Shown one piece after another: positions 1 to 35,740 of a stretch of DNA of 35,740 nucleotides. A model generated the notes under the pieces. It saw only the letters and a program-made list of their open reading frames with translations. It searched no databases and was not told where the DNA came from. Numbering within the stretch: the stretch's first letter is position 1; each line of letters starts with the position of its first letter. A program made the translations under genes and the position numbers. The DNA comes from Pseudomonadota bacterium. GTDB lineage: Bacteria > Desulfobacterota > Desulfobulbia > Desulfobulbales > SURF-16. Location of the stretch: NCBI GenBank assembly GCA_018816555.1, contig JAHIVT010000004.1:1-35740 (forward strand). Direction: 5' to 3'.

Positions 1-2
1 AC

Positions 3-125
3 GAAACGCTCAGCCGCGGTAAGGATCGGATCTTCCGGCCCAAGACCCCGGCTATGGCAGCAGGTGTGACGAATCATCGGTGGACGTTTACTGAACTGCT
101 GGCCTACCCTACTCCGTGTCAATGA
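3..125 (+). CDS. IS transposase, C-terminal fragment (cut by window edge)
   Basis: The reading frame starting at base 3 is open from the window edge to a TGA at 123-125 and encodes about 40 residues. They include the stretch RPKTPAMAAGVTNHRWTFTELL. The TPAMAAG-x-T-x-H-x-W-T-x-x-ELL pattern is a common C-terminal ending of DDE-type insertion sequence transposases. A short inverted repeat, GGTGA-CA-TCACC, follows at 129-140 and may belong to the element's end. The rest of the element lies outside the window, so its family and integrity cannot be judged. Confidence 0.6.
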   Translation, partial: ETLSRGKDRIFRPKTPAMAAGVTNHRWTFTELLAYPTPCQ

Positions 126-187
126 TATGGTGACATCACCGAAAATGGGAAGGCGACATTTTTATGGCTGATGCCGCTCCCTGGGAT

Positions 188-1228
188 TTATCGGGCAAGC
201 ACCCTGATTGTTGCAGTCAAACCGTTTACCAGCCGGGCCATGCGTCCATAGTCAAGTTTTTCCGCCGTATCCTCAGGGGTGTGATACTCTTTTGCGCGGA
301 AAAAAGCGGTATCAGTCACCATCAGGGCAGGATAGCCCTCCTTCCAGAAAGACCAGTGATCCGACCAGCCGATGCCGGTAATAAAACCCGGTGCGGCAAT
401 TCCTTCCGAGGGCAAAAGAGTCTGACTACGGAACACCGCAATCAGACGACGAACGAGCTGATGTGACTGGTAGTTGCCGACAAAGGCGATAAAATCAGCG
501 GTATTCGGATAAAAAAGGGAAAAAGGAAAGGGGTAGAGCTGACTGCCGGGGTCAAACTTATAACAGCCGATTGTCTCCAGGGAAAGCATGGCCACGATCT
601 TTTCTCCCATATTGTGAGACCGATGGGCATAATGACGGCTGCCCATGTCCCATGAGTAGTAAAACGGCGGTTCCTCGTTGGCGAAAAATACCAGACGGAT
701 GGTGCGCTGCGGCTGGGTATGGATCAGCAGACGGGCGATTTCCAGCAGGGCTGCCACGCCGGAGCCATTGTCGTTTGCCCCCGGGCTGCCCTCAACAGTG
801 TCGTAATGGGCGCCGATTACGATAATCTCTCCGGCCTGCAGCTTGCCGGGGATCTCAACTTCCAGGTTGACCGTCGGCACGCCATAGGATTCAAATTTCT
901 GCTGTTGCACGGTATAGCCAAGATCATGCAGCACCTTTTCCAGATACTGCACCGTGCTGCTCATGGAGTCTGGTCGCCAGATGTTGCGGGGGCCGATGTC
1001 CTGGCTGAGAACCACGGTATGCTTTTGCAGCATGCGGGCGGAAAACCGCTCGTCAGCGGTCAGCGGCGGCAATTGGCCGATGAAAGAGGAACCCGGCATC
1101 CAGGTGACCGCCAAAAGCCCTGCCCAGAGAACCAGCCCGAACAGAAAAACCAGGGCAAACGCCCAAAGCCATTGTGGTATTCCCCATGGATGCAATGCCA
1201 GTTTGAAAGGACCCAACTTCTTTTTCAC
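188..1228 (-). CDS. Membrane-anchored M28-family zinc aminopeptidase
   Basis: The 346-residue protein has one N-terminal membrane anchor (about residues 18-42, WLWAFALVFLFGLVLWAGLL) and then a peptidase M28 domain. Zinc-ligand motifs are visible: GAHYD, GANDNGSG, the acidic pair in FFANEEPP, and a final histidine in KEYHTPED. M28 enzymes remove N-terminal amino acids from peptides using two zinc ions; here the catalytic part probably sits outside the cytoplasmic membrane. The start codon is GTG (1226-1228) with no strong ribosome binding site. Two tandem copies of the 9-mer TCGGATGTT (1234-1251) lie just upstream. It is the last gene of a minus-strand group with the small protein and the hibernation factor. 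The substrate is unknown. Confidence 0.85.
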   Translation of the reverse strand: MKKKLGPFKLALHPWGIPQWLWAFALVFLFGLVLWAGLLAVTWMPGSSFIGQLPPLTADERFSARMLQKHTVVLSQDIGPRNIWRPDSMSSTVQYLEKVLHDLGYTVQQQKFESYGVPTVNLEVEIPGKLQAGEIIVIGAHYDTVEGSPGANDNGSGVAALLEIARLLIHTQPQRTIRLVFFANEEPPFYYSWDMGSRHYAHRSHNMGEKIVAMLSLETIGCYKFDPGSQLYPFPFSLFYPNTADFIAFVGNYQSHQLVRRLIAVFRSQTLLPSEGIAAPGFITGIGWSDHWSFWKEGYPALMVTDTAFFRAKEYHTPEDTAEKLDYGRMARLVNGLTATIRVLAR

Positions 1229-1275
1229 TCTTGTCGGATGTTTCGGATGTTAATGGTATAAAACAGCAGTTACCG

Positions 1276-1572
1276 TCAGTTTGTCTCCCCCTGATGCTGA
1301 TGCAGTTGTTCAGATGTTGCCGTTTTAGACAACATATCATTCTGCCCGCTGATGTACATGGTCAGTTGCCAGACGCCGTGGGCCACGTCGTTACGGATGA
1401 TGTAGAGCGCCCCGTCGTTCCCCCGCAATTTGAAATAGCGGTGATCCGGGGCCAGCCAGCGGTCAATGACCTCCACCACCTCAATCTGCCGGTCATGCAG
1501 GAAAAAACGGCGCGGCGTCTCTTCGCCGCAATAACCGGCATAGCATTGAACTTTAATCGAAAAGAAATTCAC
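1276..1572 (-). CDS. Small conserved protein of unknown function
   Basis: The 98-residue protein has a core of about 75 residues with motifs QCYAGYCGEETPRRF and EVIDRWLAPDHRYFKLRGNDG. I recognise this pattern as a small conserved protein of Deltaproteobacteria, but I know of no function. There is no signal peptide or membrane segment. The C-terminal 25 residues are polar and rich in Q, H, S and T and are probably disordered. The start appears to be GTG, 10 bases after the stop of the hibernation-factor gene, with no clear Shine-Dalgarno sequence, so translation may be coupled to that gene. The alternating beta-strand and turn pattern suggests a small beta-rich domain; this is inference only. 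Confidence 0.7.
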   Translation of the reverse strand: MNFFSIKVQCYAGYCGEETPRRFFLHDRQIEVVEVIDRWLAPDHRYFKLRGNDGALYIIRNDVAHGVWQLTMYISGQNDMLSKTATSEQLHQHQGETN

Positions 1573-1582
1573 TTGGCGGCAA

Positions 1583-2131
1583 TCAGTCTATTTTGACGGT
1601 GCTGGCCCGCGGACCCTGATCGCCTTCCTCTTCATGAAAACTGACCATGGTACCGATGGTCAAGGCGTCAAAATCAGCATTCAAAACACTATTTCGATGA
1701 AAATAGATCTCCCGGTTATCAACGGTGGTGATGAGCCCGTAATTCTCCAATGGGAAGAGATGGGTAATCCTTCCCCGGGGTATCTCCCCATGGGTCTTGA
1801 CCAGACCCTGCCGGCGCCGGTTATACTGCTCAAGCTGTCTGGTTGCTGCATTGACCGCATCACGCAGGGCCACATAAACATCCTCATGGGAGCGGTCCTG
1901 TACCGGAGGTTCACGGTTCACCGCCACCTTCCCTTCCGGGCAGGTGATGTCGATATTGACCTTGAACAATCCCCCTTTTCTACTATGCTGGGGAGGGGCC
2001 TCCACCACAACCCTGCAGCTGATGATCTGCTCATAGGCTTTTGTCAGTTTATCAATCCGCTTACGGATTTCCGTCTCGAGCGCCTGCGAGGAATCCATAT
2101 TACGAAAGGTGATCTGTAATGGTCCCTTCAT
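1583..2131 (-). CDS. HPF/RaiA-type ribosome-associated protein fused to a cold-shock domain
   Basis: The protein has 182 residues. Residues 1-105 match the S30AE/HPF-RaiA fold, which binds the 30S decoding site and silences ribosomes under stress: the MKGPLQITFRNMDSSQALETEI start, a VVVEAPPQHSRKGG strand-turn region and a final basic helix, DAVNAATRQLEQYNRRR. Residues 115-182 match a cold-shock nucleic-acid-binding domain. Its start is GRITHLFPLENYGLI (RNP1-like), then EIYFHRNSVL (RNP2-like), and it ends GPRASTVKI. Long HPFs normally carry a dimerisation tail, so a cold-shock domain here is a different architecture. The start is well set by AAGGAG seven bases upstream of the ATG. The gene lies 18 bases after the pcm remnant and is probably in the same transcript. 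Confidence 0.88.
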   Translation of the reverse strand: MKGPLQITFRNMDSSQALETEIRKRIDKLTKAYEQIISCRVVVEAPPQHSRKGGLFKVNIDITCPEGKVAVNREPPVQDRSHEDVYVALRDAVNAATRQLEQYNRRRQGLVKTHGEIPRGRITHLFPLENYGLITTVDNREIYFHRNSVLNADFDALTIGTMVSFHEEEGDQGPRASTVKID

Positions 2132-2149
2132 CGTCTTCTCCTTATCATA

Positions 2150-2581
2150 TTAGTCTGGTTCAGCGAACTTGTCATCTGTCCGAGGTGTGCCCCTACCGCT
2201 GCCTGTTAGCGGCACAAAAACCACGGACAACACATCACTGCTTGTAAATTTACCTCTTTTATCCTTTTCCAGCACCATCAATTGCTGGGTCATTGCCGGA
2301 TGTCCTATGGGGATGACAAGTCTGCCGCCATTTTTGAGTTGCTGCTTCAGGGGTGGGGGAACGATGAAGGGTTGGGAAATTGTCTGTCCATGTCCTATGG
2401 GCAGTGGCATGTTTTCATAAGCCATGGATTTGTAGAAGTTCGGCACGAACTGCTCCCGGGGAACCCGCCCCATGGCCTCCAGCACCTGGGGCCGTATTGT
2501 CGCTACCCCGGTAATTCCTTTGGTATAGCGGCACTCAGTTTCAATGGTCTGCAGCATTTCTTCAACATCCAGTCCGCCCAT
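2150..2581 (-). pseudogene. pcm: Protein-L-isoaspartate O-methyltransferase with central SAM-binding region deleted in frame
   Basis: Pcm repairs isomerised aspartate in aged proteins using SAM and is normally about 210 residues; this open frame encodes 143. The N-terminal part is typical (GRVPREQFVP, LPIGHGQTISQPFIV), as is the C-terminal part (PPPLKQQLKNGGRLVIPIG, VVFVPLTG). They are joined directly. The middle 80 or so residues are missing, including the LE-x-GTGSGYQ SAM-binding loop and the DAIIVTAA strand. The join is in frame and has no stop. Without motif I the product should not bind SAM, so I call it a decayed gene, although a stable truncated protein cannot be excluded. The start has a GAGG site about eight bases upstream. 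Probably first gene of the minus operon ending at 188. Confidence 0.75.
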
Positions 2582-2657
2582 AATGTTGCCTCATCTTTTT
2601 GTCAGTATTTTATATCGCTTACTATTCTGGAGGCAAACAATTATAAAATAAAAAAAA

Positions 2658-2677
2658 AGAGCCGCGCCACGCGCTCT
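2658..2677. terminator. Terminator-like stem-loop in the divergent gap between pcm and the hybrid kinase
   Basis: AGAGC at 2658-2662 pairs with GCTCT at 2673-2677, with an extra GC-rich inner stem. The hairpin is flanked by an A-run on the left (2651-2658) and ATTTTTT on the right, so it has a U-tract when read in either direction. It lies upstream of both divergent genes rather than after a gene. It may be a leader attenuator for the kinase gene or the end of a short unseen transcript. Confidence 0.45.
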
Positions 2678-2786
2678 ATTTTTTCTCATAATTATTGTCT
2701 AATATTTGTTTGTATTTGTTGAATTTCATTCTATAAATAATTAGTTAAAGAAAATGACGAATATCTTAAGGTGAAGGGGCTCGCTG

Positions 2787-5700
2787 GTGATGAATAAAAC
2801 GTATCTCAATTGTCTTTTCTTCGTCATCCTCTCCATATTCCTGCTCTTTTCCCCTGTCTGTTCACAACCCGATACGCCGGAAAGAATCGACGTCGGTGTC
2901 CTCAGGTGTTGCCCCCCTCAATATATCACCGATGAAAACGGCAAGCCCGCAGGCTTTGCCATTGATCTGATGGATTCCGTGGGTAATGCCGCCGGCCTGC
3001 AGCTCAACTATAAAGTATACGACAACTGGCCCCAGCTGATTGAAGCGGCACGCTCAGGCGAGGTAAAGGTTGTTCCCAATGTGGACATTCCCGGGGAAGG
3101 AAAGGATGTCTTTGACTTCAGCTCCCCTTATGAAAAATTCGCCATCCGTATTTTTATCAGCGCGAAAACCTCGGATATCGATTCTCTTGATGATTTGATT
3201 GAAAAAAAGGTGGCTGTGGTCAGTACGAGCAAGGCCCGCTTTTTCATGGAAAAGAAAGACGACGTTGATCTCGTCATCTATCCGACCATGCAGGAGGCGC
3301 TGGTGGCCCTGCTCAGCGGCCAGGCGGACGCGTTCATCAGTCCGGAAGCCCCGGTGGTGCAGTTGCTGCGCAACTCCAATATCGAAGATCATATCAAAGC
3401 GATTGGCCTTCCGGTTCTTGAGGTAAGCCGGGGATTGGGCGTCATAAAGGATCACCGGGAACTGCTGCTGAAACTCGATGCTGCCCTGGCTGATTTTGTC
3501 AGTAAGCCGCTTTACGGTTTCATTTATACCAAGTGGTACGGTAAGCCGAAACCCTTCTGGAATGCCCAACGCGTCATGCTGTGCATGACAATCCTGTTCA
3601 TTGTCGCCGTTTTCCTGCTGCTCTTCTGCCGATACATGTTTATCAGAAGGTTGAATAACATGCTGCAGAATGCCTCTGATGAATGCGTCCGTGTTCATGG
3701 GGAACTTGAAAGAACCCATATCGAACTTGAAGAGAGGGTTGCCCAGCGAACCCGCGAGCTGGAAAAAATCCGCAACAGCATGGAAAAATCCCAGGAAGTT
3801 GCCAAATTCGGCAACTGGGACTGGGACATCATCGCCCATACCATCTGGTGGTCGGATGGAATTTACCGCATACTGGGTGTCAAACCAAATGAATTTCAGC
3901 CCACCTATGATGAGTTTCTGAAAAGGGTTCACCCCGAGGATCTTGATTTTGTGAAGGATTCCGTGAAAAAAGCCCTGGCCGGCAAGGACTCTTACAGCCT
4001 GGAACACCGTATTGTTCTTGAAGACCGCAGTGTGCGAACCATACATGAGGAGGCGGAAATTGTCCGCGACGAGGCAGGCAAAGCTCTCCGCATGGTAGGT
4101 ATCATACAGGATATCTCTGAAAAGAAGAGCACGGAGGCAACCCTGAAATTCAATGAGGAACGCCTGAAGACCTTGTTTCAATTAAGTCAGATGGATGACG
4201 CCTCAAAAAATACCCTGGCCAACTATGCCATGGAATCAGCGGTAAAAATGACCGGCAGCAAAGCCGGCTACCTGCATTTTTATGATGAAGACAGTCAAAC
4301 CATCATCATCCATCTGTGGAGCATTGATGTCCTGAAAATATGCAAGACAAAAAAACAGCATCAGTACCAGGTTGAATCAGCCGGCATCTGGGCGGACTGT
4401 ATCCGTCAGCGCCGGGCGGTGATTCATAATAACGAATGCAACACGCCCTCCCAGGAGGGGTATCCTGCAGGCCATTTCCCCATCGGTCGTCATATGGTCG
4501 TGCCTGTTATCGTGGATGACAGAATCGTCGTTATCGCCGGCGTCGGCAACAAGGAAACCCCTTACGATGAATCGGACATGCAACAGTTGACCCTGCTGAT
4601 GAATGAGGCGTGGGGTATTATCCATAAAAAGGAGATCAAGGCTGAGAAGACGGAGTTGGCCAATCTGCTGCGCCAGTCCCAGAAGATGGAGGCCATCGGC
4701 ACCCTGGCCGGCGGCATCGCCCACGACTTCAATAATATCCTCACCCCCATCCTCGGTTATGCCGACATGGTGCGGGATGAAATGCCTCTGTATAGCCCCC
4801 AGGCAGAGAATCTCAACCATGTCATCCGTGCAGCAAAACGGGCAAAGGAACTGGTCCAGCAGATCCTGGCCTTCAGCAGGCAGACCGAAGAGGACCGCAA
4901 GCCGGTCCAGATTCAGCTGGTGGTGAAAGAGGCCCTGAAATTATTGCGGGCCTCCATTCCCTCCACTATCCAGATCCATAAGCAGCTCGATCCCAATTGC
5001 GGGCTGGTTCTTGCCGATGCCTCACAAATTCATCAGATTGTCATGAACCTCTGCACCAACGCCTACCATGCCATGTTAAAGACCGACGGCATTTTAACGG
5101 TCACCCTCGGCAATATCAACATACCGGCAAACGATCCCAGAGTGCTTGACATGCAGCTGTCACCAGGAAATTATGTGCAATTTTCGGTCAGCGATACCGG
5201 TATCGGCATGGACCGGACAACCATCGATAAAATATTTGACCCCTATTTCACCACCAAAAAAAAGGGGGAAGGAACAGGCCTCGGGCTTTCCGTAGTGCAC
5301 GGCATTGTCAAGAGCATGGGCGGCCGCATTATCACCCAAAGCGAGGTGGGCAAAGGGACAACCTTTAACATTTATCTGCCCAGGGTGACCCATGCGGCTA
5401 TTTATGATAAAAAAGCTCAGAAACCCATTCCCCGCGGCAGCGAAAAAATTATGGTGGTCGACGATGAGGAGACCATCGCCCTGATGGAAAAACAGATGCT
5501 TGAAAGTCTGGGCTACTCGGTTGCCGTCATGCAGAACAGTATGGACGCCCTGCGTGAATTTTCAGATCATCCTGAAAAATATGACATGGTCATCACGGAT
5601 ATGGCCATGCCCATCATGAACGGTGATGAATTGGCCCTGAGGATCATGGCCCTGCGGCCGGAACTGCCGATTATCCTCTGTACAGGCTTCAGTGAAATCA

Positions 5701-5828
5701 TCGATGAACCGCGGGCCAAGTCCATCGGTATCCGGGAATTTATCATGAAGCCGATTATCAAAAGGAATCTGGGCGAGATCGTGAGAAGCGCGCTTGATTA
5801 TGGGCAGAGCCGGTCACCGGATTCCTGA
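2787..5828 (+). CDS. Hybrid sensor histidine kinase with periplasmic solute-binding sensor (SBP3-TM-PAS-GAF-HisKA-HATPase-REC)
   Basis: The protein has 1013 residues. A signal peptide (about 1-27) is followed by a family 3 solute-binding-protein domain (about 30-250). A membrane segment spans about 265-288 ([20 protein letters not shown]). Then come a coiled coil, a PAS domain (about 340-445, with [11 protein letters not shown] and RVHPEDLD), a GAF domain (about 455-610), a HisKA box with phospho-accepting H646 in AHDFNN, an ATPase domain with DTGIGMD and GTGLGLSVV, and a C-terminal receiver with D938 in ITDMAMP. It likely senses a small polar ligand such as an amino acid. No output regulator is adjacent, so phosphate may pass to a separate Hpt protein. 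GTG (2787) and ATG (2790) are both possible starts; AAGGGG at 2774-2779 favours GTG slightly. Confidence 0.9.
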
Positions 5829-6352
5829 GGCGGATTATCACAGACTCAGCCGGCCACCTGTCTCCCCTGCTCTTGCCCATGATTGGCTATGTCCACGCTG
5901 CGGACCGCCGCTTGTTCTATGCCGAAATCATCAAAATCCGCCGGCATCTCTTCCCTCCTTCCGTCTTTCAGCATGGCCGGAAAATCCTGACAATAGGTGT
6001 TTGACGATGTTGCCGTAAGCAGGGTTAATGTGGTATAGCATGAGGGAATCCCGAACATAATTAAGATTGAAAATTTTTTGTATCTATCCAGCCGTTTGTC
6101 GAGCCGGCCATGCCCGCAATACTTGATGAGCCGGCATACAACGACCACGGATTACGGTAGGAAGAAGACTTACCGGGCGTGGCCCGATTTATAATAGCCA
6201 ATCCGTTACGGATGGGTTTGGTATGAAGCATCGGTGATTATCCTTTCTGGAATACGATTTCGGTTTGCTGGATCGCGGGCATGGCCCGCTCCTTTGGAAC
6301 GCGGATCTGGATAACGATTTTTTCAGATTAACTGCTCATCAAGGAGGAACCC
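5829..6352 (+). other. Gene-free stretch with two near-identical short hairpins
   Basis: No credible coding frame is seen in these 524 bases. CGGGC-GTG-GCCCG (6174-6186) and GCGGGC-ATG-GCCCGC (6275-6289) are closely similar stem-loops about 100 bases apart, neither followed by a U-run. The last bases carry the strong AAGGAGGAA ribosome binding site of the phosphoglycerate mutase gene. The stretch must hold that gene's promoter, but I cannot pick out a convincing -35/-10 pair. Confidence 0.5.
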
Positions 6353-7984
6353 ATGAGCAATATGAAGTTGAACAGATATGCCGGCTATGCTGATTTCCCC
6401 GGACCTGTTGTCACGGTGGTAATGGACGGCATGGGCATCGGCCCGGAAAATGAGAGCAACGGCATTTATATGGCCTACACCCCGCAGCTCGATGCATTGA
6501 AAAAAGAACCCTTATACACCGAACTGAAGGCCCACGGTACGGCGGTGGGCATGCCTTCCGATGACGATATGGGCAACTCGGAAGTCGGCCATAATGCCCT
6601 GGGGGCCGGCAGGATCTTTTCCCAGGGCGCCATGCTGGTCAATGAGGCAATCAGGTCTGGTTTCATTTTTCAAGGCAAGGCCTGGAAAGAGATACTCAAC
6701 CGTACCTCAAAGGGTGGTACCCTGCATTTGCTCGGCATGGTTTCCGACGGCAACGTGCACAGCCACATTGATCATCTGTATGCTCTTCTTGATCGGGCGG
6801 CCGCGGAAAACATCAGGCGGGTAAGGGTGCATGGCCTGCTGGACGGCCGTGATGTAGGTGAAAAGAGTGGCCTCTCCTATTTTGAGCCCCTGGAACAGAA
6901 ACTTGCCGATCTGTCCCGGGAGGGCCGGGATTACCGGATTGCCTCTGGCGGCGGCCGTATGGTGACCACCATGGACCGCTATCAGGCGGACTGGAGTGTG
7001 GTGGAACGGGGCTGGCAAGCCCATGTACTGGGCGAGGGCCGTGCCTTTGCTTCGGCAACCGAGGCAATCCGCACCTATTACGCCGAAGATCCGGATATCA
7101 CCGATCAGTACATGGAGAGTTTCGTGGTGCAGGAAAACGGCAAACCGGTGGGCACTATTGAAGACGGTGATGCGGTGGTGCTGTTTAATTTCAGAGGGGA
7201 CCGGGCCATTGAGATCTCGCGGGCATTTGATGAAAATGATTTTGCCGAGTTTGACCGCAAACGGGTCCCCCATGTTTTCTATGCAGGCATGATGCAGTAT
7301 GACGGTGATGCGGGGATTCCCAAGAATTATCTGGTGGAGCCTCCGGCCATTGACCGCACCCTGGGTGAGTACCTGTGCGCTAGCGGCATTACCTCCTTTG
7401 CCATTTCCGAGACCCAGAAATTCGGCCATGTAACCTACTTCTGGAACGGCAACAACTCAGGTTACATCGATGAAAAGCTGGAAAAATATGTGGAAATCCT
7501 CTCCGACAGAATCGCCTTTGACCTGCGCCCCTGGATGAAGGCCGCGGAAATAACCGATCAGGTGATAGAGGCCATCCATAGCGGCAGATACAAATTTATC
7601 CGCCTCAACTATGCCAACGGCGACATGGTGGGTCACACCGGCATTCCCAGCGCCATTCGCATTGCCGTGGCAACGGTGGACATGTGCCTGGGACGGCTAC
7701 TCAAGGCAGTCAGGCAGGAGCAGGGCGTGATGGTTATCACGGCGGACCACGGCAATGCCGACTGCATGTGGACCGAAAAAAAAGGCGTCCGTTCTCCCAT
7801 GGTTGCCCATACGATAAATCCGGTCCCCTTTATCATTAAAGACTTTTCCGGCAAAAACGGTTTTTCTCTTGCCGGGGTGGAAAAGGCCGGTTTAAGCAAT
7901 ATTGCCGCCACCCTCTGCAATCTTCTGGGTTTTGAGGCACCGGCGGACTATGACCCTTCCCTGATCACCCTGAAACAGGGATAA
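6353..7984 (+). CDS. gpmI: 2,3-bisphosphoglycerate-independent phosphoglycerate mutase
   Basis: GpmI interconverts 3- and 2-phosphoglycerate in glycolysis and gluconeogenesis using two Mn ions and a phosphoserine intermediate. The 543-residue protein is slightly longer than the usual 510 or so. It starts VVTVVMDGMGIG, with metal ligand D25, and carries the nucleophile S76 in DDDMGNSEVGHNALGAGR. Further family landmarks are HGLLDGRDVGEKSG, FNFRGDRAIEISRAF and the C-terminal metal site ITADHGNADCM with AHTINPVPFI. The start is fixed by AAGGAGGAA just upstream of the ATG. It is monocistronic and converges on the yedF cluster, with a large palindrome between them. It would process the glyceraldehyde-3-phosphate released by the Entner-Doudoroff enzymes encoded nearby. 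Confidence 0.96.
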   Translation: MSNMKLNRYAGYADFPGPVVTVVMDGMGIGPENESNGIYMAYTPQLDALKKEPLYTELKAHGTAVGMPSDDDMGNSEVGHNALGAGRIFSQGAMLVNEAIRSGFIFQGKAWKEILNRTSKGGTLHLLGMVSDGNVHSHIDHLYALLDRAAAENIRRVRVHGLLDGRDVGEKSGLSYFEPLEQKLADLSREGRDYRIASGGGRMVTTMDRYQADWSVVERGWQAHVLGEGRAFASATEAIRTYYAEDPDITDQYMESFVVQENGKPVGTIEDGDAVVLFNFRGDRAIEISRAFDENDFAEFDRKRVPHVFYAGMMQYDGDAGIPKNYLVEPPAIDRTLGEYLCASGITSFAISETQKFGHVTYFWNGNNSGYIDEKLEKYVEILSDRIAFDLRPWMKAAEITDQVIEAIHSGRYKFIRLNYANGDMVGHTGIPSAIRIAVATVDMCLGRLLKAVRQEQGVMVITADHGNADCMWTEKKGVRSPMVAHTINPVPFIIKDFSGKNGFSLAGVEKAGLSNIAATLCNLLGFEAPADYDPSLITLKQG

Positions 7985-8033
7985 TTGATGGACTCGGAAT
8001 AATGTGGGTTTACCACAGAGAGCAAGGGGCAGT

Positions 8034-8061
8034 GTAGGGGCGGTTCGCGAACCGCCCCTAC
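8034..8061. terminator. Perfect 28-bp palindrome between convergent genes; likely bidirectional terminator or REP-type repeat
   Basis: The 14-base arm GTAGGGGCGGTTCG is followed directly by its exact reverse complement, so the whole element is a perfect palindrome. It sits in the 113-base gap between gpmI (plus) and the DUF3343 gene (minus), where a shared terminator would be expected. No long U-run is present. The same GTAGGGGCGG...CCGCCCCTAC style is familiar from dispersed palindromic repeats in several bacterial phyla, so it may be a genome-wide repeat. Confidence 0.65.
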
Positions 8062-8097
8062 TACAATTTCCGTGGGTCTAATCAGGCTTTTTACGCG

Positions 8098-8397
8098 TTA
8101 ATTGACAACATTGGCTGTTATCTGCTCGGCAGAGATGGGCTTAAAGGAATTTTTGCCGTCTCTGCGATACAGACCGGCGATGCGCAGGTCGGCAGATGCA
8201 AGTAATTCTAAAACCCTCTCTTTTTCCAGACAGGAAAACTCGACAGCCATGCCGCAGTCCGAACTGATCTCTCTTGGGACCGGGATGACATCATGGCTGA
8301 TCCCGTTTCTCTTGAGAAACTTTTCGGCCTTCAGCACGAAATGGATGGAAAAAAGGATGACCACACAGGTCGGTGTTTGCTGAATAGGTGACCACAT
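8098..8397 (-). CDS. DUF3343 putative sulfur/selenium carrier protein
   Basis: The 99-residue protein reads CVVILFSIHFVLKAEKFLKRNG and then VIPVPREISSDCGMAVEF, the hallmark of the DUF3343 family with its conserved cysteine in SSDCG. The family is found next to yedF and class V cysteine desulfurases in gene sets linked to selenium metabolism, and is thought to carry sulfur or selenium on that cysteine. I chose the ATG at 8395-8397, five bases past the desulfurase stop. A longer frame starting inside the desulfurase gene has no family match in its extra residues. The Shine-Dalgarno is weak, so translation is probably coupled to the upstream gene. Confidence 0.8.
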   Translation of the reverse strand: MWSPIQQTPTCVVILFSIHFVLKAEKFLKRNGISHDVIPVPREISSDCGMAVEFSCLEKERVLELLASADLRIAGLYRRDGKNSFKPISAEQITANVVN

Positions 8398-8402
8398 AGT
8401 GA

Positions 8403-9569
8403 TTAATTTTTGCTGATTATCTCCAGGGCCGTGAGACATGCCGTCACATCCGCCTCGGTGTTGAAAAAACCGAAGGAAAAACGCACCGTCCCGTCGGCAA
8501 AAGTTCCCATGGTCCGGTGTGCTCCAGGAGCGCAATGCAGACCAGCCCTTACCATGATGTGAAAGTCGCGGTCAAGGCTTTGCGCCACCTCGGACTCGCT
8601 TTTCCCCTTGACCCTGAGTGAAATAACGGCTGCTCGTTCCCTGTCCGCTGCCGGGCCAAAAACGAGTATTTCTTTTATTTGTCCCACACTCTCAAGAAAG
8701 AGACGGCATAACCTCTGTTCATGCTCACGTATGGCGGCTAGACCGGTTCTGTTGACAAAGCCCACGCCTGCCCCAAGGCCGGCAATGCCCAGGGTGTTGG
8801 GGGTGCCCGCCTCATGGCAGTCCGGCATGAAATCAGGTTGGATCTCGGTCTCTGAATTGCTGCCCGTTCCGCCCATTTTCAATGGCCGCAGGCTCAACCC
8901 CTGGCGGAGATAAAATCCTCCGCTGCCGGTGGGACCGAGCAGGGATTTATGGCCGGTAAAGGCCAGCATATCAATGTTCATGCTGACCACATCAATGGGA
9001 AAGACCCCGGCGGACTGGGCGGCATCCACCATGAAGACGGCATTGCCCTTGTTTCTGCCGATCGCCTCGATATCAGCCACCGCTCCTGTGACATTGGAGA
9101 CATGATTGGCCACGATCAAGCGGGTGTTGTCTCGCATGAGGCGGGGCAGTTCGCTCACCATCACTTCGCCGTCCCCGGAAACCGGCAGGATGGAGATGCT
9201 GATGCCTGATGTTTTTTCCAGATAGCGCAAGGGCCGCATCACCGAGTTATGTTCAAGGGCCGTGGTGATGACATGATCGCCGGGGTGCAGTACCCTCCCC
9301 AGGAGACCGAAGATGCCCACATTGAGGGCCTCGGTCACATTACAGGTGAAAGCAATGCGGCTGGAGTCCGGGCAGTTGAAAAAATCGGCCAGCGCCTCCC
9401 GGGTATCGAAGATAAGCCGGCTGCACTCCAGGGAGTACTGATGGGCCGAACGTCCCGGACTCAGTGACATGCTGCCGAGCACCGAGGAAACAGTGTCAAT
9501 CACCTCGCGGGGTTTGGGAAAAGAGGTTGCCGCGTTGTCGGCATAGATGGGAGCGGGTTTGGCGGACAT
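8403..9569 (-). CDS. Class V aminotransferase / cysteine desulfurase of the selenium-linked subfamily
   Basis: The 388-residue PLP enzyme starts IYADNAATSFPKPREV. It has the cofactor lysine K208 in FTGHKSLLGPTGSGGFY and the likely catalytic C346 in RAGLHCAPGAHRTMGT, the active-cysteine segment typical of the TIGR01977-type subfamily. Such enzymes remove sulfur (or selenium from selenocysteine) and hold it as a persulfide or perselenide for transfer. Its neighbours are two small carriers, YedF upstream (9 bases away) and DUF3343 downstream (5 bases away), which makes them the obvious acceptors. A general IscS/SufS role in Fe-S assembly is less likely because no scaffold genes are present. Confidence 0.9.
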   Translation of the reverse strand: MSAKPAPIYADNAATSFPKPREVIDTVSSVLGSMSLSPGRSAHQYSLECSRLIFDTREALADFFNCPDSSRIAFTCNVTEALNVGIFGLLGRVLHPGDHVITTALEHNSVMRPLRYLEKTSGISISILPVSGDGEVMVSELPRLMRDNTRLIVANHVSNVTGAVADIEAIGRNKGNAVFMVDAAQSAGVFPIDVVSMNIDMLAFTGHKSLLGPTGSGGFYLRQGLSLRPLKMGGTGSNSETEIQPDFMPDCHEAGTPNTLGIAGLGAGVGFVNRTGLAAIREHEQRLCRLFLESVGQIKEILVFGPAADRERAAVISLRVKGKSESEVAQSLDRDFHIMVRAGLHCAPGAHRTMGTFADGTVRFSFGFFNTEADVTACLTALEIISKN

Positions 9570-9578
9570 TTCTTTGCG

Positions 9579-10199
9579 TTAATAGGAGCTGACAACCTTG
9601 GTGGCACTGGCCATACTCTGCATGATCTCATACATATTGGTGGGCTTGCCGACCAGCAGTTTATCCTTCAGACCCAAAAAATCGAGACAGGTGCCGCAGG
9701 AGAAAATCTCCACGCCTTTGGCTTCAAGATCTTTAAGCGGTTGCACAATATCGGATTCTGTGGCGGTAAGCATTACCCCGGTGTTGTAAAACAGCAGTTT
9801 GCGCGGCAGGGGAGAAACATCTTTCATGGTCTTGATATAGGCCCGCATCAGCACCTTGCCCAGTTCGTCATTGCCCCGACCCATGGTATTGGAGGGAATG
9901 ACATGGACAAGCTCCGTCTGCACCGGTTCGCAGGTGAAACTTGCAGGGTCTGCAGCTCCGCTCACAGGTTGAGCATCACCTGTCTTTTTGATGATGATGA
10001 GATAATTGCCGCCTTCTTCCGTTACCGTTACCTTGCACCCCTGGCTTTTGGCAAAACGTTCGACATTGCTTCTGGATGCCTCATTATCCACCGTGACCTC
10101 AATCTCACCGGCCCCCATCTGCTCCAATGCATCTTTGGCCTTGAGCACCGGTTGCGGACATTTGAGTCCCCGGCAGTCAATCTGCATTCGATCCCCCAT
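9579..10199 (-). CDS. yedF: YedF-type selenium metabolism protein (TusA domain + DsrE-like domain)
   Basis: The 206-residue protein has two parts. Residues 5-75 are a TusA/SirA sulfur-carrier domain with the CPxP motif (DCRGLKCPQPVLKAKDAL, carrier C14). Residues 95-206 are a DsrE/F-like domain (KLLFYNTGVMLT, then GVEIFSCGTCLDFLGLKDKL with a CxxC pair). This combination defines the selenium-metabolism YedF family (TIGR03527). It probably receives persulfide or perselenide from the desulfurase encoded next. The start is set by AGGAG upstream of the ATG. No selenoprotein or selD gene lies in this window, so the selenium link rests on family knowledge. Confidence 0.9.
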   Translation of the reverse strand: MGDRMQIDCRGLKCPQPVLKAKDALEQMGAGEIEVTVDNEASRSNVERFAKSQGCKVTVTEEGGNYLIIIKKTGDAQPVSGAADPASFTCEPVQTELVHVIPSNTMGRGNDELGKVLMRAYIKTMKDVSPLPRKLLFYNTGVMLTATESDIVQPLKDLEAKGVEIFSCGTCLDFLGLKDKLLVGKPTNMYEIMQSMASATKVVSSY

Positions 10200-10347
10200 G
10201 GTCCTTCTCCTCTATATTATAGAAATGATCTATGTAAAATTTTTCTTTATAGGTTAATACGATAAGCCGTATTTGCCAAACATTACCATTTCTACTTATA
10301 ACACGGAAAATGTAAAAGAGAAAGATTGCCCATAAAATTTTGATAGC

Positions 10348-10466
10348 TTCGTAAAAAGTCTATTTTCACCACAGAGCACACGAAGATCACAGAGAAATAT
10401 TTTTTATTCAGTTAGTTAGCTCTGTTGGCTCTGTGCACTCTGTGGTCAATCATCAGTTTTTACGAA
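10348..10466. repeat. MITE-like imperfect palindromic element
   Basis: The element begins TTCGTAAAAA and ends TTTTTACGAA. Inside these arms, ACCACAGAG (10368-10376) is matched by CTCTGTGGT (10438-10446), and further CACAGAG/CTCTGTG copies are nested within. The whole 119 bases could fold into one long interrupted hairpin. It holds no coding frame and lies between eda and yedF, both on the minus strand. A partial piece, ACCACAGAGAGCA, also occurs at about 8012. Similar CACAGAG-rich palindromes are common dispersed repeats in Desulfobacterota. Confidence 0.6.
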
Positions 10467-10484
10467 TCCGTCAATTTTCCCATA

Positions 10485-11138
10485 TCATTGCGTACGGCTA
10501 TTCCGCACCGCATCGGAAGCCAGGGTGGTGATACGGGCCCAGTCTTCCTGTTCTATGGCATCGGCCGGAGCAACCCATGACCCGCCCACGCAGGCCACGT
10601 TCTTTAAGTCGAGATATTTTCTGTAATTGTCTTTGGATATGCCCCCGGTCGGGCAAAAGGTGATATGGGGGAAAGGGCCGGCGATGGATTTGAGATAGGA
10701 GATCCCGCCGGCTGCTTCGGCAGGGAAAAACTTGAAGTGCTCAAACCCCCTTGCCATCCCGGTCATCAGTTCCGAGATGGTGGAGATGCCTGGTATCAGG
10801 GCAATGGCGCCCCGGTTGGCAGCCTCGAGCAGTTCCGGCGTTAAACCGGGACTGATGGCAAAGACCGCCCCAGCCTGTTCAACCGCCCGCAGGTCATGGG
10901 GGGTGACCACCGTCCCTGCACCCACCACGGCCTGCGGCACCTCGCGGCAGATGGCCCTGATGGCGTCAAGGGCTGCAGGCGTGCGCAAGGTGATTTCCAG
11001 TACCCGGATGCCGCCTGCAACGAGCGCTTTTGCCAGAGGAACGGCATGGGACAGTTTTTCTATAACCATCACAGGTACCACCGGCCCCATGCTCAGAACC
11101 TCGGCCGGATCCATCTTCCATTTTCTCATAGGTGACAT
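10485..11138 (-). CDS. eda: 2-keto-3-deoxy-6-phosphogluconate (KDPG) aldolase
   Basis: Eda splits KDPG into pyruvate and glyceraldehyde-3-phosphate, the last Entner-Doudoroff step. The 217-residue protein has catalytic E49 (VLEITLRT), the Schiff-base lysine K136 ([12 protein letters not shown]) and the phosphate-binding CPTGGIS. It begins [20 protein letters not shown], closely like the E. coli enzyme. That similarity and a GGAAGA site favour the ATG at 11138. A start at 11201, with AGGAG and overlapping the end of edd, would add 21 residues without family match. It is the last gene of the pta-ackA-zwf-pgl-edd-eda cluster. Confidence 0.95.
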
Positions 11139-11178
11139 GGTTGTTCTTCCGTCTGTTTTATTTTTAAGATTATTCTCA

Positions 11179-13032
11179 TTACTGCTTTTCAAAGGAGACA
11201 TGGCATCTCTCCTGAACGTAAGTAAAGAGTGAACTGGCCCCTTCTTCTGCTCCCATCATATCCCGGCGCAGGGCGGCAAATATCTGGCGACCTACCCCGC
11301 TTCTGTGGGGCTCAAGATGGGCGTCGGCATAATCACGTTTCTCCAGTTCTTCCCGGCTCACCTGCAAGTCGAGAACACCTTTGCCGGCATCGATACGGAT
11401 CATATCCCCGTCCCGCACCTTGGCCAGCAAGCCTCCGCAAAAGGCCTCCGGTGTCACATGGATTGCCGCAGGCACCTTGCCGGAGGCGCCGGACAATCTG
11501 CCGTCCGTAACCAGGGCAACCTTATAGCCGCGGTTCATCAGGACGCCCAGGGGAGTTATCAATTTATGCAGTTCCGGCATGCCGATGGCCTGGGGACCCT
11601 GGAAACGGACCACCGCCACCATGTCCCGGTCAAGTTCACCGGCGTGGAAGGCTTTTTCCAGTTCCGCTTGATCATCAAAAACCTTGGCCGGCGCCTCAAC
11701 CACCGTCTTGGCTCCGTCGGCAAGGGGTGCCGTCTTGATGACGGCCCGGCCGAGATTGCCGGCAACCACCTTCAAACCGCCGCTTGCCTCAAAAGGACTG
11801 GAAAGAGGAGCGATCACCTCAACATTTGATGATTGTGCCCTCTCCTGCTGATAGGTGAGAGAGTCGCCGTGCAGTTCCGGGGCTCTGGTGTAGCGTGCAA
11901 GTCCCTGGCCGGCCACGGTGACCACATCATCGTGCAGATATCCGCCCTCAAGCAGCTCACCGATCAGCACGGCCATGCCCCCGGCAGCCTGAAAACCATT
12001 GATGTCCTCCGGACCGTTGGGGTATATCCTGGTCAGCAGAGGCACGACCTCGGAAAGATCGGAAAAATCATCCCAGTTGATTCTGACCCCGGCGGCCCGG
12101 GCAATGGCCACAATATGCATGGTCTGATTGGTGGAGCCACCGGTGGCGAGCAGGGCGACGATGGCGTTGACAATGGCCTTTTCGTTGATCACATGGGCAA
12201 TGGGGGTGTACTGGTTGCCCAGCGAAGTCAGTCCGACGACCTGTTTTGCCGCCTCCTTGTTAAAGGCCTCCCGCAATGGGGTGCCGGGATTGACAAAGGA
12301 GGCTCCGGGCAGATGCAGGCCCATCACCTCGGCCAGCAGCTGGTTGCTGTTGGCGGTGCCGTAAAAGGTACAGGTCCCGGTGGTATGGTAAGAACGACAC
12401 TCCACCTCAAGCATTTCCTCCCGGCCTATTTCTCCTCCGGCGAAACGTTCGCGGGCCCTGTTCTTCTCCCGGTTGGCAATGCCCGTGGGCATGGGGCCAC
12501 CCGGTACCAGAATCATGGGCAGATGGCCGAACTGCAGGCCACCCATCAGCAGTCCGGGCATGATCTTGTCGCATATGCCGAGCAACAGTGCGCCGTCAAA
12601 GAGATTGTGCGACAGGGCGATGACAACGGACAGGGCAATGACATCCCTGCTGATAAGGCTCAGATCCATGCCCGCTTCACCCTGGGTGATGCCGTCGCAC
12701 ATAGCCGGCACGGCACCGGCGACCTGGGCCACCCCCCCTGCCCCGGCCACACTGTCTTTCAGCAGCTGCGGGTAGGTCTCATAGGTCTTATGGGCTGAAA
12801 GCATATCGTTATAAGCGGTTATGATGGCGATATTAGGGGCATCACTGTTGCGCAGGATATTGTTTTCGCTGCTGCTGCAAACCGCCAGTCCGTGGGCCAG
12901 GTTGCTGCATGGCAGAAAATGGCGCTGCGGTCTGTTGTTTCTTGCCTCGTCTACCCGCCGCAGGTAGCCTTCCCTGCTCTTTTTGCTTCGTTTGCTTATT
13001 CTGTCAGTGACTTCACGAACAACTTTGTTCAT
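11179..13032 (-). CDS. edd: 6-phosphogluconate dehydratase
   Basis: Edd converts 6-phosphogluconate to KDPG and is an oxygen-sensitive Fe-S dehydratase of the IlvD/Edd family. The 617-residue protein aligns along its whole length with the E. coli enzyme: [93 protein letters not shown]. The cluster-ligand cysteines in AMCDG, GICDK and GTCTF are present. I placed the start at the ATG 13032, preceded by GAAGGAG. The frame extends ten codons further to 13062, but without a ribosome site and into pgl. Forty bases separate its stop from the preferred eda start. Confidence 0.96.
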
Positions 13033-13046
13033 CCTTTGCTCCTTCA

Positions 13047-13769
13047 TTATGGCGCCCAGCATACTGACACCGGCGACTTGGCCCGTGCCAGCACATGTCT
13101 GATGGGCATCTCGTTCAGCACAGCCGCTGACAGGGGTTTAGCTGCCAGGGCCTTTTCAAAAATCTGCAGTTTCCCCTTGCCGGTGATCAGCAGAATAATC
13201 TTGCTGGAATCAATCAATGCCGGCAGGGTCATGGTCATGCGGTCATGGATTGCGTTAAGCGGGCTCATGGCCATGCAGAGCCTGCCGGAATCCATGTCTG
13301 TTGCCCCGGGCAGATTTGCCGCACCCGGGAAAAGCGAAGCGGTATGACCGTCATCACCCATGCCCAGCACCAGCACATCAAAAGGCCCAGGTATGGAAAG
13401 AAGCCTTTTTTCGCAACTCTTCTCCCCTGCCAGCGCCGTATCATCACCGGTTTTGAGCCCGATAAATTTAGCCGCCGCCGCCCTGTTCTGCAGCAGATGC
13501 CGCCGCACCAGTTTTTCATTGCTGTCATTGTCTGACGGATCAACCCAGCGTTCATCGGCCAGGGTGACGAGCACCTTCTGCCAGGGAATATTTTCCTGGG
13601 ACAGGGTCTGAAACAACGGCACCGGGGTCGAGCCGCCGGAGACAACCAGGCTGGCGAAACCTTTTTTTGCCATGACCCCATGGAGAAACGAAGCAATATC
13701 TCTTGCAAGGCCTACGGCAAGGCTTGGCCTATCATGAAATCCCTGGAAATGAACCTGATACTCCTGCAT
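13047..13769 (-). CDS. pgl: 6-phosphogluconolactonase (DevB type)
   Basis: Pgl hydrolyses 6-phosphogluconolactone made by glucose-6-phosphate dehydrogenase. The 240-residue protein has the family motifs LVVSGGSTPVPLFQTL, TLADERWVDPSDNDSNE and LVLGMGDDGHTASLFPG, the last holding the catalytic histidine. Length is normal for the DevB/NagB-like form. It lies 5 bases after zwf and 14 bases before edd, so these three genes are surely co-transcribed and act in sequence on one substrate. Confidence 0.95.
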   Translation of the reverse strand: MQEYQVHFQGFHDRPSLAVGLARDIASFLHGVMAKKGFASLVVSGGSTPVPLFQTLSQENIPWQKVLVTLADERWVDPSDNDSNEKLVRRHLLQNRAAAAKFIGLKTGDDTALAGEKSCEKRLLSIPGPFDVLVLGMGDDGHTASLFPGAANLPGATDMDSGRLCMAMSPLNAIHDRMTMTLPALIDSSKIILLITGKGKLQIFEKALAAKPLSAAVLNEMPIRHVLARAKSPVSVCWAP

Positions 13770-13774
13770 GACGG

Positions 13775-15241
13775 CTATTCCTCCCAGTCCCGGCCGTCTT
13801 TGGCCAGCAGGGCCACTGCCGCCACCGGTCCCCAGGTGCCGGCCGGATAGGACTTGGGCGGTTCATTAAGGGACTGCCAGGCATCCTGGATGGAATCAAC
13901 CCAGGTCCAGGCCTGTTCCACCTCATCCCGACGGATGAACAGGGCCTGATTGCCGCGCATGGCCTCAAGCAACAACCGTTCATAGGCATCGGCCACCCGA
14001 TCGATCTTAAAGGCCTCGGAAAAGCTCAGGTCGAGCCTGGTCTGCTGCAGTTTCAACGATTCGTCAATACCAGGCACCTTGTTCAGCATCATGATCTCCA
14101 CCCCTTCGTGGGGCTGCAGCCGGATGATCAGCTTATTGGGCGGCAGTTTCTTATAACTGTCCCGGAAAATATTATGGGGAAGCTGCTTGAAATTGATCAC
14201 CACCTCGGAAACCTTGGTGGGCATCCTTTTGCCGGTGCGCAGATAAAACGGCACATCAGCCCAGCGCCAGTTATCGATATCAACCCGGATGGCGACAAAG
14301 GTCTCGGTTTGGCTTCCGGTATGGGCATCGTCTTCCTCGTTGTAGCCCGGCACGGCACCGCCTTTTAAATATCCGGCGGCATACTGGCCGCGCACTGTTT
14401 TTTCATCGACATTATCATGGGTGATGGGTCGCAGGGCCTTGAGCACCTTCAGCTTTTCATTGCGTATGCTGTCGCTTTCCAAGTTGACGGGCGGTTCCAT
14501 GGCGATCAGGGTAAGGATCTGCAGAAGATGGTTCTGCACCATGTCGCGCAGCTGGCCCGCCTGGTCAAAATAGCCCCAGCGCCCCTCGATTCCCACCTCT
14601 TCCGCCACGGTGATCTGCACATGATCAATGGTGTTGTGGTCCCAGTTGGTGGTGAAGATGGAATTGGCAAAACGCAGGGCCAGCAGATTGAGCACCGTTT
14701 CCTTGCCCAGGTAGTGGTCGATGCGGTAAATCTGCTGTTCGGCAAAAACCCTGGCCACCTCGTCATTGATCACCTGGGCGGATGCCAGGTCGTGGCCGAT
14801 GGGTTTCTCCAACACCACCCTGGTTTCGGCATTGACCAGTCCGGCACTCTGCAGTCCGGTGCAGATGTCGCCGTAAATGTCCGGAGGGACGGCGAAATAA
14901 TTGGTCATCACCCTGTTCTGCTGATCGACAACACCGCACAGTTTCCGGTAATCTTCAGGTTTTGCCATATCAATATGGACATAGGTCAGCCTGGCAGACA
15001 GGCGTTGCCAGACAGCCTCATCAAAATTCCATTTGAGAAACCGGTCCAGACTCTCTCTCATTTTGACAATAAAGGACTCGGTGGTTTCATCGCGACGGGC
15101 CACACCGATAATCCTGGTGGCCGCATCGATGAGTCCCACCCGTTCCATATGATACAGGGAGGTGATGAGCTTGCGCCGGCATAAATCCCCCATGGCCCCG
15201 AATATGACGAAATCACACGGCTTACTTTTTGTTTTTATCAT
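13775..15241 (-). CDS. zwf: Glucose-6-phosphate 1-dehydrogenase
   Basis: Zwf oxidises glucose-6-phosphate to 6-phosphogluconolactone and gives NAD(P)H. The 488-residue protein has the substrate motif RIDHYLGKE at 173-181 and YFDQAGQLRDMVQNHLLQ, which carries the catalytic histidine. The N-terminal nucleotide loop reads FGAMGDLCRRKL where most enzymes have GASGDL-x-x-RKL. The Ser-to-Met change beside the cofactor site is unusual and could affect cofactor choice. It is 24 bases downstream of ackA and 5 bases upstream of pgl. Confidence 0.95.
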   Translation of the reverse strand: MIKTKSKPCDFVIFGAMGDLCRRKLITSLYHMERVGLIDAATRIIGVARRDETTESFIVKMRESLDRFLKWNFDEAVWQRLSARLTYVHIDMAKPEDYRKLCGVVDQQNRVMTNYFAVPPDIYGDICTGLQSAGLVNAETRVVLEKPIGHDLASAQVINDEVARVFAEQQIYRIDHYLGKETVLNLLALRFANSIFTTNWDHNTIDHVQITVAEEVGIEGRWGYFDQAGQLRDMVQNHLLQILTLIAMEPPVNLESDSIRNEKLKVLKALRPITHDNVDEKTVRGQYAAGYLKGGAVPGYNEEDDAHTGSQTETFVAIRVDIDNWRWADVPFYLRTGKRMPTKVSEVVINFKQLPHNIFRDSYKKLPPNKLIIRLQPHEGVEIMMLNKVPGIDESLKLQQTRLDLSFSEAFKIDRVADAYERLLLEAMRGNQALFIRRDEVEQAWTWVDSIQDAWQSLNEPPKSYPAGTWGPVAAVALLAKDGRDWEE

Positions 15242-15265
15242 GCACGTTTCTCCCTGATGGTATTT

Positions 15266-16486
15266 TCAATCACAAGTTTCCAGGCGCAAAAGCACGTCAA
15301 TGGTCTGGCGGGCTATTTCAAGCTCTTCGTTGGTGGGGATGACAAGCACCTTGACGGGACCGTCATCCTGTTGCAGCTCCCGCACCCCTTTTGTCGCTGC
15401 CAGGTTTTTTCCCCTGTCAATGTCCATGCCCAGAGCGGCAAGGCCGGAGCAGACCTTCTCTCTGACAATGGCGGCGTTTTCGCCGATTCCCCCGGTGAAA
15501 ACCAGGGCGTCAACCCGGCCCAGCACAGCCAGGTAGGAGCCGATATATTTTCTGATGCGATAGCAGAACATGTCCAGGGCCAGTCCTGCATGAACGTCGC
15601 CCTGGGCGGCACGTTCGCTGATGCGCCGCATGTCGTTGTCGCCGCAGATCCCTTTCAGCCCGCTTTCCTGATTGAGCAGGGCATCAAGCTCCTGGAGCCC
15701 CATGGCAGTCTCCCGGGCCAGATAAAAGATAATGGCCGGATCAAGATCACCGCAGCGGGTGCCCATGATCAACCCCGCAAGCGGGGTCATGCCCATGGAG
15801 GTGTCGACACACCTGCCGTTTTTTATGGCGGCAATGCTGGCGCCGTTGCCCAGATGCAGGGTGATGAGGTTGGTGTCGCTAAAATCCCTGCCCAGATGGA
15901 CCGCCGCCTCCTTGGCCACGAAGAAATGGGAGGTGCCGTGAAAGCCGTAGCGCCGCACCTGCAGTTTTTCATACATACTCCTGGGCAGGGCATAGAGGTA
16001 GGCATGTTCGGGAATGGTCTGATGGAACGCCGTATCAAAGACCGCCACCTGCCTGATCTCCGGGGCATACTCCCTGGCCACCTGGATGCCGGTCAGGTTG
16101 GCCGGGTTGTGCAGAGGCGCCAGGGGCACCAGACCGCGGATCGTTTCCATGACCTCTTCCGTGATGATGACCGGCGCCTGAAATTTCTCGCCGCCATGCA
16201 CCACCCGGTGTCCCATGGCGGCAAGTTCGGAAGTATGGCGGATAGCCCCGGTTTCCGAGAGAATCTGCCCCATCAGTTCAAAACCATGGCGGTGATCAGC
16301 CACCGGCTGGGATCTCCTGAGGGTTTGCTCGTCGTCACGGTCGGGGCCCATAACCTTATGGACGATATGTCCCTGGGCTTCGCCGATCCGTTCAACCATG
16401 CCCGAGGCAAGAACCGCCAGGCTGTTCATATCAAAAAGCTGATATTTGATGGAAGAACTGCCGGAATTAAGCACAAGGACCTTCAA
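15266..16486 (-). CDS. ackA: Acetate kinase
   Basis: AckA transfers phosphate from acetyl phosphate to ADP, forming acetate and ATP. The 406-residue protein starts MKVLVLNSGSSSIKYQLFD and carries VAVFDTAFHQTIPEHA, YGFHGTSHFFV, HLGNGASIAAI and GLIMGTRCGDLDP, all standard acetate kinase landmarks. The initiation codon is TTG (16484-16486), which overlaps the pta stop as TTGA. The AAGGAG of its ribosome site lies inside the end of pta. This overlap implies translational coupling and matched amounts of the two enzymes. Confidence 0.96.
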   Translation of the reverse strand: MKVLVLNSGSSSIKYQLFDMNSLAVLASGMVERIGEAQGHIVHKVMGPDRDDEQTLRRSQPVADHRHGFELMGQILSETGAIRHTSELAAMGHRVVHGGEKFQAPVIITEEVMETIRGLVPLAPLHNPANLTGIQVAREYAPEIRQVAVFDTAFHQTIPEHAYLYALPRSMYEKLQVRRYGFHGTSHFFVAKEAAVHLGRDFSDTNLITLHLGNGASIAAIKNGRCVDTSMGMTPLAGLIMGTRCGDLDPAIIFYLARETAMGLQELDALLNQESGLKGICGDNDMRRISERAAQGDVHAGLALDMFCYRIRKYIGSYLAVLGRVDALVFTGGIGENAAIVREKVCSGLAALGMDIDRGKNLAATKGVRELQQDDGPVKVLVIPTNEELEIARQTIDVLLRLETCD

Positions 16487-18582
16487 GACTCCTTATCTCC
16501 TGACCGGGTCTGGATAGCGGTGATGGCAATGGTGTTGACGATATCAGCCACGGTGCATCCCCGACTGAGATCATTGACCGGTTTGTTGAGCCCCTGGAGA
16601 ACAGGCCCGATGGCCACCGCGTTGGCGGCACGCTGCACCGCCTTGTAGGTGTTGTTGCCGGTATTAAGATCAGGAAAGATGAAAACCGTGGCCTTGCCTG
16701 CCACCTCACTATTCGGCATCTTGGATTTGGCCACTCCCGGATCAATGGCGGCATCATACTGGATGGGACCTTCGAGTTTGAGATCGGGCCGCTGCTTTCT
16801 GGCGATTGCCGCTGCTTCCCGTACCTTGTCCACATCCACCCCCTTGCCGGACTCGCCGGTGGAATAGGACATCATGGCAATGAGCGGCTCAATGCCGAAC
16901 ATCAGGGCCGTTTCCGCCGAGCTGATGGCAATGTCGGCCAGCTGCTGGGGATTGGGGTCCGGATTGACCGCGCAGTCTCCAAAAACCAGCACCCGGTCGG
17001 CCAGGCACATCAAAAAGACACTGGAGACGATGGAGCAGCCGGGTTTGGTGCGGATGATTTCAAAGGCCGGGCGGATGGTATGCTGGGTGGTGTGCGCCGC
17101 GCCGGACACCATGCCATCGGCATAGCGGCAATGGACCATCATGGTGCCGAAATAGCTCACATCAGTGATGGTATCCTGGGCCATCTGCTGGGAAATGCCC
17201 TTATGCTTGCGCAACTCATAGTACTTGGCGGCGAATTCCTCCCGCAACTCCGAACTGGCCGGGTCAATGATCTGTGCCGCCTCAAGACGGAGCCCCAGGG
17301 CGTTGATCCTGCCCTTGACCTCCTGGATGTTGCCCAGCAGCGCAAGGTCTGCCACCCCGCGCAGGAGGATGATTTCCGCGGCCCGCAGGATACGTTCATC
17401 ATTGCCCTCCGGTAGAACGATGCGGCAGCGTTTCTCCTTTGCCCGCTGCAGCAGGTCATGCTCAAACATGAGCGGCGTGACCTTGGTGACCCTGGGCATG
17501 GCGATACGTTTTTCCAGGGAGACCAGATCCACCGCCGCCTCCATCAGACCAAGTCCGGCGGCGATTTTCCGCTGATCGCCGGCGGTAAATGTACCGCTCA
17601 AGGCATTGACATTCATGGCCGTGGTGAAAGTGTCGGTTTTTACACTGAGAATGGGCACGGGGAAACGGTCAAGTCCCTCAATAAGCTTGCTGACCTGGGG
17701 AGCAGGTTCGAGCCCGCCGGTGAGCAGCAGAGCGGCGATCTGCGGGTAGGTTTTGGCCGGATAGGAGAGCAGGCTGCCGAGAATGATGTCGGAGCGGTCG
17801 CCGGGGACAATGATCAGGCTGTCCTTTTCAATGTATTCGAGAAAATGGGGCAACTCCATGGCCGCAACCTTGTAGTTGCTGATCTGCCGGTGCATCCACT
17901 CATTTTCCGCATTAAGGGGGACGGCACCCAGGGCCTCGGCAATGTTGCCCACCGTGGGCTTTGCCAGGATGGAACTCTCCGGCACCACATAAAAGGGCAC
18001 CTTGCCCGCCAGCGTTTCATCGAGCTTTTTGGTCACCTCACCCATCATGGCGGATGCAACCCTGTTGACCACCACGGCAAGAATGTCACAGTTGCGCTCA
18101 CGCAGCGATTCGATGATGGTTGCCGACCTGTCAACCGCTTCCTGGGGGTCGGTGCAGCGGCCGTTGACGACAAACATGACAAGACAGCCGAGATTATTGG
18201 CAATGTCTGTGTTGAAATCGAACTCCATGGCCGGGGAGATATTTCTGAAATCCGTACCTATGCAGAGAATCTGGTTGCACCTGTTTTCAAGGGCCTTGAA
18301 TTTGTCCAGAATGGCTTTGAGCAGTTCGTTGTATTTGCCGGAGTTGATCAGCTCCCTGGCGCTGGCCGCCGTACAGCCGTACATGGATTCATAGGGCACA
18401 TCGGAACTATAGCGCTCCAAGATAAAGCGCAGGTCAGGATCAACCTGGTCCCCTGAGGCAATGAGCGGCTTGAAACAACCGACCTTATGACCGCTTCTGG
18501 CAAAGAGATCCATCATGCCCAGCACCACAAGAGACTTGCCGCTGCCCGGTTCGCCGCTGGCTATGTATATTTTCTGCGTCAT
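16483..18582 (-). CDS. pta: Phosphate acetyltransferase, long DRTGG-containing form
   Basis: Pta converts acetyl-CoA and phosphate to acetyl phosphate. The 699-residue protein is the long type: an N-terminal P-loop domain (IYIASGEPGSGKSLVVLGM), a central DRTGG domain, and the catalytic PTA domain from about residue 370 (PLMFEHDLLQRAKEKRCRIVLPEGNDERILRAA, YADGMVSGAAHTTQ, NPDPNPQQLADIAISSAE). I chose the ATG at 18582, with GGGG eight bases upstream; a GTG at 18600 has no ribosome site. It is the first gene of the six-gene cluster that continues through ackA and the Entner-Doudoroff genes. Confidence 0.96.
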   Translation of the reverse strand: MTQKIYIASGEPGSGKSLVVLGMMDLFARSGHKVGCFKPLIASGDQVDPDLRFILERYSSDVPYESMYGCTAASARELINSGKYNELLKAILDKFKALENRCNQILCIGTDFRNISPAMEFDFNTDIANNLGCLVMFVVNGRCTDPQEAVDRSATIIESLRERNCDILAVVVNRVASAMMGEVTKKLDETLAGKVPFYVVPESSILAKPTVGNIAEALGAVPLNAENEWMHRQISNYKVAAMELPHFLEYIEKDSLIIVPGDRSDIILGSLLSYPAKTYPQIAALLLTGGLEPAPQVSKLIEGLDRFPVPILSVKTDTFTTAMNVNALSGTFTAGDQRKIAAGLGLMEAAVDLVSLEKRIAMPRVTKVTPLMFEHDLLQRAKEKRCRIVLPEGNDERILRAAEIILLRGVADLALLGNIQEVKGRINALGLRLEAAQIIDPASSELREEFAAKYYELRKHKGISQQMAQDTITDVSYFGTMMVHCRYADGMVSGAAHTTQHTIRPAFEIIRTKPGCSIVSSVFLMCLADRVLVFGDCAVNPDPNPQQLADIAISSAETALMFGIEPLIAMMSYSTGESGKGVDVDKVREAAAIARKQRPDLKLEGPIQYDAAIDPGVAKSKMPNSEVAGKATVFIFPDLNTGNNTYKAVQRAANAVAIGPVLQGLNKPVNDLSRGCTVADIVNTIAITAIQTRSGDKES

Positions 18583-18644
18583 TGTTTTATACCCCAACAC
18601 TCTGACATGTGGTCAAATATTGAAATGCAGCAAAATGTTTCCCA

Positions 18645-18737
18645 AAGAAGTCAGAATTCAGGAGACAGTAGTGATGAAGAAAAGCAAAAAAACACCATTA
18701 TTCTTGTTTCTGAATTTCGGCTCCTGGCTCCTTGAAA
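18645..18737. repeat. Degenerate repeat-like sequence upstream of pta
   Basis: The stretch pairs AGTCAGAATTCAGGAGACAG near its left end with a right part rich in TTCTGAATTTC and GGCTCCTGGCTCC. The CAGGAG/CTCCTG blocks and TCAGAATTCAGGAG resemble dispersed palindromic repeats seen in related genomes, but the arms here match poorly. It occupies most of the 156-base pta-corA gap, where the pta promoter should also lie. Confidence 0.3.
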
Positions 18738-18738
18738 T

Positions 18739-19806
18739 CTAAAACCACTTTTTCACTTTGAAATAATATCCCATCAAAGAACCGATCAGGAACATGAAGG
18801 AGAGCACGGCAAAATAACCCCAGTGCCATTCCAGTTCCGGCATGTATTTGAAATTCATGCCATACACCCCGGCGATGAAAGTCAGGGGGATAAAGATGGT
18901 GGCAATCATGGTCAGCACCTTCATGATTTCGTTCATCTTATTGCTGTTGAAGGAAAGCGTCATTTCATGGAGGTTGGAGAGCATGTCGCGGAATGTTTCG
19001 ACAATATCGATGGACTGGATGACATGATCGTAGACATCCCGCAGATAATATCTGGTGTTGTCGGCAACCAGCCATTCATTTTTTTCCAGACGGCTGATGA
19101 GATCCCGCACCGGCCAGATGGATTTGCGGATAACGGTCATCTCCCGCTTTAGTTCATGAATCCGATGAAAGGCTTCATGGGTATTATTTTCCAGGATGGC
19201 ATCCTCCAGATATTCGATTCTGTCGCCGATTTTTTCCAACATGAAAAAATAGCCGTCAACAATGGTGTCGAGCAGGGTATAGACCAGATAATCCGCCTTC
19301 TTTTTTCTGACTCTGCCTTTACCGGTTATGATCCTCTCCCTGACAGACATGAACAGATCCGGGCCTGATTCCTGAAAGGAAAATACAATATTAGCCGAAC
19401 AGATGATGCTGACATGAGCCGGCATGACAAGGGTTGTCTGCTCATCATAGATAAGAGATTTGACAATCAAAAACAGGTAATCATCCCAGTCGTCAAATTT
19501 GGCACGATGACCGGTGTTGACAATATCTTCCAGCACCAGGGAGTGGAAATCGAATTTTATGCCGAGTTCCTCAATGATCTTAGGATGATGGATGCCGTTG
19601 ATATGAATCCAGGTGACTGTCCCGGGACCGGCATCATCGGGCAGATCATTGACCTGCGGATACTCCCGTTCGATGCATTCATTTTCAGAATATCTGACAA
19701 AATGTATAGTGCTCGACTGCTCTTTCTCTTCCCCGACCAGGACCACGGAACCAGGAGGTAATCCTGATTTCCTGGAAAATTCCTGGAAAATTCTGTCAAT
19801 CATCAT
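18739..19806 (-). CDS. corA: CorA-type magnesium/cobalt transporter
   Basis: The 355-residue protein has a long soluble N-terminal domain and two C-terminal membrane helices (MKVLTMIATIFIPLTFIAGVYG and WGYFAVLSFMFLIGSLMGYYF). They are separated by the signature YGMN and an acidic loop, MPELEW. It ends in the basic KVKKWF tail typical of CorA. The pentameric channel brings Mg2+ (also Co2+, Ni2+) through the inner membrane. The ribosome site GGGGGAG abuts the first of two ATG codons (19804-19806 and 19801-19803), so the second may be used. It lies upstream of pta on the same strand but is separated by a 156-base gap. Confidence 0.95.
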   Translation of the reverse strand: MMIDRIFQEFSRKSGLPPGSVVLVGEEKEQSSTIHFVRYSENECIEREYPQVNDLPDDAGPGTVTWIHINGIHHPKIIEELGIKFDFHSLVLEDIVNTGHRAKFDDWDDYLFLIVKSLIYDEQTTLVMPAHVSIICSANIVFSFQESGPDLFMSVRERIITGKGRVRKKKADYLVYTLLDTIVDGYFFMLEKIGDRIEYLEDAILENNTHEAFHRIHELKREMTVIRKSIWPVRDLISRLEKNEWLVADNTRYYLRDVYDHVIQSIDIVETFRDMLSNLHEMTLSFNSNKMNEIMKVLTMIATIFIPLTFIAGVYGMNFKYMPELEWHWGYFAVLSFMFLIGSLMGYYFKVKKWF

Positions 19807-20136
19807 CTCCCCCGCTATGAAAAACCAATGGTTACATCTTATTAGCTTGCATGTTAATGAACGGACTTGTCAATCCGTAATTGTGCCATGTCCAAAAGGG
19901 GTCATCAATTAAGGTGGATTATCCCTGTCCCTGTTTCTGCGAATTTCAAGAAGTATATTCTTTTTCCCCATTGGCAGAGATGTTGGAAAATCTGTAACCA
20001 GCAGTCTGTGGAAATACTTTATCAGTTCGTTATTTTTAGAATTTGTGAAAAAACATGTGTTAACTCGAGAAAAAAATTGTATAAAGGCAGGCGGAACAAA
20101 TCGGAACAAAGGCGAGGCAGGAATGACAATTGTGCG
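19807..20136 (+). other. Divergent intergenic region between corA and the PAS histidine kinase
   Basis: These 330 bases are A+T-rich and should carry both divergent promoters. The kinase frame remains open back to 19867, but the extra 90 residues look non-coding (Cys, Lys and Arg-rich, no domain match). TTAACT...TATAAA at about 20058-20085 is a weak promoter-like pair for the kinase. No structured RNA was recognised. Confidence 0.4.
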
Positions 20137-21897
20137 ATGATGAGACACGAGACGGACAACAGAGAGGGGCAGCCCAGGCAGCCGCCGCAGAAGTTGCTTG
20201 GCCGGTTGGCATATCTGGTCAGATACAGTCCCAACACCCTTATTATCACCGACACCGGTGGGATCATCGAGTATGTTAACACCGTTTTCACCTCCATGAC
20301 CGGCCATCTGGCTGAAGATGTCATCGGCCAACATCTTGACGACTTCAACCTGCACGACAAACAATCCATGCAAGGCTTTGCGCTGGCGGCAATCAGCCGC
20401 GGCGATGTATGGCAGGGCGAAATCACCAGCTACACAAAGGACGGCGCCCCTTTTACCGAGCAGGTTTCCGTGCTGCCCATTACCGATGAAAATGACCGTA
20501 TCTGCTGGATCGCCTTTATCAAACAGGATATCAGCAAAAGAAAAAGGGTGGAAGGAGAACTGCGCGCCCTGACCCGGACCCTGGAAGAGCAGATCAGGGA
20601 ACAGAAGGCTACCGAAATTGAACTGGCAGCGCTGAACCGGCAGAACGAGCTGATATTAAACTCCGTGGCTGAAGGCATCTTCGGGGTGGATGTGGAGGGC
20701 AGCATCACCTTTGTCAATACCACTGCAGAGAAACTGACCGGTTACCGCAGCGATGAGGTTTTCGGCCTACCCTATCGTATTTTTTTTCGCCAGGTTAGCG
20801 AAGACGGCTCACGGTTCGACCCGTTGCTCTGCCCCATATACCACTCGTTCAAAGACGGCAAATCCCATCGGAGTCAACACGAGGTTTTTGCCAGGGAGGA
20901 CGGCTCGACTTTTCCCGTGCGCCTGATCAGCGCCCCGATTATAGAGGATGACACCGTGATCGGCGCGGTGGTTCTTTTTAAGGATATCACGGACGAACTG
21001 CGCATCCAGCATGAAAAGCAGAAGGCGGAACAGCAGTTACGCGAACTGACCTCTACCCTTGATGAACGGGTGCAGAAACGCACGGCCCAGTTAAATTCCA
21101 TAAATATCGACCTGTTAAATACCCTGGATCAACTGCAGAAAACCCAGGCGCAGTTGGTCCAGTCTGAAAAAATGGCCTCCCTGGGCGGGCTTGTTGCCGG
21201 TGTGGCCCATGAAATCAACACCCCGGTGGGCATCGCCTATACCGCCGCCACCCATCTTGACAAGGAAACTGCAGAGGTGCTCAAGCTGTACCGCAGCGGG
21301 AAGATGAAGCGCAGTGAGCTGGAGGAGTATCTCGATACCTGCCGGGAATCGACCATATTGCTGCAGGCCAATCTTAATCGAGCCGGAGAGTTGATTCGCA
21401 GTTTCAAACAGGTTGCCATCGATCAGACAGGGGAGGTAAAACGCACCTTCAACCTGCGTGAATATATTGATGAGGTACTGCTGAGCCTCAGGCCGATCCT
21501 GAAAAATACCAGACACGAGATCGAGGTTATCTGCGAGGAGAGAATTTCCCTGCGTAGCTATCCCGGCGCATTCTCCCAGATTCTGACCAACCTCATCACC
21601 AATACCATCAACCATGCCTATGATGAAGATATTGCCGGCCGGATCCGGCTGCATTTTTCGCAAACCCCGGGCACTCTTTCGATCGAGTACAGCGATGACG
21701 GCAAGGGCATTGCGGAAAAGGATCTGGCCCGCATCTTTGAGCCTTTTTTTACCACGAACAGGAAAATGGGCGGTAGCGGGCTTGGCCTGCACATTATTTA
21801 TAACATTGTCACCCAGAAACTTAACGGCGCCATCACCTGCCGGAGTGAACCGGGGAAAGGAACCACCTTTGTCATCATTGTCCCGTTGGTGCAATGA
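20137..21897 (+). CDS. Soluble PAS-PAS sensor histidine kinase
   Basis: The 586-residue protein has no membrane segment, so it senses a cytoplasmic signal. A first PAS/PAC covers about 25-135 (SPNTLIITDTGGIIEYVN) and a second about 165-290 (NSVAEGIFGVDVEGSITFVN). A coiled coil follows, then a HisKA-type helix with H358 in GVAHEINTPVG and an ATPase domain (N-box NLITNTINHAYDE, DDGKGI, FEPFFTTNRKMGGSGLGL). The ATG at 20137 is preferred because the first PAS begins soon after it; upstream in-frame codons code for nothing recognisable. The Shine-Dalgarno (AGGCAGGA) is rather distant. Its partner is almost certainly the HD-GYP response regulator 80 bases downstream. Confidence 0.88.
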   Translation: MMRHETDNREGQPRQPPQKLLGRLAYLVRYSPNTLIITDTGGIIEYVNTVFTSMTGHLAEDVIGQHLDDFNLHDKQSMQGFALAAISRGDVWQGEITSYTKDGAPFTEQVSVLPITDENDRICWIAFIKQDISKRKRVEGELRALTRTLEEQIREQKATEIELAALNRQNELILNSVAEGIFGVDVEGSITFVNTTAEKLTGYRSDEVFGLPYRIFFRQVSEDGSRFDPLLCPIYHSFKDGKSHRSQHEVFAREDGSTFPVRLISAPIIEDDTVIGAVVLFKDITDELRIQHEKQKAEQQLRELTSTLDERVQKRTAQLNSINIDLLNTLDQLQKTQAQLVQSEKMASLGGLVAGVAHEINTPVGIAYTAATHLDKETAEVLKLYRSGKMKRSELEEYLDTCRESTILLQANLNRAGELIRSFKQVAIDQTGEVKRTFNLREYIDEVLLSLRPILKNTRHEIEVICEERISLRSYPGAFSQILTNLITNTINHAYDEDIAGRIRLHFSQTPGTLSIEYSDDGKGIAEKDLARIFEPFFTTNRKMGGSGLGLHIIYNIVTQKLNGAITCRSEPGKGTTFVIIVPLVQ

Positions 21898-21977
21898 TGG
21901 CCGACAATTTTTCAACGTATCATCAATTTCTGCAATAGACTTGCCGCAACAGTAAAAAACCACCTGGGAGCATTTCC

Positions 21978-23561
21978 ATGGCCGATAAAATGAATGATGA
22001 CCTGATATTTTTCGAAGAACCGGACAATGCCGCTGCCCTACAGGATGAAATCCCGGCTACTCAGCAGTCCTGTGCCCGGCGCTGGAAAATCCTGATTGTT
22101 GATGATGACAGGGAGGTGCACAGCATCACCACACTGGTGTTGAAAAATTTCCGTTATGACGGCAAGGGATTACAGTTTCTGCATGCCTACAGCGCTGGTG
22201 AGGCAAAGGCGCAGATCATCCAGCATCCCGACACGGCGGTCATCCTGCTTGATGTGGTCATGGAAAGCAATGATTCCGGGCTGGCCTTTGTCGAGTTTGT
22301 CCGCAAGGTACAGAAAAATATCTTTGTCCGTATCATCCTGAGAACCGGCCAGCCTGGCCAGGCCCCGGAAGAAAAGGTTATTGTCGAGTACGACATTAAC
22401 GACTACAAGGAGAAGACCGAGCTTTCCTCACAGAAACTCTTTACCGTCATGGTCTCCTCCCTGCGGACCTACCGGGACATCTTGGTCATCGAGGCAAACC
22501 GCCGGGGACTGCGGAGAATTATCGATGCCTCTGCCAACCTTTTCGAGTTGCGCTCTCTCCGGCAACTCGCCTCCGGGGTGCTCACCCAGCTTGTTTCCAT
22601 CCTGCACATGGACCCCAATGCCATTGTTTTTGAGACATCGGGCTTTGCCGCGACCAAATCGGCAAAGCAGTTTGACATTCTTGCGGCCACCGGCAAGTTT
22701 GAAGGCTTGACGGAGCTAACCAGGGAGGATGAATTACCGGAAAATGTTCTAGCCGATCTGCATGAGGCCATTTCCAGCAAAAGATGTCTCTACTATGCCG
22801 ACAGATATATCGGCTACTTCAAAAGCCAGTTCGGCGCGGAAACCGTTATCTACTGCGAGGGCTGGAATGAACTGAGCGAACTCAACAAGTCGTTGATCGA
22901 AATCTTCTGCACCAATGTGCATATCGCCTTTGATAATACCCACCTCAATTTAGAGATTGAGGATACCCAGAAAGAGATTATTTATACCCTGGGAGAGATC
23001 GCCGAGGCCCGCTCCCAGGAAACCGGTTTCCACGTCAAGAGGGTTTCGGAGTACAGTCGATTGCTTGGCGAAAAATGCGGACTGCCCCCGAGCCATATTG
23101 AAATCCTGCGCCTGGCCGCGCCCATGCATGATGTGGGCAAGGTGGCCATCCCGGACAATATCCTCAACAATCCAGGCCCGCTGAGCAGTGATGAATTTTC
23201 AACCATGAAAAATCATGCTGAAATCGGCCATGACATGCTGGTCTCCTCGAGCCGGGAAATCATGAAGGCCGCAGCGATCATTGCCGTCCAGCACCATGAA
23301 AAATATGACGGAACCGGCTATCCTGCCGGGCTTAAAGGCAACGATATCCATGTATTTGCCCGGATTACCGCTATTGCCGATGTCTTTGACGCACTGTGTA
23401 ACGACAGGGTCTACCGCAAGGCTTTTGACATGAATAAAATTCTTGACTATTTCTCCAAGGAAAGGGGCAGGCATTTTGATCCTGCTCTGGTGGACATCTT
23501 TCTGGCTAATATCAACGATTTCATCACCATTAAAAAGACACTTGATGCTCGCGTCCTGTAA
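21978..23561 (+). CDS. Response regulator with DUF3369 and HD-GYP cyclic-di-GMP phosphodiesterase domain
   Basis: The 527-residue protein has a receiver domain (about 33-165, KILIVDDDREVHSIT, phospho-acceptor D92 in VILLDVVMES). DUF3369, a GAF-like domain, spans about 170-310. An HD-GYP domain follows with the metal pair H384/D385 (APMHDVGKVAIPD), HAEIGHDML and HHEKYDGTGYPAGLKG. HD-GYP enzymes break down cyclic-di-GMP, often to lower biofilm formation and raise motility. All metal-binding residues I can check are intact, so it should be active. GGGAG lies eight bases upstream of the ATG. With the preceding kinase it forms a cytoplasmic signal to c-di-GMP pathway. Confidence 0.93.
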   Translation: MADKMNDDLIFFEEPDNAAALQDEIPATQQSCARRWKILIVDDDREVHSITTLVLKNFRYDGKGLQFLHAYSAGEAKAQIIQHPDTAVILLDVVMESNDSGLAFVEFVRKVQKNIFVRIILRTGQPGQAPEEKVIVEYDINDYKEKTELSSQKLFTVMVSSLRTYRDILVIEANRRGLRRIIDASANLFELRSLRQLASGVLTQLVSILHMDPNAIVFETSGFAATKSAKQFDILAATGKFEGLTELTREDELPENVLADLHEAISSKRCLYYADRYIGYFKSQFGAETVIYCEGWNELSELNKSLIEIFCTNVHIAFDNTHLNLEIEDTQKEIIYTLGEIAEARSQETGFHVKRVSEYSRLLGEKCGLPPSHIEILRLAAPMHDVGKVAIPDNILNNPGPLSSDEFSTMKNHAEIGHDMLVSSSREIMKAAAIIAVQHHEKYDGTGYPAGLKGNDIHVFARITAIADVFDALCNDRVYRKAFDMNKILDYFSKERGRHFDPALVDIFLANINDFITIKKTLDARVL

Positions 23562-23633
23562 GAGTCTGCTCTCCGGGTCTCACATTGCTTGATCCCCACT
23601 GGCAATAATGGCGGGCGATGCGGAAAAAAAGAA

Positions 23634-23664
23634 GCAGGCTGTCTGCTTTGTGCAGACAGCCTGC
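23634..23664 (-). terminator. Rho-independent terminator of the adh-hdr-flx operon
   Basis: A perfect 13-bp stem (GCAGGCTGTCTGC, loop TTTGT, then the complement) is followed on the minus strand by TTCTTTTTTTCC, a clear U-tract. It lies about 80 bases past the flxA stop. On the plus strand no U-run follows, so it should not terminate the response regulator gene efficiently in that direction. Confidence 0.85.
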
Positions 23665-23742
23665 CTGGAGGAGAGATCCACTCCCCTTTCTTCTGATTGT
23701 ACGGAGGCGACAGGGAGAAACAAGAGTGGATCAGGGAGAAGC

Positions 23743-24573
23743 TTACAGTTCGTTTGGTAATTGTCTGAGCTGAGCACGGGTGAACACGGGGCCGTCCATG
23801 CACACATAGCTGGTGCCTATATTGCAACGGCCGCATATTCCCACCCCGCATTTCATGCGTTTTTCCAGGGTGGTGACAATCTGTTCATCCTTGAAGCCGA
23901 GCTTTTCCAAGGCCTGCAGGGTAAACTTGATCATGATCGGCGGGCCGCAGGTGATGGCCACGCTGTTTTCCGAACTTGGGGCTATATCGAGGAGCACGTT
24001 GGGAATGAGACCCACCTTGTGTTCCCATCCCTCGTATGGGGCGTCAATGGTCAGGTGCGTATCCAGGTCATCGCGTCCCAACCAGTCCTGCAGTTCATAA
24101 CTGTAGGCCATGTCAACCGGGGAACGTGCCCCATAGAGCAGGGTGATTTTGCCGTAATCACCCCGGTTGTCCAGCATGTACAGCAGCAGAGTACGCAGGG
24201 GCGCCATTCCGATGCCGCCGCCGACAAAGACAATATCCTTGCCCTTCATATCCTCATAGGGAAACGAATTGCCAAGGGGTGCGCGCACGCCTATCTGATC
24301 GCCGGCCTTGAGAGAATGCAGTTTGCTGGTCACTTCACCGGTGCGCATGACGCTGAACTGCAGATAATCCATGCGCGTGGGCGGCGAATTGATAACAAAG
24401 GTGGCCTCGCCGGTGCCGAAGGATGAGACCTGTCCCACCTGACCCGGCTTGAAGGAGAAATTTTTCATGGCTTCGGGGTTGTTTAAGGTAACCCTGAAGG
24501 TCATGATATTATGGGTTTCCCGGATGACTTCCTGGATGGTTGCCATTTCCGGCAGATAAATATTTTTGGTCAT
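23743..24573 (-). CDS. flxA: FlxA: NAD(H)- and FAD-binding oxidoreductase subunit with [2Fe-2S] site
   Basis: The 276-residue protein is like PyrK and ferredoxin-NADP reductases. An FAD-binding barrel (FKPGQVGQVSSFGTG, INSPPTR, VRAPLGNSFP) is followed by a nucleotide fold (DIVFVGGGIGMAPLRTLLLYML) and a C-terminal cysteine set, CGVGICGRCNIGTSYVCMDGP, for a [2Fe-2S] cluster. In Desulfovibrio vulgaris FlxA is the proposed NADH entry point of the Flx-Hdr complex. It is the last gene of the operon, 3 bases after flxB, with GAGGAG before its ATG, and is followed by the terminator. Confidence 0.92.
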   Translation of the reverse strand: MTKNIYLPEMATIQEVIRETHNIMTFRVTLNNPEAMKNFSFKPGQVGQVSSFGTGEATFVINSPPTRMDYLQFSVMRTGEVTSKLHSLKAGDQIGVRAPLGNSFPYEDMKGKDIVFVGGGIGMAPLRTLLLYMLDNRGDYGKITLLYGARSPVDMAYSYELQDWLGRDDLDTHLTIDAPYEGWEHKVGLIPNVLLDIAPSSENSVAITCGPPIMIKFTLQALEKLGFKDEQIVTTLEKRMKCGVGICGRCNIGTSYVCMDGPVFTRAQLRQLPNEL

Positions 24574-24576
24574 GTC

Positions 24577-25644
24577 TTACTCCTCAACCGCTGCGGGCAC
24601 AAAATCAATGGCCTTCAGCACGATTTCGCGAATGTCTATACCGGCAGGGCAGCTTTTGATGCACCTGCCGCAGCCGCAGCAGGATATCACTCCCCCATGG
24701 ATGGTGGGATAGTAGCTGAACTTATGGCCAACCCGATTTTTCAGCCGGTGGGCCTTGGTGGGGCGCGGATTGTGACCGCTTGCTTCCATGGTGAACTGGG
24801 CTGACATACAGTTGTCCCAAGACCTGAGCCTTTTACCCTTCATGCCGGTGGTTTCATCGGTGATGTTAAAGCAATAACAGGAGGGACAGAGGTAGGTGCA
24901 GGCTCCGCAGCTGAGACATTTAGCCGATACTTCTTCCCAGAATTCCATGTTGTCAAAGACGGCCAGCAGTTTTTCCGGAGCCAGGGTCAGGTCTTTCGTG
25001 TTGTTGATGGAACCGGCGATCTCCTGACATATTTTTTCCGCTTCGGCTCTCCTGGATGATCCGTCGGCCAGCAGTTTTGAGTTGAGCAGTTTTTCGCCCT
25101 GCTCAGAGACAGACTCAAGCAGATAGCCGTCGTTCACCGGAATGGCCAGCACATCGGAGCCGGTGGGATCACAGGGGTCGCTGTCCACCCAGTTGCAGAA
25201 ACAGGTGTTTTCGATTGTCCTGCAGGCCAGGGTAATGAACAGGGTGTTCTTCCTGCGGGCCTGATAGTAGATATCTGGGTTTTTATCGGACAGATAGACC
25301 CGGTCAAACATGGTGAAGCCCCGGGCGTCACAGGGCCGACTACCGAAGACCACCGTACTCCCTTCGGGGAGATTTGCCTTGGCGTCGATCTTGATCCTGC
25401 TCAGATTTTCCGGATCTTTGCTGTAGGTGAAATCAACCAGCTTTTCACTCTGGGGAAAGATCGTCTTTTTGGGCGGCATGGTGGCTGCACGGTCAAGGAC
25501 AATCTCCTGCTCCGGGTCAAAGGGACGGAAGAGCAATGCCTCGCCGTCATAACTCGGGGCAAAGACCCTGTGTTCCTTTGCCAGTTCCGCCAGCCAGGGC
25601 TTCACATCCGCTGATTTAATGAATTGGACCTTCGCCATTACCAT
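24577..25644 (-). CDS. flxB: FlxB: electron-transfer subunit with two [4Fe-4S] sites
   Basis: The 355-residue protein resembles the A subunit of anaerobic sulfite reductase and related hydrogenase ferredoxin subunits. Two cysteine groups, CLSCGACTYLCPSCYCFN and CCGCGRCIKSCPAGID, fit [4Fe-4S] clusters. A further cysteine-rich stretch, CRTIENTCFCNWVDSDPCDP, lies in the middle. It probably passes electrons between FlxA and the other subunits. The start ATGGTAATG overlaps the flxC stop by 7 bases, so translation is coupled; the second ATG (25636-25638) is an alternative. Confidence 0.88.
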   Translation of the reverse strand: MVMAKVQFIKSADVKPWLAELAKEHRVFAPSYDGEALLFRPFDPEQEIVLDRAATMPPKKTIFPQSEKLVDFTYSKDPENLSRIKIDAKANLPEGSTVVFGSRPCDARGFTMFDRVYLSDKNPDIYYQARRKNTLFITLACRTIENTCFCNWVDSDPCDPTGSDVLAIPVNDGYLLESVSEQGEKLLNSKLLADGSSRRAEAEKICQEIAGSINNTKDLTLAPEKLLAVFDNMEFWEEVSAKCLSCGACTYLCPSCYCFNITDETTGMKGKRLRSWDNCMSAQFTMEASGHNPRPTKAHRLKNRVGHKFSYYPTIHGGVISCCGCGRCIKSCPAGIDIREIVLKAIDFVPAAVEE

Positions 25645-26594
25645 TCCCTCTCTTTGATATTCTCTTCTTCCATCTTGAAGGAGAGCAGGGGCGGAGTAGC
25701 TTCAGGGTCGACTCCTGCCTCATATTGAAATAGTTCTTTGATTTCCTTGTTCATTTTTTTCTTCAGCAGGAGCAGCGGAATATCCATGGGACAGGCCCGC
25801 TGACATTCACCACACTCGGTGCATCGTCCGGCCAGATGATAGGCATGGATCAGCTGAAACATCCATTTGTCCCGGACACTGTCTTCCTGGCTCAACCAGT
25901 GCGGGTCGCGGCTTTCGGCCAGGCAATGGTCGCGGCAGACGCACATGGGGCAAGCGTTGCGGCAGGCGTAACAACGGATACAGCGGTCCATTTCCTTCTG
26001 CCAGAAGGCGAAGCGCTCGGGCAAAGGCATATTTTCAAAGGCCTCCAGGTCGTCGCCGCCTTCAGTCTGAGCGGAGGGGCTTATTTTCTCCCCGACAAAA
26101 TGGTCGGAGATCAGGGCATTGGGGTACTGGCAGGAAAAACACTTGTCCGCCAGCACCTTGGACAACCGCAGTTTATGCTCCTCGCCGCCTGCACCGATGA
26201 CAACCGTCTGGGACGCTATCTGACAAAAATCAACCTTGCCGGTATGACCCAGGGCCTTACGGATTTTTGTCTGGTCAACCACGCCTGTACAGGGGAAACC
26301 GAAAATGGTGACGTCTTCCCGGTTGATCAGATTTTCCTGCAGCAGTTCTATGACGGAACGGCTGTCGCAGCCCTTGACCACAATACCGACCTTCTTGCCG
26401 CGCAGTCCGGGGAGATAGGTTGCCAGATTATGCACGCTGAACGGTCCTATCTCAAGCCGGTCGATATCTTCTTCCCGGCGGATGAAGTGGGGGGTGGCAT
26501 GCAGGGGATCATATCCCGCGCTCCAGGCTATAACCACATCAAGACCCGGCAGGGCCTTTCTGATGCTGTCTTTTAGTTCTTGTTGATATTTCAC
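25638..26594 (-). CDS. flxC: FlxC: iron-sulfur electron-transfer subunit
   Basis: The 318-residue protein has an FrhB-like N-terminal part (VGIVVKGCDSRSVIELLQENLI, FGFPCTGVVD) and two ferredoxin-type cysteine sets, CIRCYACRNACPMCVCRDHC and CTECGECQRACPMD. It also has CFSCQYPN in the middle. It should link flavin and Fe-S centres within the Flx module. The start is GTG (26592-26594) with AAGGAG five bases upstream, 24 bases after flxD. Confidence 0.88.
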   Translation of the reverse strand: MKYQQELKDSIRKALPGLDVVIAWSAGYDPLHATPHFIRREEDIDRLEIGPFSVHNLATYLPGLRGKKVGIVVKGCDSRSVIELLQENLINREDVTIFGFPCTGVVDQTKIRKALGHTGKVDFCQIASQTVVIGAGGEEHKLRLSKVLADKCFSCQYPNALISDHFVGEKISPSAQTEGGDDLEAFENMPLPERFAFWQKEMDRCIRCYACRNACPMCVCRDHCLAESRDPHWLSQEDSVRDKWMFQLIHAYHLAGRCTECGECQRACPMDIPLLLLKKKMNKEIKELFQYEAGVDPEATPPLLSFKMEEENIKEREW

Positions 26595-26618
26595 TGGTTC
26601 TCCTTTGGGGCGCAGAGC

Positions 26619-27083
26619 TTAGAGGACTGCTTCCATCTGCCTCAGTGTCGCCGAGGCCTCCGGTCCGGCAATTTTCGGGGCCGGGCCGAGTTTGTGAATC
26701 TGTTCTGTGAACCGGGTCACCACCTGCTGCCATCGCTGGCCCTCTGATGCCGAGACCCAGGTATATTCAAATCTGCCCGGCTCAAAACCGAGGATGGGCA
26801 GAAATCTGTGCAGCACCTCCAGCCTTCTGCGGGCATAAAAGTTGCCCTCCGCATAGTGGCAGTCCCGGGGATGGCAACCGGAGACCAGCACGCCGTCTGC
26901 TCCGTTCATCAGGGTTTTCATGATAAACAGGGGATCGATCCTGCCGGAACAGGGAACCCTGATAATGCGCAGGTCGGTGGGCTGATTAAAGCGTCCCACA
27001 CCCGCGGTATCGGCGCCGCCGTAGGAGCACCAGTTACAGAGAAAACCTACAATACGAAGCTCCTTACCTTTTAAAACTGGCAT
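26619..27083 (-). CDS. flxD: FlxD: MvhD-like [2Fe-2S] linker subunit
   Basis: The 154-residue protein matches the MvhD/HdrA-linker family: GFLCNWCSYGGADTAG, RVPCSGRIDPLFIMKTLMNGADGVLVSGCHPRDCHYAEGN. Five conserved cysteines supply a [2Fe-2S] cluster. In methanogens MvhD connects hydrogenase to HdrA; here it should connect FlxABC to HdrA. The gene starts 13 bases inside the end of hdrA, with GGAGG upstream, which fits a tight FlxD-HdrA partnership. Confidence 0.92.
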   Translation of the reverse strand: MPVLKGKELRIVGFLCNWCSYGGADTAGVGRFNQPTDLRIIRVPCSGRIDPLFIMKTLMNGADGVLVSGCHPRDCHYAEGNFYARRRLEVLHRFLPILGFEPGRFEYTWVSASEGQRWQQVVTRFTEQIHKLGPAPKIAGPEASATLRQMEAVL

Positions 27084-29029
27084 AGGGCGTTAACCTCCGA
27101 AAGAATCTGGTTGTCGGTAAAATGCTGGAGTTGGGCCGCTCCCTGGGGACAGGTTGAGGTGCAGATACCACAGCCCTGACATACTGTTTCAATGACTTCG
27201 GCCTTTTTCATGCCACGGAAGTCAATCTCCTTGATGGCGCCGAAGGGGCAGGTTTTCATGCACTTGCCGCAACCGATGCAGCGTTTGATGTCCACCACGG
27301 AAACCTGTGGGTCGCTTGCCAGCTTATCCTTGGAGAAGAGCCCCAGCACCTTGGATGCGGCGGCGCTGCCCTGAGCGACCGAGGAGGGAATGTCCTTCGG
27401 CCCCTGGCAGGATCCGGCCAGATAAACGCCGGCGGTGTTTGTTTCCACCGGTTTGAGTTTCGGGTGGCCTTCCATGTAAAAGCCGTAGGAGTCGTAGGAG
27501 ATGCGCAGTTTTTCCGCCAGTCCCGCGGCACCTGCTGCCGCCTCGGCGCCAACGGCCAGCACGACCAGGTCTGCATCCACTTCAACCTGCGTTCCCATCA
27601 GGGTGTCGGCGCCGCGCACCAGCAGACTGTCGCCCTTGGGATAGATCATGGACACCCGGCCTCTGATATATTTGGCATTGTATTCTTCCATGGCCCGGCG
27701 GGTGAACTCGTCGTAATTTTTCCCCGTAGCCCGGATATCCATATAAAAGACATAGGTCTGGGACTCGGGCAGGTGGTCCTTGGTCAGGATGGCCTGCTTG
27801 GCGGTATACATGCAGCAGAAACCTGTGCAGTACGGACGGCCCACGGATTTGTCCCGGGAACCCACGCACTGGATGAAAACCACGTTTTTCGGTTCCTTGC
27901 CGTCCGACGGGCGCTTGATATGGCCGCCGGTGGGGCCGGAGGCTGACAGCATGCGCTCATACTGCAGGGAGGTAATGACATCCGGATAGCGTCCGCCGCC
28001 ATATTCGCCGTAAACGGTCCAGTCAAACAGATCAAAACCCGTGGCCGCAACGATTGCGCCGACCTTCTCCGTGACAAATTCATCCTGCTGGGTGAAGTCA
28101 ATGCATCCGGACGGGCAGACCTTGGCGCAGATGCCGCATTTGCCCTTCTGCAGTTTCATGCAGAAATCGGCATCGATCTTGGCCTTTTTCGGGATGGCCT
28201 GGGGAAAAGGGATATTGATGGCCGTGGTCTTGCCGATCCCTTCGTTAAAATAATCCGTGGCCTTTTTACTGGGGCATTTCGTCATGCAGATGCCGCAGCC
28301 CGTGCATTTATCCCAGTCCACATAGGTGGCCTTCTTTTTCACCTTCACATCAAAGTTGCCCACATAACCGCTGACCTCTTCAATCTCCGAGTAGGCATAC
28401 AGGGTGATGTTGGGATGCTGGGCCACGTCAACCATGCGCGGACCGAGGATACAGCAGGAGCAGTCAACCGTGGGAAAGGTCTTGTCAAGTTTTGCCATCT
28501 TGCCGCCGATGGTAGTGGTCTTTTCCACCAGCACCACTTCAAGGCCGCCTTCCGCACAGTCCAGAGCCGCCTGGATTCCCGCTACACCGCCGCCGATGAT
28601 CAGCACGCGTTTATTGATGTCGAACTGCTTGGAAAGAAGCGGCCGGTTGTGCAGCAGTTTTGAGGCTGCCATGCGCACCAGGTCGGTGGCCTTATTGGTA
28701 TTGGCTTCGCGATCTTTGCCGATCCAGGAAACATGCTCGCGGATGTTGGCCATCTCAAAGAGATAACGGTTCAGCCCGGCACGTTCCACTGTGCGGCGGA
28801 ATGTCTGTTCGTGCATGCGCGGCGTACAGGATGCTACGACCACGCCATCGAGCTGATGCTCCTTAATGGCGTTAACGATTTCCTCCTGTCCCGGTTCGGA
28901 ACAGGTGTACATGGTATCGGTCGCAAAGGCCACGCCGGGAAATTCCCTGGCTGCCGCTGCTACTGCTGCGGTGTCAACTGTACCTTCGATATTGCTGCCG
29001 CAATGACAGACAAAAACTCCGATTTTCAT
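27071..29029 (-). CDS. hdrA: HdrA: FAD-containing electron-bifurcating subunit of heterodisulfide-reductase-type complex
   Basis: The 652-residue protein starts MKIGVFVCHCGSNIEGTVD. It binds FAD through a Rossmann motif near residue 146 (IGGGVAGIQAALDCAEGG) and has four ferredoxin-type clusters: CTGCGICMTKCPS and CGICAKVCPSGC in the middle, CIGCGKCMKTCPF and CQGCGICTSTCPQ at the end. The HdrA signature cysteines (DCSCCILGPRM, CCMYTAKQA) are present. This is the predicted flavin bifurcation site, sending electrons from NADH to ferredoxin and to HdrB. No selenocysteine is apparent. ATGA overlap with hdrB; AAGGAG upstream. Confidence 0.95.
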   Translation of the reverse strand: MKIGVFVCHCGSNIEGTVDTAAVAAAAREFPGVAFATDTMYTCSEPGQEEIVNAIKEHQLDGVVVASCTPRMHEQTFRRTVERAGLNRYLFEMANIREHVSWIGKDREANTNKATDLVRMAASKLLHNRPLLSKQFDINKRVLIIGGGVAGIQAALDCAEGGLEVVLVEKTTTIGGKMAKLDKTFPTVDCSCCILGPRMVDVAQHPNITLYAYSEIEEVSGYVGNFDVKVKKKATYVDWDKCTGCGICMTKCPSKKATDYFNEGIGKTTAINIPFPQAIPKKAKIDADFCMKLQKGKCGICAKVCPSGCIDFTQQDEFVTEKVGAIVAATGFDLFDWTVYGEYGGGRYPDVITSLQYERMLSASGPTGGHIKRPSDGKEPKNVVFIQCVGSRDKSVGRPYCTGFCCMYTAKQAILTKDHLPESQTYVFYMDIRATGKNYDEFTRRAMEEYNAKYIRGRVSMIYPKGDSLLVRGADTLMGTQVEVDADLVVLAVGAEAAAGAAGLAEKLRISYDSYGFYMEGHPKLKPVETNTAGVYLAGSCQGPKDIPSSVAQGSAAASKVLGLFSKDKLASDPQVSVVDIKRCIGCGKCMKTCPFGAIKEIDFRGMKKAEVIETVCQGCGICTSTCPQGAAQLQHFTDNQILSEVNALCQF

Positions 29030-29931
29030 TGAGACTTCTCCTTGGAATTACCTTCCATGCCGAGGGCATCTATGACTGTGCGGGGATTCACGCAGAGCTT
29101 GTCAATGCCCAGTTCTTTTTCCGTAAGGCCGAAGGCCAATCCCATCAACTGGGTAAAGTAGAAAATCGGCATATGATGCTTTGAGCCATTGGCGCTGTTG
29201 ATCTGTTCCTGCCGCATGTCCAGATTCATCTGGCACAGGGGACAGGCGGTGACCAGGGCCATGGCGCCCATTTCTTTAGCCGTGTCCAGCAGCTTGCCGG
29301 AAAGCCGCATGACCACATCCTTGCGCGGGATGCCGAATGATGCGCCGCAGCACTCCACCTTGAGCGGGAACGGCACAACGGTTGCCCCCAGGGCTGTCAT
29401 GATGTTGTCCATGGCCATGGGATGTTCGCGGTCGTCAAAGTTCATGATTTCGGCCGGCCGGTTCATGATACAACCGTAATAGGCGGCAACGGTGAGACCC
29501 GTCAGGGGCTTTTTCACCTTTGCCTTGATTTTCTCGATACCGTAATCTTCCACCAGTATCTGCAGCACCGATTTGGTCTCAACGGTGATGTCGGCCGGTT
29601 TGTCCAGCAGCTTGCTGACCTTTTCCCGGAAACTGTCATTTTTCATGCGGTGTTGTGCCGTCTTCAGGTTGGACAGACAGCTGGGACAGGGGGTCACAGC
29701 CGCGGTCAGACCCATGGAGGCCACCTGGCACAGATTGCGGGCGGAAAGAGCGGACGACAGGGTGTGGTCAACAGTATGAGCAGGGGTGGAACCGCAGCAG
29801 CTCCAGTTGGGGACATCGGTCAGTGTAATGTCAAGAGCGGCGCAGATGGCGCGGCTGGACATGTCATATTCTATGGATGTCCCGGTGCTAGAACAGCCGG
29901 GATAGTATGCGTAAGTTAAAGAAACGCTCAT
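29026..29931 (-). CDS. hdrB: HdrB: CCG-domain catalytic subunit
   Basis: The 301-residue protein has two cysteine-rich CCG segments. The first reads YYPGCSSTG...NWSCCGSTPAH...TPCPSCLSN and the second YYGCIMNRP...VECCGASFG...TACPLCQMN. In methanogen HdrB these hold two non-cubane [4Fe-4S] clusters that cleave a disulfide. Sulfate reducers lack the methanogen CoM-CoB heterodisulfide; the proposed partner is the DsrC disulfide. It shares 4-base ATGA overlaps with hdrC and hdrA. Confidence 0.95.
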   Translation of the reverse strand: MSVSLTYAYYPGCSSTGTSIEYDMSSRAICAALDITLTDVPNWSCCGSTPAHTVDHTLSSALSARNLCQVASMGLTAAVTPCPSCLSNLKTAQHRMKNDSFREKVSKLLDKPADITVETKSVLQILVEDYGIEKIKAKVKKPLTGLTVAAYYGCIMNRPAEIMNFDDREHPMAMDNIMTALGATVVPFPLKVECCGASFGIPRKDVVMRLSGKLLDTAKEMGAMALVTACPLCQMNLDMRQEQINSANGSKHHMPIFYFTQLMGLAFGLTEKELGIDKLCVNPRTVIDALGMEGNSKEKSQ

Positions 29932-30488
29932 TTTGACGACTCCTCTGTATAGCGACGAAAAATTTTAGAGACCTCTTCCTTGCCCTGCATGGCTGACGGC
30001 TTGAAATGAATCTTGCCCTTGGGCAGAACCTTGGGACCAAGGCCCATATCCGTCCAGAATCTCCCTGTATGGGATATGTAATTTGCCAGCAGGCCCACTT
30101 CAAAAACCCGGCCATTCTTTTGGACGGAATGCAGAAAAGAATCCCAGAAGGTTTTTACCGTCTTTACTCCGCCATAGCCTTCGCGGCGTGCCATATGACG
30201 CAGTACGTCCATAATGCGGGCCACGTCGATTTTGTTGGGACAACGGGCGGTGCAGGATTCGCAGGTGGCGCAGAGCCAGAGTGATTTTGACTTGAGAACC
30301 AGCTCCTTCTGTCCCGCCTGGGTCAGGCGCATGATCTGGCTGACCGGGATATCGTATTCGGTCGTATAGGGACATCCTGCCGTGCATTTACCGCACTGAT
30401 AACAGAGGCTGAGCTGCTGGCCGCTCTCCTCTTCCACCTGTCTGACGAAATCAGAGTTACATGATGATGTTAAATTGATTACGTTCAT
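29928..30488 (-). CDS. hdrC: HdrC: [4Fe-4S] electron-transfer subunit
   Basis: The 186-residue protein carries two four-cysteine motifs, CYQCGKCTAGCPYT and CATCESCTARCPNK, and passes electrons from HdrA to HdrB. Length and layout are typical of HdrC. It is the first hdr gene after adh, with a 107-base gap that contains a stable hairpin. Its ribosome site (GGCGAG) is modest, whereas hdrB and hdrA follow by overlaps. Confidence 0.94.
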   Translation of the reverse strand: MNVINLTSSCNSDFVRQVEEESGQQLSLCYQCGKCTAGCPYTTEYDIPVSQIMRLTQAGQKELVLKSKSLWLCATCESCTARCPNKIDVARIMDVLRHMARREGYGGVKTVKTFWDSFLHSVQKNGRVFEVGLLANYISHTGRFWTDMGLGPKVLPKGKIHFKPSAMQGKEEVSKIFRRYTEESSK

Positions 30489-30541
30489 ATTCTTGCTCGC
30501 CGCCTTTATTTGCCCTTTTACTGTTTAAATCCCTGCGAATC

Positions 30542-30567
30542 GGGGAGCGGGCTCTCACCCGCTCCCC
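30542..30567 (-). promoter_or_regulatory. Strong stem-loop between adh and hdrC
   Basis: A perfect 10-bp GC-rich stem (GGGGAGCGGG and its complement, loop of 6) lies between the adh stop and the hdrC start. On the minus strand it is not followed by a U-run, so it is not a classic terminator. It could slow polymerase or protect the 3' end of a processed adh mRNA, giving more adh than hdr-flx transcript. On the plus strand TTTTTTTT appears 18 bases further on. Confidence 0.55.
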
Positions 30568-30595
30568 AATATGTAAAGATGTCCGTTTTTTTTAA

Positions 30596-31777
30596 TTACA
30601 GTGCTGCTTTGTAGATGGCTGCAACGTCAGCATCTTTCGGACAACGGGGATTGGTGAAACCACAGGCGTCTTTCTGAGCATTACCTGTCATGGTTGCGAT
30701 ATCTTCTTCCTTCACATCCTTGCCATAGCGTTTGCCGAGGGCAATCAGTCCGTCCGGGATACCGACGTCGGCGGACAGTTTCTTGATGGCAACGAGAGCC
30801 AGTTCAGCCGCATCGCGGGGTGCAAGACCATTAACGTTCTCACCCATCAGTTGGGCGATTTTGACGAAACGGTCAATTTTGGCGATCAGGTTGAATTTGG
30901 AAACATGGGGGAGAAGGATGGCATTGCACTCACCATGGGGCAGGTCGTAGAAACCGCCGAGCTGATGAGCCATTGCATGAACGTGACCGAGGCTGGCGTT
31001 GTTGAAAGCCATACCGGCCAGGTACTGGGCGTAACACATACCTTCACGGGCAACGATGTCACTGCCGTTTGCCACTGCGGGACGCAGGTGCTGGGCGATG
31101 AGCTCGATGGCTTTTTCCGCTGCGGAGTCGGTCATCGGGGTAGCGATGGTGGAAACGTAAGCCTCAACCGCATGGGTCAGAGCATCCATACCGGTGGCTG
31201 CGGTCAGCGCAGGCGGCATACCCATCATCAGCAGCGGATCATCAAGGGCGATACCGGGGGTTACACGCCAGTCAACGATAGCCATTTTTACCTTGCGGCT
31301 GGTATCGGTGATGATGCAGAAACGGGTCATTTCAGAAGCGGTACCTGCTGTGGTGTTCACGGCAACGTAAGGAGGCATGGGTTTGGTGGATTTGTCCACG
31401 CCTTCGAAATCGTGAATTTTGCCGCCATTAGCAATAACCAGGCCTACACCTTTACCGCAGTCATGGGAGCTGCCGCCGCCCAAGGTGATCAGGCTGTCAC
31501 ATTTGTTTTTCTTGTAAATTTCTACGCCCGCATGGACGTTATTATCTGTGGGGTTCGGAATGGTGTCGTCGTAAACAACGAAATCCATGCCGGCTTCAGC
31601 CAGAAGGTCGGTGATTTTTTTGGTGATGCCTGCGCCGGTGATACCTTTGTCTGTGACGACCAGAGGTTTGCTGCCGCCCAGGGCTTTGATCTTTGCGGGA
31701 ATTTCCTTGTGAGCGCCAATACCGATGAGAGTTACGCTGGGAATGAAAAATCCGTAAACTTGTTCGCGTACAGCCAT
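30596..31777 (-). CDS. adh: Iron-containing alcohol dehydrogenase
   Basis: The 393-residue group III alcohol dehydrogenase has the NAD-binding LGGGSSHDCGKGVG, VNTTAGTASEMTRF, and metal ligands in TGMDALTHAVEAYVS, HVHAMAHQLGGFYDLPHGECNAILLPHV. It interconverts primary alcohols such as ethanol and their aldehydes with NAD(H). In Desulfovibrio vulgaris an adh gene lies beside flxABCD-hdrABC and the complex is linked to ethanol metabolism; the same pairing is present here. The start has AAGGAAGG upstream. Expression is expected to depend on sigma-54 from the promoter at 31865-31879. Confidence 0.96.
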   Translation of the reverse strand: MAVREQVYGFFIPSVTLIGIGAHKEIPAKIKALGGSKPLVVTDKGITGAGITKKITDLLAEAGMDFVVYDDTIPNPTDNNVHAGVEIYKKNKCDSLITLGGGSSHDCGKGVGLVIANGGKIHDFEGVDKSTKPMPPYVAVNTTAGTASEMTRFCIITDTSRKVKMAIVDWRVTPGIALDDPLLMMGMPPALTAATGMDALTHAVEAYVSTIATPMTDSAAEKAIELIAQHLRPAVANGSDIVAREGMCYAQYLAGMAFNNASLGHVHAMAHQLGGFYDLPHGECNAILLPHVSKFNLIAKIDRFVKIAQLMGENVNGLAPRDAAELALVAIKKLSADVGIPDGLIALGKRYGKDVKEEDIATMTGNAQKDACGFTNPRCPKDADVAAIYKAAL

Positions 31778-31864
31778 GATGTTACCTTCCTTTGTTAAAT
31801 GAATTAGTTGAAGTACTGCTCCATTGATTCACTTTGGATCCAAACAACGTTACCCTCCTAATAA

Positions 31865-31879
31865 GCAACTCGCGTGCCA
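31865..31879 (-). promoter_or_regulatory. Sigma-54 (RpoN) promoter of the adh-hdr-flx operon
   Basis: The minus strand reads TGGCACG-CGAG-TTGC, an essentially perfect -24/-12 element (consensus TGGCAC-N5-TTGC). Transcription should start near 31853, leaving a leader of about 75 bases before the adh ATG. It requires an ATP-dependent activator, and no such gene lies in this window. Confidence 0.85.
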
Positions 31880-31895
31880 TACAATAATATTGTAT
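31879..31895. promoter_or_regulatory. A+T-rich palindrome abutting the sigma-54 promoter
   Basis: ATACAAT-AAT-ATTGTAT is a perfect 7-bp inverted repeat with a 3-base centre, sharing its first base with the -24 box. It could be an operator or a bending site. It does not match the Rex consensus (TTGTGA-N6-TCACAA) well. Confidence 0.45.
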
Positions 31896-32066
31896 AAAAT
31901 CAAATAATTAGCTGTATTTTTTAGCAAAGATGGATGGGGCAACATGACCCAATCACGGGTAATGCTGTTTTTCCCGCTGACAGGCCAGCGAATCAACCTG
32001 CCCTGAAGGCCCATGCAGCAGGCACTTTGCAGGCATGGGGCAAAATGAAACAATGGATATGTGATA

Positions 32067-32085
32067 AAGGGTCAGGATGACCCTT
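32067..32085. promoter_or_regulatory. Inverted repeat, possible activator (enhancer) site for adh
   Basis: AAGGGTCA-GGA-TGACCCTT is a perfect 8-bp inverted repeat about 215 bases upstream of the predicted adh transcription start. The position suits an enhancer site of a sigma-54 activator. It is not followed by a U-run in either direction. Confidence 0.4.
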
Positions 32086-32405
32086 GTCATGGGGTGTCTT
32101 GTTGGTGTGGTATTTTTGAGGAAATACTCCGCTGGAGAATACAAAAAAACGATTATCGACTTCTCTTGCCTTAATAGTCTATGCTGCTTCCATGTGATAA
32201 TGGGGTGAGGTCAGAGGAAAAGCTTCGGGGAAATGGGAACGGGAGGGATACTTATCAGTTGATACTATGTCTGTTGCAGTAGCCCTAATTTGATCTAAAA
32301 TTCTCAGAACCGGATTGAACAAAATTTTAAATACTCAGGTGATTTTAATGGCGTTTCCCGTCAAATGGCTCAGGAGAATATCAACTTGCGGTCTTGCGTG
32401 AACGG

Positions 32406-32423
32406 TTAATATTGCCAGTCGAA
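32406..32423 (+). repeat. Direct repeat, left copy
   Basis: TTAATATTGCCAGTCGAA recurs with one mismatch (G to A) at 35545-35562 in the same orientation. The two copies bracket the chemoreceptor gene, the Cache gene and the IS1595 remnant. They could be an attachment or target-site duplication, or inner parts of a dispersed repeat. Confidence 0.55.
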
Positions 32424-32493
32424 ATTTACTTGTTTCTCTTCATTTTCAAATCGTTATATGTCTTATGTGACGCATGTTCTGGACTGTTGTATT

Positions 32494-34347
32494 TCAAGAA
32501 GATAATTGACGTTGATCATGAACCTCAAAATGGGAGTCATTCCTGCCCCCCACAATTTCCATAAGTTGCGTTACCAATGCATTGAGTTCTTGAGCTTGTC
32601 TATACAACTCTTCCGACGCCCCCGCAGATTCTTGGGCGCTGGCAGCGTTCTGTTGAACTACTGTGTCCATTTCCGATACCGCTCTATTGACTTGGTCAAT
32701 GCCTAGCGCCTGTTCTTTTGATGCCGCCGAAATCTCAGCAACGAGGGTTGCCACTTTCCCAGCGCTTTCCTGAATAGCCGATAAAGCTTTGGCAACTTCG
32801 GACGTCACATTCACTCCAGCCTCGGCGTTCTTCATGGCGCCCTCTATCAAATTCGCTGTGTTTTTAGCCGCCTCGGCACTACGTTGCGCCAAGTTGCGGA
32901 CTTCTTCGGCTACTACGGCAAAGCCTTTCCCTGCCTCTCCGGCTCTTGCCGCCTCAACAGCGGCATTAAGAGCCAGCAGATTGGTCTGAAAAGCAATTTC
33001 GTCTATGGTCTTGATGATTTTTGACGTTTTGTCGGCTGATGTCTTGATTTTTGCAATGGCATCGGACATGCGTTTCATGGCGTCAATACCGCCTATGACA
33101 ACGGATTGAGAATCCCGCATCAAGTTGTCGGCCTTCTCGGCGTTGTCGGCACTGTGGCGCGTCATGGAGGACATCTCTTCCAACGAGGTGGTACTTTCCT
33201 CCAGACTGGCTGCCTGTTTATTGGCGCCCTGCGCGAGTTGCTGACTGGCGTGAGACACCTGACTGGAGGACGCGTTGACCTGCTCCGCATTTGAACCTAA
33301 AGCGTCGATAACCTGCTTGATGGGCTTGGTGATAGTTTTCACAATAAAAACTGCGATCGCCATGGAAAGTAACAATCCAATGATGATTCCCACACTGATG
33401 AACTGAGATGAAATGGAAATGGTACGGGTCGTTGTTTCCGCTGCCAGGGTCATATCCCCCAAGCCCATGACAGCAATGTTTTTTGCCTGATCGATGATGC
33501 TTTGAGCCAAGATGGTGCGTTTCTTGGCAGACTCTTCCCGCGCCAGCCATTTTTCCGCCAGCTTGGCGTTGGCTGCTTTAAAAGTGAGCATCGCCGATCG
33601 GGATTCTTCAATCTTTTTTAAATCACCTTCAAAAACGCATATCTTCTTCAAAGTATCCAATTTATCATTAGCTATATCAAATATTGCCAGTGTCTCGATA
33701 ATGGACTTTAGATCGCGGTTGAATTGAGCTTTCCAGGTGCCTGTAATGACTTGGTTGCCCAAGTCAATAATGTCCGTAACCAGGGTTATTCGATTGAGTC
33801 GTTGTTCAAGTTGATCACCTTCAAGGCCGGCGATAATTTCACCCTGCATGGCTTCTCTTTGGCTCTCCAGAAAGGAGTTGCAAACTTTCATATATTGGCG
33901 ACTCGATTCTTCAGCTACTTTGCGTTCCTTTTCGAGTTCCTCCATTAATACGACGGTTTCCCCAACAAGTCTTTCGTATTCGAGCACGCCCTGTTCAGCT
34001 TTTTCAGCACCCTCTTTCAGTTTTGATAATAGCGAAGAACTCTGGCCATGATTCACGGCGTTCTTAATGTCTTGTTTGACGTTATCGAGGTATTTTCGGG
34101 CTTCGGCAAGAAATACTGTGTTATCAGTATATTCGTAGCCACGCATCTCCAATAGCATGGAAAACGTATTTCGTTCCATGTTGTTGGCCACGGTGACTTC
34201 CGGCACATAGTCTTGTGAAAGAGTTGCGGCGCATGTCCCGAAACGTTTCATGTTCGTGACAGCTATGATGCCTGTTGCGATTGAAAAAAGGATCACGAAA
34301 CCAAAGCCAAAGCCTAATTTGGCGGCAAGACTTATTCGCTTGAACAT
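32494..34347 (-). CDS. Methyl-accepting chemotaxis protein
   Basis: The 617-residue chemoreceptor has an N-terminal membrane helix (about 13-33), a periplasmic sensor of about 275 residues rich in helices, a second membrane helix at about 312-336 ([21 protein letters not shown]), and a cytoplasmic signalling coil. The conserved hairpin tip [21 protein letters not shown] is at about 449-470. HAMP is short or degenerate: only about 20 residues separate the KPIKQVI start from coiled-coil sequence. There is no CheR-tethering pentapeptide at the end (...RQLSS). The all-helical sensor resembles four-helix or helical-bimodular ligand domains. An exported Cache-domain protein is encoded 79 bases upstream and may deliver the ligand. 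GAGGCG lies six bases before the ATG. Confidence 0.93.
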
Positions 34348-34426
34348 GCAACGCCTCTATCGTTGTGTGGCGCCTCCGACGTGCGTCGGGGTGCCGCGGT
34401 TTATAAAATTTTTCGCTCCTGTCTCG

Positions 34427-34939
34427 CTATTTTGCCAAGGGATAACCGATGTAATAAACTCCCTGGAGTTCGCCGGCCGCGTTATTAATAGGCTCATAAC
34501 CGGTGTCATACTGGCTGCCAAGAATATCAACGACCCCATAAAACACTTCCCCTTTTTGGATGGCTACAATCACGGGTCCATTGGGATCTAGCTTGGTTCC
34601 GACAGCGCGATTGCCTTCTTTCAACACATTGGTGCTGATGCGAATAAACGCATCCCCCTTTTTTACAAAGAACGTGGCCGTGCAACCAAACTGGTCCTTC
34701 AAGGAGTCAACGATCTCATAGTTGCCGTTCATCTTAGTCGTGCCGAAATAAAGTGAAATTCCATCCGCCCTGGGCTCGCCAAGCTTTGCGGCCATGTCTT
34801 TCATGAGGGTCATGGCTTCTTTGATTTTTGCGGAATATTCAGTTTCCGCCTTGGTGGTAAATGCACCTCCCAGTACCTGAAAAAGAACAAACAAAATCAC
34901 CATCGGTCTTACACAGTGTTTTAACGAGTTTTTAATCAT
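34427..34939 (-). CDS. Exported single Cache-domain protein
   Basis: The 170-residue protein has a signal peptide (basic start, hydrophobic VILFVLFQVLGGAF, cleavage likely after TTKA). A Cache_3/Cache_2-like fold follows (GCTATFFVKKGDAFIRISTNVLK, GPVIVAIQKGEVFYGVVDILGSQYDTGYEPI, GELQGVYYIGYPL). This fold is normally the extracellular sensor of chemoreceptors and kinases, binding small organic acids or amino acids. Here it stands alone, with no membrane anchor or signalling domain, immediately upstream of a chemoreceptor on the same strand. It may be a periplasmic ligand-binding partner, or a sensor domain separated from its receptor. Confidence 0.85.
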   Translation of the reverse strand: MIKNSLKHCVRPMVILFVLFQVLGGAFTTKAETEYSAKIKEAMTLMKDMAAKLGEPRADGISLYFGTTKMNGNYEIVDSLKDQFGCTATFFVKKGDAFIRISTNVLKEGNRAVGTKLDPNGPVIVAIQKGEVFYGVVDILGSQYDTGYEPINNAAGELQGVYYIGYPLAK

Positions 34940-35308
34940 TACATATCTCCTGTTGGTAGATGTCCCCGTAGGGATGTTTGAGGTTTCTTTTTGTTAGGTA
35001 AAAGAAAAATTATTCCCTCCCTGAAGGGAAGTAATATAATACGCGGAATTCAGCCGCCTGACGAAAGCGGGTTTATTCTTGCTTTTGAAAGGGCGGCAAA
35101 AAGTCAACTTCTGTTGACAGCCTTTCGCAATCCTCGTCTTGTAATCGAGGGATGTTCAATTCTGTCTCCATACATGTATTTATATTATTATTTTTTTTGG
35201 AAATGGATTGTCAACTTTTTTAGAACATATAACTATTTTTCATAAATTTCGGGAAAGAAAACTACTTATATTTGACAGGTTGTGGCGATGAGGCTTAAAT
35301 ATATGTGA
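34940..35308 (-). other. Gene-free A+T-rich region upstream of the Cache gene
   Basis: There is no convincing coding frame. The region holds a candidate sigma-70 promoter and a short inverted repeat, GTCAAC-TTCT-GTTGAC (about 35103-35118), in what would be the leader. The right side borders the IS1595 remnant. Confidence 0.45.
35185..35214 (-). promoter_or_regulatory. Candidate sigma-70 promoter for the Cache-chemoreceptor pair
   Basis: On the minus strand TTGACA (35209-35214) is followed after 18 bases by TAATAA (35185-35190) within an A+T-rich run. This would give a leader of about 240 bases before the Cache gene. The -35 box is perfect and the -10 box is fair. Confidence 0.4.
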
Positions 35309-35528
35309 TTACCATCGACTTTCAGCCAGTTTCAACAATCTCCTGGGCCTCGGTAAAGTATGCACAGCGGCATAGGCTAGGCTTGGCACCATTTCTGCCC
35401 AACTCAAAACGGCGGTTGAATAGATAACAAAATTCTGCAAGATAGCATGGCAAATGACGATCACAACATGGTGGTAAGTTCCTTGTAATATTTAACATTT
35501 CTTTTCGGGCGCAGTCATAGGCCGCCAA
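35309..35528 (-). pseudogene. IS1595-family transposase remnant, frameshifted C-terminal part
   Basis: Three reading frames together spell the end of an ISXO2/IS1595-type transposase. GTYHHV is in one frame, RHLPCYLAEFCYLFNRRFEL in the next, and MVPSLAYAAVHTLPRPRRLL then KLAESRW to a TAA at 35309-35311 in the third. The EF-x-YRFNRR block and the final LLKLAE are typical. At least two frameshifts separate these parts and the catalytic N-terminal region is not seen, so it is inactive debris. Confidence 0.7.
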
Positions 35529-35544
35529 CCACTAAGCCTTGTTA

Positions 35545-35562
35545 TTAATATTGCCAATCGAA
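35545..35562 (+). repeat. Direct repeat, right copy
   Basis: TTAATATTGCCAATCGAA matches the left copy at 32406-32423 in 17 of 18 positions, same orientation. It lies 17 bases beyond the IS1595 remnant and 43 bases before the intron start. Confidence 0.55.
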
Positions 35563-35605
35563 TATCTGATTTTATCCAACGGCCCTTGGGTTAACCTTAC
35601 TACTA

Positions 35606-35740
35606 GTGCGGCCGGGCAAGGTCGCATATTCGAGCGGGTGCGAAGCCCGCCCCGGAAGGGCTAGCCCCCCACCGGGTAGCGAGTCCTTGGACCAAAGGGG
35701 GTAACTCCTGCGGTTAAGCGTAGGACAGCGAGACGGCAGG
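35606..35740 (+). mobile_element. 5' end of a group II intron (continues beyond window)
   Basis: The sequence begins GTGCG, the conserved group II intron 5' end. It at once forms a hairpin (TGCGGCC 35607-35613 with GGTCGCA 35620-35626), followed by a GCGGG...CCCGC stem and CCGGAAGGGCTAGCCCCC. It continues with GCGAGTCC...AGCGTAGGACAGCGAGACGG. This G+C-rich, open-frame-free layout resembles domain I of bacterial group II introns. The reverse transcriptase gene and domains V/VI would lie outside the window, so the identification rests on the 5' end only. Confidence 0.55.

Follow-up and report, generated by a model that had tools for sequence, protein, structure and literature searches.

The window analysed here is a 35,740-base stretch of DNA that constitutes one entire contig of a host genome of 4.93 Mb in 183 contigs. 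On its minus strand it carries a gene for a lone Cache domain with a predicted secretion signal, followed after a gap of 79 bp by the gene of a chemoreceptor (MCP), and the features on which the following discussion rests are these:

34427..34939, minus strand: lone Cache gene, 170 aa, with AGGAG 5' of the ATG (Pfam and fold prediction)
34847..34939, minus strand: predicted signal peptide, residues 1-31, putative cleavage at TKA/ETE (sequence; hydropathy)
34430..34846, minus strand: mature Cache domain, in which R100, T103 and T115 correspond to R142, T145 and T158 of PacF
34348..34426, minus strand: intergenic gap with a predicted hairpin, core at about 34370-34397, no U-run (RNA folding against shuffles)
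32494..34347, minus strand: chemoreceptor (MCP), 617 aa (open reading frame; Pfam)
33400..34257, minus strand: periplasmic helical sensor, HBM-like, here called type A (aligned relatives and model)
32659..33090, minus strand: MCP signalling domain PF00015 (Pfam)

The plus strand of the window carries at 35642-35740 a group II intron fragment (Rfam RF02005, 57.9 bits), which is cut by the contig end. Adjoining the pair, at 23746-31777 on the minus strand, lie genes with FlpD, Fer4 and FAD/NAD domains, which may be read from these domains as an Flx-Hdr electron-bifurcation cluster, and then an iron alcohol dehydrogenase; that the taxis is linked to alcohol or formate metabolism is only a guess.

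The predicted signal peptide of the Cache protein reaches a hydropathy peak of 1.94, as against at most 1.37 in the mature part, and the sequence contains neither a second hydrophobic segment that exceeds 1.4 on the same scale nor a lipobox Cys. Residues 62-168 match the Cache superfamily above the Pfam cut-off (PF17201 at 2.2e-30 and PF17202 at 3.1e-28, the latter with 98.7 bits against a cut-off of 28.8), and these Cache profiles are the sole Pfam matches at E up to 1, with no solute-binding-protein profile among them. The structural model, built from seven sequences and confident (pLDDT 89.6, pTM 0.86), is a single PAS-like Cache, and model and profiles together place the protein outside the bilobal solute-binding-protein families. 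The solved structures nearest to the model are 8py0 (Z 21.5, 1.8 Å over 139 residues) and 8py1 (Z 18.8), which Foldseek also ranks at the top and which are both chemoreceptor sensor domains with bound formate; the third structural match is CitA (Z 13.4).

In PacF, the residues R142, T145 and T158 are reported to influence formate binding (PMC12501870). Alignment with 8py0 puts R100, T103 and T115 of the window protein at matching places, with a one-residue spacing difference before the last, and the Arg/Thr/Thr set is retained in all 14 lone Caches as well as in all 11 fused relatives. By profile, by modelled fold and by this Arg and two Thr, the protein belongs with the formate-binding sCache family, and its pocket, as judged from these residues, is the pocket of that family; since the fused relatives keep the set as well, it marks the family and not the ligand of the window Cache, so that conservation of this breadth cannot prove what an individual member binds. 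The ligand is probably formate or a similar small acid, and for formate itself we regard the chances as roughly even. A heme Cache (sCache_heme, DUF3365/Tll0287) was considered and rejected, as the mature parts of the 14 members contain no CXXCH and only 0 to 2 Cys.

The downstream receptor matches MCPsignal at 1.9e-42 in Pfam and has two hydrophobic segments, marked by 19-residue windows whose maxima begin at residues 12 and 317; the Pfam scan of the window receptor returned no Cache match. The only sensor-family match of its aligned sensor sequence is 4HB_MCP_1 at E 0.0012, below the cut-off, and HBM (PF16591) is not matched at E up to 1. Of the 23 aligned type A members, 21 have a match to 4HB_MCP_1, and 18 reach Pfam HBM at E up to 1, the best value being 6e-14. 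A model of the sensor built from four sequences (pLDDT 76.8, pTM 0.63, low at both membrane ends) has six helices. Among solved structures it comes closest to McpS (Z 19.2, 237 residues) and to LytSN of the XylFII-LytSN complex (Z 17.2, 122 residues), followed by McpZ (Z 16.9) and by TorS as solved in TorS-TorT complexes (Z 16.0, 251 residues); all exceed the Z of about 13 under which, according to the note of the structure-comparison tool, matches between helical bundles mean little. When the sensor sequence was searched against solved structures, two matches emerged, at E 2.2 and 2.5. Aligned relatives and modelled fold thus assign the window sensor to the HBM type without a Pfam HBM match of its own. 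HAMP is unmatched in the window MCP (32494-34347) and in one other receptor of the same sensor type (L005:732-2528), and is above the cut-off in two more (L006 and L007). The initial annotation had claimed a secreted lone Cache upstream of a receptor with an unrelated helical sensor, and both parts are borne out, the former by the coordinates, the signal peptide, the Pfam Cache matches and the confident model, the latter by the six-helix model and the lack of a Cache match.

The distribution of the pair across genomes was followed through 14 distinct Cache loci, including the window, of which 7 came from a scan of named genomes and 12 from an order-wide search of 257 genomes, with 5 taken as shared because their contigs have identical lengths (the order search and a class search covered the same 257 genomes, which are counted once). 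Each of the 12 Cache-bearing genomes of the order has one copy at E below 1e-76, and 12 of the 14 loci come from this one order. A phylum sample of 395 genomes yielded the family in three, all of the window's order, and weaker matches (2.5e-24 to 7e-21) in 11 further genomes; in ten of these the match falls within an open frame of 385-917 aa, and in the remaining one (L024) within a frame of 152 aa close to the end of a contig. All seven named loci are from metagenome bins, five with Deltaproteobacteria, Desulfoprunum or Desulfocapsaceae labels, one with a Riflebacteria and one with a Lentisphaerae label, and in the last two transfer and binning error are indistinguishable.

A same-strand MCP is present at 13 of the 14 loci: directly downstream at 11 (the window, L005, L006, L007, L010 and L038-L043), directly upstream at one (L009), and upstream with a rhodanese gene between at another (L004), whose contig ends 155 bp past the Cache gene. 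The contig of the fourteenth (L008) ends 83 bp past the Cache stop, which leaves 13 assessable loci; the receptor of L043 is truncated by its contig end. Pfam scans of all 13 linked receptors found no Cache in any of them. The co-occurrence of the two genes, whose rarity elsewhere would have spoken against the pairing proposed in the initial annotation, is thus upheld, and the linkage is kept in four families of the order.

A total of 190 MCP domains was counted in the 12 Cache-bearing genomes, which together comprise about 37.7 Mb, 24 of the domains being in the window's own genome, and the chance of a same-strand MCP within 2.5 kb downstream is about 0.6% per gene, which compares with 11 of 14 loci observed. 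Cache-receptor pairing therefore exceeds chance, with the qualification that the loci are related by descent and represent fewer than 14 independent events. A better test is offered by gain and loss. With a threshold of 50% identity, chosen after the list had been seen, the sensor type of L010 and L038-L043 (type B) occurs in 7 of 97 genomes, all 7 of them Cache-bearing, and the other three Cache-bearing genomes among those 97 (G020, G199 and G255) have other receptor types. Within genus g54, 5 of 17 genomes have both the Cache and the matching receptor and 12 have neither (Fisher p 1.6e-4).

The 14 lone Caches form one clade separate from the 11 fused Caches, with support of 98/96 in a midpoint-rooted tree that has several long outgroup branches, and this one clade adjoins at least three sensor types. 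The receptors of the window, L005, L006 and L007 are of the HBM-like type A; those of L010 and L038-L043 are of type B, which shows no Pfam sensor match in five of seven and a sub-threshold 4HB match in two, and which we read from sequence as helical; those of L009 and L004 match 4HB_MCP_1 above the cut-off. As assigned from these sequences, the partner receptor of the Cache is not fixed. Type A sensors have a Cys in common, and Cys86 was invariant in the first eight Caches; a disulfide or shared metal site through these residues was rejected, since two of all 14 Caches carry Gly at that position and the L042 receptor is without the Cys of the other type B receptors.

Relatives of both sensor types also occur in other settings. 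Among 22 type A matches, 19 are distant (25-38% identity) and have no adjoining member of the window's Cache family; five of these 19 have a lone sCache_2 beside them instead. Distant type B relatives (33-45%, 13 loci, L103-L115) have a prephenate-pathway gene directly upstream, with no Cache between, in 11 cases (PDH_C and ACT were found in the one that was scanned, the likeness of the others being judged by eye), and at L041 a prephenate-pathway gene that is 78% identical precedes Cache and receptor, so that this site occurs in two states, one of which lacks the Cache. Receptors of both types can therefore work otherwise than with the window's Cache family.

The five distant type A sensors with an sCache_2 neighbour (27-29% identity, in five genomes; L056, L057, L058, L059 and L062) have this other secreted protein directly upstream, and PF17200 sCache_2 is above the cut-off in the four of the five upstream proteins that were scanned. 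When 247 genomes of the phylum were searched for sCache_2, 30 places turned up, distributed over 22 genomes, and of these four fused (L076, L080, L086 and L087) and two cut ones (L067 and L069) were set aside, leaving 24 assessable lone places; the five loci above, being chosen by receptor search, are outside this count. A same-strand MCP lies beside 13 of the 24, downstream at 12 (one behind a second Cache) and upstream at one (L095), and the other 11 have no MCP in the flanks read, as judged by tblastn with six signalling-domain queries, which a divergent MCP could escape. The one behind a second Cache is L070, which forms one tandem pair with L089 and whose MCP has a frame that is broken in the assembly, so that there are 12 distinct sCache_2 receptor loci; two of the 11 places without an MCP (L088 and L092) are likewise one tandem pair. 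Ten of the 12 distinct receptors were scanned and contain no Cache, nine having 4HB_MCP_1 above and one TarH below the cut-off. Two Cache families thus show the same arrangement of a lone Cache beside a receptor.

Some architectures met in the sCache_2 search are of interest in their own right. L076 (1498-3096, minus strand) and L080 (872-1984, minus strand) join MCP and sCache_2 in one frame in an unusual order, with the Cache C-terminal; in L082 and L083 a lone sCache_2 gene is preceded by the gene of a 414-415-aa MCP that lacks an evident periplasmic sensor and is followed by that of another MCP (with 4HB_MCP_1 in L083); the MCP adjoining a lone sCache_2 at L117:1093-3552 (minus strand) carries a C-terminal PilZ domain; and the tandem lone sCache_2 genes stand before an MCP in L070/L089 and occur without one in L088/L092.

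The gap between Cache and receptor genes folds, in the window, into an RNA with an MFE of -23.4 (z -2.47, with 2 of 200 shuffles equally stable). In 11 of 11 Cache-to-receptor pairs the gap is more stable than the dinucleotide-shuffle mean (z -1.26 to -5.58); no more than 5 of 200 shuffles reach the stability of the gap in eight of them, and 14 to 22 do so in the other three (L006, L041 and L043). Of the equal-length controls, two upstream segments and one coding segment, out of 11 each, also fall below z -3; the stability of the gaps is a tendency and no proof, and the stems differ in sequence between loci. A terminator between the genes was rejected for the window, L005, L010, L038 and L042, where by eye no U-run follows the stem, and is possible in the gaps of L043 and L006, where the stem is followed by eight U and three U, respectively. 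The hairpin may possibly act as a message stabiliser or as an element setting the ratio of Cache to receptor.

Indirect chemoreception in Escherichia coli is carried out by the pairs of maltose protein and Tar, ribose or galactose protein and Trg, Dpp and Tap, and LsrB and Tsr, in which the binders are bilobal solute-binding proteins of transporters, whereas the predicted binder of the window is a single Cache domain. The sensors of TorT-TorS and XylFII-LytS share the fold modelled for the window receptor, at the Z of 16.0 and 17.2 given above, and the TorS and LytSN structures were solved together with a separate periplasmic protein; TorS and LytS, however, are histidine kinases and not MCPs, and their partners have periplasmic-binding-protein folds and not Cache. 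The formate sCache receptors (8py0 and 8py1; PacF; Atu0526; McpF) are the closest in structure and have the same Cache fold and Arg/Thr/Thr, but their Cache is built into the membrane receptor, whereas that of the window carries a secretion signal.

The E. coli systems resemble the window pair in combining a soluble periplasmic binder with a helical-bundle MCP for indirect sensing. The use of solute-binding proteins for this purpose is established both for chemoreceptors and for kinases, with no Cache named among the binders in the text consulted (PMC9602780). The proposed GlnH-GlnX system of Corynebacterium likewise joins a binder to a membrane partner with a tandem four-helix bundle, but GlnH is a solute-binding lipoprotein, GlnX has no MCP domain, and the paper itself calls the interaction not demonstrated (PMC9769921). 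Stand-alone sCache_heme proteins (DUF3365/Tll0287) are lone Caches too, but have a CXXCH heme and a proposed redox role; a 2026 preprint, in the text consulted, reports this family in over half of Desulfobacterota genomes with no receptor pairing mentioned, and describes more than 90% of Caches as typically fused to signalling modules and lone Caches as highly unusual (PMC12889525). A term search of the text obtained of the Cache survey paper (PMC4822843) found 'stand-alone' absent and 'standalone' used for software only, and a literature search at title and abstract level, covering few subscription journals, brought up no paper in which a lone Cache serves a chemoreceptor, which fits the description of such systems in the initial annotation as little described.

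Cache and receptor are likely a functional pair, and by analogy their best reading is that of a binding-protein-dependent chemoreceptor whose binder comes from outside the solute-binding-protein families. As a working mechanism, the Cache protein would be exported as a soluble periplasmic binder, its PAS-like pocket would take up a small carboxylate, most likely formate, and, loaded or empty, it would dock on the helical-bundle sensor of the neighbouring receptor, shifting the receptor helices and altering CheA activity. It would thereby fill the role that bilobal solute-binding proteins have for Tar, Trg, TorS and LytS, and the intergenic hairpin may serve to maintain more binder than receptor, this stoichiometry and the direction of the resulting taxis being as putative as the docking and the ligand. 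The initial annotation had suggested such a two-part system, with the docking of sugar-binding proteins as its model: this reading is supported in part, by the conserved linkage and by the sensor fold shared with TorS-TorT and LytSN-XylFII, and is refined in two points, in that the partner receptor varies and that a small carboxylate such as formate is a better guess for the ligand than a sugar. We regard a Cache adaptor that binds formate and docks on a helical receptor as the best explanation and as moderately probable, and hold the adaptor reading alone, with the ligand left aside, to be somewhat more probable.

The receptor may instead sense its ligand by itself, as HBM-type sensors can (McpS structures contain malate and succinate), and the Cache protein may be a periplasmic scavenger or delivery protein for transport, metabolism or redox purposes that is merely co-regulated with it. 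The redox roles ascribed to stand-alone heme Caches (PMC12889525) would suit such a protein, as would the 11 of 24 lone sCache_2 places without an MCP in the flanks read, but 13 of the 14 loci share a neighbouring receptor gene, no other neighbour recurs across families in the ORF lists inspected by eye, and the lone Caches are without CXXCH, so that we consider this unlikely. More doubtful still is an inhibitory periplasmic modulator that damps or tunes one or several receptors until its ligand relieves the effect; the several sensor types served by the same Cache clade and the Cache excess hinted at by the gap hairpins would agree with it, but the conserved pocket makes a ligand carrier simpler, though the data do not tell the two apart.

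That the adjacency is functionless descent, with the Cache a fission product of a fused Cache receptor that stayed near a receptor by chance, might be argued from the few known homologs and from the concentration of the loci in one order. Against it stand the persistence of the linkage in four families with different receptor sensors, the g54 genomes with both genes or neither, and the reading frames, signal peptides and pocket residues that are intact in all 14 lone Caches, save for an N-run in the L005 record, and we judge it very improbable.

A wider proposal, in which Cache domains are not built-in sensors alone but have, in at least two families (sCache_3 and sCache_2 types), become free-standing secreted ligand adaptors that can be exchanged for one another on helical chemoreceptors, and in which the adaptor of the window reports formate, is tentative, and we incline slightly against it as a whole. 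For many chemoreceptors with 4HB or HBM sensors no ligand is known. If some of them read through lone Caches, screens on the receptor domain alone would miss their ligands, and the neighbouring gene would name the ligand of the receptor. Such an arrangement would also offer a simple natural route to swap receptor specificity, in which a new small protein would mean a new taste for one receptor shell, and the Cache superfamily would gain the role of a soluble binding protein.
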